The translations under genes and the position numbers were made by a program. This document shows positions 1-64,000 of a DNA stretch of 64,000 bases, one piece after another. The notes beneath the pieces were generated by a model. It was not told the DNA's origin. It made no database searches and saw only the letters and a program-made list of their open reading frames with translations. This DNA is from Halomonas sp. 7T (GTDB taxonomy: Bacteria > Pseudomonadota > Gammaproteobacteria > Pseudomonadales > Halomonadaceae). How positions within the stretch are numbered: position 1 is the first letter of the stretch; each line of letters starts with the position of its first letter. The stretch covers positions 2,294,001 through 2,358,000 of the forward strand of contig NZ_CP087112.1 in assembly GCF_025643255.1 (NCBI RefSeq), written 5' to 3'.

Positions 1-489
1 CGAGAAATACTTTGTCATTGGCAATCTTGCCCAATCATACTGGTGCTCAATATAACCAATGCCGAAAAGCGTAAAGACCAATAGAGCCGATGCCAGGATT
101 CTAAAAAAGAACAACCGGAATTTGCTTGCCCAATCGTGTTTGGCCTCCAGCTTTAACTCTTTTTCTTTCAGTGCCACTTTACGCGACTCTTCGGAGTTAA
201 GGTCTTCGAAAGTTCTGTAAAAGCGAAGAAACTTTACCAGGGAATCTTCAAGCTCGTCTTTCAGCGCTATAAACTCTTCTGGCTCCGAGGTATCGAGAGT
301 CTTTTCCTTGAGCTCTTCCAGGGCGGCAAAATCTAATTGTTCTAATTTTTTTTCAAAATCCTCCCGTACTTCCGCTCTGCTTCGATTGTCAGGGACATGT
401 ATAGGGGGCGGTTCATAGTTCGGCGTGCCCAGCCCAGAGAAGCCTTGTAAGGTTTGCATCATAGTTGAAGGATCAAATTGTCCAGACAA
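1..489 (-). CDS. Hypothetical membrane protein, 3' end outside window
   Basis: An open frame reads leftward off the window edge, so the carboxyl terminus is missing. The visible part has a polar, acidic amino half (about residues 30-120, rich in Glu, Lys and Leu, probably helical or coiled). A hydrophobic segment follows (FFFRILASALLVFTLFGIGY) and is probably one membrane span. I prefer the TTG at 489 because an AGAGG Shine-Dalgarno lies about 8 nt before it and an in-frame stop lies just upstream. The tandem ATGs at 462 and 459 lack a clear ribosome site. I do not recognise the family and give no function. No neighbour on the same strand is visible to help. Confidence 0.6.
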   Translation of the reverse strand, partial: MSGQFDPSTMMQTLQGFSGLGTPNYEPPPIHVPDNRSRAEVREDFEKKLEQLDFAALEELKEKTLDTSEPEEFIALKDELEDSLVKFLRFYRTFEDLNSEESRKVALKEKELKLEAKHDWASKFRLFFFRILASALLVFTLFGIGYIEHQYDWARLPMTKYFS

Positions 490-538
490 GCCAAGAACCT
501 CTTTTTATTGCATAACAGTGTTTTACACACCCCGCTAC

Positions 539-577
539 AACCCCCAATAAAAGCGACAACACATTCATTGGGGTTTT
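539..577 (+). other. Isolated hairpin followed by TTTT; rest of 490-729 looks empty
   Basis: AACCCCCAAT pairs with ATTGGGGTT across a loop of about 18 nt and is followed by TTTT. It resembles a weak rightward terminator, but no rightward gene ends here. It could be a remnant, or belong to the promoter region of the leftward gene that starts at 489. Between it and the riboswitch at 730 I see no gene or recognisable site. Confidence 0.3.
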
Positions 578-729
578 GCATCCACTAATTTGACTCTACC
601 CATCAGCCCCCTTGATAGCAAAGCCAATTTTGGCCGCTTAACCAAAAGTCGCAGCTTAGCCGATTGACCATTTCCAATCATGCCCCCTTGCATCTCCCCC
701 ACCCGCAGCCTAGACTCCGCTAACTAACT

Positions 730-874
730 GCTTGACGGGGTGCCGGTGATATCCGGCTGAGATGGCGCAGGGCGTATCTGCTTGATACTGCCATAGCGCT
801 GGTCCCGCTGAACCTGATCCGGCTAATGCGCTGCTCCTATGATGAGCGCGCGGGTACCGGCGTAGGGATCAAGC
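730..874 (+). promoter_or_regulatory. TPP riboswitch (THI element) upstream of tenA-thiC
   Basis: The conserved THI-box blocks occur in order: GGGGTGC (737-743), GGCTGAGA (755-762), CTGAACCTGATC (808-819), TAATG, and GGCGTAGGGATC (859-870). GCTTGA at 730-735 pairs with TCAAGC at 869-874 to close P1. The variable P3 arm is long. Unusually, the L5 loop between CCGG at 818-821 and CCGG at 856-859 carries an extra stem (GCGC-T-GCTC with GAGC-GCGC). Thiamine pyrophosphate binding would be expected to lower expression of the downstream thiamine genes. Whether control is by translation or termination cannot be decided from sequence alone. Confidence 0.93.
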
Positions 875-968
875 GATGGCCTTGGCTAGCTGTCACGATT
901 GCACGCCACCTTCCACGCCATCTCCTCGATCTCCGCCCGCCCTCCGGATCACCACTACCGGAGGCATC

Positions 969-3613
<2,645 letters not shown>

Positions 3614-3625
3614 CCCGCCACCTAC

Positions 3626-3655
3626 GGCGCTAGGCAGTGCTTAGCGCCACTTTTA
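3626..3655 (+). terminator. Probable thiC terminator overlapping the next gene's 3' end
   Basis: GGCGCTA pairs with TAGCGCC (stem 7 bp, loop 9 nt), followed by ACTTTTAA. It begins 13 bp after the thiC stop and overlaps the last codons of the convergent dehydrogenase gene. The U-tract is short, so efficiency is uncertain. Confidence 0.5.
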
Positions 3656-4709
3656 ATACGCCATCGCGCTGGTGGGAGAAAAGGTCGTAGGCTTCGACGA
3701 TATCCTCCAGCGCGTAGCGATGGGTCACCATGGGGCCAAGGTCCAAGCGCCCAGCGGCGATGATGCTCATCAGGCGGCGCATGCGCTCTTTGCCGCCAGG
3801 GCACAGTGAGGTAATGATTTTGTGATCCCCCAGCCCCGCACAGAAAGCGCCCAGCGGAATGGTCAGGTCTTCGGAATAAACGCCAAGGCTCGATAAGGTG
3901 CCGCCGGGTTTTAGCACCCTCAAGGCAGATTCAAAAGTTTGCTGCAGGCCGAGCGCTTCAATAGCCACATCCACACCCCGCCCGCCGGTCAGCTTGAGAA
4001 TTTCTTCCACCACATCCACTTTACGAAAATCTAGCGTGATATCCGCGCCCATCTGCTTGGCTATCGTCAGCCGCTCATCCACACCGTCAACAGCAATGAT
4101 CATGCCCGCCCCACGCAGCCGTGCCCCTGCGGTGGCGCATAGGCCAATCGGGCCTTGAGCAAACACCACTACGGTGTCGCCAATGTTGATACCGCCCGCT
4201 TCTGCGCCCGCAAAGCCAGTGGACATAATGTCGGGGCACATCAACACTTGTTCATCGGTTAAGCCATCCGGCACGGGGGAAAGGTTGGCCTGGGCATCGG
4301 GCACCAATAAGTACTCCGCTTGGGCACCGTCAATGGTATTGCCAAAGCGCCAGCCGCCCATCGGTTTATAGCCGTGGCTGTGGTGGCCGCCATCTTGCGA
4401 GGAGCACCCATCCTGGCAGGCGTAAGAGGTAAAACTGGGGCAGATCGCACCGGCAATCACCCGCTGGCCTTCTTGGTAACCTTTCACGTTGGCGCCGAGT
4501 TTTTCAATCACGCCCACCGGCTCGTGGCCGATGGTAAGGCCCCGCTCAACCGGGTATTCGCCTTTTAAGATGTGGACATCGGTACCGCAGATGGTGGTGG
4601 TGGTCACGCGCATTAGCGCATCGTTGGGGCCGATATCGGGGATGGGCTTGTCGTCGATTTCGATACGGCCCGGCTCAACAAAAATGGCGGCTTTCATCAT
4701 GGTAGGCAT
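3630..4709 (-). CDS. Zinc-dependent medium-chain alcohol dehydrogenase
   Basis: This NAD(P)-dependent dehydrogenase resembles the secondary-alcohol (isopropanol-type) branch of the medium-chain family. From the ATG at 4709, 359 residues are encoded. The catalytic zinc ligands can be read as Cys41 (ICGTD), His62/Glu63 (GHE) and the Asp in MCPDIMSTGFAGAE, which is characteristic of the secondary-ADH group. The insert with CPSFTSYACQDGCSSQDG is Cys-rich, but the usual four-Cys structural zinc lobe is not clear. The nucleotide-binding fold follows at about residues 175-260. The frame opens with GTG at 4718, but AAGG sits about 8 nt before the ATG at 4709, so I chose that start. Physiological substrate unknown. 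Confidence 0.85.
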   Translation of the reverse strand: MPTMMKAAIFVEPGRIEIDDKPIPDIGPNDALMRVTTTTICGTDVHILKGEYPVERGLTIGHEPVGVIEKLGANVKGYQEGQRVIAGAICPSFTSYACQDGCSSQDGGHHSHGYKPMGGWRFGNTIDGAQAEYLLVPDAQANLSPVPDGLTDEQVLMCPDIMSTGFAGAEAGGINIGDTVVVFAQGPIGLCATAGARLRGAGMIIAVDGVDERLTIAKQMGADITLDFRKVDVVEEILKLTGGRGVDVAIEALGLQQTFESALRVLKPGGTLSSLGVYSEDLTIPLGAFCAGLGDHKIITSLCPGGKERMRRLMSIIAAGRLDLGPMVTHRYALEDIVEAYDLFSHQRDGVLKVALSTA

Positions 4710-4825
4710 GGCGCACACCTTAAGTAAGAGGAGTCATAACACGTCACTCTTAAGCGTAGGTGATTAAGCGGTTATTGATAGCCGCTGAACATGCGCCATG
4801 TCACGTTGTGGTGCGTTAATCGACA

Positions 4826-4851
4826 AGCGCTGCCCGGCTAGCCGCAGCGCT
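4826..4851 (-). terminator. Hairpin 3' of the BCCT gene
   Basis: AGCGCTGC pairs with GCAGCGCT around a self-complementary GGCTAGCC core, just beyond the BCCT stop codon. The following leftward sequence (TTGTCGATT) is only weakly U-rich, so this may be a terminator or an mRNA-stabilising end. Confidence 0.45.
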
Positions 4852-4861
4852 CATCAGGGCG

Positions 4862-6490
4862 TTAATTGCGCTTAAAGTTTTCATCCGGTGTAACGGGCGT
4901 TGCCTGGGTACCGGCATCATCCAGGTCGGCCCACGGTTCACGCGGCGCCTCGGCACGCGAACCGGTACGGGCGGCAAAGCGCTCGCCATGCAGTGCCTTA
5001 AGCAGCCCAAACACCATTAAGATCACCACAACCGAAAACGGCAGCGCCGCCATGATGACCGCAGACTGCAGCGTTTCAAGGCCGCCAGCCAGCAGCATGA
5101 CAGCCGTGAGCAGCCCAAGCACAGCGCCCCAAATAATACGGTGTGCCGTAGGTGGTTCAGGGTCACCACCGGCCAGAATGGTATTGATCACCAACGTGCC
5201 CGCGTTAGCAGAGGTAATCAGGTAGGTAGCAATCAGCACCACTAATACGGCTGATAGCCCCACGCCCAATATGCCTAAGTTCATTGCTGATACGGTCGCA
5301 AATAGCGCGGTTGCGACATTTTCATCTACCGCCTGGACAATACCACCCGACCCAAACAGTTCATGATAGAGCGCGGTGCCACCAAACAGGCCAATCCAGA
5401 TAATGGTGATTACGGTAGGTACCAGCAGCACGCCCATCACAAACTCACGGAAGGTGCGCCCACGGGACACCCGTGCGATAAACATGCCGACAAACGGCGA
5501 CCAGGCCAGCCACCACCCCCAGAAGAACACCGTCCACTCTGACTGCCAGCCGTCTGCAATGGTGGCGTTGGTGTGAAAGGTCATGCCGAATATGTTTTGC
5601 AGGTAATCACCGGCGGACTCGATGGTAAGTGCGATGAGGTATTGGGTAGGCCCGAACAACAGCATAAAGGCCACTACCGCAATGCTCAGCCAGAAGTTGG
5701 CCTCTGAAAGTAGGCGCACGCCACGCTTAACACCGGAGACCACCGAGAACGTCGCCACGCTCATAATCACGGCGGTAATCATCAGTTGCAGTTGGACTGA
5801 CGTCTCCAGCCCAAACACGGCTTCTAACCCCGCATTCATTTGTTGAACGCCTAGCCCCAGGGTCGTCGCTATACCGAACACGGTGCCAAACACCGCCAGC
5901 AGGTCGACCATGTCACCCAATAGGCCATGGTTACGCTTGCCTAGAATGGGCTCCAAACCAGAGCGCACCGTCAACGGCAGGTTGCGCCGATAGGCAAAGT
6001 AGGCCAGCACCAGGGCAACAAAGGAGAAAATCGCCCAGCCGTTTAACCCCCAGTGGAAGTAGGTAAGCCGCATGGCCACCCGCGCCGCCTCTGGGCTCAT
6101 GCCTTCGGCAATAAAGGGGTTTTCTTGAAACTGCAAAATGGGCTGCGCGACCGCCCAGAACAGAATCCCGACCCCGGTGCCTGCGGCAAACAGCATTGAA
6201 ACCCAGGAGAAAAACGTAAACTCAGGCTGCTCAAAGTCACCGCCTAAGCGCACGTTTTTGTAACGCCCAACGCCTAGCCAAATCATAAACAGCAGCAAAA
6301 ATGCCACCAGCAAGACGTAATACCACTCAAGGAAGGGGTTTAACGTGCCACGCATGTGGTCAAGCACTTCAGCAAGGTGTTCGGTGTAAAACGCCCCGTA
6401 GCTCAGCGCAGCCACCACTACCACAATGGCGGCTAAAGTGACGCGGGCATTCATTCCTTTCAACACCCCTGACGTAGCTTGGCGATACAT
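4862..6490 (-). CDS. BCCT-family betaine/carnitine/choline transporter
   Basis: This inner-membrane secondary carrier probably imports glycine betaine or a related quaternary ammonium osmolyte, in keeping with a halophilic lifestyle. The 542-residue product has about 12 hydrophobic segments. It carries the family's aromatic-rich signature around WWLAWSPFVGMFIARVSRGR, plus GTGVGILFWAVAQP near the first third. The final 40 residues are hydrophilic and probably cytosolic. The start at 6490 is preceded by GAGGAG at about 6 nt; an internal ATG (residue 13) has none. Substrate and ion coupling cannot be told from sequence. It stands alone with its own promoter region upstream. Confidence 0.93.
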   Translation of the reverse strand: MYRQATSGVLKGMNARVTLAAIVVVVAALSYGAFYTEHLAEVLDHMRGTLNPFLEWYYVLLVAFLLLFMIWLGVGRYKNVRLGGDFEQPEFTFFSWVSMLFAAGTGVGILFWAVAQPILQFQENPFIAEGMSPEAARVAMRLTYFHWGLNGWAIFSFVALVLAYFAYRRNLPLTVRSGLEPILGKRNHGLLGDMVDLLAVFGTVFGIATTLGLGVQQMNAGLEAVFGLETSVQLQLMITAVIMSVATFSVVSGVKRGVRLLSEANFWLSIAVVAFMLLFGPTQYLIALTIESAGDYLQNIFGMTFHTNATIADGWQSEWTVFFWGWWLAWSPFVGMFIARVSRGRTFREFVMGVLLVPTVITIIWIGLFGGTALYHELFGSGGIVQAVDENVATALFATVSAMNLGILGVGLSAVLVVLIATYLITSANAGTLVINTILAGGDPEPPTAHRIIWGAVLGLLTAVMLLAGGLETLQSAVIMAALPFSVVVILMVFGLLKALHGERFAARTGSRAEAPREPWADLDDAGTQATPVTPDENFKRN

Positions 6491-6847
6491 CCTATCTCCT
6501 CATTAAGCTTTTGGGTTTTGTTTTATTCTAAACATCTAGCGATACCAACCCAATGCACCTTTATGGCTGCCAGAAAGCTTAACGCCAAATGCGTGGCTAG
6601 CGCCTAGGGAAGATGGTGGAAAGCAAGCTTGATGATGAGCGTAGTGAATCTGCTTTTCGGGTAGTGATTAACAAGCCCATGGTGGGAAACTCTGGACACT
6701 GCGGGGCTTAGCATTTCAGCGATAACCGCTTTAAAAAACGACTTTCGATAACCCCTTTTTAGGTCAGTTTATATAAACGTATACAGGGGCCAAAAGCCCC
6801 TATATTAATAACCGCTAAGACCATCACCGCTTGGAAGCGGTGAGGCT
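6491..6847. other. Intergenic region upstream of the BCCT gene
   Basis: About 357 bp separate the divergent BCCT start from the 3' end of the outer-membrane protein gene. It should hold the BCCT promoter, but I can name no hexamer pair with confidence. An AGGGGC/GCCCCT hairpin lies at 6785-6801. I find no convincing open frame with a ribosome site. Confidence 0.5.
6824..6843 (-). terminator. Perfect hairpin just after the outer-membrane protein stop
   Basis: TCACCGCTT pairs with AAGCGGTGA (9 bp, 2-nt spacer), directly 3' of the stop codon at 6848. No U-tract follows on the transcribed strand, so it may protect the mRNA end more than terminate transcription. Confidence 0.45.
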
Positions 6848-7387
6848 TTAAAAGCGGTAACGTAGACCAATGCTGTAAGCGTCTAAGTCGTAGTCTGAAT
6901 TACTCAGATAGCGTGTAATATCGGCGCTAATTGCAAGAGTATCAGAAACATCGAACTCAGCACCTGCACCAAATGAAACGTCATCGTCGCGGCCACTTTC
7001 GCTTAAACCGTACCCACTAGCAGTGAGCTTTACTTCGGAATAGCCTAGCAGGCCAAACAGGCGGGCAGACTCACCTAACGGCACAATGCCTTTCAAGAAA
7101 CCGCCAACTAGATAATCTAGTTCAATATCTAATCCGTAATTGCTATCAGACCCACCAGTAGCGCCATGCAGCTCAACCGCTAGATAATCATCTAGCTTCA
7201 TGCCTGCCACAAGCCGAAGGCCTACAGAGTTAAAATCACTATCAACACCGTCAAGATCCAGATTCCAGGCCATAGCGTCGGCACCGATATAACCCTGGGG
7301 ATATCCGGCTTGAAATGATTGCGCTTGGGCAGCGGTAACAAACAGCAGTGAAGAAGCAACTACAAATAATTTCGCCGATTTTTTCAT
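6848..7387 (-). CDS. Small outer-membrane beta-barrel protein (paralogue 1)
   Basis: The 179-residue product begins with a classic signal peptide (MKKSAKLFVVASSLLFVTAA, cleavage after AQAQ). It ends in RYRF, the terminal aromatic signature used for BAM-dependent insertion. In between, alternating polar/hydrophobic strands suggest an eight-strand barrel. The ATG at 7387 has AAGGGAA just upstream; the frame extends to 7411 without a ribosome site. It is clearly paralogous to the gene at 7576-8085, sharing YPQGY(I/V)G(A/G)DAM after the signal, VGLR, and the RYRF end. It resembles YfaZ-like or OmpA-barrel-like proteins, but the exact family is not certain. Role unknown; no porin loops are evident. 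Confidence 0.75.
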   Translation of the reverse strand: MKKSAKLFVVASSLLFVTAAQAQSFQAGYPQGYIGADAMAWNLDLDGVDSDFNSVGLRLVAGMKLDDYLAVELHGATGGSDSNYGLDIELDYLVGGFLKGIVPLGESARLFGLLGYSEVKLTASGYGLSESGRDDDVSFGAGAEFDVSDTLAISADITRYLSNSDYDLDAYSIGLRYRF

Positions 7388-7505
7388 CTTATTCCCTTGG
7401 TATAGTGACACTATTAAAATGCCTTAAACTAATCATTAATTTTAACTAAAATTAATAATACTTACAATTTAAACAGGGTCACGTATTCATTAACATGTTG
7501 TACAT

Positions 7506-7541
7506 AAAAAAAACCCACTGCTTTGAAGCAATGGGGTTTCT
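7506..7541 (-). terminator. Intrinsic terminator for paralogue 2
   Basis: Read leftward, GAAACCCCATTGCTTC pairs with GAAGCAGTGGGTTT-like sequence (stem about 13 bp with mismatches). A run of eight Ts follows. It lies 35 bp after the stop at 7576 and isolates the two paralogous genes transcriptionally. Confidence 0.8.
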
Positions 7542-7575
7542 TTTCATATAGAAGACGTGGCTAACGCCCGTTTGT

Positions 7576-8085
7576 TTAGAAACGGTAGCGTAGGCCTACA
7601 CTGGCCGCATCAAAGGTGTACGCCGATTTATCCAAGTAGCGCATGTAGTCGGCGCCAACGGAAAGGTTAGGTGCCACGTCCATCTCAGCACCAGCACCGT
7701 AAGAGAAGCCGCTTTCACGGTCATCGCTGATCTCTACTTCGCTGAAACCGGCAAGGCCATATAGGCGTACTTCGGGGGCAACCGGGATAATGCCTTTGGC
7801 ATAGGCACCGGCTAAATAATCGAGCTCTGCCCCACCGTCGGAACCGCCGGTACCCAGGTGGCCTTCAAGGGCAAAGTAGTCGTTAAATTGGGCACCGCCG
7901 CGCACACGCAGGCCTACATCGTCGCGGGAGGAACCACGGTCTGGGTCTAGGCTCCAGAACATGGCGTCGCCACCCACGTAACCTTGTGGGTATTGAAAAG
8001 GTTGCTGCGCTTGAGCCGATGCCGCGAAAGCACCCGCACCAACCAGAAGCGCTGCAGAGGTGAGTGATAAAACGGTCATCTTCAT
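7576..8085 (-). CDS. Small outer-membrane beta-barrel protein (paralogue 2)
   Basis: This 169-residue product has a signal peptide (MKMTVLSLTSAALLVGAGAF, processed after SAQAQ) and amphipathic strands, and ends in the outer-membrane motif GLRYRF. It shares the order of motifs with the preceding paralogue: YPQGYVGGDAMFW, a short Asp-rich turn, VGLRVRGGAQF, then AEMDVAPNLSVGADYMRYL. The ATG at 8085 has TGAGG about 8 nt upstream. An open extension to 8172 has no ribosome site and would bury the signal peptide. Because a terminator lies between the two genes, each probably has its own promoter, which would allow differential expression. Function not known. Confidence 0.75.
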   Translation of the reverse strand: MKMTVLSLTSAALLVGAGAFAASAQAQQPFQYPQGYVGGDAMFWSLDPDRGSSRDDVGLRVRGGAQFNDYFALEGHLGTGGSDGGAELDYLAGAYAKGIIPVAPEVRLYGLAGFSEVEISDDRESGFSYGAGAEMDVAPNLSVGADYMRYLDKSAYTFDAASVGLRYRF

Positions 8086-8202
8086 AGGTAAAGCCTCAGT
8101 TAAAAAACAGTGTTTCCTTACGCTTTTAAAGTGTGGTTCAACTCTATGAAGAACGCAATCCGCAGCCCCCAATGACCTGTAATTTCCTTTTTTCCTCCCC
8201 TT

Positions 8203-9141
8203 TTAACGGCCACGGGAAAGGCTAAGTACGACAATGCCACCCACCACAACCGCGCCTCCCACTAGCTGGCTGGGGCTAAGCATTTGGCCAAGCACGAGAT
8301 AACCGATTAACAGCGAAGCGACCGGCTCGAAATTCATCACCGGTGCGTTGCGCGCCATATCCAACCGGGGTACAAAAATAAACAGTACTGAGAATGCCGT
8401 ACCGTATAGAAGCGCTAAGAACGTTAACCCCATCCAGCCGGTGCTGTTGTCCGGTAGGCTCATGCCGCCCGGCACTGCGCCCAGAAGCCCGCCAATGACC
8501 ATGGCGATAAACACAGTTTGCATGGTGAGCAGGCTGCGTAAGGTGCTACCCACCCCTGCCAAGCGGTGCTCGGTGATCCACAGCGCGCAGGCAAACGCAA
8601 AGGCCGCGCTTACACCAAAACCAATTCCTGTAAGCCATCCTGGCCCCATGGCATCGGCGTCCGCTATCCAGCTGGGTATATCGAGCACTACCAGCAGCCC
8701 CACTAAAATAGTGCCCATAATCAGGCAGCTACGCAGTGAAGGCCGCTTTCCCCCCAACGCCCAACTTAATAGCGCCAGTTGAATCGGGAAGGTATTCACC
8801 AGTAGCAGCGCAATCACCACCGGCAGCCGCGCCACCGCTGAATAGAGGCTAACGCTTTGAATGGCAATACATACCCCCACCGCTAATTGCCAAGGCCATG
8901 TGCCGGGCGGTAACCAAAGTCGCTTTTTTTGGGCGATGACCAACGCTAATAAAATAAGGCAGGCCACACCCGAGCGGGTGAGCACCGCTAGCAGTAGGCC
9001 AGTGCCATTATCAAACGCCAGACGTGCCGACACATGGTTAGCGGCAAACATGGTGGCAACGGTCATCATCAGCAAAATAGCCAGATGCCGAGGGAGTAGC
9101 GCGGGGGGAGCAATAGAAGACATAGCAGCAAAGCGGCTCAT
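8203..9141 (-). CDS. EamA/DMT-superfamily transporter
   Basis: This inner-membrane protein of 312 residues has about ten hydrophobic helices arranged as two EamA repeats (about residues 18-155 and 170-310). That is the usual architecture of drug/metabolite exporters in the RhaT/YdcZ-like class. The second repeat ends with the typical PVASLLIGYLVLGQMLSPSQ motif. The carboxyl terminus is a short basic tail (SLSRGR). The first ATG (9141) and the ATG at codon 7 both lack a strong ribosome site, so the start is tentative. The transported compound cannot be predicted. It is divergent from ackA, with about 135 bp between the starts. Confidence 0.85.
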   Translation of the reverse strand: MSRFAAMSSIAPPALLPRHLAILLMMTVATMFAANHVSARLAFDNGTGLLLAVLTRSGVACLILLALVIAQKKRLWLPPGTWPWQLAVGVCIAIQSVSLYSAVARLPVVIALLLVNTFPIQLALLSWALGGKRPSLRSCLIMGTILVGLLVVLDIPSWIADADAMGPGWLTGIGFGVSAAFAFACALWITEHRLAGVGSTLRSLLTMQTVFIAMVIGGLLGAVPGGMSLPDNSTGWMGLTFLALLYGTAFSVLFIFVPRLDMARNAPVMNFEPVASLLIGYLVLGQMLSPSQLVGGAVVVGGIVVLSLSRGR

Positions 9142-9276
9142 GGTAGGTATGATAAAAAGTAGCTAACCGACATTTTACATAGAAGGCTAACGAAATACCG
9201 CGCTAATATCCTGCAGCGCAGCATGTTAAACTAAGGTCTATCCCCACTTTACGCTAACTACTTTACAAAGGTTGTT

Positions 9277-10461
9277 ATGAACGCACCGGTGCTGGTTATA
9301 AACTGCGGCTCATCGTCTATTAAATACGCCTTGATTGATTCCGACCCACAGGCGCCACGCTTGGGCGGTTTAGCGGAGCGTTTAGGCAGTGAAGACGCAC
9401 GAATAAAAGGCAAAAACAGCGCCGGTGAGAGCTTTACCCAAACGCTGCCCAATGCGGATCATGCAGAAGCCCTGAATGCCATTTTGGAGCGCCTTGAAGG
9501 CCGTATACCTGGCGCCGTTGGCCATCGCATTGTGCACGGCGGAGAACACTTTACCCAAGCGGCGCTGATTGATGATAGCGTTGTTGAGGCCATCAACGCG
9601 ACGTCAGCACTGGCGCCACTGCACAACCCAGCGAACTTGGCCGGCATTGCCGCCACGCAAAAAGTGTTTCCTGAACTGCCCCAGGTGGCTGTGTTTGATA
9701 CCGCGTTTCATCAAACGCTGCCGCCTCGCGCCTACCGTTACGCGCTGCCTGAAGCGCTCTACACTGAGCATAGCATTCGCCGTTACGGTTTCCACGGCAC
9801 CAGCCACGCCTTTGTTAGCCAGCGAGCCGGTGAACTGAGTCGCCGTGGTGCTGGCGGCTGGTTAATCGCTCATTTAGGCAACGGTTGCTCCACCAGCGCG
9901 GTGTGGAATAACCAGAGCCTGGATACCAGCATGGGCCTCACCCCGCTGGAGGGCTTGGTGATGGGTACCCGCAGCGGTGATGTCGACCCTAGCCTGCATG
10001 CGCACCTACACCGTCAGTTGGGCTGGTCGCTGGATGAGATCGATAGCGTTCTCAATAAACAGAGCGGCCTATTAGGCCTTTCTGGCCTTACCAACGACAT
10101 GCGTGAAATAGAAGACCAAGCACTGGCGGGGCACAGCGGTGCCCAACTGGCACTGGATGTATTTTGCTACCGCGTTGCCAAATCGCTGGCGGCGCTCTCC
10201 TGCGCCCTGCCCACTCTGGACGGCGTTATTTTTACCGGCGGCATTGGTGAAAACTCACCCACCGTGCGCCGTGCAGTGCTCGCCTTACTGCCCCACTTTG
10301 GTTTCAACCTGGACGAGGCGGCCAACCAAGCCACACTTCGCGGCAAAGAAGGCACGCTGGACAGCGCTGGCCACAGCGGCCCAGAAGTGTGGGTAATCCC
10401 CACCGATGAAGAGGGCCGTATCGCCATGGAAACTCGCCAACGCGTGGAGACCCCTGAATGA
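9277..10461 (+). CDS. ackA: Acetate kinase
   Basis: Acetate kinase interconverts acetate plus ATP and acetyl phosphate plus ADP in the cytoplasm. The 394-residue protein has the standard length and the ASKHA-fold signatures: the amino-terminal phosphate loop [16 protein letters not shown], the GHRIVHGG block, [10 protein letters not shown], the [10 protein letters not shown] block, and the adenosine site GGIGENSP near the end. AAAGG precedes the ATG. The stop codon overlaps the pta start by 4 bp, indicating translational coupling in an ackA-pta operon for acetate overflow and reuse. Confidence 0.97.
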
Positions 10462-12641
10462 ACAGTATTCCTGAACAGCCCCAGGCTATTTTATTAGTGC
10501 CAACCAGCGTAGGCGCTGGGCTTACCTCAGCCTGTCTAGGGTTAATTCAAGCGCTGGATACCATTGGCTTAAAAGCCGGTTTTTTAAAGCCGTTTATGCA
10601 GAATGAATTAAACGGTCCAGGGCTAGACCGCTCAACGGCGCTGGTCTCGCGCACGTTGAACCAGCGCCCGCCATCGCCTATTTCTCAAACTCGCTTGGAG
10701 CGTTTGCTACGTGATGACCATACCGATGAGCTGATGGAAAACGTCATTGAGCTCTACGAGCAGGTTACCCAGCAGGCTTACCGAGATGGCAGCGCACTGG
10801 ATCTTGTGGTGGTCGAAGGGGTCGTGCCCACCCAGCATACGACCTACGCCACCCAAACCAACGCGCAGCTAGCGGATGCGCTGAATGCGCGGATTATTCT
10901 GGTGGGCACCGGTGATTTAAATGAGCCCCAGCGACTTGCCGAAGAGCTGGATATGCACGCCCGCAGCTTTGGCGGAGTCAGCTCTAGCCGCACCTTGGGC
11001 GGCATTTTAATGCGCATGAAAAACCTGCCCAACGGGCAGGAGGACGACCTTTCTGCCGCGCCGGGCACCATGAAGCCGCAGCTAGAAGAGCCGGTGCTTA
11101 ACGAGCTGCGCCGCTACTCTCCCGCGCTGGCTACCGACAGCTTCCATCTAATTGGTGTGGTGCCCTACAGCAACACCCTAAGTGCGCCGCGCACATTAGA
11201 TGTGGCCCGCGCCTTGAACGCCAAAATGCTCAATGAAGGCGAAGCCGCCAGCCGTCGCGTGCTCTCAACCAGCCTTTGCGCCCGCAGCGCGGCCAATGCG
11301 CTGCACATTTTCAAACCCGGCAGCTTGGTCGTCGCCTCGGGCGACCGTGATGACGTGGTGCTGGCGTCTGCGCTGGCCACCATGAACGGCACCCAGTTGG
11401 CGGGCGTTTTGCTGACTAACGGCTTTATGCCTAACGACAATATGATTGAGATGTGTCGCCCAGCGCTAAAAACCGGCCTGCCGGTACTCGCGGTTGAAAC
11501 CGACAGTCTCACCACCGCGCAAAATCTGAGCCAGATTAGCCGTGAAATCCCCATGGACGATTTCGAGCGCGCCGAGCAGGTAGCCCGCTACGTGGCCGCT
11601 CACCTGGATTTAGAGTGGCTTAAAGCCAAACTCAGCCGAGGCTATACCCGCCGCCTCTCGCCCTCTGCTTTTCGTCATCAGTTGGTTAAACGCGCTCAGC
11701 AGGCTAAAAAGCGCATTGTCCTGCCCGAAGGTGATGAGCCACGCACCATCGAAGCGGCGATCATCTGCCAGCGTCGCGGCATTGCCGACTGTGTGTTGCT
11801 GGGCAAGCGTGATGATATTGAAAACGTTGCGCGCAATCGTGGCCTGACGCTACCCGACGCGCTAACGATTATCGACCCAGAAAGCAGCCGGGCGGATTAT
11901 ATTAGCCCGATGGTGGAACGCCGCCGTGGCAAACTCAACGAGATCACCGCAGAGGCCCAACTGCAGGATAACGTGGTGCTCGGCACCATGATGCTGCAGC
12001 TAGACGAAGTGGATGGGCTGGTATCTGGCGCGGTACATACCACCGCTAATACGGTTCGCCCTGCCTTTCAGCTGATCAAAACCGCCCCCGAATATAAGCA
12101 GGTGTCGTCGATCTTCTTTATGCTGCTGCCCGAACAGGTAGTGGTGTACGGCGATTGCGCGGTGAACCCAGACCCTGATGCCGAAACCCTGGCCGAAATC
12201 GCCCTGCAGAGCGCGCGCTCGGCAGAAGCGTTTGGCATCGAGCCACGCGTTGCCATGATCAGCTACTCCACCGGCGACTCAGGCACCGGCGCGGATGTAG
12301 ATAAAGTGCGCGAAGCCACTCGCATTGCCAAAGAGCGAGCGCCGCATCTTGCCATCGATGGCCCGCTGCAGTACGACGCCGCCGCCATTGAGAGTGTTGG
12401 CAAGCAGAAAGCGCCGGACTCCCCTGTGGCAGGCCGTGCCACGGTGTTTGTTTTCCCCGACCTCAACACCGGCAACACCACCTACAAAGCCGTACAGCGC
12501 AGCGCGAGAGTGGTTAGTGTTGGGCCAATGCTGCAAGGCTTAAACAAGCCAGTAAACGATCTTTCCCGGGGAGCTTTGGTCGACGATATCGTTTACACCA
12601 TCGCCCTAACGGCCATGCAGGCCAGTCAGCGGGAAAGCTAA
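10458..12641 (+). CDS. pta: Phosphate acetyltransferase (long, two-domain form)
   Basis: Pta exchanges CoA and phosphate on the acetyl group (acetyl-CoA to acetyl phosphate), paired with AckA. At 727 residues it is the long form. An amino-terminal P-loop-like regulatory domain (about residues 1-385, beginning [17 protein letters not shown]) and a DRTGG-like middle precede the catalytic PTA_PTB domain (about 400-725). The catalytic part has [12 protein letters not shown] and the late [10 protein letters not shown] and [10 protein letters not shown] blocks. It starts with ATGA overlapping the ackA stop. A strong terminator closes the operon. Confidence 0.96.
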
Positions 12642-12679
12642 GCGATTAGCACAGCCAACAGAATAGAATGGCTAACAGA

Positions 12680-12720
12680 AAGGCCCCGAGCGATCGCTCC
12701 GCTCAGGGCCTTTCTTTCTT
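12680..12720. terminator. Bidirectional terminator between pta and cyoE
   Basis: AAAGGCCC(T/C)GAGCG arms pair to form a long GC-rich stem around CGATCGCTC. TTTCTTTCTT follows on the plus strand and TTTC on the minus strand. It serves the convergent pta and cyoE genes. Confidence 0.85.
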
Positions 12721-12748
12721 AAGCGCTGTGGTTAGCAGAATGGGGAAG

Positions 12749-13672
12749 TCATACCCACATAGGCACCATCGCTTCCAATACCATTACCAAACTCATCGCG
12801 GTAATGGTGAGGATCGAGACGCCAAAAATCTTTTTGGCCCAACGCACATCATCCTCTAAACGAAAGCCACATAGCGCCAAGTAAAGCCAGTAGCCGCCCA
12901 TTGCCAACGCCACGAGGAGGTAACCGGTACCTGCTTGGCTTGCTAGCACGAGGGCCAGTGAGGCGGGAATAAACGCAATGATGTAGCCAAGAATATGGTG
13001 TTTTGCCCGCTTAATACCGTGAACCACCGGCAGTACTGGAATGGACGCCCGTTGATAATCCGCATAGCGAAAAATTGCGATGGCGTAAGAGTGGGGCATT
13101 TGCCACAAGCAGAAAATAATAAGCAGCATGAGTGCGCCGCTGTCGAACTGCCCCGTGACCGCGCAGTAGCCAACAACTGGCGGCATCGCGCCGGAAAGGC
13201 TGCCCACTAAGGTGCCGTACTCAGAGTGGCGCTTCATATAGAGGCTATACACTCCCACGTAAACGCCCCAGCCAATCACCGCTAGCGCCACAGCCAAGCC
13301 GTTGGTTCCTAGCGCTAAACAGACCACCCCCGCCACCCCCAGCAGTGCCGAAATACCCAGCGCCTGAGTGATCGAGATGCGCCCTTTCGCCAAGGGGCGG
13401 TGGCGCGTGCGAGCCATCAACGCATCAATATCGCGGTCGATAACGTTATTGCACGCGCAACCAGAAGCGATAATCAGGGCAATACCCACGATAACCGAGG
13501 TAAACGTGACCCAATCAAACGCCCCTTGAGCCGCTAAAAAATACCCACCCACGGTGGCAATTAAGTTACCACCGATAATGCCGGGCTTGGTGAGCGCCAG
13601 CAAATCGCGCCAGCGGCTGGGATGACTCTTTAAGCGACCATCATGTTGAGATACCGATGCAGCATGTTCCAT
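12749..13672 (-). CDS. cyoE: Protoheme IX farnesyltransferase (heme O synthase)
   Basis: This integral membrane prenyltransferase attaches a farnesyl group to heme B to make heme O for a terminal oxidase. The 307-residue protein is full length. It has the UbiA-superfamily first aspartate motif NNVIDRDIDALMARTRHRPL and about nine transmembrane helices. It is not next to oxidase subunit genes here, so it is an orphan copy that supplies heme O to oxidases encoded elsewhere, or feeds heme A synthesis. The remaining 266 bp up to deoR hold no gene that I can see. Confidence 0.94.
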   Translation of the reverse strand: MEHAASVSQHDGRLKSHPSRWRDLLALTKPGIIGGNLIATVGGYFLAAQGAFDWVTFTSVIVGIALIIASGCACNNVIDRDIDALMARTRHRPLAKGRISITQALGISALLGVAGVVCLALGTNGLAVALAVIGWGVYVGVYSLYMKRHSEYGTLVGSLSGAMPPVVGYCAVTGQFDSGALMLLIIFCLWQMPHSYAIAIFRYADYQRASIPVLPVVHGIKRAKHHILGYIIAFIPASLALVLASQAGTGYLLVALAMGGYWLYLALCGFRLEDDVRWAKKIFGVSILTITAMSLVMVLEAMVPMWV

Positions 13673-13938
13673 AAGCGAGCCCTTACCACCAGGACGACAA
13701 TCGTCAGTATTTAAACGAAGACATCAAGCCTTAGCCTGCGCCTGCTTTGTTGTTCTTATACGTATGCTTTTACGTGCGTAGCTGATGCCTACATCACATA
13801 CCGCATTGCACGCTGGCGATGACACCCCCGTGGGGCTGACACTGCCTGTCGTTTATCAAGGCCGCAAATGACATCACGGTTAGCACTAAACATAGCAGAA
13901 GAGTGGCAATATAGAATTTAACGCTATCGAAAATAGGA

Positions 13939-14691
13939 CTAGATAACGGTACTTACCGCCACTCCCTCAAGGGTGGCGGCGCGTGCATCGTCGGTCACCA
14001 CACTATCGAAATCGGATAACGCGGCGAAATAAGCAGGCCGCACAACCCCAAACTTACTCGCATCCACCACCAAAATTCTCTGCATTGCGGTGGCAATGGC
14101 GGCTTGTTTCGGGGCTACTTCGTGGAAATGAAAACAGCTGACCCCCCGCTCATAATCCACCCCCGCTGCGGAAATAAGCGCCTTATTAATCCCCAGCCGC
14201 TCGATGGCCGCCCCTATCCCGTCGCTGCCAAACGACTGCGACGAGGCATAAAACAGCCCGCCCAAGAGCACTAAGCGCACATTAGGCAGCGCGGCAACAG
14301 CGTTAGCCACGTTTAGGGCATACGTCACTACGGTGAGTTCGCGGAAATGGCTTAGCTGACTCAGTAATGGAATTAGCGTTGAACCGCAGTCAATGAATAG
14401 CGTATCGCCGTCTTCAATAAAGCTGGCAACGCGCTGGCATAAGCGGTGCTTAATCTGATAGTGGCTCGCCTGCTGCTCGGTAAGGTCGTATACCTGCGCT
14501 ACCCCCGGGTAGCTCGCCATCACTAACCGCCCCCCTAGCAGGCTAATGGGCGAGGGCTGAGTTGTCAGGTCGCGACGAATGGTCATTTCGGAAACACCAC
14601 ACAGCTCGGCAGCCTCACGAAGATGCAGGGTTCCCCCGCTGACCAGCGCCTCTTGTAGCATCGCCAAGCGCTGTGCGCTCCGGTCATTCAT
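13939..14691 (-). CDS. deoR: DeoR-type repressor of the nucleoside catabolic operon
   Basis: This cytoplasmic repressor of 250 residues is close to the 252 of E. coli DeoR. The amino terminus has the DeoR/GlpR helix-turn-helix (LREAAELCGVSEMTIRRDL, about residues 23-41). The carboxyl part is the DeoRC sugar-phosphate sensor fold with GDTLFIDCGSTLIPL. The expected inducer is deoxyribose 5-phosphate. The ATG at 14691 has AAGGAGG about 8 nt upstream and is preferred to the ATG at 14715. It is divergent from the tsx-nupC-deo operon. The two operator-like palindromes at 14856-14892 have the E. coli DeoR half-sites TGTTA/TAACA with the same spacing, supporting this assignment strongly. Confidence 0.92.
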   Translation of the reverse strand: MNDRSAQRLAMLQEALVSGGTLHLREAAELCGVSEMTIRRDLTTQPSPISLLGGRLVMASYPGVAQVYDLTEQQASHYQIKHRLCQRVASFIEDGDTLFIDCGSTLIPLLSQLSHFRELTVVTYALNVANAVAALPNVRLVLLGGLFYASSQSFGSDGIGAAIERLGINKALISAAGVDYERGVSCFHFHEVAPKQAAIATAMQRILVVDASKFGVVRPAYFAALSDFDSVVTDDARAATLEGVAVSTVI

Positions 14692-14844
14692 GGCAGGCAC
14701 CTCCTTATGATTCATTTTTATCGACGTTAGGCTCTACTGGGCTGCCTATGCTGGGCTAGGCCCTCACTTATTTCTACTGCAATGCACCACTTCCCCTACG
14801 CATGGTGCGTATATCACATTTAAACAGCGTTGATGTGACGATAC

Positions 14845-14894
14845 TTGCAAATCAGCGTTAAAAAAATAACACTCAATGTTATAATTTTAACATT
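14845..14894 (+). promoter_or_regulatory. tsx-deo promoter with two DeoR operators
   Basis: TGTTA-N6-TAACA at 14877-14892 (extended palindrome 14875-14894) has the half-sites and spacing of the E. coli DeoR operator. A second copy with one changed base (CGTTA-N6-TAACA) lies at 14856-14871. The centres are 21 bp apart, about two helical turns. A perfect TATAAT -10 box at 14880-14885 sits inside the downstream operator, so repressor binding would block polymerase. TGTGA at 14833-14837 could be one half of a CRP site. A TTGCAA box at 14845-14850 is an alternative -35. Confidence 0.8.
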
Positions 14895-14970
14895 AACGCC
14901 AGCCCACACGATTCATAACGTCGGTAAGCCAACCGCCCTGGCACCGAGATACCACCCTGTTGAGGCTTCC

Positions 14971-15816
14971 ATGACTGCTCTATCTCACGCTCGTTCTTCT
15001 TCGTTCGTCACGCTTGGCGCTGGCGTCTTACTGACCAGTGCTGCGCTGGCAACTCCGGCTATGGCCGACGATGCCACGCCACGCCCCCTTGATCGCCTCT
15101 GGTCGTTTGCCAACGTCTCCGTGAACTACCTGGACTGGTCAAACGGCACTGAAGCGCGCACTGCCAACAACGCGGCAAAAAGCGACTTCACGTTTGTTGA
15201 AATCGAAGGCGGCGTCGGCTTTAGCTGGGGTGAATTCTACGGCTTCTTCGATTTCGAGAACCCCACCAACGACCAGTTCGACCAATCTAGCGGTGGTAAG
15301 GACAATTTCCGCACCGCCGGTAAAGTGACGTCGCATATTTACTTGGGCGACAGCCCACTATCGATCTACGCGCATCTTTACGACTTCCGCGATTACGGAT
15401 TCAACGCCCGCGAGCAGGATCAAATTCTTGGTTTAGGCTACCGCACCACGTTTGACAACGGTCTATGGTTCAAGCCGTTTATTGGTGCCGCGCGCGTGCA
15501 AAGCGATGGCTACACCGGTATGAATGGCTATATGGCCGGCTGGGTTGCGGGTTACGACTTCACCGCCATGAACCAGAACTTCAGCGTCACCAACTGGCAT
15601 GAGCAGACCTTTGGTCGTGATGACGAGTATCTGGAGCAGAATTACGTTGGCGATAAAGCGGGCAGCGTAGGCACCAACGGCGCGCTTAGCCTGTGGTGGC
15701 ACCCGACCGACTTAATTACCACGGGCGTGCAGTATCGCTACTCAGATAATAAGCTGGGTACCCCGAACGCTTACCAAAACGCGATGATTTACTCAGTAAA
15801 GCTAAACTTACTGTAA
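14971..15816 (+). CDS. tsx: Nucleoside-specific outer-membrane channel Tsx/OmpK family
   Basis: This outer-membrane beta-barrel lets nucleosides enter the periplasm. The 281-residue precursor starts with a long signal peptide (hydrophobic FVTLGAGVLLTSAALATP, cleavage after AMA-DD). It continues with Tsx-type blocks such as SVNYLDWSNGTEA, EIEGGVGFSWGEFYGFFDFE and the late GVQYRYSDN. The last residues (YSVKLNLL) are strand-like but do not end in the usual aromatic residue. The ATG at 14971 has TGAGG upstream; an in-frame extension to 14845 would run through the promoter and operators. First gene of the deo transport/catabolic operon. Confidence 0.93.
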   Translation: MTALSHARSSSFVTLGAGVLLTSAALATPAMADDATPRPLDRLWSFANVSVNYLDWSNGTEARTANNAAKSDFTFVEIEGGVGFSWGEFYGFFDFENPTNDQFDQSSGGKDNFRTAGKVTSHIYLGDSPLSIYAHLYDFRDYGFNAREQDQILGLGYRTTFDNGLWFKPFIGAARVQSDGYTGMNGYMAGWVAGYDFTAMNQNFSVTNWHEQTFGRDDEYLEQNYVGDKAGSVGTNGALSLWWHPTDLITTGVQYRYSDNKLGTPNAYQNAMIYSVKLNLL

Positions 15817-15849
15817 TCGCCCCACTCCACACGCTCGGAAGGTACCCAT

Positions 15850-17133
15850 ATGACCCTCATCATGAGCTTGGTAGGTATGGTTACGCTGGTAACCATCGCA
15901 ATACTCTTCTCTTACGACCGCAAGTCGATACGGCTGCGCACCGTGCTGGGTGCTTTTGCTATCCAGGCAAGCATTGGCGCCTTTGTACTGTATGTTCCCT
16001 TTGGCCAAGCGGTGCTACAGGCTATCTCATCCGGTGTTAGCCAAGTGCTCGTTTATGCTAATGACGGGATCGGCTTTCTGTTTGGCGGTTTAGCCGATGT
16101 GGAAAACGTCGGTTTTGTGTTCGCGATTAAAGTGTTACCTGTGATTATCTTTTTCTCGTCACTCATCGCGGTACTTTATTACATCGGCATTATGCAGTGG
16201 GTTATTCGGATTTTAGGTGGCGCGCTGCAAAAAGCCCTTGGCACTTCGCGCACTGAGTCGCTTTCGGCAACGGCGAACATCTTCGTCGGCCAAACCGAAG
16301 CACCGCTGGTCGTCCGCCCATTTATCGCCCGTATGACCCCTTCGCAGCTATTTGCCGTGATGTGCGGCGGCTTGGCATCGGTAGCCGGTTCCGTACTGGC
16401 GGGCTATGCCGCGCTGGGCATTCCCATGGAGTACCTGGTGGCAGCGTCCTTTATGGCGGCTCCGGGTGGCCTCTTATTTGCCAAGCTCATCATGCCTGAA
16501 ACTCAGGACGCCACCGATAGCGACAGCGTTTCAAAAGTGGAAGAAGAGCTGAAAGAGCAGGACGACAAGCCGGCTAACGTACTCGATGCGGCGGCAGCAG
16601 GCGCTACATCAGGCATGAAGCTCGCCGCCAACGTCGGTGCTATGCTGCTCGCGTTCATCGCGCTTATCGCCCTGATTAACGGTATTTTAGGCGGCATTGG
16701 CGGCTGGTTTGGCTTTGAAGCGTTAAGCCTTGAGCTGATCCTTGGCTGGGTATTTGCTCCGTTAGCATTCCTACTTGGCGTCCCCTGGGAAGAGGCAACC
16801 CTGGCAGGCTCGTTTATCGGCCAGAAGCTGGTGGTCAACGAGTTCGTGGCCTTTATCAACTTGGCCCCTTACATCGATGGGGAACAGGTCGTCGCCGCTA
16901 CGGGTCAGATGATGACGCCTCACACCATGGCAATCCTCTCTTTTGCTCTGTGTGGTTTTGCCAACCTCTCGTCTATCGCTATTTTGCTAGGCGGCTTAGG
17001 CAGCATTGCCCCGACGCGTCGCAAAGAGATTGCCCGTTTTGGGGTGAAGGCCGTCCTGGCAGGCACACTCTCTAACTTGATGTCTGCCTCAATTGCCGGT
17101 TTCTTCCTGGCCTTGAGCAGCATGACTGCTTAA
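15850..17133 (+). CDS. nupC: Concentrative nucleoside transporter NupC
   Basis: This inner-membrane carrier uses a cation gradient to import nucleosides. The 427-residue protein has the CNT layout: an amino-terminal hydrophobic helix, the central [12 protein letters not shown] and [18 protein letters not shown] core blocks, and the late [10 protein letters not shown] and [13 protein letters not shown] blocks. GGAAGG lies about 7 nt before the ATG. It follows tsx by 33 bp, completing the two-membrane uptake route. A hydrophilic linker (about residues 219-245, rich in Glu and Asp) lies between two core halves. Confidence 0.95.
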
Positions 17134-17155
17134 TGCAGCAAGCACGACACCATGC

Positions 17156-17196
17156 AACGGGCGCTGCTATTTTATGCAGTGCCCGTTTTGTCTTTT
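17156..17196 (+). terminator. Intra-operon terminator/attenuator between nupC and deoC
   Basis: AACGGGC, a G-U pair and CTGC (17156-17167) pair with GCAG and GCCCGTT (17176-17187) around an 8-nt loop, followed by TTGTCTTTT. This looks like a real intrinsic terminator lying inside the operon, 23 bp after the nupC stop. It should lower transcription of the catabolic genes relative to the transporters. Confidence 0.75.
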
Positions 17197-17215
17197 ACTA
17201 ATTTGCGAGATTTCC

Positions 17216-18022
17216 ATGACTGCGACTGCTCCTTCCCAGCTCACCCAAGCTCAACTTACTCAGGCTGCCCGCCAAGCACTCACCCTCATGGATTTGACCA
17301 GCCTGAACGATAGCGATACCGACAGCACGATTGAAGCACTGTGCCAACAGGTGAAAACTCCCTTTGGTAACCCAGCAGCGGTGTGCGTTTTCCCCCAGTT
17401 TGTGGTCACTGCACAGCGGGCACTCACTGCTCACAAGCTCAGCGAGCACGTTAAAATTGCGACGGTCACCAACTTCCCTCACGGTGGCGACGACATCATG
17501 GGCGCTGCCCGTGAAACCCGCGATGCCGTCGCTTCCGGCGCCCATGAAGTCGACGTGGTGTTTCCCTACCGCACGCTGATGGCCGGTGACGAAGAGGCCG
17601 GCCTGGAGCTGGTGGAAATGTGCAAAGCCGCCTGCGCCGGTCAAGCACGCTTAAAAGTCATTATTGAATCCGGCGAACTCAAAACGCCTGCGCTCATCAA
17701 ACGTGCTAGCGAGCTGGCCATTGAAGGTGGCGCGGACTTTATTAAAACCTCCACGGGCAAAGTACCGGTGAACGCCACCCTGGAAGCCGCTGAGATCATG
17801 CTCAAGGCCATTAAAGCCAGCGGCCAAGACGTTGGTTTTAAGGCGGCTGGTGGTGTTCGCACCGCTGAAGAAGCCGCGGAATACCTAGCGCTGGCCGCCG
17901 ATATTATGGGCCCACAGTGGGTCACACCCGAGCACTTCCGGTTCGGTGCATCCAGCCTGCTGAAGAACTTATTGAACACGCTAAACGGCAATGCTGATGC
18001 CGTGACGAATGGAGGCTACTAA
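17216..18022 (+). CDS. deoC: Deoxyribose-phosphate aldolase
   Basis: DeoC splits 2-deoxyribose 5-phosphate into acetaldehyde and glyceraldehyde 3-phosphate. The 268-residue product has the class I aldolase barrel with the Schiff-base lysine in FIKTSTGK. The second active-site lysine is in [11 protein letters not shown], and the VDVVFPYR block lies earlier. Its length resembles the enterobacterial enzyme. The ATG at 17216 is chosen over the upstream frame opening at 17174, which lies within the terminator hairpin. The stop is directly followed by the deoA start. Confidence 0.96.
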
Positions 18023-19375
18023 ATGCCGTCGAACGCTTCTCACCACACCCTGCTTCCTCAAGAACTGATTCGCCTGAAGCGCGACGGCCAGCCGCTGCCC
18101 GCCGAAGAGATCAAAGCCTTCGTACAGGGCATCGCCGATGACCGCATCAGCGACGCGCAGATTGGCGCCTTCACCATGTCGGTGTTTTTAAACGGCATGA
18201 GCCGCGAAGAAGTCGTCGCGCTGACCACCGCGACGCGCGATTCTGGCCACGTGATGCAGTGGGATTCGTTGAACCTGCCGGGTCCGATTGTGGATAAACA
18301 CTCCACCGGCGGTGTAGGCGACTTAGTATCGCTGGTACTCGGACCGTGGGTCGCCGCCTGTGGTGCGTTCGTACCGATGATTTCTGGCCGTGGTCTGGGC
18401 CACACCGGCGGTACGCTAGATAAGCTGGAATCCATTCCCGGCTACAACCCCTATCCCGCTCCCGAGCGCTTCAGCGACGTAGTGAAATCCACCGGCGTGG
18501 CGATTATCGGCCAAACCGGCAACCTCGCTCCAGCGGATAAACGCATCTACGGCGTGCGTGATGTCACCGCCACCGTGGAATCTATTCCGCTGATTACCGC
18601 TTCCATCCTGGGTAAAAAGCTGGCCTCTGGCCTGGACGCCCTGGTAATGGACGTTAAAGTCGGCAGCGGCGCGTTTATGCCCACCCCGGAAAAATCCCGT
18701 GAGCTGGCGAAAAGTATCGCCAACGTAGCCACCCAAGCGGGCACGCCCACCACCGCACTGCTCACCGACATGAGCCAGCCGCTGGCTCCCTGCGCCGGTA
18801 ACGCGGTCGAGATCGTCGAAACTCTGGCGCTGCTGCGCGGTGAACGTGCCAACAGCCGCGTGATGCAGGTCACCCGCGAACTCGCCGTTGAGATGCTGAT
18901 GGCGGGCAAGCTGGTGGCTAACCGCGAAGAAGCCCTCACCAAGCTGGAAAAAGCGTTGACCTCCGGCGCGGCAGCGGAAGTCTTCGCTCGCATGGTGCGC
19001 GAGCTGGGTGGCCCCGCCGACTTTATGGAGCACTCGGATAGCTACCTAGCCACCGCTCCGGTGATTCAAGCGGTATACCCGGAGCATAACGGTATCGTGC
19101 AGCGCTTTGATACCCGCGCAGTCGGTATGAGCGTGGTAGAGCTGGGCGGCGGCCGCCTGCGTAACGACGCCAGCGTCGATCACAGCGTCGGCTTTAGCGA
19201 TATCGTCGAAATCGGCGACCGCGTGGATAGCCAGCGCCCGTTGGCCATCGTTCACGCCCGCACAGAAGAAGCTGCGGCCCGTGCGGCTGCGCAACTTCGT
19301 GCGGCAGTGACCATTAGGGATGCCGACGCCACCGCCGACACCCTGCTGCAAGAGACCTTCCGAGGAGAAGCCTAA
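18023..19375 (+). CDS. deoA: Thymidine phosphorylase
   Basis: DeoA phosphorolyses thymidine and deoxyuridine to the base plus deoxyribose 1-phosphate. The 450-residue product shows the pyrimidine nucleoside phosphorylase signature around [36 protein letters not shown] and [12 protein letters not shown]. An amino-terminal all-alpha subdomain and a carboxyl-terminal PYNP_C domain are present. The ATG follows the deoC stop without a gap and uses GGAGG located inside the deoC coding end, so translation is coupled. The stop overlaps the deoB start by one base (TAATG). Confidence 0.97.
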
Positions 19376-20619
19376 TGCCCCGTGCAATTGTCTTAGTGCT
19401 CGACTCTTTTGGTATTGGTAGCGCACCCGATGCTGCGACCTTTGGCGACCAGGGTGCCGACACCCTGGGCCATATCGCCGCTGCCTGCGCCCGTGGCGAG
19501 GCGGATACCGCCGAACGTTCCGGCCCGTTGACGCTGCCCAATATGGCCGCACTCGGGCTGTTCCACGCCCACCGGGATGCCACCGGCAGCGTGGCGGAAG
19601 GCGTCAGTTTGCCCGAACAGCTGACGGGCGCTTACGCTCACGCGAAAGAGATTTCCAGCGGTAAAGACACCCCTTCTGGCCACTGGGAAATTGCCGGTGT
19701 GCCGGTGCGCTTTGACTGGGGCTACTTTCTCGATAAAACCGACAGCTTCCCCCTGGAGCTGCTGGATGCCATCGTTCAAGAAGCGGATTTAACGGGCGTG
19801 ATTGGCAACTGCCACGCCTCGGGCACCGAGATTATTGCCCGCCTGGGCGAAGAGCATATCGCCACCGGCAAGCCGATTGTGTATACCTCCGCAGACTCCG
19901 TGTTCCAGATTGCGGCCCACGAAGAGCACTTTGGCCTAGAGCGCCTCTACGCACTGTGTGAAACCGTGCGCGAACTGCTGGAGCCTTACAACATTGGCCG
20001 CGTGATCGCCCGCCCGTTTATCGGCGACGACCGCGAAAGCTTTGCCCGCACCGGCAACCGTCGCGACTACAGCGTTGAGCCGCCCAGCCCCACCGTGCTG
20101 CAAAAGCTCGCCGACGCCGGCGGTGAAGTGGTGTCGATTGGCAAGATCGCCGACATCTACGCCCACTGCGGCATTACCCACAAGGTCAAAGCCAGCGGCC
20201 ACGACGCGCTGATGGAAGCCACCCTGGCGGAAGTCGCGCGCACCGCTAAAGAGCCCAGCGATCGTCCGACCATGATCATGACCAACTTCGTGGATTTTGA
20301 TTCGGTCTACGGCCACCGCCGGGACGTACCGGGCTACGCCGCTGCGCTGGAGCACTTCGATGCCCGCCTGCCGGAGCTGCTCGCCGCCCTTAACGACGAC
20401 GACCTGCTGCTGCTCACCGCCGACCACGGCTGCGACCCCAGCTGGGAAGGCACCGAGCACACCCGCGAATACGTGCCGATCATGGTACGCGGTGCAGGTT
20501 TCGCCCCCGGCCCGCTGGGCGAGCGCGGCACTTTCGCCGATATTGGCCAAACCCTCGCGGCGTTCTTTGCCGTGGACGCCATGGCCGATGGCGAGAGCTT
20601 TTTACCTAACGCGGCGTAA
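19375..20619 (+). CDS. deoB: Phosphopentomutase
   Basis: DeoB converts (deoxy)ribose 1-phosphate to the 5-phosphate, supplying DeoC. The 414-residue product has the alkaline-phosphatase-superfamily metal site. Its amino-terminal [12 protein letters not shown] provides the first aspartates, KDTPSGHWE contains the phosphorylated threonine region, and [23 protein letters not shown] supplies the late metal ligands. GAGGAG precedes the start, which overlaps the deoA stop by one base. The family requires Mn2+ and a sugar bisphosphate activator. Confidence 0.97.
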
Positions 20620-20653
20620 AGGCCAACAACCTAATTAGCACGCTGAAGTGCAC

Positions 20654-20697
20654 GGCCTGAATGCCACTGACTGGGTTATTCAGGCCAATTATTTTTA
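20654..20697 (+). terminator. Hairpin attenuator upstream of deoD
   Basis: GGCCTGAAT (20654-20662) pairs perfectly with ATTCAGGCC (20678-20686), followed by AATTATTTTTA. It lies in the 92-bp gap between deoB and deoD, just before the deoD ribosome site. It may partially terminate, or mark the processed 5' end of a deoD-cdd transcript. Confidence 0.6.
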
Positions 20698-20711
20698 GAG
20701 AGGAGTGTTCC

Positions 20712-21437
20712 ATGGCTACCCCCCATATCAATGCCGAGAAGGGCGATTTCGCTGATACCGTACTGATGCCCGGCGACCCGCTGCGCGCCAAGTACATCGC
20801 TGATACGTACCTGGAAAACGTGCGCCAAGTAAACGATGTGCGCAGCATGTTCGGCTACACCGGCACCTACAAAGGCCGCGAGATCTCCGTGATGGGCCAC
20901 GGCATGGGCATCCCTTCCGTGTCCATTTACGCCAAAGAGCTGATTACCGATTACGGCGTCAAGTCGATCATTCGTGTGGGCTCCTGTGGCGCGGTACGCG
21001 ACGATGTAAACGTGCGTGACGTGGTCATCGGTATGGGTGCCTGCACGGATTCCAAAGTGAACCGCATGCGCTTTAACGACCACGACTTCGCGGCCATTGC
21101 CGATTTTGAACTGGTCAGCCACGCCGTCGCCGCCGCCAAAGCGCAGAACGTAGACGTGAAAGTCGGCAATATCTTCTCAGCGGATCTGTTCTACAACCCG
21201 CAAACCGACATGGCCGAGCTAATGAAACGCTATGGCATCGTGGGCGTGGAAATGGAAGCCGCTGGCCTGTACGGCGTTGCCGCCGAGTTTGGCGCCCGCG
21301 CGCTGACCATCTGCACCGTTTCTGACCACATTCTAAAAGGTGACTCGCTCTCCAGCGCCGACCGTCAAACCACCTTCAACGACATGATGGTGATTGCCCT
21401 CGACACCGTCCTGCGCGACGACGCCGCCAGCGCCTGA
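20712..21437 (+). CDS. deoD: Purine-nucleoside phosphorylase, DeoD type
   Basis: DeoD phosphorolyses purine (deoxy)nucleosides to base plus (deoxy)ribose 1-phosphate. The 241-residue product matches the hexameric bacterial form. [21 protein letters not shown] at the start gives the phosphate and ribose contacts. [14 protein letters not shown] is the central block, [18 protein letters not shown] contains the ribose-binding Glu, and CTVSDHI carries the catalytic Asp. GAGGAG precedes the ATG at 20712; the frame opening at 20661 runs through the hairpin. It completes the purine branch of the operon. Confidence 0.97.
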
Positions 21438-21462
21438 ACGTCCATACGATGAGGATAACGAC

Positions 21463-21870
21463 ATGAGCCAAGCGGATCAGGCATTGGTAGACACCCTGTT
21501 AACCACCCTGGGCAACGCTTACGCGCCCTACTCCAACCACCCCGTGGCGGCGGTGATGGAGTGCCCAGATGGTCAGCAGTTTGCGGGTAGCAACGTAGAA
21601 GTGGCCCACTACAAAGGGCTATGCGCCGAAGCCTCGGCCATTTCCGCCATGATTACCGCTGGCCAGCGCAAGCTAGCCAAGGTGTACGTGATGGGTCCCG
21701 GCGAGCACCTCTGCACGCCCTGCGGCGACTGCCGCCAGCGCATCCGCGAGTTCGCCACCCCCAGCACGCAAATCATGGTGCTCTCCAAGCAGGGTGAGGT
21801 GTTAAAAACCTACACCATGGACAGCCTGCTGCCCGATGCCTTTGGCCCGGAGCAGCTGCCGGGGCGTTAA
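21463..21870 (+). CDS. cdd: Cytidine deaminase
   Basis: Cdd deaminates cytidine and deoxycytidine to the uridine forms. The 135-residue product is the short, homotetrameric class. Zinc and catalytic residues are visible in GLCAEASAISAMI (Cys plus catalytic Glu) and CTPCGDCRQRIREF (two Cys). The ATG at 21463 has GAGGATAACG upstream; the longer frame from 21394 overlaps deoD in another frame and is rejected. Last gene of the nucleoside operon, 25 bp after deoD and directly before a strong terminator. Confidence 0.95.
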   Translation: MSQADQALVDTLLTTLGNAYAPYSNHPVAAVMECPDGQQFAGSNVEVAHYKGLCAEASAISAMITAGQRKLAKVYVMGPGEHLCTPCGDCRQRIREFATPSTQIMVLSKQGEVLKTYTMDSLLPDAFGPEQLPGR

Positions 21871-21888
21871 TTCGCCCGCGCTATAAAA

Positions 21889-21930
21889 AAGCCCACTGCA
21901 CGATGTGTGCAGCGGGCTTTTTGCTTTTTT
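21889..21930 (+). terminator. Terminator of the nucleoside operon
   Basis: GCCCACTGCAC pairs with GTGCAGCGGGC (one mismatch) around a short loop, followed by TTTTTGCTTTTTT. A-tracts on the other side mean it may also act on the convergent CBS-BON gene. Confidence 0.9.
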
Positions 21931-21970
21931 AACAACACCTTTTATGCACTATCCATAGCGACCCATGCGT

Positions 21971-22660
21971 TTAAAAGTAGCCTGCGCCTCTGGGCATCAT
22001 ACCCAGGTTATTTTCGACCTTGGTAACACCCGATACGTTTTCTGCGGCCACGGTGACCGCCTGCTTCTGTTCAACGGACTCCACCAGCCCCCAAATTTCC
22101 ACAGCGCCACCATCCACAATCAGGCTGATGCTTTCGACGTGCACCCCAGTATTTTGCTCTACTTCTTTTAAAATCGCGTCGCGAATTTTGCGGTCATCCG
22201 TCGGCGACTCTGTAGGCGCAACCGCTGCATTGGCAATGCCCTGGAGTAAATTCGCGCGGCTGACAATGCCAACCAGCTTACCTTCCCGCACTACGGGCAC
22301 CCGCTTTATATGGTGTTTTTCCAATAACCGAGCAATGGTATGCAGCGGCGTGTTCTCTTCGACGGTGAGCGGGTCTGGTGTCATGACTTCCCGCGCTTTT
22401 CGCCCGTGGGATTTCACATACTCTCCCGGGTCTTTGCCACCGGTAAAGAGTGACAGCCACCAGGAGCGGCCTTCGCGTTCATCACCTTTGACCCGGCGCA
22501 TGAGGTCACCTTCACTTACAATACCCAGTACGCGGCGCTCATCATCCACCACCGGCACTGCACTGATACGATGCTCAAGCAGCAGCTGTGCGATTTCCCG
22601 CACTTCTGCATCCGGGCCTACGCTGATGACTTTAGGCGTCATAATGTCGATAGCTTGCAT
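21971..22660 (-). CDS. CBS-domain pair plus BON-domain protein
   Basis: The 229-residue soluble protein has two CBS domains (about residues 7-60 and 90-145, with MTPKVISVGPDAEVREIA and MTPDPLTVEENTPLHTIA). These probably bind an adenine nucleotide. A carboxyl-terminal BON domain follows (about 155-225, ending in NVSGVTKVENNL). CBS-BON proteins are widespread regulators or stress proteins with no single known partner. The ATG at 22660 has GGGG upstream; the frame extends to 22723 without a ribosome site. No signal peptide is evident, so it is probably cytoplasmic. Confidence 0.88.
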   Translation of the reverse strand: MQAIDIMTPKVISVGPDAEVREIAQLLLEHRISAVPVVDDERRVLGIVSEGDLMRRVKGDEREGRSWWLSLFTGGKDPGEYVKSHGRKAREVMTPDPLTVEENTPLHTIARLLEKHHIKRVPVVREGKLVGIVSRANLLQGIANAAVAPTESPTDDRKIRDAILKEVEQNTGVHVESISLIVDGGAVEIWGLVESVEQKQAVTVAAENVSGVTKVENNLGMMPRGAGYF

Positions 22661-22830
22661 GGTGCATCCCCTTGAAACTGATTCTAATAGCTGACCTGCA
22701 CGACCCACGTTGGCGCGTTGCACATGGACGGTAAGTTCAGTTTGAGCGGTTGTTCTTTGAGCCTAGCTCGCTGCCGGCGATTTATCTATGCCCGCGCACG
22801 ATCACCAAGACTCTTATGATCTAGCTCAGT

Positions 22831-24261
22831 TTATGGGCTACTTTCCTCGGGACTGCTATCGGCCACTTTCTCCACATCCACAATACCTGAGCGGCTGACC
22901 ACCACCTTCCAGCGGGCAAGATAGGGGGTGTCCTCACTGCCGGTTTCGCGTATCACCAAGTTGAATAAATGCCGGCGCTCAACGCTCTCCCTCACCGACT
23001 GGCCGTCTTTTAGACGGTAAATATGGTGCTTCTCTTTGCTCATTAAGCGAATCAGCATGGAAAGATCGACGTGTAGCGTTTCACGGGTGTGTTCATAACC
23101 GCTTAAAAAACGCGTAGGCGACATACGTGAGCTAGAGCGATAGTGCATGACCACTTCTTCACGCTGGGCCACCGTGCGGCGGCGCATTTTTTGAATGTCG
23201 CTATCCAGCGCGGCATAGCGCTTATAGTCAAACCACTCTAGCTGTCGCCCTACCAGTGCATTGCGAGTGGGGTCGATGTACTGTCGCCGCCACTTGGGGC
23301 GCCCGCGGCGTAGCCAGCGCCATAGCGTATTACGCAGATCATCCTTAAACACCTCCCGCATGGCATACAGCAGCGCCATAGCCAGCACAAACAGAGCGGT
23401 TATATCACCGACCACACTCCTCAAGTGGAGCACTCCCAGCGATACAAAGGCCATCACGACGGCCGTAGCCAGCGCTTTGACTGCCTTTTGTTCGCCACCG
23501 CCTAGCTCTATCGCGCTCTGTTTTAACGTAATGGGGTACTCAATCAGACGCCGCAGTAACCGCATCTTGTTAGACATGCGTGTAGGGTCATCCATGACCC
23601 GCTGGGCGTTGTACTCTTGCTCGCGACGGTACTCCTCCTCTCGGCGACACACCGTAATGAAACGCTGTTTGATATCGTTAAACTCTTTGCCCCGAGGCAT
23701 ATGTGCCACCAGCGCCAGCAGTTGCTGTTCTGTAAACCAGGAGAGATAGTTATCAATATTGGCAAAGTACTTATAAAGCCGTTCATCGCTTGGGGGGTTA
23801 CGCCTTAAACGCTTTAAAATGCCATCGCTTAGTTCACTCATTTCAGCAAACTGCTGACGCAGCGCTTCTTCAGACTCATTGGTATCGCCCTTCCCTTCAC
23901 GCTCATCACTTCGGGCATGGCGAAACTTACGCGCGCTCACAAGCATTGTCTGGGTGGTGCGCTCCAATGCCACCACATACTGGTAAGCATAAAGGCTCAA
24001 ACTTAAGCGATACGAGTCGCTGCCTAACTGATTGCGGCTTGCTAAGCGACTATGCACTAGGGGTAAATGATATTTATCGCTGTAATAGGTACGTGAGACA
24101 TAAATAGCGCCATGGTAAAACGCCTCTTCAGAGATCACGTGGGTACTCAGGCCTAGCTCGCCGGGTACAAATAGATAGACATCGAGCGTATGCGACGTCT
24201 CTTCCTTGAGCTGGCGCGAGAGCCGTAGCTGAAAGCTGTTTTTACGCTCAACATGGATCAC
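22831..24261 (-). CDS. Conserved-looking membrane protein of unknown function
   Basis: I do not recognise this 476-residue protein. It has a long hydrophilic amino half (about 1-265) with a strand-rich start (SFQLRLSRQL, LDVYLFVPGELGLSTHVISEE) and a charged helical middle. Two adjacent hydrophobic helices follow at about 268-320 (ATAVVMAFVSLGVLHL and TALFVLAMALLYAMREV). A basic stretch (RRGRPKWRRQY) and a mixed carboxyl domain ending in VVVSRSGIVDVEKV come last. The layout suggests a two-span inner-membrane protein with large cytoplasmic domains. It is divergent from the J-domain gene at 24376, with starts 114 bp apart, which may hint at shared regulation. Confidence 0.7.
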   Translation of the reverse strand: MIHVERKNSFQLRLSRQLKEETSHTLDVYLFVPGELGLSTHVISEEAFYHGAIYVSRTYYSDKYHLPLVHSRLASRNQLGSDSYRLSLSLYAYQYVVALERTTQTMLVSARKFRHARSDEREGKGDTNESEEALRQQFAEMSELSDGILKRLRRNPPSDERLYKYFANIDNYLSWFTEQQLLALVAHMPRGKEFNDIKQRFITVCRREEEYRREQEYNAQRVMDDPTRMSNKMRLLRRLIEYPITLKQSAIELGGGEQKAVKALATAVVMAFVSLGVLHLRSVVGDITALFVLAMALLYAMREVFKDDLRNTLWRWLRRGRPKWRRQYIDPTRNALVGRQLEWFDYKRYAALDSDIQKMRRRTVAQREEVVMHYRSSSRMSPTRFLSGYEHTRETLHVDLSMLIRLMSKEKHHIYRLKDGQSVRESVERRHLFNLVIRETGSEDTPYLARWKVVVSRSGIVDVEKVADSSPEESSP

Positions 24262-24375
24262 CTAACCAATCTCCTACTTCATTGCGTAACGCGATGATAT
24301 ACCATGGCTAAAAACAATCATGGTGGCACGCGCTAATGCAGCTACGGTTTAATTTCTACGCTTTGGAGCTAGGCA

Positions 24376-25377
24376 ATGTCCATTGCCCGTTTCTCAACCT
24401 TTGAGCTGCTACTGCTAAAAAGCCGCAGCCAAGTGGATACGGCTACCCTGCTACTGCTGGCCTGGGTGCTGGTACATCGTCAGCATGTTTCTGAAGGGCA
24501 GCGGCGCCGCCGCTTGGCCCAGGTAACCGCACAGTTTCGCCACGGTCATGAGCTGGGGCCCGTCATGGGTATTGCCCATAGCCAAGACCTGCAGGCGATT
24601 CAGCTCGCCGCCGAGGTGGTTCGCAAAGAGTGCTCTAAGGAGCGTAGCCTGAGCGTTATTCATCAGGCTATTACCGTGGCCACCGACGACGGGGATATTT
24701 CCCTGGCAAATCACTATATTCTGCGCTTCCTAGCCGACCTGTTAGACGTAACACCCAGTACGCTTAGTACGCTGTTTCAAGAGCTTACCGGTAAACCGCT
24801 ACGCGCACCGGAAGACCCAAGCCGGGACGCCTACTGGCAACAGCACGACCCAGAGTACCACGCCCGCCAGGCCCAAGAAGCCCAAGCGGCTGAGCAGCAA
24901 GCCAAAGATGCTGAAGCCAAAGCGGAGCAGCGCCAGCAGGCAAAGACAGAAAAGCGGCAGGAGAAGCAGCGTCAACAGGCACAAGCGCGTAACGCTAAAG
25001 AGCGTGCGCAGCGAGAGAAAGAGAAGAGGCGCCGGGAAAAAACCCAGCAGGAAAAAACGCGACGAGAACAGTCTCAGCAGGAGCGAGCTCGTCGGGAACG
25101 CTGGCAGCAAGAGCAAGCACGTCAGGAGGAGTCTCGTCGCCAACAGCGTCAGCGTTCCAGCAGTGCGCCACCACCTGACCGCAAAACCCGCGCCTTGGCG
25201 GTGTTAGGCTTAACACCCGGCGCCAGCCGAACCGATGTGCGTCAAGCCTATCGCCGCATGGCGCAGCTGCATCACCCGGATCGCTTCTATTCAGAGAGCG
25301 AGCACCAGGTTGCCCTGGCATCGGCACGCTTCCAACGCATAAAAAGCGCCTATGATTATTTAATGCAAACCTACTAA
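24376..25377 (+). CDS. TerB-like / J-domain co-chaperone protein
   Basis: This 333-residue soluble protein has a TerB-like helical amino domain (about residues 5-150). A highly charged Gln/Glu/Arg/Lys-rich probable coiled coil follows (about 160-255, many EKQRQQAQAR-type repeats). A carboxyl-terminal J domain (about 267-333) carries the HPD motif in LHHPDRF, so it should stimulate an Hsp70 (DnaK). The order resembles DjlA but lacks an amino-terminal membrane anchor and has a far longer linker. GGAG lies about 6 nt before the ATG. The next gene, also J-like but without HPD, starts 66 bp later and is probably cotranscribed. Confidence 0.85.
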   Translation: MSIARFSTFELLLLKSRSQVDTATLLLLAWVLVHRQHVSEGQRRRRLAQVTAQFRHGHELGPVMGIAHSQDLQAIQLAAEVVRKECSKERSLSVIHQAITVATDDGDISLANHYILRFLADLLDVTPSTLSTLFQELTGKPLRAPEDPSRDAYWQQHDPEYHARQAQEAQAAEQQAKDAEAKAEQRQQAKTEKRQEKQRQQAQARNAKERAQREKEKRRREKTQQEKTRREQSQQERARRERWQQEQARQEESRRQQRQRSSSAPPPDRKTRALAVLGLTPGASRTDVRQAYRRMAQLHHPDRFYSESEHQVALASARFQRIKSAYDYLMQTY

Positions 25378-25443
25378 GCCGCCCTTATAACGTTACACTA
25401 AGACGTCTTAATAACGTCATAGCCTGCGAGTATTCACCACGTT

Positions 25444-25875
25444 ATGCGCGATTTGTATCAACGACTAGTCCTCTCGCCCAGCGCAAATGAAGCTGACATT
25501 AACAGTGCGGTGGCCCGCTGCCCCAATAGCGCACTTCGCCAGGATGCCAAGGCCGTATTGGCAATCGCCGAACGCCGTGAAGCCTACGACGCGCTCCACG
25601 ATACGGTGAGTGATATTGGTCGTTTACGGGCTCGTTTAGGCTTAACCCATGGCGCGCACTGGCAGGGCGATGTTGCCAATGACTTTTCGCTGCCGCCGGA
25701 CAACGCGATTTCCCGCCATGATGAGTTGGTCGACCGCGTAAGCCTTGCTGTTTCGCTTTATAACCGTTGGCGGCGCTGGCGAGGCCCCTGGCTACTCATC
25801 CTAACGTTCGCCGTAGGCGCGGGCATTGGTTTAGCCCTTGGGTACGCCTTGAGCCTGGGGCTTGCCCTGGGGTAA
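25444..25875 (+). CDS. J-like membrane protein lacking the HPD motif
   Basis: The 143-residue product starts like a J domain (LYQRLVLSPSANEADINSAV, then RREAYDALHDTV), but the helix II-III loop has no His-Pro-Asp. It should therefore not activate Hsp70 in the normal way. A polar region follows, then a carboxyl-terminal hydrophobic segment (PWLLILTFAVGAGIGLALGY and beyond), probably one or two membrane helices. It follows the TerB/J-domain gene, so it may anchor or modulate that protein at the membrane; this is inference. The last 45 bp overlap the convergent MscS-type gene. Confidence 0.7.
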   Translation: MRDLYQRLVLSPSANEADINSAVARCPNSALRQDAKAVLAIAERREAYDALHDTVSDIGRLRARLGLTHGAHWQGDVANDFSLPPDNAISRHDELVDRVSLAVSLYNRWRRWRGPWLLILTFAVGAGIGLALGYALSLGLALG

Positions 25876-28215
25876 CTCCCCCTCACGCTCCAGGGCATCT
25901 CGACGCTTTTCAGAGGTTGTCGGGCGTGGCGCTGGCTTTGGGGGAGCTGGTTTCTTGTGCGCACCCTCCTCCTCATGACCCGACTCGTCAATGGAGAAGA
26001 CACTTCCCTCACTAGAAGAGTCACGGGCATCTGAACGCGCCTCCATACTAACGCTAAGCCGCGGTACGCCCAGATCCATTTCCTGCGCTTCCATACGCTG
26101 CTTGAGCAGCAGGTTAAACGCCCTAGACACATCCCACTGCATTTCAGGCGCGGTACGAAAACGCATGCGTAAAATCGGGCAGCCATCTTCAAAGCCCTGC
26201 ACGCCCTGCATCTCCAGCGGCGACCAGATGTAGTGGCGCATCATCGGGTCTTTGCGCAGCTCCTGTGCGGTCTCTTGCATCAGCGTAATCGCATCGTCAA
26301 TCTTCATATCGTAAGGGATACGAATCCGCATTAACGCAATGCCAAACTGGCGCGACATGTTGTGGATCGATTCAATACGGCTGAAGGTAATGATATGCAC
26401 GACGCCATCCAAATCGCGCAGCTTAACGGTGCGCAGGGTGAGCCCCTCCACCGTTCCCATATGGCCATTGATCTGCACAAAGTCATCAACCGCTAGCGAG
26501 TCTTCAATCAGGATAAAAATCCCGGTGATTAAGTCCTGAACCAGCGTTTGCGCCCCAAAACCAATCGCCAAACCAATGACACCGGCACCCGCCAGCAGCG
26601 GCGTGACGTTCACGCCTAGATTGGCCAGCCCCGCAATCACCGCAATGATCAAAATGGTGACAAAAATTACGTTGCGGATCATCGGCGTGATGGTTTGCGC
26701 ACGCGCCTGATTCACCCGGCGCCCGCGGGAGCGCGCCGACGATGTCAGCGCGCGCTGAATCGCCGTATCGGCAAAAATCCACACCAGCCACGCTAGCAGC
26801 ACGGTCGAGCCTAAGCTAATCAACGCTTGCCCAATGCGAGCGCTGGCCACCGCCTGCTGGCCCAGGCCGAACAGCGACCCTCCCCAAACTTGCATCGAAA
26901 GCTCGGCAAACACCATCCAGGTACAAATATGCGCCAGCACAAACCCGAACCGCTCCAAACGTTTACGGTATTGGCTGTAGCGGTGGCGATGGCGACGCTT
27001 GCCCATACGCTCGGCCTGGCGGCGCAGTAGCCCTGTCGCTACCAGCGTCAGCACCAGTAAGCTGGCTGAGATAATGGAACGGGCCAGCGCCGTGCCCACA
27101 TCGCCCACGGTAATAAAGATCGCTAACAGCGAACCTCCTACCATTAAAAGCGCCGGGATATGCCACAACCCTCCCAAGGTACGCACCATCTCAACCGCAG
27201 CACTGGCATCGCGGCGCTGTTTATAAGGACGGTTACAAATCAGATGACGGATAGGACGCTTGAAGCGGAAAATAAACCGCGCCGAAAGCAGTGCCGCCAG
27301 CATATTGGCCAGCACAGATACCAAACTTGAAAGCTCCGCGCCTAGCAGATCCACTAAGCGTGTTGAGTTGACGGCATCGCCTAGTGCTATCAGAGCACCA
27401 ATCACAAACAGCCCGCGCAGCGCCTGCTGCTGAAGCAGCTGCACTGCGGTAAAACGATGCCCGCGGCTGAAGAAGGCAATGACTGTTTCAAATACTACCG
27501 AGAGTGCCCGACCGCATAGGCAAACATAAGCGACCACCAGCACAATTGTGCGGCCCGAACTGGAAGGCAGCAATTGCCCAATGCCCAAGGTAATGGCAAA
27601 CGACAGTGTCCAAGGCAGCATGCGGCGTAAAAAGTGAACGACCAATAGCCAGGCTTTCGGGTCGCGGGGAAGATCCAGCGGCCACTCACGCCGCGTTGCG
27701 ACTAGGCGGCCCAACGCAATCATCAGGATCAGTAACACACTCCAGACAACACCCAGCACGGCGGCATCCGCGATCACACGAATTGCTTCGCCCTGGCCAG
27801 CACCCTCATTTAAAGCGCGTAAATCATCAGCCCCCTGTACGAGCTGTCGCGACCACTCATCAATGGGCGAGTTACCTGCCTGAGCCTGCTCGCCAAGATC
27901 AGACAACGTATCGGCAAGCGCGCCTAGTAGCCCCTGACGCACCACGCCGTCCTCGTCGGCAGCCTCCGTACTTATCTGCAGCTCACGCAGCGAATTCAGC
28001 AGCTCACTGCGCCGCTCCTCACTTTCAAGCATCGAGATAACGTCATTCAGCGAGCTTTGAAAATCATCGCTACTAACGTTTGGCTCTTCACTTGCATCGC
28101 TTCCACCGACTAGGCTGGGCAGTGAAACACTCTGTGCTTGAGCCTGCGCCATTACCCCTAGCAGAGCGGTGATAATGACGCCCATCATCAGCTTGATTAT
28201 CCAGTGCTGTCGCAC
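25831..28215 (-). CDS. MscS-family mechanosensitive channel, YbiO-like
   Basis: This large inner-membrane channel (794 residues) has a signal-like amino helix, a periplasmic helical region (about 30-140), and many transmembrane helices (about 160-560). The conserved pore helix and MscS beta domain follow, with PLLAGAGVIGLAIGFGAQTLV and VDDFVQINGHMGTVEGLTLR, then a Pro/Lys-rich tail. The length and the block LRDLDGVVHIITFSRIESI fit the YbiO moderate-conductance type. The start is GTG with AGGAG about 8 nt upstream. Such channels release solutes on osmotic downshift, consistent with a salt-adapted host. Its 3' end overlaps the J-like gene by 45 bp. Confidence 0.9.
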   Translation of the reverse strand: MRQHWIIKLMMGVIITALLGVMAQAQAQSVSLPSLVGGSDASEEPNVSSDDFQSSLNDVISMLESEERRSELLNSLRELQISTEAADEDGVVRQGLLGALADTLSDLGEQAQAGNSPIDEWSRQLVQGADDLRALNEGAGQGEAIRVIADAAVLGVVWSVLLILMIALGRLVATRREWPLDLPRDPKAWLLVVHFLRRMLPWTLSFAITLGIGQLLPSSSGRTIVLVVAYVCLCGRALSVVFETVIAFFSRGHRFTAVQLLQQQALRGLFVIGALIALGDAVNSTRLVDLLGAELSSLVSVLANMLAALLSARFIFRFKRPIRHLICNRPYKQRRDASAAVEMVRTLGGLWHIPALLMVGGSLLAIFITVGDVGTALARSIISASLLVLTLVATGLLRRQAERMGKRRHRHRYSQYRKRLERFGFVLAHICTWMVFAELSMQVWGGSLFGLGQQAVASARIGQALISLGSTVLLAWLVWIFADTAIQRALTSSARSRGRRVNQARAQTITPMIRNVIFVTILIIAVIAGLANLGVNVTPLLAGAGVIGLAIGFGAQTLVQDLITGIFILIEDSLAVDDFVQINGHMGTVEGLTLRTVKLRDLDGVVHIITFSRIESIHNMSRQFGIALMRIRIPYDMKIDDAITLMQETAQELRKDPMMRHYIWSPLEMQGVQGFEDGCPILRMRFRTAPEMQWDVSRAFNLLLKQRMEAQEMDLGVPRLSVSMEARSDARDSSSEGSVFSIDESGHEEEGAHKKPAPPKPAPRPTTSEKRRDALEREGELPQGKPQAQGVPKG

Positions 28216-28342
28216 GCTTCACTCCTGTAATGGACTGGCTTAACACACCGATTTCACAACACTTGCCTGACTGAATACGCTCAGCCTCAACGCGTGACTA
28301 TGATAGGCTGAGTGCTTAAACGTTCACCTCAAGGATAGCGAG

Positions 28343-29350
28343 ATGACGCTGCAAGCTCCCCCTCACCGTTTAAATAGTAACGGGCAAACGAGGCGTGTTG
28401 GCGTAGAAGTTGAATTTGCCGGCCTACCGCCTCGCGACACTGCTGCACTGGTGCGCGACTTATTTGGTGGTGAGCTTAACGTGGTAAGCCCCCACCGGCT
28501 ACTGGTAGAAGGCACGCAATGGGGTGAGTTTGGCATCGAACTAGACACGCAATACGCACATCCCGACAAAGCGCTGCTGGAAGAGCACCACGAAAACGAC
28601 AGCGAATGGGCTCGCCAGCAACACCAGCGGCGCGTGGAGTTTCATCAAAAAACCCGCGAGCTGATCGGCGACATGGTCACAGGCCTCGTGCCCACTGAAA
28701 TTGTCTGCCCACCGATCCCTTGGGATGAGCTTGAGGCATTAGACGCGCTCTTCCAAACCTTGCGCGATAGAGGTGCCAAGGGAACCGATGCGAGCCTGCT
28801 GTATGGGTTCGGACTGCACCTCAACCCTGAGGTAGAGCGCTTTGATGTTGATTATCTGCTCAGTATGCTGCGCGCATACTTACTTCTGGCCAGTTGGCTG
28901 CGCGATGAAATCAAGGTAGACATTACCCGTGAGGTTCTTCCCCACGCGAACCCGTTTCCCAAAGAGTACGCGCTGAAGGTTCTCGACTTTAACTATCAAC
29001 CTGACCTGGAAAGCTTTATTGCTGATTACCTACACTACAATCCGACCCGTAATCGTGAGCTAGACCTACTACCGCTCTTCGCGTTTCTGCGTCCCGAGTA
29101 TCCTCATGAATTGTTCCATACGTCTCTCATTAAGCCCCGCCCTACGTTTCACTACCGGCTGCCCAATGCCCAGCTTTCACAACCCGGCTGGGGCTCGGTA
29201 ATGGAGTGGAACCGCTGGGTGGAGGTTGAAAAGTTGGCCGCCGATGCCAGTGCCTTACGCGCACGCTGCGATGAGTATGTTGCCTACCATAACCGCCCTT
29301 TGCACACGCGGCTTAAAGAAACGCTGCTGCAGCTACTCGGTCGTCGCTAA
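28343..29350 (+). CDS. Amidoligase-family enzyme (COOH-NH2 ligase superfamily)
   Basis: The 335-residue protein resembles the predicted amidoligase family, related to glutamine synthetase and gamma-glutamylcysteine ligase folds. Family-like features are the opening RRVGVEVEFAGLP (metal-binding Glu pair), the central LLYGFGLHLNPE (His), and the late basic LIKPRPTFHYRLPNAQ. These enzymes are predicted to join a carboxylate to an amine using ATP. The natural substrates are not established. AAGGAT and GAG lie upstream of the ATG. The next gene, 26 bp on, is a class I glutamine-amidotransferase-type hydrolase. Pairing of these two families has been noted in comparative genomics and suggests a make-and-break amide system. 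Confidence 0.8.
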   Translation: MTLQAPPHRLNSNGQTRRVGVEVEFAGLPPRDTAALVRDLFGGELNVVSPHRLLVEGTQWGEFGIELDTQYAHPDKALLEEHHENDSEWARQQHQRRVEFHQKTRELIGDMVTGLVPTEIVCPPIPWDELEALDALFQTLRDRGAKGTDASLLYGFGLHLNPEVERFDVDYLLSMLRAYLLLASWLRDEIKVDITREVLPHANPFPKEYALKVLDFNYQPDLESFIADYLHYNPTRNRELDLLPLFAFLRPEYPHELFHTSLIKPRPTFHYRLPNAQLSQPGWGSVMEWNRWVEVEKLAADASALRARCDEYVAYHNRPLHTRLKETLLQLLGRR

Positions 29351-29376
29351 CCCACTGCCATGTGAGCTTTGTCAGA

Positions 29377-30048
29377 ATGTCTCGACCGCTAATTGGAATT
29401 ACCTCATCGGATCATAAAAGCCAGCTAGCTTTTTTGTTTGACTGGTTTGCCGTATGGCGACACGGCGGCAAGCCCCTGCGTCTATCGCCCTCTCGCCCGC
29501 TGCCCGACCACTTGGACGGTTTGATTATTGGCGGCGGCGACGATATTCAGGCCCACTTATACGGTGGTGAGGTGCAGCTAGACGTGCGCCTAGACCCCGC
29601 GCGGGACGCGCTAGAACTCAGTCTGCTGGATCGCTTCATCCCAAAGGACACGCCGGTACTGGGTATTTGCCGAGGAGCGCAGTTAATCAATGTCCATTTA
29701 GGCGGCACCCTCGACCCCGATATCTATACGACCCACGAAGGTTTGAAACGGCGTCGAACGGTACTACCTCGTAAGACGGTGGATATTGTCGGCGCTAGCC
29801 AACTCCATAGCCTGCTTGGGGTAACGTGGTGCCGAGTGAACAGCTTGCACCATCAAGCGGTGAATAAGGCAGGTAAAGGCATTAATATCGTTGCCCGTGA
29901 TAGGGATGGGCTGGTACAGGGTATTGAGTCAACGGAACACGCGTTTTTGATTGGCGTGCAGTGGCATCCAGAGTGGCTAGTATTTAACCGCCCCCAACAG
30001 CGCTTGATTAATGCGCTGGTAGAGGCGGCCAAAAAAAACAGGCGCTAA
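29377..30048 (+). CDS. Peptidase C26 / gamma-glutamyl-GABA hydrolase-like enzyme
   Basis: This class I glutamine-amidotransferase fold of 223 residues has the nucleophile elbow PVLGICRGAQLINVHLGG (Cys) and the GVQWHPEWL His-Glu pair. These are the triad of enzymes that hydrolyse gamma-glutamyl amides, such as PuuD. An early GITSSDHK and LIIGGGDDI are also typical. A GTG at 29362 opens the frame, but the ATG at 29377 has GAG about 9 nt upstream; either is possible. Coupling with the upstream amidoligase suggests it hydrolyses, or supplies ammonia for, the amide made by its neighbour. Confidence 0.88.
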   Translation: MSRPLIGITSSDHKSQLAFLFDWFAVWRHGGKPLRLSPSRPLPDHLDGLIIGGGDDIQAHLYGGEVQLDVRLDPARDALELSLLDRFIPKDTPVLGICRGAQLINVHLGGTLDPDIYTTHEGLKRRRTVLPRKTVDIVGASQLHSLLGVTWCRVNSLHHQAVNKAGKGINIVARDRDGLVQGIESTEHAFLIGVQWHPEWLVFNRPQQRLINALVEAAKKNRR

Positions 30049-30076
30049 CTGGCAAGCCACGCTTACCAGTAAACCG

Positions 30077-30580
30077 CTAGCTTTTTAATGCTGCCAGCGC
30101 CGCCTCGTAATCTGGCTCGTTTTTCAACTCGCTGACCAGCTCGCTGTGCAGCACGCGGTTATCCGCATCCAGCACAACCACCGCACGGGCACACAGCCCT
30201 TCCATGGCACTGTTACATAGCGCCACTCCCCAGGTTTCCTGGAATTCCCGATGGCGAAACGTAGAGAGCGTTTCAACATTGTCCAGCCCCTCAGCACCGC
30301 AAAAACGCTTGGCGGCAAACGGCAGATCGGCTGACACCACCAGCACAATAGTATTATCCAGGCTGGACGCCAGCTCGTTAAAACGCCGCGTCGACATCGC
30401 GCAGGTGGGTGTATCAACACTGGGGATAATATTCAGCACCTTACGCTTACCCTGGTAAGTGGCCAGGGTGACATCTTCCAGGTCGCTGTTGGTCAGCGTC
30501 ATCTCGGGGGCGGCTTGGCCAACGGCAGGCAGCGTACCAGCCACATCCATCGGCGCGCCTGCGCGGGTAATCTGTTGCAT
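30077..30580 (-). CDS. tpx: Thiol peroxidase Tpx
   Basis: Tpx is an atypical 2-Cys peroxiredoxin that reduces hydrogen and lipid peroxides using thioredoxin. The 167-residue product is full length, with the peroxidatic Cys60 in VDTPTCAMSTRRFNEL and the resolving Cys94 in RFCGAEGL, the normal Tpx spacing. AGGAG precedes the ATG. It faces the C26 hydrolase gene convergently. A CTGG/CCAG hairpin at 30049-30069 between them is a weak terminator at most. Confidence 0.96.
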   Translation of the reverse strand: MQQITRAGAPMDVAGTLPAVGQAAPEMTLTNSDLEDVTLATYQGKRKVLNIIPSVDTPTCAMSTRRFNELASSLDNTIVLVVSADLPFAAKRFCGAEGLDNVETLSTFRHREFQETWGVALCNSAMEGLCARAVVVLDADNRVLHSELVSELKNEPDYEAALAALKS

Positions 30581-30692
30581 ATCAAACTCCTAATCTATGG
30601 TAAAACAGTCACAGCGTGAGGCGTTCCAGCTTACAGCGGAACGACCTGGTTCGACTATCTTTCCTCAGCCGCGACACGATAACGAGAACGCA

Positions 30693-31403
30693 ATGGCCTC
30701 TTTAGTCATTATTAAAACCGGCGACGCTTTCCCTGAAGTAGTCGACCAACACGGTGATTTTGAACAGCTGTTTATGCAACGCCTGCGTGACGCGCTGCCC
30801 GCACATTTAACCCTTTGCGTATGGGACGCCCGACTGACCACCACGCCTTCCGATGACATTGTAGGCGCCGTGATCACTGGCTCGCACAGCATGGTGAGCG
30901 AACAGCCCCCGTGGAGTGAAGCCCTCAAACCCTGGCTACAGCAGGCATTAGCTGATGACTTGCCACTGCTAGGCGTTTGCTATGGCCACCAGCTTATGGC
31001 GGCGGCGTTTGGCGGTATTAGCGACTACCACCCCGCGGGACGTGAATCGGGCACACGCACGGTGCGTTTAACTCAGGCAGGCCAGCAGGACGCGCTGTTC
31101 AGCCAGTTGCCAGGTCAATTTTCCGCGCATCTTACGCACGCTCAATCAGTCATGCAGCTGCCGCCCAATACCACCGTACTGGCGCATAACAGCCACGACG
31201 CCCATCAAGCGCTGCGCTACGGGCCACGCCAGTGGAGCGTGCAGTTTCACCCTGAGTTCTCCCCTCCGGTGATGCGCGCCTACATTGAGCGCCAGCGGGC
31301 TGCCCTGCGCGACCAGGGCGACGACCCGGATCAACTGCTGAGTGAGATTGGCGAAACCCCGGAGGCCACCCGCCTGCTGCAGCGCTTTATCAGCTTTATT
31401 TAA
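30693..31403 (+). CDS. Class I glutamine amidotransferase (GMP-synthase-like)
   Basis: This stand-alone GATase-1 domain of 236 residues has the catalytic Cys in LLGVCYGHQLMAAAFGG and the His-Glu pair in VQFHPEFSP. The family includes glutamine amidotransferases and gamma-glutamyl peptidases of unknown substrate, similar to YfeJ-type or GuaA-like proteins. The ATG at 30693 gives the expected start (MASLVIIKTG). The frame extends back to 30597, but that stretch overlaps the tpx promoter region. Its 3' end overlaps the convergent endonuclease V gene by 8 bp. Confidence 0.85.
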   Translation: MASLVIIKTGDAFPEVVDQHGDFEQLFMQRLRDALPAHLTLCVWDARLTTTPSDDIVGAVITGSHSMVSEQPPWSEALKPWLQQALADDLPLLGVCYGHQLMAAAFGGISDYHPAGRESGTRTVRLTQAGQQDALFSQLPGQFSAHLTHAQSVMQLPPNTTVLAHNSHDAHQALRYGPRQWSVQFHPEFSPPVMRAYIERQRAALRDQGDDPDQLLSEIGETPEATRLLQRFISFI

Positions 31404-32088
31404 CGCTTTTTTGATCTCGCCTTGATGCCAGCCGGTCCGCTAAGCGGGTCGGCTCGGGGAGCTTGGTGGGCCCTAAACAGCGCATGACCCATTCAAGCGA
31501 CGTTGCCAACGTTAGCCGGTGACCCGGTGAAACAAACACGGGTTTCACGCTCGTTCGTGAGCGCAGTACCGCGCCAATCACCTCTTGCTTAGCCATCAGC
31601 GGCACCCAGTCGCCTCGCGCCTCGCCCACCTCTGCGTGGGTTCCAGTTAGGCGTGATTTAGCAATGCCAATAGCGGGTAAGTCCAGCCACAACCCCAGAT
31701 GGGCTGCCACGCCCAACCGCCGTGGATGGGCGATCCCGTGACCATCCACCATCACCAGCTGCGGCGTGGTGGTGAGCTTGGCAAAGGCGCCCAGCGCAGC
31801 AGGAATTTCACGAAATGAGAGCAGCCCGGGTATATAGGGCATCCGGGTGGGCTCACGGTGCACCACTTGCTCGACAACCGGCAGCTGTGGAGCCGTTTCT
31901 GGCGACCACTTCACCACCACCACTGCCGCCCGCGTAATCGCACCGCCTTCCTCAAAACCAATATCCACCCCCGCGATATGTGTCACCGGATCGATGCGGT
32001 CACCAAGCTCCAGCTGTTTGGCTAGTTGATGTTGCAGGGCAATGGCCTGTTTGGGAGATAGATTCCATTCATGTAGCGCGGCGTCCAT
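31396..32088 (-). CDS. nfi: Endonuclease V
   Basis: Endonuclease V cleaves DNA (and in some cases RNA) one base 3' of deaminated bases such as hypoxanthine. The 230-residue product has all the family motifs: HIAGVDIGF (first catalytic Asp), RMPYIPGLLSFRE (wedge Tyr and catalytic Glu), and LVMVDGHGIAHPRRLGVAAH (Asp and His). AAGGAG lies just before the ATG at 32088; the upstream extension to 32160 crosses the helicase terminator and is rejected. Confidence 0.95.
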   Translation of the reverse strand: MDAALHEWNLSPKQAIALQHQLAKQLELGDRIDPVTHIAGVDIGFEEGGAITRAAVVVVKWSPETAPQLPVVEQVVHREPTRMPYIPGLLSFREIPAALGAFAKLTTTPQLVMVDGHGIAHPRRLGVAAHLGLWLDLPAIGIAKSRLTGTHAEVGEARGDWVPLMAKQEVIGAVLRSRTSVKPVFVSPGHRLTLATSLEWVMRCLGPTKLPEPTRLADRLASRRDQKSVK

Positions 32089-32130
32089 GCGTACTCCTTG
32101 TGTCACACAGTGAGAGACGTTTAGCGTAGC

Positions 32131-32183
32131 CAAAAAAAATCCCCCTACGCCAGTTGGCACAAGGCCAGTGGCATAGGGGGATG
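32131..32183 (-). terminator. Strong terminator of the DEAD-box helicase gene
   Basis: Read leftward, ATCCCCCTATGCCACTGG pairs with CCAACTGGCGTAGGGGGAT (long stem with few mismatches), followed by TTTTTTTT. It lies about 45 bp after the helicase stop. Confidence 0.9.
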
Positions 32184-32227
32184 GACGTGACTCACACGTT
32201 AGGCGATGTTACGCGCCCAGCGAGGAG

Positions 32228-33940
32228 TTACGCACGTTCGCGGCGGCGAACCGGCGCGTCGCCATCGTCACGACGACGGCGCGGCGCACGCTCAGGAGCG
32301 CTATCTTCACTAATTTCCAGCGGGCGACCGGCCACACGGGCGCGAGCCATTTTCGCTAGAATAGTGGAGGGCAGGCCACTGGGTAGCTCAACAACGGAGA
32401 AGGCGTTGCGGATATCAATACGACCGATACGCGCACCTTCAATACCGCCTTCGTTGGCCAACGCGCCCACCAATTGGCCAGGCTTAACGCCATCTTTATG
32501 GCCAACGGAAACGCGGTAGCGGGTCATGCCTTCGCTTGGCGCACCCGTGCGCTCACGACGAGCACCACCTGGTTTGCCCATTCCGCCATCACGCATCGGC
32601 TTCTCTTTACGCGGTGCCTGCAGACGACCGATAGGTGCTTCATCAGCACGCGCCATCGCAGCAAAGGCGCAGGCCAGCTCAACCGCATCGTGGCCTTCTT
32701 CAACCAAACGCTCAACCAGCGCACGCTGCTCTTCAGCACCTTTGGTCAGCGCCGCAACAACGCGGTGATGGAACACTTCATCGCGATGGGCACGAATAGC
32801 AGCTTCGTCAGGCAGCGGCATTTCGGTCATTTTCTGGCCGGTTGCCTGCTCCATCCAGCCCACTTTGCGGCCTTCACGGAAGCCAGCAAAGGTAATCGCG
32901 ATGCCGCTGCGACCCGCACGGCCAGTACGGCCAATACGGTGGGTATACGCTTCTGCGTCTTGCGGCAGATCGTAATTGATAACGTGGGTAATACGCGGAA
33001 CGTCCAGGCCACGAGCTGCAACGTCGGTCGCGATCAGTACATCGACTTTGCCACGCTTCAAGCGTGTAATGGTGCGCTCACGCAGGCTCTGGTCGAGGTC
33101 ACCCGACAAACCAGCGGCGTTAACGCCACGCGCCGTTAACTGCTCAACTAGCGTCGTACACGCCGCACGAGTACGCACGAAGACGATAGCAGCATCAACT
33201 GGCTCGACTTCAAGAATACGCGCGACGGCTTCAAGCTTAGCGCCGCCATCAACGCGCACAATGCGCTGCTCGATGTTTTCGCCAGTCGTTGTGCGTGACT
33301 CAATCGCGACTTTTACCGGGTTAACCAAGTAGCGGTTAACGATGCGCTCAATTTCAGTCGGCAAGGTAGCCGAGAAGAACACACGCTGAGCCTCTTTCGG
33401 GGTATCGGCAACCACGCGTTTTACGTCGTCGATAAAGCCCATGCGTAACATTTCATCGGCTTCGTCCAGCACTAGTGCTGACAAGCCGTCTAGCTTCAGA
33501 CTGCCACGATCAAGGTGATCGATGATGCGGCCCGGTGTACCCACAATCACTTGGGCGCCGCGTTTCAGCGCGCCTAACTGTTCACGGTACTCTTGACCAC
33601 CGCACAGGATCGCTACTTCAAGACCCTTAAGGTTTTGGCCATATTTACTAAACGAAGCTGCCACCTGCTGTGCGAGCTCACGGGTCGGCGCCATAACCAA
33701 TACTTGTGGCTCACGACGAGTGAGTTCTAAACGCGATAACAGTGGTAGTGCAAACGCAGCGGTTTTACCGGTACCGGTTTGTGCTTGGCCCAGCATATCG
33801 CGGCCTTCCAGCAACGCAGGAATGGTCTGCGCCTGGATGGGCGAAGGAATTTCGTAGCCTTGTGCTTCAACAGCAGAGAGAACGGCAGGCAATAGAGCAA
33901 GATCGCCGAAGCTCGGCGAAGCGACAGAAGTCGAGGTCAT
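32228..33940 (-). CDS. deaD: DEAD-box ATP-dependent RNA helicase DeaD/CsdA
   Basis: This cytoplasmic RNA helicase of 570 residues probably assists ribosome assembly and mRNA turnover, especially in the cold. Q-motif (PSPIQAQTIP), Walker A (AQTGTGKTAAFALP), PTRELAQQV, DEAD (LVLDEADEMLRMGF), SAT (FFSATLP) and the HRIGRTGRAGRSG helicase C motif are all present. A DbpA-type RNA-binding domain lies at about 470-545, and an Arg-rich tail ends the protein. It is shorter than E. coli DeaD (about 629). AAGGTG lies about 6 nt before the ATG. A long, highly structured 5' region (33941 to about 34400) precedes it, as in other cold-induced deaD genes. Confidence 0.95.
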   Translation of the reverse strand: MTSTSVASPSFGDLALLPAVLSAVEAQGYEIPSPIQAQTIPALLEGRDMLGQAQTGTGKTAAFALPLLSRLELTRREPQVLVMAPTRELAQQVAASFSKYGQNLKGLEVAILCGGQEYREQLGALKRGAQVIVGTPGRIIDHLDRGSLKLDGLSALVLDEADEMLRMGFIDDVKRVVADTPKEAQRVFFSATLPTEIERIVNRYLVNPVKVAIESRTTTGENIEQRIVRVDGGAKLEAVARILEVEPVDAAIVFVRTRAACTTLVEQLTARGVNAAGLSGDLDQSLRERTITRLKRGKVDVLIATDVAARGLDVPRITHVINYDLPQDAEAYTHRIGRTGRAGRSGIAITFAGFREGRKVGWMEQATGQKMTEMPLPDEAAIRAHRDEVFHHRVVAALTKGAEEQRALVERLVEEGHDAVELACAFAAMARADEAPIGRLQAPRKEKPMRDGGMGKPGGARRERTGAPSEGMTRYRVSVGHKDGVKPGQLVGALANEGGIEGARIGRIDIRNAFSVVELPSGLPSTILAKMARARVAGRPLEISEDSAPERAPRRRRDDGDAPVRRRERA

Positions 33941-34400
33941 TAATCACACCTTGGTAGGCCGGCTGAACCGGCAAAAAACATCGTAAGCGTCCCTGACTCT
34001 GTTTTATGCAACGCGTGACAGTGCGCAGCAAAAGAACAAGGCTCCGCGTAAGCGGATATCGTCATCAGTGGAGTCGGAGACGCCGGTCGCACCTAGCATC
34101 CGGCTAGCAAACACCGCTTCAGCGGGCTAACCGTTGTGGCGACCTTCTGCGCCGATTTCACCCGTTTGGTGAAATACTGGAGGCGCGCCATCTTCACAGC
34201 AATGAACATCTGCTATCAGCGAGATGTTCCCGCAAGCGTTATTACGCATAAATTAAAGCTACGTAAGTAAACGCTTATCGTCATGATGGAGGGGTCAACA
34301 CATGCGAGGAGGGCGCATGCTAACACTGCTAATAGCCCATGACTAGCTTTTTTACATGCGCGGTGATGGGAACCAGTGATTGAAAATGAAAAACAGTGAT
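33941..34400 (-). promoter_or_regulatory. Structured leader/promoter region of deaD
   Basis: This roughly 0.5-kb gap upstream of the helicase is dense in stems. ATTTCACC/GGTGAAAT lies at 34155-34175 and GAACATCT/AGATGTTC at 34204-34229. CCGC/GCGG is at 34114-34125, TCCGC/GCGGA near 34045-34058, and GCCGG/CCGGC at 33958-33972 next to the ribosome site. A longer-range pairing joins GGTCGC at 34085 and GCGACC at 34139. Long structured leaders are common for cold-shock helicases and may be autoregulatory. The transcription start is not identified. Confidence 0.5.
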
Positions 34401-34483
34401 TGAAAACGGGACTTGCAGATATACGCTGTTCGTCTAACCTGAGGGATGCCTGATGATGTTCACTAACTTCAAGGAGTGATGCT

Positions 34484-34681
34484 ATGAACTGGGATCAAAT
34501 CGAAGGCAATTGGAAAGAAGTGAAAGGAAAAGCGCGTGCTAGCTGGGGTGAGCTAACCGATGACGAGCTCACTCAGATTGGCGGCAAAAAGGATCAACTT
34601 ATCGGCAAGCTTCAGCAAAAATACGGCTTAGAACGGGATGAAGCCGAGCGGCGTGCTGACGATTGGGCAAACGGCCTTTAG
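34484..34681 (+). CDS. CsbD-family stress protein
   Basis: This small hydrophilic protein of 65 residues has the CsbD signature: MNWDQIEGNWKEVKGKARAS, an IGGKKDQLIGKLQQKYG core, and an acidic end. CsbD-like proteins (E. coli YjbJ type) are abundant general-stress proteins of unknown biochemical role. AAGGAG lies 7 nt before the ATG. The PRC-barrel gene follows at 93 bp, and both may be stress-responsive. Confidence 0.94.
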   Translation: MNWDQIEGNWKEVKGKARASWGELTDDELTQIGGKKDQLIGKLQQKYGLERDEAERRADDWANGL

Positions 34682-34774
34682 CGGGCGTGACCCGTATCAT
34701 ATTTTGTTTGCCTTAAGCGCTACATTACCTATCTAGATTACCTGTCTATATCTATAGCTACACGGAGAGAAGCT

Positions 34775-35257
34775 ATGCGTAAATCAATACTCACTACCGC
34801 TATTAGTACCGCCCTTTTAGGCAGCCTTGCCTTTGGTGTTCAGGCATCAACCGAACCTCAAGGGATGTACTCTGCCGATGACATCCTGGATGCCGAGGTA
34901 TTCTTCGTTGGCGGTTCTGGTGAAGAGATCGGCGAAGTCGAAGATATCCTTTTTGATGAAGAAATGCGCATCTCGGCACTGGTCATTGAAAGTGGCGCAG
35001 TACTCGGATTAGGCGGTCGTGAAATTGTGATTAATACCGACCAGTTCACGCTCGAAACGCATACCGAAAGCGATGGCGACACTGAGCATCGCATTATGCT
35101 AGACGCTTCTCAGGAAGAAATAGAAGCGTTTCCTACCTATGATCGCGACTGGTGGGAACAAACTAAAAGCAATGCACGCGATGCGTGGCAAACGACCAAA
35201 GAAGGCGCTCAGAGTGCCTGGCAGTCTACTCGCGAAGCCGTTAATGACAACGAGTAA
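34775..35257 (+). CDS. Exported PRC-barrel domain protein
   Basis: The 160-residue precursor has a signal peptide (SILTTAISTALLGSLAFGV, cleavage after QAS). A PRC-barrel-like domain follows (about 30-110: DAEVFFVGGSGEEIGEVEDI, ALVIESGAVLGLGGREIVI). A carboxyl helix contains repeated WxxTKxxAxxAWQ-type units (DAWQTTKEGAQSAWQSTREA) that resemble amphipathic helices of stress or apolipoprotein-like proteins. It is probably periplasmic. GGAGAG precedes the ATG. Molecular role unknown. Confidence 0.85.
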   Translation: MRKSILTTAISTALLGSLAFGVQASTEPQGMYSADDILDAEVFFVGGSGEEIGEVEDILFDEEMRISALVIESGAVLGLGGREIVINTDQFTLETHTESDGDTEHRIMLDASQEEIEAFPTYDRDWWEQTKSNARDAWQTTKEGAQSAWQSTREAVNDNE

Positions 35258-35311
35258 ACCGTCAACGTATCTCGCTTAATCTAGCGTTAAACGAACTGTC
35301 AAATGCACGAA

Positions 35312-35362
35312 AGGGCCATCCAGCTGCTGGATGGCCCTGTTTATGATGGCCCTGTTTATTTT
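35312..35362 (+). terminator. Terminator after the PRC-barrel gene, with duplicated 3' arm
   Basis: AGGGCCATCCAGC pairs perfectly with GCTGGATGGCCCT (13-bp arms, 35312-35338). GTTTA follows, then a second copy of TGATGGCCCTGTTTA and TTTTA. The repeated downstream arm could compete for pairing, giving two alternative stems. Confidence 0.75.
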
Positions 35363-35379
35363 AGCCACGCTGCTAAACG

Positions 35380-36378
35380 CTACCGTTCCCGACGACGAAT
35401 CCCCTGCCCCGGTAAACGCTCCCGATCATGGGGACGCTCAAAATCCAATAGCGGGCCAGCAGGCACAATGCGCGTTGGGTTAATGGTGTCGTGGCTGTAG
35501 TAATAGTGGCGTTTGATATGATCCATATTGACGGTTTCAGCTACCCCCGGCCACTGATAAAGCTCGCGCACGTAGTTAGCCAAATTGGGATAGTCTTCAA
35601 TGCGCTTGAAGTTGCATTTGAAGTGGCCGTAATAAACAGCATCAAAGCGGATGAGCGTGGTGAAAAGCCGAATATCCGCTTCGGTCAACCACTCACCAGC
35701 AAGATAGCGATGCTCGCTCAGCCGTTTTTCAGCGCGTTCCAGAGCCTCAAACAGCGCATGGACATGCTTTTCGTAAACACCCTGCTCCGTGGCAAAGCCT
35801 GATTTATAAACACCGTTGTTAATGTGCTCGTAGACATCGTCATTGACCTCATCAATCACGGGACGGAGATCTTCCGGGTAAAAATCTAAATCGTTGCCGG
35901 TTAGCGCATCAAACCCACGGTTAAGCATGCGCAACAAATCGGCCGATTCGTTATTGACGATCGCACTGCGCTTTTTATCCCATAACACGGGCACTGTGAC
36001 ACGTCCGGTATAGCTAGGGTCCGTTAGCGTATAAAGCTGATAGTGATAGTCTGCATGATTAATTGGGTCGCCGCTCGCGCCGTCATCTTGATGGTACGTC
36101 CAGCCTTTATCGAGCATTAATGGGCTGACATGAGAAACACCGATCACATCTTCAAGGCCTTTCAGCTTACGCATGATCAGCGTGCGGTGTGCCCATGGAC
36201 AAGCCAACGACACATAGAGGTGGTAACGGCCTGCTTCCGCAGGATAACTCTCTCCAGACCCTTCTGGGCTGGTTCCTACCCAATCGCGCAGCTGGGCAGA
36301 TTCACGCACAAACTCACCGCCGTGCTTTTTAGTGTCATACCACTGATCAACCCATTCGCCGTTAACAAGTAGTCCCAT
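35380..36378 (-). CDS. yqjG: Glutathionyl-hydroquinone reductase (xi-class GST)
   Basis: This cytoplasmic enzyme of 332 residues removes glutathione from glutathionyl-hydroquinones. The xi-class catalytic motif is seen as SLACPWAHRTLIMRKLKGLE (nucleophilic Cys) and is followed by the GVSHVSPLML block. The all-helical GST carboxyl domain (about 180-310) has the typical LAGEWLTEADIRLFTTLIRFD motif. AGGAG lies 8 nt before the ATG. It shares a direction with the LysR gene behind it but is separated from it by about 80 bp. Confidence 0.94.
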   Translation of the reverse strand: MGLLVNGEWVDQWYDTKKHGGEFVRESAQLRDWVGTSPEGSGESYPAEAGRYHLYVSLACPWAHRTLIMRKLKGLEDVIGVSHVSPLMLDKGWTYHQDDGASGDPINHADYHYQLYTLTDPSYTGRVTVPVLWDKKRSAIVNNESADLLRMLNRGFDALTGNDLDFYPEDLRPVIDEVNDDVYEHINNGVYKSGFATEQGVYEKHVHALFEALERAEKRLSEHRYLAGEWLTEADIRLFTTLIRFDAVYYGHFKCNFKRIEDYPNLANYVRELYQWPGVAETVNMDHIKRHYYYSHDTINPTRIVPAGPLLDFERPHDRERLPGQGIRRRER

Positions 36379-36459
36379 TGGGGCTCTCCTAAATGAACGT
36401 ATCGTAATTTCAATTTACGTTCAGCATACGCTCGCCCCCAGGATGCTCAAGCGGATGTT

Positions 36460-37380
36460 TTACGGCGTTTCATTCGAGGGAATCGAATCATCAGAGCACT
36501 CCTCGGCAACCGCCTGCCTCAGCGCTTGCGCCATTGCATGAGCGGCCGGACCGGCTCGATCCCGGTCACGAAAAATGAGCTGTACCGGCACTTCACGAAT
36601 GCTACCTGCTGCCAGCGGTAGCGGTTTTAGCTTCCCACTTTTTAGATCATCCACAATGCGCGTTTCAGGCATCCAGGCAAAACCCAATCCTCGCTTGAGC
36701 ATATCCAGCGAGGTATTAATGTGACTCACCGTCCAGCGCTGCTCTGCTTTTAACCACCCAGCGTTAGCTGACTGACGCAGCGCGGAGTCACGCACCACCA
36801 ACTGTCGATATTGAGACAAATCGCGTAAATCCAGCGAGCGCCCCAACTGATGAAGGGGATGCCTTGGATGCGCCACGGCCACAAAACGCATGAATGCCAA
36901 AGGCTCTCCTAAAAACCCCTGGGCGTCGATGCCCGACACAACCAAGTCAGCGCGGCCATCGTAGAGCATTTCGATGCCGCCATTGAGAACACTCTCATGG
37001 AGCTGAACCCGAACCTGAGGATAGGTTTCTGAAAAACGTTCAAGCGCTTTGGCTTGGGCGGCCGCTGGAAAAATCTGGTCAATCGCGACGACAACCTCGG
37101 CCTCCAGGCCAGCCGCTAATCGCGATGCTACATCCTCAAGCGTGTCAGCGCTTTCAATCAACTGGCGCGCGCGGCGCAACAGCAATTCACCCGCCTCAGT
37201 GAGGCGTACCTGCCTGCCCACAGGTTCTAACACCTGGACACCCAACTGCTCTTCTAATTTATGAACCGCATGGTTAAGCGTAGAGGGACTTTTATGAACG
37301 GCTTCTGCCGCACGCGCGAACCCTCCGTGGTCAACCACGGCGGCTAGCATCTGCCATTGTGCAAGTGTTACCCGAGACAT
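36460..37380 (-). CDS. LysR-family transcriptional regulator
   Basis: The 306-residue regulator has a winged helix-turn-helix at residues 1-60 (HGGFARAAEAVHKSPSTLNHAVHKLEEQ) and a LysR substrate-binding domain (about 90-295). The start chosen at 37380 (MSRVTLAQWQML) has GAGG upstream and gives the standard amino terminus; the frame runs to 37437 without support. Effector and targets are unknown. The co-directional yqjG gene downstream is one possible target. The IS630 element sits about 170 bp upstream of its start. Confidence 0.93.
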   Translation of the reverse strand: MSRVTLAQWQMLAAVVDHGGFARAAEAVHKSPSTLNHAVHKLEEQLGVQVLEPVGRQVRLTEAGELLLRRARQLIESADTLEDVASRLAAGLEAEVVVAIDQIFPAAAQAKALERFSETYPQVRVQLHESVLNGGIEMLYDGRADLVVSGIDAQGFLGEPLAFMRFVAVAHPRHPLHQLGRSLDLRDLSQYRQLVVRDSALRQSANAGWLKAEQRWTVSHINTSLDMLKRGLGFAWMPETRIVDDLKSGKLKPLPLAAGSIREVPVQLIFRDRDRAGPAAHAMAQALRQAVAEECSDDSIPSNETP

Positions 37381-37551
37381 TTCGATTTCCTCGACGCTAA
37401 ACAGCGAAATAATCCGCTTCATCTTCGAAAAAACCACACTAGAATGCCAGTAAATAAAAAAAAGTACCTGTTTGAAAAAAATTATTGCTCATCGGCCAAG
37501 TAACCAAAGAGATAACAAAAATGGATGGCACTCCACGTACTAATTCGAAAT

Positions 37552-38658
37552 AAAGTAAGCGAACATTACCCGGAGATATAAGCCAAATCCGGATGGCCAA
37601 AAAACGATTTCAATAGTCGTGGCAATTTTTGCAAACGTCGAAGCTGCCGGTAAACAGTGCTCCGAAGTTGTTCTTTGCTGTTAATGATCTTTTTACCGAC
37701 GTGATGGTATTTGATATAGCCCCAAACAGACTCGTCAGGATTCAGCTCCGGCGAGTACGGCGGCAGGAAGAACAACCTGAGCTTGCCGTCGAGACTCTCA
37801 ACATAGTCTCGAACCCGACGAGCATGATGAACCGGGTGGTTATCGAGGATCAGGAAAACCGGCTTGTCAACGTCTTGCACCAGAGCCTTGAGGAAACCAA
37901 GAAACGCATCGGTGTTCATGTTGCCCTGAATGGTCTTAAAGCGAAGCTCGCCGCGAGGCGAGATGGCCGAGATCAGATTGATGCTGAAGCGACTGCCCGT
38001 ATTACGGATGATCGGAGTTTCACCCCTGGGTGCCCAGGTGGTGCCACTGTGATAATCAGACCGAATGCTGGCTTCATCGCCGAAATAGATGGTGGCGCCG
38101 ACTTTTTTTGCTTCCTTGCGAATTTCCGGGTAGGTCTCTTCTTTCCATTGTTTCACGGCCTCTGGCTTTTGCTGGTAGGCCCGATGCAGGGGTTTCTGAG
38201 GCGTCAGCCCCAGGTTTCGAAGCAGACGACCGACCGAGACATCGCTTAACCGGACGTTGAACTTTTGCCGGATGAGCTCACGCACTCGGCCCCGAGTCCA
38301 CAGGGCAAAATCAAACTTCAACTGGTCCGGCGTAAAGGTCGTTATCCAGATATACAGCTCCCGGATCTGAGCACCGCTCAGTTTCTTGGGACGACCGGAA
38401 ATCTGCTTGGCCTTGAGCGCGTCAAAGCCACCCTCGCGGTAGGCAGCCAGCCATTCATAGATTCGTGCTCGGCTCATCCCCAGCGCTTTGATGACGACTT
38501 CTGGACTCTCGCCATCCATGACCCGTTGAACGGCGCGAACGCGAATGGCTTCTAATGTTTTGTGATCAAGTTTACGACCGTCATCGTGGCGCATGTGTGT
38601 AAATATCCGATAAGCTTGGCGAACGGAGCCTACATTATAAATGATGTTCGCTTACTTT
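37552..38658. mobile_element. IS630-family insertion sequence
   Basis: About 1.1 kb is bounded by inverted repeats AAAGTAAGCGAACAT (37552-37566) and ATGTTCGCTTACTTT (38644-38658). They flank one intact transposase frame. Elements of this family normally insert at TA. TA is present at 37551-37552, but a matching TA at the right end is not clear, so exact ends are uncertain by a few bases. It lies between a LysR gene and an M23 peptidase gene and appears to interrupt no gene. Confidence 0.85.
37566..38594 (-). CDS. IS630-family transposase
   Basis: The 342-residue DDE transposase is of the IS630/Tc1-mariner superfamily. An amino-terminal helix-turn-helix half contains VIKALGMSRARIYEWLAAYREGG. 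The catalytic triad shows Asp in IYFGDEASIRSD, Asp in VFLILDNHPVHHARRV, and Glu (or Asp-Glu) in PPYSPELNPDESVWGYIK. The frame is uninterrupted and all catalytic residues are present, so it may be active. No frameshift is needed. Confidence 0.95.
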   Translation of the reverse strand: MRHDDGRKLDHKTLEAIRVRAVQRVMDGESPEVVIKALGMSRARIYEWLAAYREGGFDALKAKQISGRPKKLSGAQIRELYIWITTFTPDQLKFDFALWTRGRVRELIRQKFNVRLSDVSVGRLLRNLGLTPQKPLHRAYQQKPEAVKQWKEETYPEIRKEAKKVGATIYFGDEASIRSDYHSGTTWAPRGETPIIRNTGSRFSINLISAISPRGELRFKTIQGNMNTDAFLGFLKALVQDVDKPVFLILDNHPVHHARRVRDYVESLDGKLRLFFLPPYSPELNPDESVWGYIKYHHVGKKIINSKEQLRSTVYRQLRRLQKLPRLLKSFFGHPDLAYISG

Positions 38659-38928
38659 CGAACCCATTAGTATGTCTATCCGCTAACACCGGTTTAACCA
38701 GCAGTCTCATTAGAAAAAGAGTGATTAATGTGCCTGCTAATTGGTTACTTTTGTTAGCAAACAGTGTTCAAAAATCGTAATATTTGCTTAATACCTCTGC
38801 ATTTTGACGGAAGTATATTTTGTGGATGAATATACAGTCTATTCACTCCATCGTCGTTGGGGTATGGTTCATGGGCTTACTCACATTTATGTTACTTTTT
38901 TTACACGAATCTGGTGGTCCATTTACCC
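38659..38928. other. Gap between IS630 and the M23 peptidase gene
   Basis: About 270 AT-rich bases hold the presumed promoter of the peptidase gene. TTGACG lies near 38802 with TATATT-like sequences after it, but the spacing is not ideal. The peptidase frame is open from 38857, but that region has no ribosome site. I see no other gene. Confidence 0.4.
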
Positions 38929-40596
38929 ATGTTGCGAATCCTTCATTCGCTGCCCCGCACGCATAAATTATTACTGTTACCCGTGGCCACGATGGTCACT
39001 GTGCTGGGCACACAAAAGCTAGTAACGACTTACCATGACTTAAACCAGCCTCATACCCCGCTAGAAAGCGTGTTAGTACCGCTTCCCAGTGGTTCTGCGC
39101 CGGGCGTCCCATCGCTTCGCCAAGAACGTACCCCCGTTGCAGAAGCGATTGATCGCGCCTCCCGCGCGCTCGACGCGACCCGAGATCACATCCCGCTGAG
39201 CGACCTGACTGCCACGGAAATTATCGACCTTGATGACATGGAGCTGAATGTCATTGCCAGCGCTGATGCATCGATGACCAGCGAACGTCCTGAGGCAACA
39301 CTAGACGACGGCGCACTACACATGGCCGTTGTGTTAGGCACGCTATCAAGTGGCATGCTCAATATCGACAATACACCCTCTGTCGACATCGCTGATGCTA
39401 CTTCCTACGAAGATTACGGCATTGACCTGTTCGACGATGTCTCGTTTCTTGAGCTTGAATTGGCGGCAGAAGAGCCTTTTGTGCCTGAGTGGAAAACGCA
39501 CATTGTCGAGTCTGGTGAAACCTTCGCGGTACTTGCGCAAAATAAGCTAGGCCTTGGCTATAGCGAGGTGCTTGCGTTACTTGAGGATTTGCCCGACCCG
39601 CGCATGCTAACTCACTGGCGCGCAGGCAATAGCTTCGATTATCAGCTAGATGAAAACCAGCGTTTGCTTTCGCTGCGCATGATGAAAAATGCCCGCGACG
39701 GTGTTTTATTGGAGCGTGACGAAGATCAATATGCTATTACCGCTATAGAGCGCCAGGGTGAGCCGGTGCAGCGCCTCTATGCCGGTAGTGTCAGCGGCAG
39801 CTTTGCCCGTTCCGCGCAGGCAACCGGCTTGACGAGCAGCTCCGTTACCGAACTTACTCGCCTGCTTGAAAAGAAGCTCGATTTTCGACGTGACAGCCGC
39901 CGTGGTGACCGCTTCCAGGTGCTGGTTGAGTCAGACATGATTGATGGGGAAACCCTCGACTCCCGCGTACTGGCCGTAAAGTATGACGGTGAGCGTATGG
40001 ATTTAACCGTGGTGCGTAGCGCTACCGACAACAATTTTTATACCCCAGAAGGCAGCAGCTTAGATCCTGCTTTCGCCCGCTATCCCTTTGAAGGCAACTA
40101 TCGCCTTAGCTCCAACTTTAACCCACGCCGTTTGCACCCGGTGACAGGGCGCGTTAGCCCTCATAATGGAACCGACTTCGCAATGCCAATTGGCACCCCG
40201 ATTGTCGCGCCCGCCAATGGTCGGGTTGAACGAGTCGGTAACCACCACGCCGCAGGCCGCTACATCATAGTTCGCCATGACAACGGTTATCGAACGCGTT
40301 ATTTGCACTTGTCGCGTCCACTGGTTAGCCAAGGTGAGCGTGTGGAAATGGGTAAACGTATTGCGCTGTCTGGCAATACTGGGCGCAGCACCGGCCCCCA
40401 TTTACACTACGAAGTCATCGTCAACAACACGCCGGTTAACGCCATGACTGTCGACCTGCCTGAAAACACTAGCCTAAGCGGCGATACACTGATTGCGTTT
40501 CAACGCCACGCTGAGCCAGTGCTGGCCGCGCTTGAAAGTGGCGAGACAGGCCCAGTTAACGTCGCCAGCTACCAGCGTGAAGAGAGTAGCCAGTAA
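38929..40596 (+). CDS. M23-family peptidoglycan DD-endopeptidase, MepM-like
   Basis: The 555-residue protein is anchored or exported by one amino-terminal hydrophobic helix (RTHKLLLLPVATMVTVLGT). The middle has an acidic linker and a LysM/OapA-like region (about 190-240, THIVESGETFAVLAQNKLG). The carboxyl M23 domain shows zinc motifs SPHNGTDFAMPIGTP (His, Asp) and GPHLHYEVIVN (HxH). MepM-type enzymes cut D-Ala-mDAP cross-links to make room for new peptidoglycan. The ATG at 38929 fits the MepM amino terminus (LPRTHK), although its ribosome site is weak. Confidence 0.9.
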   Translation: MLRILHSLPRTHKLLLLPVATMVTVLGTQKLVTTYHDLNQPHTPLESVLVPLPSGSAPGVPSLRQERTPVAEAIDRASRALDATRDHIPLSDLTATEIIDLDDMELNVIASADASMTSERPEATLDDGALHMAVVLGTLSSGMLNIDNTPSVDIADATSYEDYGIDLFDDVSFLELELAAEEPFVPEWKTHIVESGETFAVLAQNKLGLGYSEVLALLEDLPDPRMLTHWRAGNSFDYQLDENQRLLSLRMMKNARDGVLLERDEDQYAITAIERQGEPVQRLYAGSVSGSFARSAQATGLTSSSVTELTRLLEKKLDFRRDSRRGDRFQVLVESDMIDGETLDSRVLAVKYDGERMDLTVVRSATDNNFYTPEGSSLDPAFARYPFEGNYRLSSNFNPRRLHPVTGRVSPHNGTDFAMPIGTPIVAPANGRVERVGNHHAAGRYIIVRHDNGYRTRYLHLSRPLVSQGERVEMGKRIALSGNTGRSTGPHLHYEVIVNNTPVNAMTVDLPENTSLSGDTLIAFQRHAEPVLAALESGETGPVNVASYQREESSQ

Positions 40597-40627
40597 CGTC
40601 CCGTCTCCAGCACTAGCCTCCGTGTAC

Positions 40628-40667
40628 TAACCCATCACGCCGCCCCGAGGGGCGGCGTGATGGGTTT
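40628..40667. terminator. Strong bidirectional terminator between M23 gene and ldtD
   Basis: CCCATCACGCCGCCCC (40631-40646) pairs perfectly with GGGGCGGCGTGATGGG (40649-40664) around GA, flanked by AA and TTTA. The 16-bp GC-rich stem serves the two convergent genes. Confidence 0.85.
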
Positions 40668-40735
40668 ATAGCTGGCGATATAGCCGGTTTACGGCGCGTT
40701 AGCCGCTGAAACGTGGCTCTAGGTGTCTGGACGAA

Positions 40736-42379
40736 CTATATGGTTTTCGACAGCGCATTGAGTAACGGCGTGTCGCGACGGTAGATATCATCACGAAATT
40801 CCACGTCCCCCTGGGCATTTGGCCAAGCCGTCAGGTAGTGCAACGCGACCGGAATACGCTGCGGCAGGTTAACATTACGGTCACTGGCGCTGCTGTTCAT
40901 CAGGGAAGAGAGCTGGTGACGACTGCCGCTGTCCTGCAGCAACATTTGCGCAAACTCGACCACGCCCTCCACTCGTACACAGCCAGAGCTGAGCGCCCGC
41001 TGCTCACGTTGAAACAGGCCCCTTGCCGGCGTGTCATGCAGGTAAATCATATCGTTATTGGGAAAGCGCACCACAACGCGACCAAGAGGATTAGACCGTC
41101 CCGCTACTTGGCGCAACATGACGTTTCCTGGACGCTGCCAATCAATAGTGGCAGCGTCTAAGCGCTCACCCGTGGGGCTTAATACCTGAATATTCTGCTG
41201 CGCTAAATAGCTAGGATCCTGCCGCAATCGTGGCAAAACATCTTCACGCATAATGGTGGGGGGAATCGTCCAACTAGGGTTAACCGTTAAATGGCTAATA
41301 GAAGAGTGAATGATGGGCGTTTCACGCCGCGGGGTTCCCACGACGACTCGCGCATTCCAATGCTCACCGTTAGGCCGGAGGTAGTGCAGCCGATAGCCAG
41401 CAATGTCTACCCACACCTGTGGCTCGGTCGTGAGGTTCGGGCCAATCCAACGGGCTCGCTCTAAGTTAACCCGTAACTGATCAATCCGTGAGGCGACCGG
41501 CGTGTTCAGCGCTAAGCGCGTTCGCTCGCCCACAACACCATCGTCTTGTAACTGGTGACGACGCTGAAAGCGCTTAACTGCACTTTCAAGTTCAGTATCA
41601 AAGTACAGAGGATCACGAACGGAAGACTGAACCCCAATCATGGGATACGCACTGCCGTCGGCCGCTAATAAGCTGGTATCTCCCCATAACGCTAGCCGCT
41701 GGCGTAGCACATTGATATCCCTGCCCGTGTCACCAAGGCGCAGCGATGCCTCACTCCCAGGCAAATAGGGGGCACTGCCTTGGGTTTCGAGATAGCGATA
41801 ATGACTGAGCGCCTCACGTAGCTGGGCATACGCAGGCGTTTCAGGGCGGGCTAAAACGAAGGCCCGCTCTAGGTCACCGTCCTCAACCGCGTGAACAACA
41901 CGCAGCATAGAGTAACGGTTTTCCGGACGTGGCAGTGACCAGTTGGTGGCCATATCACGCGGGTCGACCTTGCCACGCCCAAGATGCTCCAACACGAGCA
42001 GCAGTGCCTGGGTTGCCTTGAGATCAAACCGCGCTTGAGCGGCTGCTCCTGCTTGCTGACTAAAACGAAAATCTTCGAGCAGGGTATGCGCCGCGTAGTC
42101 GCTGGGGGTTAAACCATCGCTTTCTAGGCCATTAAGCGCATCCACCAATGCTTCAACGGCTGCGTTTGTTTGCCACGCAGGCTCGCCACCCTTTTGCTGA
42201 TAAAACGCGTCTACAGGTAAGCGGTGATTGGTTTCAGCTAGCTGCTGTGCCAATGCCTGCTGTAGAGGGGCATTACCCGACGCAGCATAAGCCGTGGTGA
42301 GCGCGTAAGGCGCCTGGGTCAGCGTCAAGCATAGCGCTGCGCCCATCGCCCATCGTCTTAGTCGCTGCTTCTCGTTCAT
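40736..42379 (-). CDS. ldtD: Murein L,D-transpeptidase, YcbB/LdtD-like
   Basis: This periplasmic enzyme forms 3-3 cross-links between meso-diaminopimelate residues of peptidoglycan. The 547-residue precursor has a signal peptide (WAMGAALCLTLTQAPYA), an LdtD scaffold region (about 40-200), and a PG_binding_1 domain (about 205-300, RLGDTGRDINVLRQRLALWGD). The YkuD catalytic domain (about 315-480) has the nucleophile motif IYLHDTPARGLF followed by LSSGCVRVEG. AAGGAGG precedes the ATG. It faces the M23 endopeptidase, and a second YkuD-type gene diverges from it. Confidence 0.94.
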   Translation of the reverse strand: MNEKQRLRRWAMGAALCLTLTQAPYALTTAYAASGNAPLQQALAQQLAETNHRLPVDAFYQQKGGEPAWQTNAAVEALVDALNGLESDGLTPSDYAAHTLLEDFRFSQQAGAAAQARFDLKATQALLLVLEHLGRGKVDPRDMATNWSLPRPENRYSMLRVVHAVEDGDLERAFVLARPETPAYAQLREALSHYRYLETQGSAPYLPGSEASLRLGDTGRDINVLRQRLALWGDTSLLAADGSAYPMIGVQSSVRDPLYFDTELESAVKRFQRRHQLQDDGVVGERTRLALNTPVASRIDQLRVNLERARWIGPNLTTEPQVWVDIAGYRLHYLRPNGEHWNARVVVGTPRRETPIIHSSISHLTVNPSWTIPPTIMREDVLPRLRQDPSYLAQQNIQVLSPTGERLDAATIDWQRPGNVMLRQVAGRSNPLGRVVVRFPNNDMIYLHDTPARGLFQREQRALSSGCVRVEGVVEFAQMLLQDSGSRHQLSSLMNSSASDRNVNLPQRIPVALHYLTAWPNAQGDVEFRDDIYRRDTPLLNALSKTI

Positions 42380-42498
42380 CGCCCCTCCTTGCGTTACTAT
42401 GCTGAGTCGCTGTACCTATAGATTCCGATCGGTACGCTTAACTTTATAATAGCTGCTTACGTGCATTCATCCCGTTATCTATTCCAGGATTACACCCT

Positions 42499-43224
42499 AT
42501 GTTACGTCATTCACGTCTTGCTACTACGCTGTTTTCCTTACCTGTTTTATTATTTAGCCTGCCACTCTACGCCGCCAGCTTCTTTGCTCAGGTGGCGTCG
42601 GCGCCCCCACAAGGGGTTTCTACCCTACATCATCAGTTACTGCAGCTAGCCCCCTCCGCCACCCCAGAAGCCCTGCGCCTTGCGGCGCAAGCGCTTAGCT
42701 GCGCAGATCCTTCTGCCGAGCGCTTAGCGGTGATTGACTACTCGCTGCCCTCCACCGAAGCACGCATGTGGGTCTTTGATTTGCACCGCCATACGCTGCT
42801 GTTTGAAGAGTTAGTGTCTCATGGGCAAGGCTCAGGAGATGCGGTAGCAGACGTTTTTTCTAACACGCCAGAAAGCCACCAATCCAGCATTGGCCTCTTT
42901 CGCACCATGAACAGCTACTATGGCCGTAATGGCTACTCACTGCGTCTTGAAGGTCTGGAAGAAAACGTCAATCATCTCGCCTTTGAACGGGCGATTGTGA
43001 TCCATGGCGCGGATTACGTTAGCGAGGATTTTATTAAGCAAACAGGCCGACTAGGCCGCAGCCACGGTTGCCCCGCCGTGCGCGAGGAGATTACCTACCC
43101 GCTTATCGACAGCCTAAAAGAGAGCCAGTATGTCTTCGCTTATTATCCTGACAAAGAGTGGCTCGCTACCTCTGCCTACCTTCGCTGCACTTCTGATCAG
43201 TTCCCGCAATTGGCGCAACGTTAA
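42499..43224 (+). CDS. YkuD-type murein L,D-transpeptidase catalytic domain protein
   Basis: The 241-residue precursor has an amino-terminal signal peptide (TTLFSLPVLLFSLPLYA). The rest matches the smaller murein L,D-transpeptidase catalytic domain family (YkuD_2). It begins with a short helical region, then VIDYSLPSTEARMWVFDL and the nucleophile block GRLGRSHGCPAVREE (Cys), with an upstream His in AIVIHGADYV. It may cross-link peptidoglycan or attach proteins to it; which one cannot be told. It diverges from ldtD, with 119 bp between the starts. Confidence 0.88.
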   Translation: MLRHSRLATTLFSLPVLLFSLPLYAASFFAQVASAPPQGVSTLHHQLLQLAPSATPEALRLAAQALSCADPSAERLAVIDYSLPSTEARMWVFDLHRHTLLFEELVSHGQGSGDAVADVFSNTPESHQSSIGLFRTMNSYYGRNGYSLRLEGLEENVNHLAFERAIVIHGADYVSEDFIKQTGRLGRSHGCPAVREEITYPLIDSLKESQYVFAYYPDKEWLATSAYLRCTSDQFPQLAQR

Positions 43225-43398
43225 TAAAAGTAAGATGCTGCAAACAGCTGAGCTACCCGTGCAACGTCTACCACTATACAACCAAACGGCGACTGAATTT
43301 GCTCATTAACGACCGTTAAACCAAGCAAGCATGACAACGCTCTGCAATACTTTGTGACAAAACAGCACAAACGTATTTTTACATTTGCAGGTACGGTC

Positions 43399-44487
43399 AT
43401 GTTTGCTTTTTTGCGCCCCTATCACACAATCCGTCAGTTAGAGCAGGAAGTCTCTGACCTTCAAGAGCAGCTGGATGCTGAAAGGGTATCCCACAGCTGC
43501 CGCGCGCTCAGCCTGATGACACCGACCGAGTCGTTGAGCATGCTTCAAGCTAAAGGGGCCGATATGCTGGCCTCCATCAGCCAGGGCATGGAGACGCACG
43601 CGGGCCAACTAGCGGCAGAGCGGGCCACGCTAGTCGATATGTTTACACGCTTACATCACGCCGAACACACCGCACAAGTGCTAAAAGAGCAGTGCGATCA
43701 CCACGACACGCCTACCTCTAACGCCATTACTCCCAAGCCGGCGCTGCACGATATTCGTCAACTCAGCGTGACGCTCGCACGCAGCGCAGCCCATACAAGA
43801 GCCCTGGCGATGAGCGCAGCCCTTGAGATTGCCCACACAGACGCGCCATCTTCCGGCATGGCCGCGGTCGTTCAAGATATGGAGCGCTTAGCCGAGTACA
43901 CCCAGCGATTATCTCGCCAACTCGACCAGTGTGCTGAGCAGATCGCCGAACAAATCAAGCAGGATGCCCAAGCGGTGGCCCACCAATGCCAGGTCACCCA
44001 AACGTTAACTCAAGCAGCGCAAGAAGCCGAAAAAGTCATAGAGCAGTTAACCGACCAAGCGCGGCATATGTACAAGGTGATTCACCACAGCACTACAACG
44101 GCCTGCCTGCACGCCGCAAAACTAGAGCACGCTGCTTGGAAAAGCCGACTTTATAAACAGCTGCTTTCCGCCCAGCTCGATGAAACATTAGAGGATCACC
44201 AACACTGCACCCTTGGCCAGTGGTACTACCTGGGCGATGGAAAACGCTTCCAACAGACAGCTGCTTACCGCGCCCTGGCCGGCCCCCATCGCCGCTTCCA
44301 TGAAAGTGGCTTGGAAGCACTGCGCTTTGCTCGGCAGGGAGACCATACCGGGCAATTGGCGTCGCTTGCGTTAATGGAAGAGGCGAGCCTCCAACTCGTG
44401 CAGCAGCTTGATCAGCTGATTGAGTATGCCGTCTATGAAGTGCCGCTTGCGACGGGTCATCGCTCCCCCCTGGCGGATGCACCCTAA
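43399..44487 (+). CDS. Soluble receptor-like coiled-coil protein with zinc-binding CZB domain
   Basis: The 362-residue product has no membrane helix. An amino-terminal coiled coil (about 10-45) leads to a region that resembles a decayed chemoreceptor signalling hairpin: ALAMSAALEIAHTDAPSSGM followed by AAVVQDMERLAEYTQRLS. The family usually has a form like ALNAAIEAARAGE-GRGFAVVA-EVR-LAE. The carboxyl CZB domain has all four zinc ligands: His244 (LEHAAWK), Cys270 (HCTLGQWYY), and His297 and His301 (GPHRRFH). It may sense zinc or redox state and interact with chemoreceptor arrays or a diguanylate cyclase. The ATG at 43399 is preferred over the GTG at 43354, but the start is uncertain. Confidence 0.82.
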   Translation: MFAFLRPYHTIRQLEQEVSDLQEQLDAERVSHSCRALSLMTPTESLSMLQAKGADMLASISQGMETHAGQLAAERATLVDMFTRLHHAEHTAQVLKEQCDHHDTPTSNAITPKPALHDIRQLSVTLARSAAHTRALAMSAALEIAHTDAPSSGMAAVVQDMERLAEYTQRLSRQLDQCAEQIAEQIKQDAQAVAHQCQVTQTLTQAAQEAEKVIEQLTDQARHMYKVIHHSTTTACLHAAKLEHAAWKSRLYKQLLSAQLDETLEDHQHCTLGQWYYLGDGKRFQQTAAYRALAGPHRRFHESGLEALRFARQGDHTGQLASLALMEEASLQLVQQLDQLIEYAVYEVPLATGHRSPLADAP

Positions 44488-44579
44488 CGCCTACTTATCT
44501 GCTGAGTGCACATCGTATTGGCATCTGTGCCATGCTGAAGGGGTATTACTCTTCCCCACTGTTCTCAGCAAGAGGCTAT

Positions 44580-45599
44580 ATGGTGCAAATCAAAAAGCTA
44601 GACCTCGCATTACAAGGGGGTGGCTCTCACGGTGCTTATACTTGGGGTGTCATTGACCGTCTTTTAGCAGACGACCGTATTGAAATTGAAGGCATTAGCG
44701 GCACCAGCGCAGGCGCTATGAACGGCGTTGTCATGGCGGATGCTCTCACCCGTGGCGACAAAGAGACAGCGCGCAAAGCGCTCAGCGATTTTTGGCATGC
44801 CGTTAGTCGTGCAGGTATGACAAGCCCCATTCGACGCTCTCCACTGGATGTGCTGACGGGCAACTGGAGCCTGGATCACTCGCCTGGCTACATTGCGATG
44901 GATCTCATGAGTCGCCTTGTGTCGCCTTACCAATTCAACCCACTTAATATCAATCCACTGCGCGATATTGTGGCTGAACACGTCAATTTTGAGCGTGTGC
45001 GAGGCTGCGAACAGCTTAAACTTTTTGTTGCTGCCACCAATGTACGTACGGGTAAACAGCGGGTGTTCCGGCGTGAAGAGATGAGCATTGATGCGGTAAT
45101 GGCTTCCGCTTGCTTACCTTTTGTTTTTCAAGCCGTAGAAATAGAGGGCGATGCGTACTGGGATGGCGGTTACATGGGCAACCCAGCGCTGTTTCCATTA
45201 ATGGAGGAGTGCACGGCGCGGGATATTATGCTGGTACAGATTAATCCTGTCAGCCGCGACGATGTGCCTACCTCCGCTTCAGCCATTATGAATCGTCTCA
45301 ATGAGATCACGTTTAATGCGTCGCTGATAAAAGAGATCCGCATGATTGCGCTGTTGAAACACGTCTTTGAAGAGCAAGGTATCGAAAATAACTATCAGCA
45401 GGCCCTGTTTCACCGCATCAGCGGCGAGCAAGCATTAGAAAACCTTTCCGTCTCCAGCAAGATGAATGCAGAGTGGCCTTTCCTCTGCCACCTGTTTGAA
45501 CAAGGACGCGATGCCGCCGACCGCTGGCTCGCAGAGCATTTTGAGGCACTGGGTAATTACTCATCGTTGGATATCGACGCCGTGTATCTGCATGAATAG
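44580..45599 (+). CDS. Patatin-like phospholipase
   Basis: This predicted cytoplasmic lipid acyl hydrolase of 339 residues has the patatin oxyanion loop LALQGGGSHGAYTWG, the nucleophile motif ISGTSAGAMNG (GxSxG), and the catalytic Asp in YWDGGYMGNPALFP. The carboxyl third is helical. AGAGG lies four bases before the ATG at 44580; the longer frame from 44532 has no ribosome site. Substrate unknown; related bacterial proteins act on phospholipids, or in some cases on storage polyester. It follows the CZB gene by 92 bp. Confidence 0.9.
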   Translation: MVQIKKLDLALQGGGSHGAYTWGVIDRLLADDRIEIEGISGTSAGAMNGVVMADALTRGDKETARKALSDFWHAVSRAGMTSPIRRSPLDVLTGNWSLDHSPGYIAMDLMSRLVSPYQFNPLNINPLRDIVAEHVNFERVRGCEQLKLFVAATNVRTGKQRVFRREEMSIDAVMASACLPFVFQAVEIEGDAYWDGGYMGNPALFPLMEECTARDIMLVQINPVSRDDVPTSASAIMNRLNEITFNASLIKEIRMIALLKHVFEEQGIENNYQQALFHRISGEQALENLSVSSKMNAEWPFLCHLFEQGRDAADRWLAEHFEALGNYSSLDIDAVYLHE

Positions 45600-45814
45600 A
45601 CAGGGCTTCATTCCAAATAGGCGGGCGTGGCTCTAACCTGGGACCTTGCTGAACCAACGAATAGCATGGTCAACGTGGGCGATCCATTTCCGGCTGTCTG
45701 TGCACTACCCAAAAGAGCAGCACGTCCTATTTGCAAGATGAGTGCTCATTGACCATTCTTATAATTCGGTTGCCTAAGTATCCCCGACTGAAATGGACAA
45801 GGAGCACCTCTCTT

Positions 45815-46501
45815 ATGCACCATCAGGTACTTTTGATTACCGGCGCCTCAAGCGGCATTGGTGCCGCCACTGCACGTGCCGCCGCTCGCAAAGGCTACAA
45901 GCTAGTGCTTGCCGCCCGCTCAGCCGACAAACTGGCCTCCCTTGCCCAGGAACTAGGCCCCGAGAACGTACTCACCTGCGATGTGGATGTCACGGACCTA
46001 AGCCAGCAGCAGGCGATGGTGGATCATGCGCTTGAAACGTTCGGCCGTATCGATGCGGTCTTTGCTAACGCAGGGCGCGGCGGCTCACCCGGTGGTTTTA
46101 GCAGCGCTGATCACCATGCTTGGCGAGAGATGATTCTTACCAACATCTATGGTGTTGGCCTGACGCTGCAAGCCTGCCTGCCCGCGTTAAAACGTAGCCA
46201 AGGGCACGTGCTGCTCACCGGGTCTGCTGCTGGTCGGACGACCATCCCCGGCTCTATGTATAGCGCCACTAAATGGGCTGTCACCGGTATTGGTTACAAT
46301 CTACGCGAAGAGTTACGCGGTACCGGCATGCGTGTAACGCTGATTGAACCTGGCATGGTCGATACCCCCTTCTTTGATGAACCGCCCGAATACGCGCTGG
46401 AAGATCGCGATATCGCTAATGCTGTGATCTATGCACTCTCACAGCCGCCCCACGTGGATGTGAACGAAATTCTGGTGCGTCCCACTCCCCCCAAAGAGTA
46501 A
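45815..46501 (+). CDS. Short-chain dehydrogenase/reductase
   Basis: This NAD(P)-dependent oxidoreductase of 228 residues has the classical SDR motifs: TGASSGIGAATAR (cofactor glycine motif), NAGRGG, the catalytic Ser in LLTGSAAGR, and YSATK (Tyr and Lys). AAGGAG lies about 11 nt before the ATG; the frame opening at 45731 is unsupported. Substrate not predictable. It precedes the LLM flavoprotein gene by 109 bp. Confidence 0.92.
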   Translation: MHHQVLLITGASSGIGAATARAAARKGYKLVLAARSADKLASLAQELGPENVLTCDVDVTDLSQQQAMVDHALETFGRIDAVFANAGRGGSPGGFSSADHHAWREMILTNIYGVGLTLQACLPALKRSQGHVLLTGSAAGRTTIPGSMYSATKWAVTGIGYNLREELRGTGMRVTLIEPGMVDTPFFDEPPEYALEDRDIANAVIYALSQPPHVDVNEILVRPTPPKE

Positions 46502-46610
46502 CGTCACCCAATCGACGGCTTGCATTTACCCGCTCTCGCCCGCATAACGATGAGTTACCAAGCGTGCTAACGAGATTAGCCCGACAAATGTTACGTTCTG
46601 CAGGTGACCC

Positions 46611-47603
46611 ATGAGCCAACTCGCTACCACTGCACTGTCAGTGCTGGATTTAGCACCCATTCGCCAAGGCGGCAACGCGGCTGAAACGTTTGATAATAGC
46701 GTTGCCCTGGCACAGCGAGCTGAACAGCTCGGTTACACCCGTTACTGGCTCGCCGAGCATCACAATATTGCGGGCATTGCCAGCGCAGCAACCGCTGTAC
46801 TGATTGGACACGTTGCTGGGCACACCTCAACCATTCGGGTGGGTAGCGGCGGTATCATGCTGCCTAACCACCCGCCGCTGGTGATCGCAGAACAGTTCGG
46901 CACACTGGAAACGCTCTATCCTGGCCGTGTTGATTTAGGTTTAGGCCGTGCGCCTGGCTCTGATGGCGCGACCATGCAGGCCATGCGCAGGAATGCTCAC
47001 GCGGGAGTCGATGACTTCCCACAGCTGCTCAATGAGCTACGCAGCTATTTAGGCGATGCCGACCCTCATCAACGCGTGAAAGCCGTTCCAGGCCAAGGCA
47101 CTCACGTCCCCATTTGGCTACTCGGCTCTAGCGGCTACAGCGCACAGTTGGCCGCTAAACTAGGGCTACCCTTTGCCTTTGCGGCCCAGTTTGCGCCGGG
47201 CTACTTATTTGAAGCGCTCAGGCTCTATCGTGACAACTTCCGCCCTTCTGAGCACCTAAGCAAGCCTCACGCCATGGTGGGCCTTCCTGTGATGGCGGCT
47301 GAGAGCGATGCGATGGCGCATTACCTAGCCACCACCGCGCAGCAGAAGTTTCTTAACCTTATCCGCGGCAAGCCTACGCAGTCGCTGCCACCGGTTGAGC
47401 AGCTAGACTGGTCACCGGTTGAGCAGGCTCAGGTCAGCCAGTTTTTAGGCGCAGCCATTATTGGTGGGCCAGCGACGGTTAAAGCAGAGCTTGAAGAATT
47501 CCAAGCACGCACGGGCGCGGATGAACTCATGATTAATAGCGACTTTTACGACCATAAAGACCGCATACGCAGCTATGAAATCGTTGCGGATGTAGCCCGC
47601 TAA
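46611..47603 (+). CDS. LLM-class flavin-dependent oxidoreductase
   Basis: This luciferase-like monooxygenase-family protein of 330 residues resembles the YhbW group, with [21 protein letters not shown] at the start, the [20 protein letters not shown] block and [16 protein letters not shown] precedes the ATG. It is predicted to bind FMN. The reaction and substrate are unknown. Confidence 0.92.
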
Positions 47604-47633
47604 GCGACCACTCTTAACAGGCCTTCAGCCGCC

Positions 47634-48266
47634 CTACCCTTTGGCGATAAGAAAGGCACCGGCTGCGACCATGAGCGAGCCTGCGGTCCGGTTGGTGCCT
47701 TTCTGCGCGCGCTCTGACTGGAAGAACCGCCGTGCAGAAGAGGCAAACGAGGCCACCAGCATCAGCCCCATCATTAGCCCCACTAACGTTAAGCCCACTA
47801 CGAGGAACATATCACTTCGGTTAAGCACGGTGAGATCAATAAAGGTGGGTAAGAACGCAATATAAAATAAAATTACTTTTGGGTTAGACGCCGAAATTAA
47901 GAAGCCTTGCGTAAAGCTCTTGAGGAAATCGCGGGTAGACACGCTGTTGTCATAGTGGGCCGACGTTAACGCATTGTTCGTCACCTCGGCTGTCCACATC
48001 TGCCAGCCAAGATAAAACAGGTAGGCAGCCCCCACATAACGCAACAGGGTGAACGCCTCACCCCAGTTTTCGGCCAACGCTGCTAAGCCATAAAACGCCA
48101 GTAGCAGATAAATAATGTCGCTTGCCGTCATACCCAGCGCCAGCGGAACACACGGACGAGTGCCCGCAGCCATTCCCTTAGCCAACAGCGCAAAAATGCC
48201 GGGGCCTGGCGTGACCGCAAAAATAAAAATCGCTAAAAAATAGGTGAGCGCACTTTCTATCGTCAT
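47634..48266 (-). CDS. LysE/RhtB-family exporter
   Basis: This inner-membrane amino-acid or metabolite exporter of 210 residues has about six hydrophobic segments and the RhtB-type motif FIFAVTPGPGIFALLAKGMAAG near the amino terminus. ISASNPKVILFYIAFLP lies in the middle. It converges on the LLM gene with 30 bp between them. Substrate unknown. Confidence 0.92.
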   Translation of the reverse strand: MTIESALTYFLAIFIFAVTPGPGIFALLAKGMAAGTRPCVPLALGMTASDIIYLLLAFYGLAALAENWGEAFTLLRYVGAAYLFYLGWQMWTAEVTNNALTSAHYDNSVSTRDFLKSFTQGFLISASNPKVILFYIAFLPTFIDLTVLNRSDMFLVVGLTLVGLMMGLMLVASFASSARRFFQSERAQKGTNRTAGSLMVAAGAFLIAKG

Positions 48267-48351
48267 GATCTGACCCTATGAACACATCAGAGTATGCTAA
48301 CGTACGCCATGCTTTCGTTATCTAGATAACCGTTTTACGGAAACACTGCCC

Positions 48352-48864
48352 ATGCCAGCACACACATTTACACCAATGACGTCTGAAGATTTCATTACGT
48401 TTTGGCCAACGTTTCAGGCCATTGTAGCGGCACAGGAAACCTACGCGATAGACCCTAACATCACGTATAACGATGCCGTTACATTATGGTGCCAAACACC
48501 GCTTCACAGCATCGCGGTTAAAGATGGGCAAGGCCAACTGCTGGGCGCTTATTATTTAAAAGCCAATGCCGCAGGCCCCGGCAACCATGTGTGTAACTGC
48601 GGTTATATGGTAACGCCACAAGCGCGCGGCCAAGGCGTTGCCAGTGCCATGTGCGAACACTCCCAAGCATTGGCAATAGAGGCCGGCTTCAAAGCCATGC
48701 AGTTTAATGCGGTGGTGGCAAGCAATCAGGTGGCCGTCAAACTGTGGCAACGGTTAGGGTTTCATATCGTGGGCACCGTACCCAACGCTTACCGCCACGC
48801 CACGCTGGGGTTAGTCGATACGCATGTGATGTATAAAACGCTGTCAGCCTCAGCTTACGTTTAA
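48352..48864 (+). CDS. GNAT-family N-acetyltransferase
   Basis: This acetyl-CoA-dependent acetyltransferase of 170 residues has the acetyl-CoA-binding motif GYMVTPQARGQGVASAMCEHS (QxxGxG/A type) and the later VVASNQVAVKLWQRLGFHIVGTVP block. It diverges from the LysE-type gene, with 85 bp between starts. The acceptor molecule cannot be predicted. Confidence 0.92.
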   Translation: MPAHTFTPMTSEDFITFWPTFQAIVAAQETYAIDPNITYNDAVTLWCQTPLHSIAVKDGQGQLLGAYYLKANAAGPGNHVCNCGYMVTPQARGQGVASAMCEHSQALAIEAGFKAMQFNAVVASNQVAVKLWQRLGFHIVGTVPNAYRHATLGLVDTHVMYKTLSASAYV

Positions 48865-48986
48865 CTACCTTTCACGCCACTCAATGTGCACGCTTGCACT
48901 GCCATCGCCCCTCCTTCCTCATTCGTACAAATACCAAAACTACGATAGGGTAAAACACATATACCGACTACTCCTTTTAGTGCCCT

Positions 48987-50636
48987 ATGCCCATATACCT
49001 TTCAGGCCTGAAGCGCCTCTCCTTGCGCACCCGCATCATTGCGCTGGTCACAACGCTGGTATTTACCATCACGATGCTGATTAGCTGGGTGGCCTCCCGT
49101 GAGTCGGCCGCTCAGCTGGAAGCAAATATCGGCGAAACCAGCGCCAATAAAGCCTACCACATGGTAGACAAGCTTAATCGCAGCATGGATGCGCGTATTA
49201 AGGAGGTTAAGCTGTTACTGGGCCTCAAGGACGGACAATCAGGTGGTCAGCTCACGCGTGATCAACTTGAGTACTTACAGCGTAATTACGACGTGGTGTC
49301 CTGGCTTGGCATCACCGACACCCAGGGCACCGTGGTAGCTGCCACTGGCGGTATTTTAGAAGGGCAGTCCATTGCCCAACGCCCCGTCTTTACTGAAGGG
49401 CGGCAGGCACTATGGATTGGTGATGTGCATGATGCGGTGTTGCTGTCGCAACTACTGCCCAACCCCACTGGGGAGCCTATTCAGTTTGTGGATATCGCAG
49501 CCCCGCTGGAAGATGCTAGCGGCGCGTTTAGCGGCGTACTGGCCGTTCATTTAAGCTGGGAATGGGCGGCGCGCGTTAAAGACTCTATGTTTTCGCCAGC
49601 GCTACAAGAACAGCAAACCGACCTTCTATTACTTTCAGAGGATGGCACTGTCCTTTTAGGCCCACCTTCTTTGCGCGGCCAAGCATTGCCTTTTACGCAT
49701 GATAAAAGCGATCCTTCAATGCCTCAGTGGTCCGTTGAAACATGGCCCGATGGGCAACGCTATGTGACGGGGATCGCGCATAGCCAAGGGTTTGGGGATT
49801 TTCCTGGGCTTGGCTGGGTGGCGATTAGCAGGCAGCCGGTTGATGCCGCCTTTGCCCCTGTAGCACGTCTGAACGAACTGATTTTAGGCACAGGACTACT
49901 CGTTGCACTGCTCTTTTCCATTGCTGGCTGGGTATTGGCAGCGCGCCTTATCGCACCGTTAACTCGGCTTGCTCGTGCCGCCGACACCATCCAAACTACC
50001 CAAACGCATGGCGCCTTTACCCTGGAAACCGGCTCCCCCGAATTTGAACGCCTTTCCACGTCTATGCGCGATATGGTCGAGCGGCTATTAGACCAGCGTC
50101 AAACCATCAGCCGCCTAGAAGATTTAGCCAATACTGACCCGCTGACAGGCCTCCCTAACCGCTCTTTTCTTGATCAATATTTGCAGCACACACTGGCAGA
50201 AATGGAGCGTCAGCAACATAGTTTGATAGTACTGATGTTTGATTTGGATGGCTTTAAACGGGTTAACGACACGCTTGGGCACCATGCCGGAGACCTGCTG
50301 CTGATAGAAGTCACCCAACGCTTGAAAGCAACGCTGCGCAGCGGCGATGTTGTGGCACGCTTAGGCGGCGACGAGTTTGTCATGATCATCAAAAGCCCTA
50401 GTGTATCCAGCGCCACACTTGCTAATGACATTAGTCAGCGCTTACTTACCCATATTGCTAAGCCGGTGTACCTACCTGATGGGCAAACCGCACAGGTAGG
50501 ATGCAGCTTGGGAGCCGCCATTTGGCCCCAGCATGGTCACGCCATTAGCCAAGTGTTTCAGCGGGCAGACGCCGCGCTCTATCAAGCCAAACACCAGGGT
50601 AAGCATCGCCTTGTTATTTACGAACAGCCTCACTGA
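48987..50636 (+). CDS. Membrane-bound diguanylate cyclase with Cache-like sensor
   Basis: This inner-membrane enzyme of 549 residues is predicted to make c-di-GMP. A transmembrane helix (about 16-36) leads to a periplasmic Cache-like domain (about 40-285), a second transmembrane helix (about 298-322), a HAMP-like region (about 322-375) and a GGDEF domain. The active-site GGDEF is at residues 460-464. An inhibitory RxxD site (RSGD) lies five residues upstream, so product inhibition is expected. The ribosome site is weak. The last 23 bp overlap the convergent DUF1415 gene. Confidence 0.94.
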   Translation: MPIYLSGLKRLSLRTRIIALVTTLVFTITMLISWVASRESAAQLEANIGETSANKAYHMVDKLNRSMDARIKEVKLLLGLKDGQSGGQLTRDQLEYLQRNYDVVSWLGITDTQGTVVAATGGILEGQSIAQRPVFTEGRQALWIGDVHDAVLLSQLLPNPTGEPIQFVDIAAPLEDASGAFSGVLAVHLSWEWAARVKDSMFSPALQEQQTDLLLLSEDGTVLLGPPSLRGQALPFTHDKSDPSMPQWSVETWPDGQRYVTGIAHSQGFGDFPGLGWVAISRQPVDAAFAPVARLNELILGTGLLVALLFSIAGWVLAARLIAPLTRLARAADTIQTTQTHGAFTLETGSPEFERLSTSMRDMVERLLDQRQTISRLEDLANTDPLTGLPNRSFLDQYLQHTLAEMERQQHSLIVLMFDLDGFKRVNDTLGHHAGDLLLIEVTQRLKATLRSGDVVARLGGDEFVMIIKSPSVSSATLANDISQRLLTHIAKPVYLPDGQTAQVGCSLGAAIWPQHGHAISQVFQRADAALYQAKHQGKHRLVIYEQPH

Positions 50637-51177
50637 AGCAACGCTGTAACGCCGCTTCGGCAGCGGTGCTACCCATGGTGGTCAAATGAGCAATATTCCG
50701 CTCGGGTATCAGCGCTGTGTCGCCATAAAAAGCGATCGCTTTCTCAACGCTCGCTTCACGCAGCAAATGCACCATCGCATAGGGCGAGCGGTTGGTGTAA
50801 TTTGAGGCTTCTTCCGGTTCGGCATCAGCAAAGCAGTAATCTGGGTGAAACGTGGCTAGCTGGTAGATACCGTCGTAGCCTTGCTCTTCCAGCAGGCTTT
50901 CCGCGAGTTCAACGTAATCTAAGTAGTGGTCGAAATTTTTAAACAACGTGGGAAAGACCAAGAGCGTGGTCTCTGTTTCAGGGTGCTCATTCAGCCACTC
51001 AATCTCAGCCACTAGCTCTTCCAGGGCGACTTCCATTTTTTTTGAGCGCACGACTTCCACGCGAATACTGCCATTCTCTAACTCTCGTTTAGCAAAGGGA
51101 CAAATATTGTGCTCCACAATAAAGCTGCGTACCCATGCCAACGTCTGTTCGATAATGGTGCTGTCTGTTGCTTGCAT
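50614..51177 (-). CDS. DUF1415 family protein
   Basis: The 187-residue soluble protein matches the DUF1415 family. It has the opening WVRSFIVEHNICPFAKREL, the central TLLVFPTLFKNFDHYLDYVE, and the late YQLATFHPDYCFADAEP and NYTNRSPYAMVHLLRE. The conserved Cys, His and Asp residues suggest an enzyme, but no function is established. The 3' end overlaps the diguanylate cyclase gene by 23 bp. Confidence 0.9.
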   Translation of the reverse strand: MQATDSTIIEQTLAWVRSFIVEHNICPFAKRELENGSIRVEVVRSKKMEVALEELVAEIEWLNEHPETETTLLVFPTLFKNFDHYLDYVELAESLLEEQGYDGIYQLATFHPDYCFADAEPEEASNYTNRSPYAMVHLLREASVEKAIAFYGDTALIPERNIAHLTTMGSTAAEAALQRCFSEAVRK

Positions 51178-51258
51178 GACGACTCATACCTTCGGTACTG
51201 AATTAAGGGCGAAATCTCTCAGATAGCGCGAGTTTACCTGGCAACCGCTGTCTTGGCT

Positions 51259-51927
51259 TTAGGCATGCGCTTGGTAACGTGCCAGCGCCACTTCATAAGA
51301 CTTGTGAATATGGTCGTCCATCAGCGCTCGTGCGGCGGTTGCGTCGCGCTGAAGCGCCAGTTCCACTAATTCATGGTGCTGCTCATCCAATGCTTGGCGA
51401 ATGGTCGGCATTTTTGGCCCTAACCGCCGATAACGATCAAACTGGTCGTGTAACTGCTCAATAAAGCGCAGTAGCCACACCGAGCCACAGGGTGCCACTA
51501 GCGTACGATGAAACTGAGTATGTAGGCGCTCCCACTCCTCCCCTTTATCCAGCGTAATATCCGCACGCTTTAGCCGATGGGCGGCGGCTAATAAATCTGC
51601 CTCCCATAGGGCATCCCCTTGGGCAATGGCGCGCTCAAGCGCCATGCATTCCAGCTCAGTGCGCATCTGAGCAATATCATCCAGCTCATCACGGGAGAGC
51701 TTGGGCACTCTAAAACCACGTTGATTCTCTTGTTCTAGCAAGCCATACGCCGCCAGTTTGTTGAGCGCTTCACGCAGTGGGCTAAGCCCTACTTGGTACT
51801 GATCTTTTAGCGCATTAATCGCCAATTTTTCCCCTGCTTTAAAGCGCCCCCCCACCAAATCTCTGCGCAATAGATCGTAAATGGGGCTAGATGCCTTACC
51901 GGTAGGGAGCTGGATATGCTTGTTCAT
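51259..51927 (-). CDS. GntR-family regulator with FCD domain
   Basis: The 222-residue regulator has an amino-terminal winged helix-turn-helix (about 15-75, INALKDQYQVGLSPLREALNKL) and an all-helical FCD ligand-binding domain (about 85-215, with metal-ligand-type His residues in HTQFHRTLV and HHELVELAL). FadR-type FCD regulators usually sense a carboxylic acid. AAGGA lies 8 nt before the ATG. A perfect 7-3-7 palindrome sits 13 bp upstream of the start, so autoregulation is likely. It diverges from the chromate-type transporter, TTT and GGT genes, which are its probable targets. Confidence 0.92.
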   Translation of the reverse strand: MNKHIQLPTGKASSPIYDLLRRDLVGGRFKAGEKLAINALKDQYQVGLSPLREALNKLAAYGLLEQENQRGFRVPKLSRDELDDIAQMRTELECMALERAIAQGDALWEADLLAAAHRLKRADITLDKGEEWERLHTQFHRTLVAPCGSVWLLRFIEQLHDQFDRYRRLGPKMPTIRQALDEQHHELVELALQRDATAARALMDDHIHKSYEVALARYQAHA

Positions 51928-51939
51928 GCCGGAGTCCTT

Positions 51940-51956
51940 TTGCGTACCTTACGCAA
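51940..51956. promoter_or_regulatory. Palindromic operator candidate for the GntR regulator
   Basis: TTGCGTA-CCT-TACGCAA is a perfect inverted repeat with 7-bp arms, 13 bp before the GntR start codon. Its size and symmetry are typical of FadR/GntR operators. I did not find a second copy before the transporter genes. Confidence 0.6.
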
Positions 51957-52132
51957 TGCATCGGTTAACGGAGATTATTCATGTAGATGTTGACGCCTCT
52001 TGCAAGGCTCACCTATATTCTATTTTAGACAAAATAATCGATTTTTTAACTTAAAAACGATAAACAGGTCGTATCGATGCTTTTTTACACAGCGTTTTTT
52101 CGTACACAGCTCCCTCTGCAGGCACCTGGCAA

Positions 52133-52690
52133 ATGAAGCAAACCGCACTGTTGTGGGCCTTTTTCCGCGTCGGCATTTTTGGTTTTGGCGGCGGCCCTTC
52201 CATGATACCGCTGGTGCGTGCAGAAGTTGTAACACGACATCAGTGGCTCACCGATGAAGAATTTGCCGATGTGTTGGCGATTGCGAACACCTTGCCTGGG
52301 CCTATTGCAACAAAAATGCCTGGGTATATTGGCTACCGCGTGGCAGGAACCAGCGGCTGTGTCATTGCGGTACTCGCGACTATTTTCCCCATGGTTGTGG
52401 CCATGATTGTGATGCTGGGCATTTTTAGCCGCTACCGCGACGTAGGCTGGATACGGGGCATGGGGCAGGCCGTGATGCCGGTCGTCATGGTTATGATGGG
52501 ACAACTGACTTGGGATTTTTTCGACAAATCACAGGCAGCGCTAGGCTGGCTGGCAAGTGCTGTCATGGCAGTCGCTGCCGGTGCCATTATTTATTGGCTG
52601 GGCGTACACCCAGGCTGGGTGATTGGCGCCATTCTGCTAACAGCCCTACTTCGGCCCACGCATAAAAAACCTGCGGAGGGCTCAGCATGA
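52133..52690 (+). CDS. Half-size chromate-transporter-family protein (subunit A)
   Basis: This inner-membrane protein of 185 residues corresponds to one CHR domain. The family motif is FGFGGGPSMIPLVRAEVV, followed by NTLPGPIATKMPGYIGYRVAG, with about five to six hydrophobic helices. Short CHR proteins work in pairs. The stop overlaps the next gene's start by four bases (ATGA), so they form one unit. Whether the substrate is chromate is unproven. The ribosome site is weak. Confidence 0.88.
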   Translation: MKQTALLWAFFRVGIFGFGGGPSMIPLVRAEVVTRHQWLTDEEFADVLAIANTLPGPIATKMPGYIGYRVAGTSGCVIAVLATIFPMVVAMIVMLGIFSRYRDVGWIRGMGQAVMPVVMVMMGQLTWDFFDKSQAALGWLASAVMAVAAGAIIYWLGVHPGWVIGAILLTALLRPTHKKPAEGSA

Positions 52691-53217
52691 TCTATTGGGA
52701 GCTGTTCTTAGCTTTTTTTATTCCCAACATTATTGGTTATGGCGGCGGCCCGGCCATTATCCCGCTTATTGAAGCGGAGGTGGTGGGTCGCTATGGCTGG
52801 ATGACAGCACAAGGCTTTGCCGAAACGCTGGCTCTCGGCAACGCGCTTCCCAGCCCGATTGCCACCAAAATGGCAGGCTATATCGGTTATGAAGTAGCAG
52901 GCATCGGCGGTGCGTTGATTGCCGTTGCGGCGACGGTCATTCCCTCGCTATTACTGATGCTAGGAGCGCTTGGGTTGCTCTATCGCCACCGAGACTCCCC
53001 CCGTGTCAAACGGATGAGCCAATGGGTTCGCCCGGTCATCGCGATGATGATGGCGTGGTTAACCTTAGGCTTTTTACTCGAAAGCGTTACTACCAGTGGA
53101 GCCATACACACGCTGATTATTGGCATCGTAGCAGCAGTTGCCTTGATTCTCTTTAAAACGCATCCCGCCTTTGTGGTTATGGGTGCATTGATTTACGGAG
53201 GTTTTTTTCTCGGCTAA
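52687..53217 (+). CDS. Half-size chromate-transporter-family protein (subunit B)
   Basis: The partner CHR domain of 176 residues has NIIGYGGGPAIIPLIEAEVV and NALPSPIATKMAGYIGYEVAG, homologous to the upstream gene, and about six hydrophobic segments. The two genes overlap by 4 bp and probably fold as an antiparallel heterodimer, as described for short-chain CHR pairs. It sits 131 bp before the TTT substrate-binding protein gene and is probably under the same GntR regulator. Confidence 0.88.
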   Translation: MIYWELFLAFFIPNIIGYGGGPAIIPLIEAEVVGRYGWMTAQGFAETLALGNALPSPIATKMAGYIGYEVAGIGGALIAVAATVIPSLLLMLGALGLLYRHRDSPRVKRMSQWVRPVIAMMMAWLTLGFLLESVTTSGAIHTLIIGIVAAVALILFKTHPAFVVMGALIYGGFFLG

Positions 53218-53348
53218 TGCTGGTTAACCATTAACGCTTATTGACGATTACCACAATAAAAACCCGATAACGGGACCACGCGCTCACCACACCGCTGCAG
53301 TAAGGGCGGAATCCCATAGCACCACCCTATCCATAAAGGTGTAGAAAA

Positions 53349-54329
53349 ATGACGCGCTTAAAATTGACTCTAAGCACTACCCTCGTCGCCATCGGCCTTG
53401 CGTCTAGTATGGCGATCACCACCACGGCTCAAGCAGACTATCCGGAGCAGGATATCCGCTTAGTTATCCCCTACGGCCCAGGCGGGGCAACCGATATTCT
53501 GTTTCGCTTGATTTCTCAGGAAGCTGAAAAGCACCTGGGTGAATCTATCGTTCCCGTCAATATGGCAGGCGCGGGCGCTACCCTTGGCTCCCGCAATGTT
53601 AAAGAGGCGTCCCCAGATGGTTACACGCTGCTGGGTAGCCACGACACCATTGCGCTTTCCAAGTTAGCCGGTACCGTCGATTATTCGTTTGACGCATTCG
53701 AGCCGGTAGCGCTGCTCACCCAAACCATCAATATCCCAGCGGCTCACGCCGATCATGACGTACAAAGCGCCGACGAGATCGCCGACTATGTTCGTGAAAA
53801 TCCTGGTCAAGTGCGCTTTAGCATCATCCCGAGCTCAACGGATCACTTCTTCTGGGCACAGTTTTTTCAGGAAGCGGGCATTGATATGGCAGACGTTCGC
53901 CTAGTCGGTTACCCAGATACCGGTGAACAGGTGTCGGCCTTAATGGCGAAAGAAATCGACTTTGCGATGTTTAATCTGCCGTCTGGCGGCGCATTCTTTG
54001 AAGATGGCACTTTCCGTGCCCTCGGCATCGCCCACCCTGAGCGCCTGGATGGCATGCCTGATGTGCCAACGCTGCGCGAGCTTGGCATCGCGATGGATCA
54101 CTCTACCAGCCGCGGTATCTTTGCCCCCAAAGGCACTCCCCAGGACATTCTAGACACTATCGCCGAGGCTTATGGCCAAGCGCTTGAGAACGAGCGCGTG
54201 CAAAGCCGCATCGAAAACGAATTTGGCTCTGTCGTGCGATTCCTCGCCGGGGATGATTATCAAGCGTTCTTGGATGAGAACGAAGCCGCATTAACTGCTG
54301 CCGCCGAAAACATCGACTTCCAGAACTAA
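53349..54329 (+). CDS. Tripartite tricarboxylate transporter substrate-binding protein (TctC)
   Basis: The 326-residue periplasmic solute receptor has a signal peptide (LKLTLSTTLVAIGLASSMAI, cleavage after TAQA). The Bug/TctC fold follows, with DIRLVIPYGPGGATDILFR and the later GSHDTIALSKLAG and GTPQDILDTIAEAY. Members of this family bind carboxylates, glutamate-like compounds or aromatics; the ligand here is unknown. AAAGGTG lies just before the ATG. Followed by tctB and tctA. Confidence 0.93.
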   Translation: MTRLKLTLSTTLVAIGLASSMAITTTAQADYPEQDIRLVIPYGPGGATDILFRLISQEAEKHLGESIVPVNMAGAGATLGSRNVKEASPDGYTLLGSHDTIALSKLAGTVDYSFDAFEPVALLTQTINIPAAHADHDVQSADEIADYVRENPGQVRFSIIPSSTDHFFWAQFFQEAGIDMADVRLVGYPDTGEQVSALMAKEIDFAMFNLPSGGAFFEDGTFRALGIAHPERLDGMPDVPTLRELGIAMDHSTSRGIFAPKGTPQDILDTIAEAYGQALENERVQSRIENEFGSVVRFLAGDDYQAFLDENEAALTAAAENIDFQN

Positions 54330-54338
54330 GAGCGCTTC

Positions 54339-54365
54339 CTCTAGCCCACGTAACGTGGGCTAGAG
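54339..54365 (+). other. Perfect hairpin between tctC and tctB
   Basis: CTCTAGCCCACG pairs perfectly with CGTGGGCTAGAG around TAA (12-bp stem). No U-tract follows. It probably protects the tctC mRNA 3' end or reduces readthrough, so that the binding protein is made in excess over the membrane subunits. Confidence 0.65.
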
Positions 54366-54383
54366 ATGCCGGAGGCATCACAA

Positions 54384-54854
54384 ATGCTGACGCTAACGAA
54401 AGACCGCGCCCTGGCGCTGGCGCTGCTCCTGATTGTGGCTGTCATGTGGATTGAGTCGGGCGATATCCGCCCACCTACTAGTTGGCAACCGTATGGATCA
54501 GCGCTTTTCCCTCGTATTTTGCTAGTACTCATCGGGCTGCTGTCCCTCACTATCCTGGTGCGATCACTACTGGTGACAGTGCCCGAGCGGGCAGGTACAA
54601 AACAGCTGCTCCAAGAGTGGTTTCAGAAGCGACGCATCATCGTTGCTATCTTTTTCCTGTTTGGGCTTTATACAGCCTTACTCCCTTTGGTGGGCTACAT
54701 CGTGGCGACGATAGGCTTCTTAGTCGCTTCGCTGGCACTTCTCATGGGCATAAATACACGACGTAAGTGGGTCATCAACCTCACGCTCAGCTTTACGCTG
54801 ACGTTGGTTATTTTTGTCATTTTCCGCCATGGCCTGAACGTCTGGCTGCCTTAA
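54384..54854 (+). CDS. Tripartite tricarboxylate transporter small membrane subunit (TctB)
   Basis: The 156-residue inner-membrane protein has four hydrophobic helices, matching the TctB family. The ATG at 54384 has GGAGG about 8 nt upstream. An earlier in-frame ATG at 54366 directly abuts the hairpin and has no ribosome site. It lies 15 bp before tctA. Confidence 0.9.
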   Translation: MLTLTKDRALALALLLIVAVMWIESGDIRPPTSWQPYGSALFPRILLVLIGLLSLTILVRSLLVTVPERAGTKQLLQEWFQKRRIIVAIFFLFGLYTALLPLVGYIVATIGFLVASLALLMGINTRRKWVINLTLSFTLTLVIFVIFRHGLNVWLP

Positions 54855-54869
54855 CCTATGGAGTAAATA

Positions 54870-56384
54870 ATGACTAATTTTTTCCTCCAAGCCCTCGCTG
54901 AGGTCGGCACGCCATCGGTTTTGGGTTTGATCGTGATCGGGGTGTTGTTCGGAATCATCGGCGGTAGCATTCCTGGCTTTACCGTCACCATGGCCATTCT
55001 GGTGGTCTTTCCATTCACCTTTGCGATGGACCCGGTAAGCGGCGTTTCATTGATGGTCGGCGTGTTCGTGGGTGGCTATTCAGGTGGCATTGTGTCGGGC
55101 GTAATGCTCGGGATACCCGGCACACCCTCCTCCATTACCACCGTGTATGACGGCTACCCCATGGCACAAAAGGGCGATCCTGGGCGCGCGCTCGGTATTG
55201 GTGTTGTCGCCTCGTTTTTAGGCACCCTGATTAGCGTGGCAGTGCTGGTCTTTTTCGGCCCGTTAATTGCCAGTTTCAGTATGAATTTTCGCCCTTGGGA
55301 AATCACTGCACTCATCGTATTTGCGTTAACCCTTGTGGCCGGGCTTTCAAACGGCGCATTACTAAAAGGCTTACTCGCGGCGGCGTTGGGCTTGTTGATT
55401 ACCACCGTGGGCTACGACCGAAATAGCAACTTACGGTTTGATTTTGGCATTCCGGCCCTGGGGTCAGGCTTTGAAATTCTGCCCGTTATGATCGGCATCT
55501 TTGCCTTCTCCCAACTGCTTGGCAATATTGAAAAGCTCAAGGATGGCGGTAGCGGCGCTAAAGATATCAATACCAACGTAATGATTCCCTATGGCCGTAT
55601 TATGAAAGATATGGCGAGGCAAAAGCTTAATACGTTGCGCTCTGCCTTAATCGGCAGCTTAGTCGGCGCGTTACCTGGCACGGGCGGTACGGTGGCTAAC
55701 TTTTTAAGCTACGACCAAGCCAAAAAATTCTCTAAGCATCCGGAAGAGTTTGGCAAAGGCACTCCAAGCGGCCTCGTGGCTTCAGAAGCATCTAATAGTG
55801 CTGTTGCCGGTGGCGCCTTTGTTCCCACCCTGGCGCTAGGAATACCGGGTGACTTGCCGATGGCCATCATGATGGGGGTACTCATCCTGCACGGCATTAC
55901 GCCAGGGCCAATGATGTTTGAACAAAACCCCGTACTGGTAGGTGCTATCTACGCCAGCCTGCTGATCGGCGCAGTGGTCATGGTGCTCTGCAACCTGTTG
56001 CTAGTGCGTTGGTTCGCCAAAATATCGCTCATTCCACAGCAGATTCTCGTTCCCGTCGTGTTAATGCTATGCGCGATTGGCGCCTATGCGCTGAATAACA
56101 ATCTGTTCGATATTTGGGTGCTATTTATCTTCGGGATTATTGGTTACCTGCTGTGGAAAGCGGAAGTGCCGCTAACGCCGCTGATACTGGGTGTGGTGCT
56201 TGGCAACAATCTTGAGCGCCAGTTATTTCGCGCCCTGGAGCTTAACGATAGTTGGCTCACCTTCTTAACACGGCCACTATCAGCGCTTTTCTTAGCGTTA
56301 GCCGTCGCCTCGGTCATCTTCTCTCTCTATCAAGACCGAAAGATACAACATGCAAAAACAGCGGCTCAACAAGAGAACGTTTGA
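54870..56384 (+). CDS. Tripartite tricarboxylate transporter large membrane subunit (TctA)
   Basis: The 504-residue inner-membrane protein has about 11-12 helices and the TctA motifs GIIGGSIPGFTVTMAILVVFPFTF, GIPGTPSSITTVYDGYPMAQKG and SLVGALPGTGGTVANFLSYDQAKK. It carries the cation-coupled transport path. GGAG precedes the ATG. It follows tctB by 15 bp and is followed after 53 bp by the gamma-glutamyltransferase gene. Confidence 0.95.
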   Translation: MTNFFLQALAEVGTPSVLGLIVIGVLFGIIGGSIPGFTVTMAILVVFPFTFAMDPVSGVSLMVGVFVGGYSGGIVSGVMLGIPGTPSSITTVYDGYPMAQKGDPGRALGIGVVASFLGTLISVAVLVFFGPLIASFSMNFRPWEITALIVFALTLVAGLSNGALLKGLLAAALGLLITTVGYDRNSNLRFDFGIPALGSGFEILPVMIGIFAFSQLLGNIEKLKDGGSGAKDINTNVMIPYGRIMKDMARQKLNTLRSALIGSLVGALPGTGGTVANFLSYDQAKKFSKHPEEFGKGTPSGLVASEASNSAVAGGAFVPTLALGIPGDLPMAIMMGVLILHGITPGPMMFEQNPVLVGAIYASLLIGAVVMVLCNLLLVRWFAKISLIPQQILVPVVLMLCAIGAYALNNNLFDIWVLFIFGIIGYLLWKAEVPLTPLILGVVLGNNLERQLFRALELNDSWLTFLTRPLSALFLALAVASVIFSLYQDRKIQHAKTAAQQENV

Positions 56385-56437
56385 GAAGCCCATGCCCATA
56401 ACGCTGAACTGAACTAACGACTTAAAAGGAATCTGGT

Positions 56438-58042
56438 ATGCAACACGATGCACTTTACTACCCTAGCGCCTCCCGCCGTATGGCGACATTTGGCAAGCGC
56501 GGCATGGTGGCCACATCGCAGCCATTAGCCGCCCAAGTGGGCATAAGTATTCTGCAGCAAGGCGGCAATGCGATTGATGCCGCCATCGCCACGGCAGCTG
56601 CGCTGACGGTCGTCGAGCCAACGTCCAATGGCATTGGCAGCGACGCCTTCGCTATTGTTTGGGTAGACGGTAAACTGCATGGCCTTAACGCCAGCGGCCC
56701 TGCCCCCCAGGCGGCCACCATTGAGGCCCTGAAAGCGCTGGGGCATGATGCGATACCTAACCATGGCATGCTGCCGGTCACCGTACCTGGCGCGCCTGCG
56801 GCCTGGGCGGCACTGTCAGAGCGCTTTGGCAAGCTGCCGTTTGCCGAACTGCTCGCCCCGGCTATCGCCCTAGCAGAAGAAGGCTTTGCCGTAACGCCCG
56901 TGATTCACCAAATGTGGGAAGAAGCCTTCCATACCTACTCCGCTTATTCGGATACCGCATTTAAACCATGGTTTGACACCTTCACACCGAATGGTCATGC
57001 GCCGCGCCCCGGCGAGCTATGGTCCTCTCCCGACCATGCCAACAGCTTAAAAGCCATTGCAGACACCAAAGCAGAGGCCTTCTATAAGGGCGAGCTGGCG
57101 GAGGCGATTGATGCTTTTTCTCGCGAGCATGGCGGCTTACTGCGCAAAGAAGACCTTGCGGCCTATCAGCCCGAGTGGGTTGAGCCCATCAGCGTGCGTT
57201 ACAAAGGACACGATATTTGGGAAATCCCGCCCAACGGTAGCGGCATGATTGTGCTACAAGCGCTGGGCATGCTGGAGCACTTGAAGCCCGCAAGCGACCC
57301 CTTCGAAACGCTGCACCGACGTATTGAAGCCACTAAGTTGGCCTACATGGATGGCTTCAAACACATCACCGAACGCAGCGAGATGCTGCCCACCACCGAG
57401 CAAATGCTGGATGATCGCTACCTGAAAACACGCGCCGCGCTGATTGGCGAACAGGCCGTTGACCCAGCACACGGCAATCCGCTGCAAGGCGGCACGGTCT
57501 ATCTCGCCACCGCCGACGACGAAGGCAATATGGTGTCGTTTATCCAAAGTAATTTTAAAGGCTTTGGTTCCGGCATGGTGGTGGCCGGCACCGGCATTAG
57601 CCTGCAAAACCGGGGCTGGTCGTTCTCCCTTGACCCGCAGCACCCCAATGCCTTGGCGCCAGGAAAACGCACCTACCACACCATCATTCCAGGCTTTATT
57701 ACTAAAGATAATCAAGCCGTTGGGCCGTTCGGCGTGATGGGTGGCTATATGCAGCCGCAAGGGCAAGTACAGGTCGTCACGGCTATGCTGGATGACCAGC
57801 TAAACCCGCAGGCAGCGCTGGATATGCCGCGCTGGAAGTGGACGGCTGGCAAAACCATTGAAGTTGAAGCTGATTTCCCCAACCACTTAGCACTCGCGCT
57901 GGCCCGTCGCGGTCACAACATCGTTAAGGTTGCTGATTCGATCAGCTTCGGCCGTGGCCAAATCATTCTGCGCGACCCTGAAACGGGCGTACTGCAAGGT
58001 GGCACCGAGCCCCGCACCGACGGCGCTGTACTGCCGCTTTAA
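56438..58042 (+). CDS. Gamma-glutamyltransferase family protein, probably cytoplasmic
   Basis: This Ntn hydrolase of 534 residues is expected to self-cleave at the Thr in GNPLQGGTVYLATADDEGN, exposing it as the nucleophile. SNFKGFGSGMVVAGTGI and GKRTYHTIIPG are other GGT blocks. The early GGNAIDAAIATAAALTVVEP is the usual amino-terminal signature. Unlike periplasmic GGTs it has no signal peptide, as in YwrD-type proteins, so it is probably cytosolic. AAGGAA precedes the ATG. Following a complete TTT transporter, it may degrade an imported gamma-glutamyl compound. Confidence 0.9.
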   Translation: MQHDALYYPSASRRMATFGKRGMVATSQPLAAQVGISILQQGGNAIDAAIATAAALTVVEPTSNGIGSDAFAIVWVDGKLHGLNASGPAPQAATIEALKALGHDAIPNHGMLPVTVPGAPAAWAALSERFGKLPFAELLAPAIALAEEGFAVTPVIHQMWEEAFHTYSAYSDTAFKPWFDTFTPNGHAPRPGELWSSPDHANSLKAIADTKAEAFYKGELAEAIDAFSREHGGLLRKEDLAAYQPEWVEPISVRYKGHDIWEIPPNGSGMIVLQALGMLEHLKPASDPFETLHRRIEATKLAYMDGFKHITERSEMLPTTEQMLDDRYLKTRAALIGEQAVDPAHGNPLQGGTVYLATADDEGNMVSFIQSNFKGFGSGMVVAGTGISLQNRGWSFSLDPQHPNALAPGKRTYHTIIPGFITKDNQAVGPFGVMGGYMQPQGQVQVVTAMLDDQLNPQAALDMPRWKWTAGKTIEVEADFPNHLALALARRGHNIVKVADSISFGRGQIILRDPETGVLQGGTEPRTDGAVLPL

Positions 58043-58050
58043 CGCTTCAC

Positions 58051-58089
58051 GCCTACTGCTACGCAGCGTAAATGCGGCGGGCAGTAGGC
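58051..58089 (+). terminator. Hairpin after the gamma-glutamyltransferase gene
   Basis: GCCTACTGC pairs with GCAGTAGGC across a 21-nt loop, starting 9 bp after the stop. No U-tract follows directly, so it is a weak candidate for the operon end. Confidence 0.4.
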
Positions 58090-58147
58090 TGGCTATCAAC
58101 GCCAAAGCCCCGCATCATAGCAGCCTCTTTTTTTATGTTGCTGATCA

Positions 58148-59998
58148 ATGACACCGCCACCATCACCTTCACAACCCCACTCCCCCTTTAGCGGCTTTTT
58201 TAGCGTTTTTCGCTATAGCCGCAGCGCGCTTACCCTGGTTTGGGAAACCTCCCGCTGGATGATGCTGGGATTAGCACTCTGCACCTTAGTGGCGGGTGTG
58301 CTGCCTGCGGTGGCAGCGTGGGTCGGCCAGCTGATTGTGGATGGCGTGGTAGGCGCCATGGAAAGCTATCAGGCGCAAAGCTCACCCAATCTCTGGGAAA
58401 CGCTCACCCCCGTATTAGGTTTAGTGGCTCTTGAAGGGCTGATTATTGCGCTGATTGCCCTGGCCCAGCGTGGGCTATCGGCCCAGCAGTCGCTGCTGCG
58501 GGCGCTGCTAGGCAACAAAGTCAACGTAATGATTTTAGAAAAAGCGGGCACGCTCTCGCTTGGCCAATTTGAAGACTCAGAGCTTTACGACAAACTGACC
58601 CGCGCCCGCCGGGAAGCCTCTACCCGCCCGCTTGCCTTAGTCAATAAAACCTTTGGGCTGCTACAGAACGCCATTTCGCTGGCAAGCTTTGGTTTCTTAT
58701 TGGTGCAGTTTTCCCCCTGGGCGCTGCTTATTTTAGTTGTGGGCGCACTGCCGGTGTTTCTTTCAGAAGCGAAATTTTCCGGCGATGCGTTTCGGCTATT
58801 TCGCTGGCGTTCGCCCCAAGCCCGCATGCAGATGTATTTAGAAACCGTACTGGCTCGGGAAGACAGTATCAAAGAGGTAAAGCTCTTCGGCTTAGAGCCC
58901 TTGTTTTTGCAACGTTACCGAGACATCTTCAACCGGCTGTTTGTTGAAGAGCGCCTCTTAACGCTGCGTCGAGAAAGCTGGGGGTTTATCCTTGGCCTAC
59001 TTGGCACGCTCACCTTTTATGCTGCGTACGGCTGGGTGGTGGTGGAAACCATTGTGGGGGCGCTCACCCTTGGCCAAATGACCATGTACCTGATGGTGTT
59101 TAAACAGGGGCAAGGCGCCTTATCAGCCAGCCTGACCGCCATCAGCGGCATGTATGAAGATAACCTGTACCTATCCAATCTTTATGAATACCTTGAGCAA
59201 CCCACCGACGTTGAAGAAGGTCATCTCACCCAGGGCGTTGCCCCGGGTGACGGGCTGCGCTTTGAGCACGTCAGCTTCTCGTATCCTGGTGGTGGTGAAG
59301 TGCTACACGATATTTCGCTTCATTTGGTGCCGGGAGGCAGTCTCGCGCTAGTGGGAGAAAACGGCTCGGGTAAAACCACGTTGATAAAGCTCTTAACGCG
59401 GCTTTACCACCCGACTAAGGGGCGAATTCTGTTAGATGGTAGCGACTTAAAATCCTGGGATACTCAGGCATTGCGTGAACGGGTCGGGGTCATTTTCCAG
59501 GATTTTGTGCGCTACCAATTAACGGTTGGTGAAAACCTCGGCGTGGGCGATACCCAAGCGTTTGACGACGAACAGCGCTGGCAACAGGCGGCGCACAATG
59601 GCATGGCGGATGAATTTATCACACGCATGCCCAGTGGCTACCAAACCCAGCTGGGCCGTTGGTTTAAAAATGGTCAGGAGCTCTCAGGCGGACAGTGGCA
59701 AAAAGTAGCGCTTTCACGCGCTTATATGCGCAAAAATGCCGATATTTTAGTGCTGGATGAGCCCACTGCCGCCATGGATGCCGCCGCAGAAGCGGAAGTA
59801 TTCGCCCGTTTTCGGGAACACAGTAGCGACAAAATGACGATTCTGATTTCCCACCGCTTTTCCACCGTGCGTAGTGCCGAGCAGATCGTGGTGATTGACC
59901 AAGGACGCATTATTGAGCAAGGCACCCATGAAACACTGCTAGAAGAGAACGGGCGCTACGCGTCGTTATTTCACTTACAGGCCGAAGGATATAGGTAA
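58148..59998 (+). CDS. ABC exporter half-transporter (fused permease and ATPase)
   Basis: This inner-membrane ABC protein of 616 residues has about six transmembrane helices in the first 330 residues. The ATPase domain follows: Walker A GENGSGKT at about 403-410, LSGGQWQKVALSRA signature, Walker B ILVLDEPTAAMD, and switch His in ISHRFSTVRS. It is expected to work as a dimer. The substrate is unknown. The ribosome site is weak, and an earlier start is not supported. It is separate from the GGT operon. Confidence 0.93.
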   Translation: MTPPPSPSQPHSPFSGFFSVFRYSRSALTLVWETSRWMMLGLALCTLVAGVLPAVAAWVGQLIVDGVVGAMESYQAQSSPNLWETLTPVLGLVALEGLIIALIALAQRGLSAQQSLLRALLGNKVNVMILEKAGTLSLGQFEDSELYDKLTRARREASTRPLALVNKTFGLLQNAISLASFGFLLVQFSPWALLILVVGALPVFLSEAKFSGDAFRLFRWRSPQARMQMYLETVLAREDSIKEVKLFGLEPLFLQRYRDIFNRLFVEERLLTLRRESWGFILGLLGTLTFYAAYGWVVVETIVGALTLGQMTMYLMVFKQGQGALSASLTAISGMYEDNLYLSNLYEYLEQPTDVEEGHLTQGVAPGDGLRFEHVSFSYPGGGEVLHDISLHLVPGGSLALVGENGSGKTTLIKLLTRLYHPTKGRILLDGSDLKSWDTQALRERVGVIFQDFVRYQLTVGENLGVGDTQAFDDEQRWQQAAHNGMADEFITRMPSGYQTQLGRWFKNGQELSGGQWQKVALSRAYMRKNADILVLDEPTAAMDAAAEAEVFARFREHSSDKMTILISHRFSTVRSAEQIVVIDQGRIIEQGTHETLLEENGRYASLFHLQAEGYR

Positions 59999-60149
59999 AA
60001 AGTGATAGTGATATAACACAACATCTAGCTTGCAATAAAAGAAGTGTACAGAGCGGTTAGCTTTTTGCTTTGCCAGCAATGCTTCAAGACCAAAAGTTTT
60101 ATTTTTGGCCTAAAATCGTTGATATTTTTCTTTAGCTTTTCTACGGTTA

Positions 60150-60348
60150 ATAAGTATCTCGAAGGTAAAGCAGGGATGTTTTCGGAGGCACGGAGCCTCA
60201 TGGGGCAGGACGCTCATAGGAACAAGGAAGGCTATTCATGTTTGCAGGATGCACACTATAGCCACGGAGTTTTGAAAGTAGACGTACCGCTGCCCAAGTA
60301 AGAGAATGCAGCAGCGCCCTCACAGTCATGCTGTGGGGGCGTTTTTTT
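60150..60348 (+). ncRNA. Candidate CsrA/RsmA-sequestering small RNA (CsrB/RsmZ-like)
   Basis: Eight GGA motifs fall within 95 nt: 60174, 60184, 60192, 60208, 60219, 60226, 60247 and 60266 (first base of each). Several can sit in hairpin loops, for example GAGGC-ACGGA-GCCTC (60186-60200) and TGC-AGGAT-GCA. The region ends in a strong intrinsic terminator (60315-60348). No gene with a good ribosome site fits. This is the layout of RNAs that bind many CsrA/RsmA dimers and relieve translational repression. The 5' end is a guess: TTGATA at 60119 with TACGGT 17 nt later is one promoter candidate. I could not find a clear GacA box. Confidence 0.7.
60315..60348 (+). terminator. Intrinsic terminator of the GGA-rich RNA
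   Basis: CGCCCTCACAG (60315-60325) pairs with CTGTGGGGGCG (60331-60341), an 11-bp stem with one G-U pair and a 5-nt loop. TTTTTTT follows. Confidence 0.9.
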
Positions 60349-60380
60349 ATGTATAGGGTAAAAAATTTGACTGGGCGTTT

Positions 60381-60416
60381 ATGCCTCCTGATTAACAAGA
60401 GGCATAATAATTTTTT
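60381..60416 (+). terminator. Second hairpin with T-rich tail
   Basis: ATGCCTC (60381-60387) pairs with GAGGCAT (60399-60405), followed by AATAATTTTTT. It may be a back-up rightward terminator, or mark the 3' end of the convergent HDOD-GGDEF gene. The orientation of use is unclear. Confidence 0.4.
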
Positions 60417-60430
60417 ATAAAGCTCCGGGG

Positions 60431-61963
60431 CTAATGACCATATACAGCGATACCGCTACGTCCATTGCGCTTGATGAAATACATGCTCTGATCAGCAGCT
60501 TCCACTAGTTCGTTAGCACTGGCAAACCCGCCATCTTCAAGGCTTGCAATACCAATTGAGGCAGTCACGTAAATAGGCTGATCTTGGTACCAAGCCATTG
60601 GTTGCTCTTGTAGCCGGTTAGCAACGCGCTGGGCAAATTTTTTGGCGCTGCTTGCATTTTCTCCCGGTAAAACAGCCATAAATTCTTCTCCACCATAACG
60701 ACCGGCCAGGTCGCCATCGCGTATGATGACATTGAGTAATTTGGCAAAGCTTACCAGTACGCTATCACCAATAGCATGACCAAATTGGTCATTAATCAAT
60801 TTAAAGCGATCAATATCAAAGAAAACAATGGAAAGCGTGCTGCCACCTTCACGGCATTTCCAAAATCGCTTATCTAGTTGCTCCTCTAACCACCCCCGGT
60901 TTGCTATCCCTGTCAATGCATCGGTACGACTTCGTGCCTCAATTACGTTTTGACGTTCAAGCAGTTGCGCTAACTCTTTTTGCTGTTGGTCTAAACGAGC
61001 GCTCAAGGCTAAGGTTTGCTCAAATAACAGCTGCTGAGCTTCTGCCAGCAATGCTTCGTTATAGTGTTGTGTCGGTGCTGTGATATCCAGGATATTAGCG
61101 AGGCTGGGAAGCTGAGTTTCAATAGTGTTAAGAATTTCGCCTAGCTCGACATGTTCTACTAACGGGTGGCTTTCCAATTTACGCATAAGGTTCACCAGTG
61201 CCTGGGCAGGCGATGGCGAAAGCCAAGCATCAGCAATATGTCCAGAAAGCCGGATGCACAGTTGGTCTGCTGATGTCACCGAAAAATCCAAATGACTAGT
61301 TTGAATTGCTTCTGCTATGGGAGTGGGGACTCCCCACTTTGCGGCAAGCCAAGCACCTACAATGGCATGATCACAGCCAAATAACACGTGCTCATTGTGA
61401 TTCAGCTCTGGGTGAAAAACGGCGGGTGTTTCATAAACACTCGCGACTTCTTCAGGGTAGAGAGCCTCTAAGGCTAGAACTCCAATATCCTGTAATAAAG
61501 CCGCTGTAAAAACAAAATCTTTCTTAGACGGACACAAAAGATTGGCCAGATAGCGCGAGGCAATGGCAGCGATGAGTGAGCGGCTCCAAACCCTTTGCAG
61601 ATAGGCATTGGCCCCTTTCTGGCGAAATAAGCTAAAGCTAAGCGTTGCTGCCAAAGTAGTATCTAACCCAATACGCGCAACAGCCTCCTGGCAGCTACTT
61701 ATTGACGGTGCACTGTTACGGGTATAGTGAGCACTGTTAGCTAACGCCAGTAAACGCGCAGTAAGTACTGGGTCATGCTCGATAGCATCAGCGTAAGCCT
61801 TGACATTCGCATTTGAGGATCTCGCAATGGCGAGCACTTTCATGGCAACTGAAGGCAGTGTGGGCAGTGTTGCACAACCTTCGAGGCTATGACGAATGAA
61901 GGCGGGCAGTGGAGAGCTAAGCGATAGTTGAGCACTATAGTCGGTTGGTTGAATAGCCATCAT
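60431..61963 (-). CDS. HDOD-domain diguanylate cyclase
   Basis: The 510-residue soluble protein has an amino-terminal HDOD domain (about 20-215, with ATLPTLPSVAMKVLAIA and FGCDHAIVGAWLAAKWG) and a coiled-coil linker (about 290-340). A carboxyl GGDEF domain has the active motif RYGGEEFMAVLPG. RDGD five residues upstream is the inhibitory RxxD site. It should make c-di-GMP in response to an unknown cytoplasmic signal. AGGGA precedes the ATG. It lies beside the GGA-rich RNA on one side and an OmpR-type regulator on the other. Confidence 0.93.
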   Translation of the reverse strand: MMAIQPTDYSAQLSLSSPLPAFIRHSLEGCATLPTLPSVAMKVLAIARSSNANVKAYADAIEHDPVLTARLLALANSAHYTRNSAPSISSCQEAVARIGLDTTLAATLSFSLFRQKGANAYLQRVWSRSLIAAIASRYLANLLCPSKKDFVFTAALLQDIGVLALEALYPEEVASVYETPAVFHPELNHNEHVLFGCDHAIVGAWLAAKWGVPTPIAEAIQTSHLDFSVTSADQLCIRLSGHIADAWLSPSPAQALVNLMRKLESHPLVEHVELGEILNTIETQLPSLANILDITAPTQHYNEALLAEAQQLLFEQTLALSARLDQQQKELAQLLERQNVIEARSRTDALTGIANRGWLEEQLDKRFWKCREGGSTLSIVFFDIDRFKLINDQFGHAIGDSVLVSFAKLLNVIIRDGDLAGRYGGEEFMAVLPGENASSAKKFAQRVANRLQEQPMAWYQDQPIYVTASIGIASLEDGGFASANELVEAADQSMYFIKRNGRSGIAVYGH

Positions 61964-62081
61964 AGCAAGTCCCTGTGTTTATCCGGCTAGTGATAGGGGA
62001 TCATTTTTTATAATCAAACAAGCGTTTTTTAGCATAGGACAGAAGTAAAAGGGTGGGAAGCAATGGAGGCGTCTTTTTTGA

Positions 62082-62789
62082 TTGATTAAAAAAGAGGACG
62101 TACTTCATGAGCCGCTCTTACGGACAGTTCATTCTGTGATTATGAACGAGTATGACCGCAGCGGCGTTGCAAGCGAGCTGAGACGCGCCACGCAAGAGCA
62201 GCGCTTCGATTTTCTCATTATTGACTGGCGATTACCGGATGGCTGCGGCATGGATGTCGTTGCCCATCTACGTCAAAACGATGGCTGGCGTGGCCCGATC
62301 CTCTTCATCACTGCAAGCCAAAATGAAGAGGACGTTGTAACAGCGCTGGAGCAAGGCGCCGACGACTTTTTGGCCAAGCCGTTACGTCCAAGAGAATTAA
62401 TTGCCCGGGTTAGCGCACTTGGCCGTCGCGTAGGTTACGAGACATCAGCTCATGCCATCGCTTGCCCAGATATATTTGCTATTAATCAGGAAGAGCACAG
62501 CATCAGTATCGCGGGAAACTATGTGGCGCTGACCGAACGCGAATATAGATTAGCCATCCTGTTTTTCTCTAAAGTGGGCGAGCTACTGACACGCGCCTAT
62601 CTTTTGGAGCTAGTGTGGGGAATCAAAGGCAGTGTTTCTACTCGTACGGTGGATACCCACGTCAGTCGGCTGCGCCGTAAGCTGGAGTTGGATGGGCGTC
62701 ATGGCCTACGCCTACGCAGCGTATATCAATCGGGCTATCGCATGGAGGTGTGTAGCATCTCCTCCGTAGAGCAAGCAGCCAATCACTAA
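62082..62789 (+). CDS. OmpR-type response regulator with atypical amino terminus
   Basis: The 235-residue regulator has a receiver domain (about 1-115) and an OmpR winged-helix DNA-binding domain (about 135-225). The phosphoacceptor Asp48 (FLIIDWRLPDG), the Thr in LFITAS and the Lys in FLAKPLRP are present. The start is odd. In this frame it begins at TTG, directly after an in-frame TGA. The first strand reads MIKKED instead of a hydrophobic strand, although Glu5-Asp6 can still form the acidic pocket. An ATG at 62063 in another frame gives MEASFLID and a stop. No histidine kinase gene is adjacent, so it is an orphan regulator here. Confidence 0.75.
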   Translation: MIKKEDVLHEPLLRTVHSVIMNEYDRSGVASELRRATQEQRFDFLIIDWRLPDGCGMDVVAHLRQNDGWRGPILFITASQNEEDVVTALEQGADDFLAKPLRPRELIARVSALGRRVGYETSAHAIACPDIFAINQEEHSISIAGNYVALTEREYRLAILFFSKVGELLTRAYLLELVWGIKGSVSTRTVDTHVSRLRRKLELDGRHGLRLRSVYQSGYRMEVCSISSVEQAANH

Positions 62790-62790
62790 A

Positions 62791-62811
62791 AAGCCGACAC
62801 ACTCGGTCGGC
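62791..62811. terminator. Shared terminator between the response regulator and arfA
   Basis: AGCCGAC pairs with GTCGGCT around a 7-nt loop, two bases after the response-regulator stop. On the minus strand TTTTT follows, so it suits the arfA transcript best. Confidence 0.65.
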
Positions 62812-62863
62812 TAAACTGATGAGAGCTGCTCAGTAAAGCTTGAGCAGTGAGATGCTTGTGGAA

Positions 62864-62903
62864 GGCATCGCCAAAGCGCCTGATTAAGCGGCTTGGCGAT
62901 GCC
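62864..62903 (-). promoter_or_regulatory. RNase III-type hairpin spanning the arfA stop codon
   Basis: GGCATCGCCAA and TTGGCGATGCC form a perfect 11-bp stem whose loop contains the arfA stop codon (62884-62886). In other proteobacteria such a stem is cut by RNase III so that arfA mRNA lacks a stop. Its product is then tagged by tmRNA unless trans-translation fails. A second stem (CTGCTCA/TGAGCAG, 62826-62847) lies further downstream. Confidence 0.75.
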
Positions 62904-63033
62904 CTCGCCCAACGGACTTACCTTTACGGGAGTAGCTACCCTTTCCTTTTTTCGGTGTTTGCTGCTGCATTTTGAACATCGGCGTTCGCAGCTGCGCTTT
63001 TAACGCATTGTCGCGAATCTTACGCTGTTTCAT
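62884..63033 (-). CDS. arfA: Alternative ribosome-rescue factor ArfA
   Basis: This 49-residue basic protein (starting MKQRKIRDNALKAQL) matches ArfA. It has the RDNALKAQLRTPMFKMQ block and the conserved KKGKGSYSRKGK motif that enters the empty mRNA channel of stalled ribosomes. ArfA then recruits RF2 to free the peptide when tmRNA is insufficient. AGGAG lies about 6 nt before the ATG. The stop codon lies in the loop of a perfect hairpin, the usual arrangement for tmRNA-dependent control of arfA. The protein is shorter than E. coli ArfA (72 residues), ending where the processed active form of that protein roughly ends. Confidence 0.9.
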   Translation of the reverse strand: MKQRKIRDNALKAQLRTPMFKMQQQTPKKGKGSYSRKGKSVGRGHRQAA

Positions 63034-63217
63034 CTCTTTCTCCTGTTATGAATAAGCACTGGCCTGAGTGGGCGCTCACTATGACACCTTCTCGCTTTTA
63101 GCGTTCATTTCTTAGCGCAAGGAGGGTTTCCAAAAATTAGTGAGCAAATGCAAGAATAAGTGACTGACAAAGCCGCTGTCGATATTGCTATGCTTGCCGC
63201 CTGTTGGTGATACAAGC

Positions 63218-64000
63218 ATGGGAGATAACACGTTCGTGAAGACAGAATCCAGCACCCTGGCCTTTTCCGCCTTTATGGCGCTTTTCATTGGCTGTGCGGG
63301 CATCGTGGCTACACTTGCCTCCAACTCTCAAGCCATCCTGCTGGATGGGCTTTTCAACTTGATCTACTTCAGCGTAGCGTTGGTCACCATCAAGGTAAGC
63401 AAACTGGCCAGCCGCCCAGATAGTGACGCTTACCCTTTTGGCTATAGCTATTTTGAGTCGCTGGTCAATCTGTGCAAAGGGCTGCTGATTTTAGGCGTGT
63501 CTATTTTTGCGTTAGTGGATGCTATCGCTGCGCTGCTCACCGGTGGCCGGGAAATCTCTGCTGGTTTAGCTGTTCTGTATGCGCTTTTTGCCACCGCCGC
63601 CTGCTCGCTCACTGCGTGGGTCATGCACCGTAGCCAACGCCATGTGCATAGCCCTCTGATAGCGGCTGACAAGCTCAATTGGGTGGTTAATAGTGTCATC
63701 TCGGCCGCCGTGCTCGCGGCATTCTGTTTGGTGTTGCTGTTTGAGCGCATAGGCTGGCAAGCTATCCTGCCCTACGTCGACTCAGTGCTTGTCATTGCAG
63801 TGGTCATTCTCTGTCTGGGTGTCCCGGTTCGTATGGCCTCTCAAGCGCTACGGGAACTGCTCAATAAAACCCCAGAAGAGTCCTTGGCAGAGCCTGTACG
63901 CCAAGCTGTTGTGCGTGCGCTGGCCGACGTTGATACCCACGAAGTGCGGGTACGCATGGTACGCCCCGGCCGCTTACTGTATGTAATGGTACACGTGGTC
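63218..64000 (+). CDS. Cation diffusion facilitator-type transporter, 3' end outside window
   Basis: The first 261 residues are visible and the carboxyl end is cut off. It has about six hydrophobic segments with the CDF arrangement: ATLASNSQAILLDGLFNLIY in helix 2, PFGYSYFESLVNL (a CDF block), ADKLNWVVNSVISAA in helix 5, and the start of a cytoplasmic domain (TPEESLAEPVRQAVVRAL). The usual metal-site pattern (H/D)xxxD is changed: helix 2 has DGLFN and helix 5 has ADKLN. Metal specificity may be unusual or lost. The ATG at 63218 has GGTGA upstream; a GTG at 63236 with GGGAG is an alternative. Confidence 0.8.
   Translation, partial: MGDNTFVKTESSTLAFSAFMALFIGCAGIVATLASNSQAILLDGLFNLIYFSVALVTIKVSKLASRPDSDAYPFGYSYFESLVNLCKGLLILGVSIFALVDAIAALLTGGREISAGLAVLYALFATAACSLTAWVMHRSQRHVHSPLIAADKLNWVVNSVISAAVLAAFCLVLLFERIGWQAILPYVDSVLVIAVVILCLGVPVRMASQALRELLNKTPEESLAEPVRQAVVRALADVDTHEVRVRMVRPGRLLYVMVHVV

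Follow-up and report, generated by a model that had tools for sequence, protein, structure and literature searches.

The region at 60153–60348 of the window, by which we mean the whole 64,000-nucleotide (64-kb) stretch of Halomonas sp. 7T DNA that was analyzed, probably specifies a CsrA-sequestering RNA, about 195 nt long, with its 3′ end near 60348. The transcription, processing, CsrA binding and effect of this candidate RNA are deduced from sequence. The host has a CsrA: one CsrA-family match is found in the genome (G000:C1:319189-319344), and the protein is very similar to the Halomonas hydrothermalis CsrA printed in the accessible part of PMC12889724.

The GGA motifs on the forward strand start at 60174, 60184, 60192, 60208, 60219, 60226, 60247 and 60266, that is, eight in 95 nt, as the initial annotation had counted, and this is the highest GGA density per 95 nt in the window with both strands counted. 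CAGGA(U/C/A)G and CANGGA are consensus forms applied to such motifs; two of the candidate's GGAs stand in the former context and four in the latter. A separate cluster at 51616 on the reverse strand is the runner-up in the window, with seven GGAs per 95 nt. Among 240 strands of 64 kb simulated with Markov models of order 2 and 5, counting both strands, one reached at least eight GGAs per 95 nt. Nothing as dense occurred in the 974,556 strand-bases of further loci fetched from the same genome and the genus, a background that excludes the loci of the candidate, the eno–fdxA RNA described below and two pattern hits, and in which some loci overlap. When the 160-nt core was shuffled with its dinucleotides kept, which preserves its richness in GG and GA, eight or more GGAs appeared in 21 of 2000 shuffles, so local composition accounts for part of the count.

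The predicted fold of 60153–60280 contains three clear hairpins with a GGA in the loop and a weaker one around 60174, and the remaining GGAs lie in linkers (Table 1). The perfect ACGGA hairpin loop of the initial annotation is among them, while the hairpin at 60203–60215 partly gives way to longer-range pairing once the 3′ part joins the fold. Exposure was compared with a null that kept the GGAs in place and shuffled the remaining sequence (n = 600). Over 60153–60280, the mean unpaired probability of the GGAs is 0.77 versus 0.50 ± 0.08 in the null (0/600 as high), four of the eight GGAs lie in hairpin loops versus a null mean of 0.84 (p = 0.005), and six of the eight are unpaired in the MFE structure versus 1.83 (0/600). 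Over 60153–60312 the signal is weaker (p = 0.020 for unpaired probability, 0.032 for hairpin loops and 0.008 for MFE), and these are the safer figures because the endpoint 60280 was picked after a fold had been seen. With the terminator in the fold, five GGAs keep an unpaired probability of at least 0.79 and three go down to 0.20–0.31; the mean exposure is then not significant against a dinucleotide null (0.087). Folding stability is ordinary for the core at 60153–60280 (z = −0.02) and reaches z = −2.33 for 60150–60350, which includes the terminator. Hairpin energies around single GGAs are weakly enriched, four of eight being below −1 kcal/mol versus 21.6% of 1153 background GGAs. As a yardstick, the eno–fdxA RNA gives a GGA exposure of 0.82 versus 0.63 in the same test (p = 0.003) and no excess of GGAs in hairpin loops (p = 0.296). 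Like CsrA sponges as a class, the candidate is thus predicted to expose multiple GGAs in loops and linkers, and in these models the exposure appears to exceed chance for the given number of GGAs, less so over the longer stretches.

Table 1. Features of the candidate region, its surroundings and the eno–fdxA RNA (positions are those of the window unless a contig is named).
Feature	Position	Strand	Basis
GGA cluster, eight motifs, proposed CsrA-binding region	60174–60268	+	motif count
Weak hairpin around CAGGGAUG	60167–60182	+	folding
Hairpin GAGGC-ACGGA-GCCUC, GGA in pentaloop	60185–60199	+	folding
Hairpin with AGGAC in loop (CAGGACG motif)	60203–60215	+	folding
Longer hairpin, GGA in apical loop (GCAGGAUGC)	60230–60263	+	folding
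Intrinsic terminator, 14 pairs, then T tract to about 60348	60313–60343	+	terminator scan
Weak promoter-like pair TTGATA-17-TACGGT, 8/12, start near 60153, low confidence	60119–60147	+	lax look
ABC transporter gene (permease-ATPase)	58148–59998	+	ORF and Pfam
HDOD-GGDEF protein gene, convergent with candidate	60431–61963	−	Pfam
Segment of about 2.8 kb with the candidate RNA, the HDOD-GGDEF gene and a response-regulator frame truncated at its N-terminus	60000–62790		comparison with two genomes
RsmZ-type candidate RNA between eno and fdxA	G000:C1:309228-309391, beyond the window; loci L066, L086, L152	+	exact GacA box upstream

The main rival to a sponge is a chance or relic cluster of GGAs in an orphan intergenic stretch, where the terminator just ends the ABC-transporter transcript and CsrA has no role; we regard this as unlikely. 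It is opposed by the want of any comparable cluster in the background of other loci and by the exposure above the GGA-fixed null. It is favored by the core shuffles that reach eight GGAs, by a promoter scan that comes back empty and by the lack of a homologue among the genomes searched. In a set with one genome per species, the candidate was found at E 0.001 or better in its own genome only among 82 genus genomes; among 275 family genomes it was found in its own and in one other (G119), whose 32-base match is the terminator alone. Conserved synteny beside the HDOD-GGDEF gene was considered and rejected, as the 800 nt downstream in 30 loci (own included) hold elsewhere at most six GGAs per 120 nt. 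A conserved position after the ABC transporter was likewise rejected, with at most five GGAs per 95 nt elsewhere in the 28 of 30 loci that were parsed (own included, L121 and L129 out), these 30 representing the best transporter matches among those obtained in 78 genomes. The hairpin 18-mer has two matches in genome_contigs, in a Spirochaetes MAG and an Opitutaceae MAG, and none in viral_contigs. Both lie in GC-rich DNA (71% and 64%) where long open frames span the site. GGAs are plentiful along the whole Spirochaetes locus (seven per 95 nt at a distance of up to 200 nt from the match, ten elsewhere in the locus), the Opitutaceae locus has four GGAs per 95 nt, and the two matches are probably due to chance.

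The candidate lies on a segment of about 2.8 kb that is missing at this site in the two genomes whose transporter is most similar (97% and 96%); its ends were set by eye from the comparison with these two. In both, the transporter gene is followed by a small frame, read by eye, that is presumably arfA-like; the window has the stretch from 60000 to about 62790 between transporter and small frame. Relatives of the HDOD-GGDEF protein (85, 85, 81 and 65% identity) have other surroundings, without a comparable GGA cluster downstream. Since the segment is missing at this site from both sisters and these relatives are placed elsewhere, it is either an insertion in the lineage of strain 7T or a loss in the two sisters. 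Plasmids searched with 60000–62795 and phages searched with 60000–60430 gave no match. An OmpR-type response regulator is encoded at 62082–62789 (+), with a receiver that matches Pfam only from profile position 32; its N-terminus looks broken because the frame from ATG 62063 stops after eight codons. For this reason the segment may be decaying, and the sharing of a segment with such a frame is a further point for a relic.

The strong intrinsic terminator that the initial annotation had seen at the end of the region is recovered by the scan, so that the candidate, like known CsrA sponges, would be a short RNA closed by a terminator. Its neighbor is also as described, for Pfam finds both the HDOD and the GGDEF domain in the adjoining gene. 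The scan lists no terminator from the end of the ABC-transporter frame up to 60313, and the transporter gene may therefore have the candidate as its 3′ UTR. No sigma-70 promoter passed the scan at the candidate, and the pair in Table 1 is one of several equally weak pairs under lax promoter criteria. CsrA might also act in cis, binding the 3′ UTR of the transporter mRNA and altering its stability or termination with no free sponge, as the shared strand and the stretch free of listed terminators between transporter gene and cluster would allow. We consider this improbable: the two closest genomes have a different sequence after the transporter stop codon, and the eight sites exceed what is common in cis control, which usually uses fewer than eight CsrA sites. 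A small protein gene, either the 85-aa GTG frame at 60044–60301 that overlaps the candidate region or an internal frame from ATG 60176, would explain open frames that end just before the terminator, yet it is very improbable given that the 85-aa frame has no Pfam match and no homologue in the 274 other family genomes searched; the overlapping frame is a qualification to the initial view that no good coding gene occupies the gap.

Neither its sequence, nor its activator site, nor its synteny makes the candidate a CsrB or RsmZ family member. The Rfam comparison that had been proposed as a check gave no Csr/Rsm match: no CsrB, RsmY or RsmZ family reaches the gathering score in the 64-kb window, and the nine weak matches in 59900–60600 (up to E 10) are all unrelated. 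A TPP riboswitch at 726–885 (+) is the one Rfam match in the window that scores above gathering. Homology of the candidate to an Rfam sponge finds no support in these matches, and none of the four sub-cut-off RF00166 matches in the genome lies at the candidate or at the eno–fdxA RNA. Gac-controlled Rsm RNAs have the GacA box TGTAAG-N6-CTTACA upstream, and no such box with up to three mismatches occurs within 9 kb of the candidate; the window has 13 versus a shuffle mean of 18.5, the nearest at 50433–50450. In place of the fdxA neighbor of RsmZ synteny, the candidate is flanked by the ABC transporter and the HDOD-GGDEF gene. What it shares with RsmZ (Rfam RF00166 PrrB_RsmZ) and CsrB is many GGAs in loops and linkers and a closing terminator, and it differs from them in having no Rfam Csr/Rsm match, nearby GacA box or fdxA neighbor. 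The initial reading of a CsrB/RsmY/RsmZ design is thus upheld for GGA density and predicted exposure, and less so for an ordinary stand-alone RNA, as the searches gave no Rfam Csr/Rsm match, no GacA box within 9 kb, no sigma-70 promoter and no relative that carries it.

The orthodox setting is found elsewhere in the genome, between genes that, from their translations, we take to be eno and a convergent ferredoxin gene (fdxA) followed by what we take to be mutS. The RNA encoded there has ten GGAs and a terminator, and the one exact GacA box of the genome among the matches listed (C1:309041) starts 187 bases upstream of it; with up to three mismatches, the genome has 819 boxes versus 642 for the reversed control. 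With box plus RNA as query, BLAST at E 0.01 gave matches in 79 of the 82 genus genomes, but for G003, at least, the match is confined to the box. The exact box is present in 26 of the 28 parsed loci (30 fetched). A covariance model (R1) of 25 sequences, in which 8 of 42 pairs have two-sided changes, has matches in 201 of the 275 family genomes, in 12 of the 24 genera and in 78 of the 82 genus members (counted by rows), and may miss weak matches because of strict filters. Rfam up to E 10 finds unrelated weak families here and no Csr/Rsm family. In Pseudomonas, rsmZ adjoins fdxA, according to the accessible part of PMC9788540. The eno–fdxA RNA is likely the RsmZ of Halomonadaceae, and it suits the RsmZ setting better than the candidate at 60153–60348 does. 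The idea that the candidate is its paralogue finds no support: a search of the window with R1 at a limit of E 10 yields nothing, and genome-wide, at the same limit, R1 finds the eno–fdxA RNA and one weak match at 736773. In other species, exact GacA-type palindromes in L192 and L194 (genomes G017 and G008) each have seven GGAs per 120 nt just downstream, and possibly mark sponge RNAs or else belong to a dispersed palindrome; the palindromes of L190, L191, L193 and L195 have at most five GGAs downstream.

By place, the absence of a GacA box and a good promoter, and narrow distribution, the candidate appears to fit RsmW, RsmU and CsrR1 better than CsrB and RsmZ. RsmW of Pseudomonas aeruginosa has, in the accessible text of PMC4950607, seven GGAs, three of them in outer loops (the candidate has eight), no terminator between the RNA and the upstream gene, and no close GacA site, a weak one lying about 830 bp upstream; its −35-like site with no apparent −10 can be likened to the poor promoter of the candidate. 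It is thought to be specific to P. aeruginosa (PMC7366521, in the part available), which resembles the narrow distribution seen here. The likeness is one of features. The upstream gene of the candidate is an ABC transporter, and expression and RsmA binding were shown for RsmW, whereas the candidate is a sequence prediction (PMC4950607). The available portion of PMC7694677 describes RsmU of Xanthomonas campestris as a GGA-bearing RNA in a 3′ UTR, outside the known sponge families, like the candidate; it differs in having three to four GGAs instead of eight and in its demonstrated binding of RsmA. In Alcanivorax dieselolei, as far as the accessible text of PMC9788540 goes, the UTR-derived sponge candidate CsrR1, of narrow distribution, occurs with a conserved ferredoxin-linked CsrR2, the same two-part pattern as is proposed here, but CsrR1 derives from a 5′ UTR (hfq) and both RNAs were detected by RNA sequencing.

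Taken together, the candidate may be a 3′-UTR-derived sponge like RsmW rather than a stand-alone gene of the CsrB/RsmZ kind, as suggested by the scans that list neither a terminator after the ABC-transporter gene nor a good promoter. Its RNA could be the 3′ end of the transporter mRNA, processed out in the way reported for RsmW (PMC4950607, accessible part), or it could start from its own weak promoter near 60119–60147. Three or four small hairpins would present a GGA in their loops and most other GGAs would lie in linkers; with so many loop and linker GGAs, one molecule could keep several CsrA dimers off mRNAs. Since no GacA box was found near it, the candidate would supply CsrA with a Gac-independent input. 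As a tentative and rather doubtful extension, it would be a CsrA sponge confined to one species and independent of Gac, which is released from an exporter mRNA's 3′ UTR and either came in with the 2.8-kb HDOD-GGDEF segment or originated inside it.

No CsrA-antagonizing RNA is described for Halomonadaceae (including Halomonas, Halomonas elongata and Chromohalobacter) among the papers listed from the open-licence literature surveyed, and for Halomonas anticariensis Table 1 of a 2020 review enters the mimic RNA as unknown (PMC7366521, in the part available). With the eno–fdxA RNA, the family has a strong orthodox-sponge candidate, which opens the Gac-CsrA cascade of these halophiles to direct testing. 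The candidate at 60153–60348, if real, would extend the few known UTR-derived CsrA sponges of narrow distribution (RsmW, RsmU and CsrR1) by a Halomonas-type case, and would suggest a repeated emergence of such sponges next to one that is conserved and Gac-driven. If the exporter-linked origin is also true, exporter transcription, and perhaps c-di-GMP signaling, would be tied to CsrA activity in one lineage.
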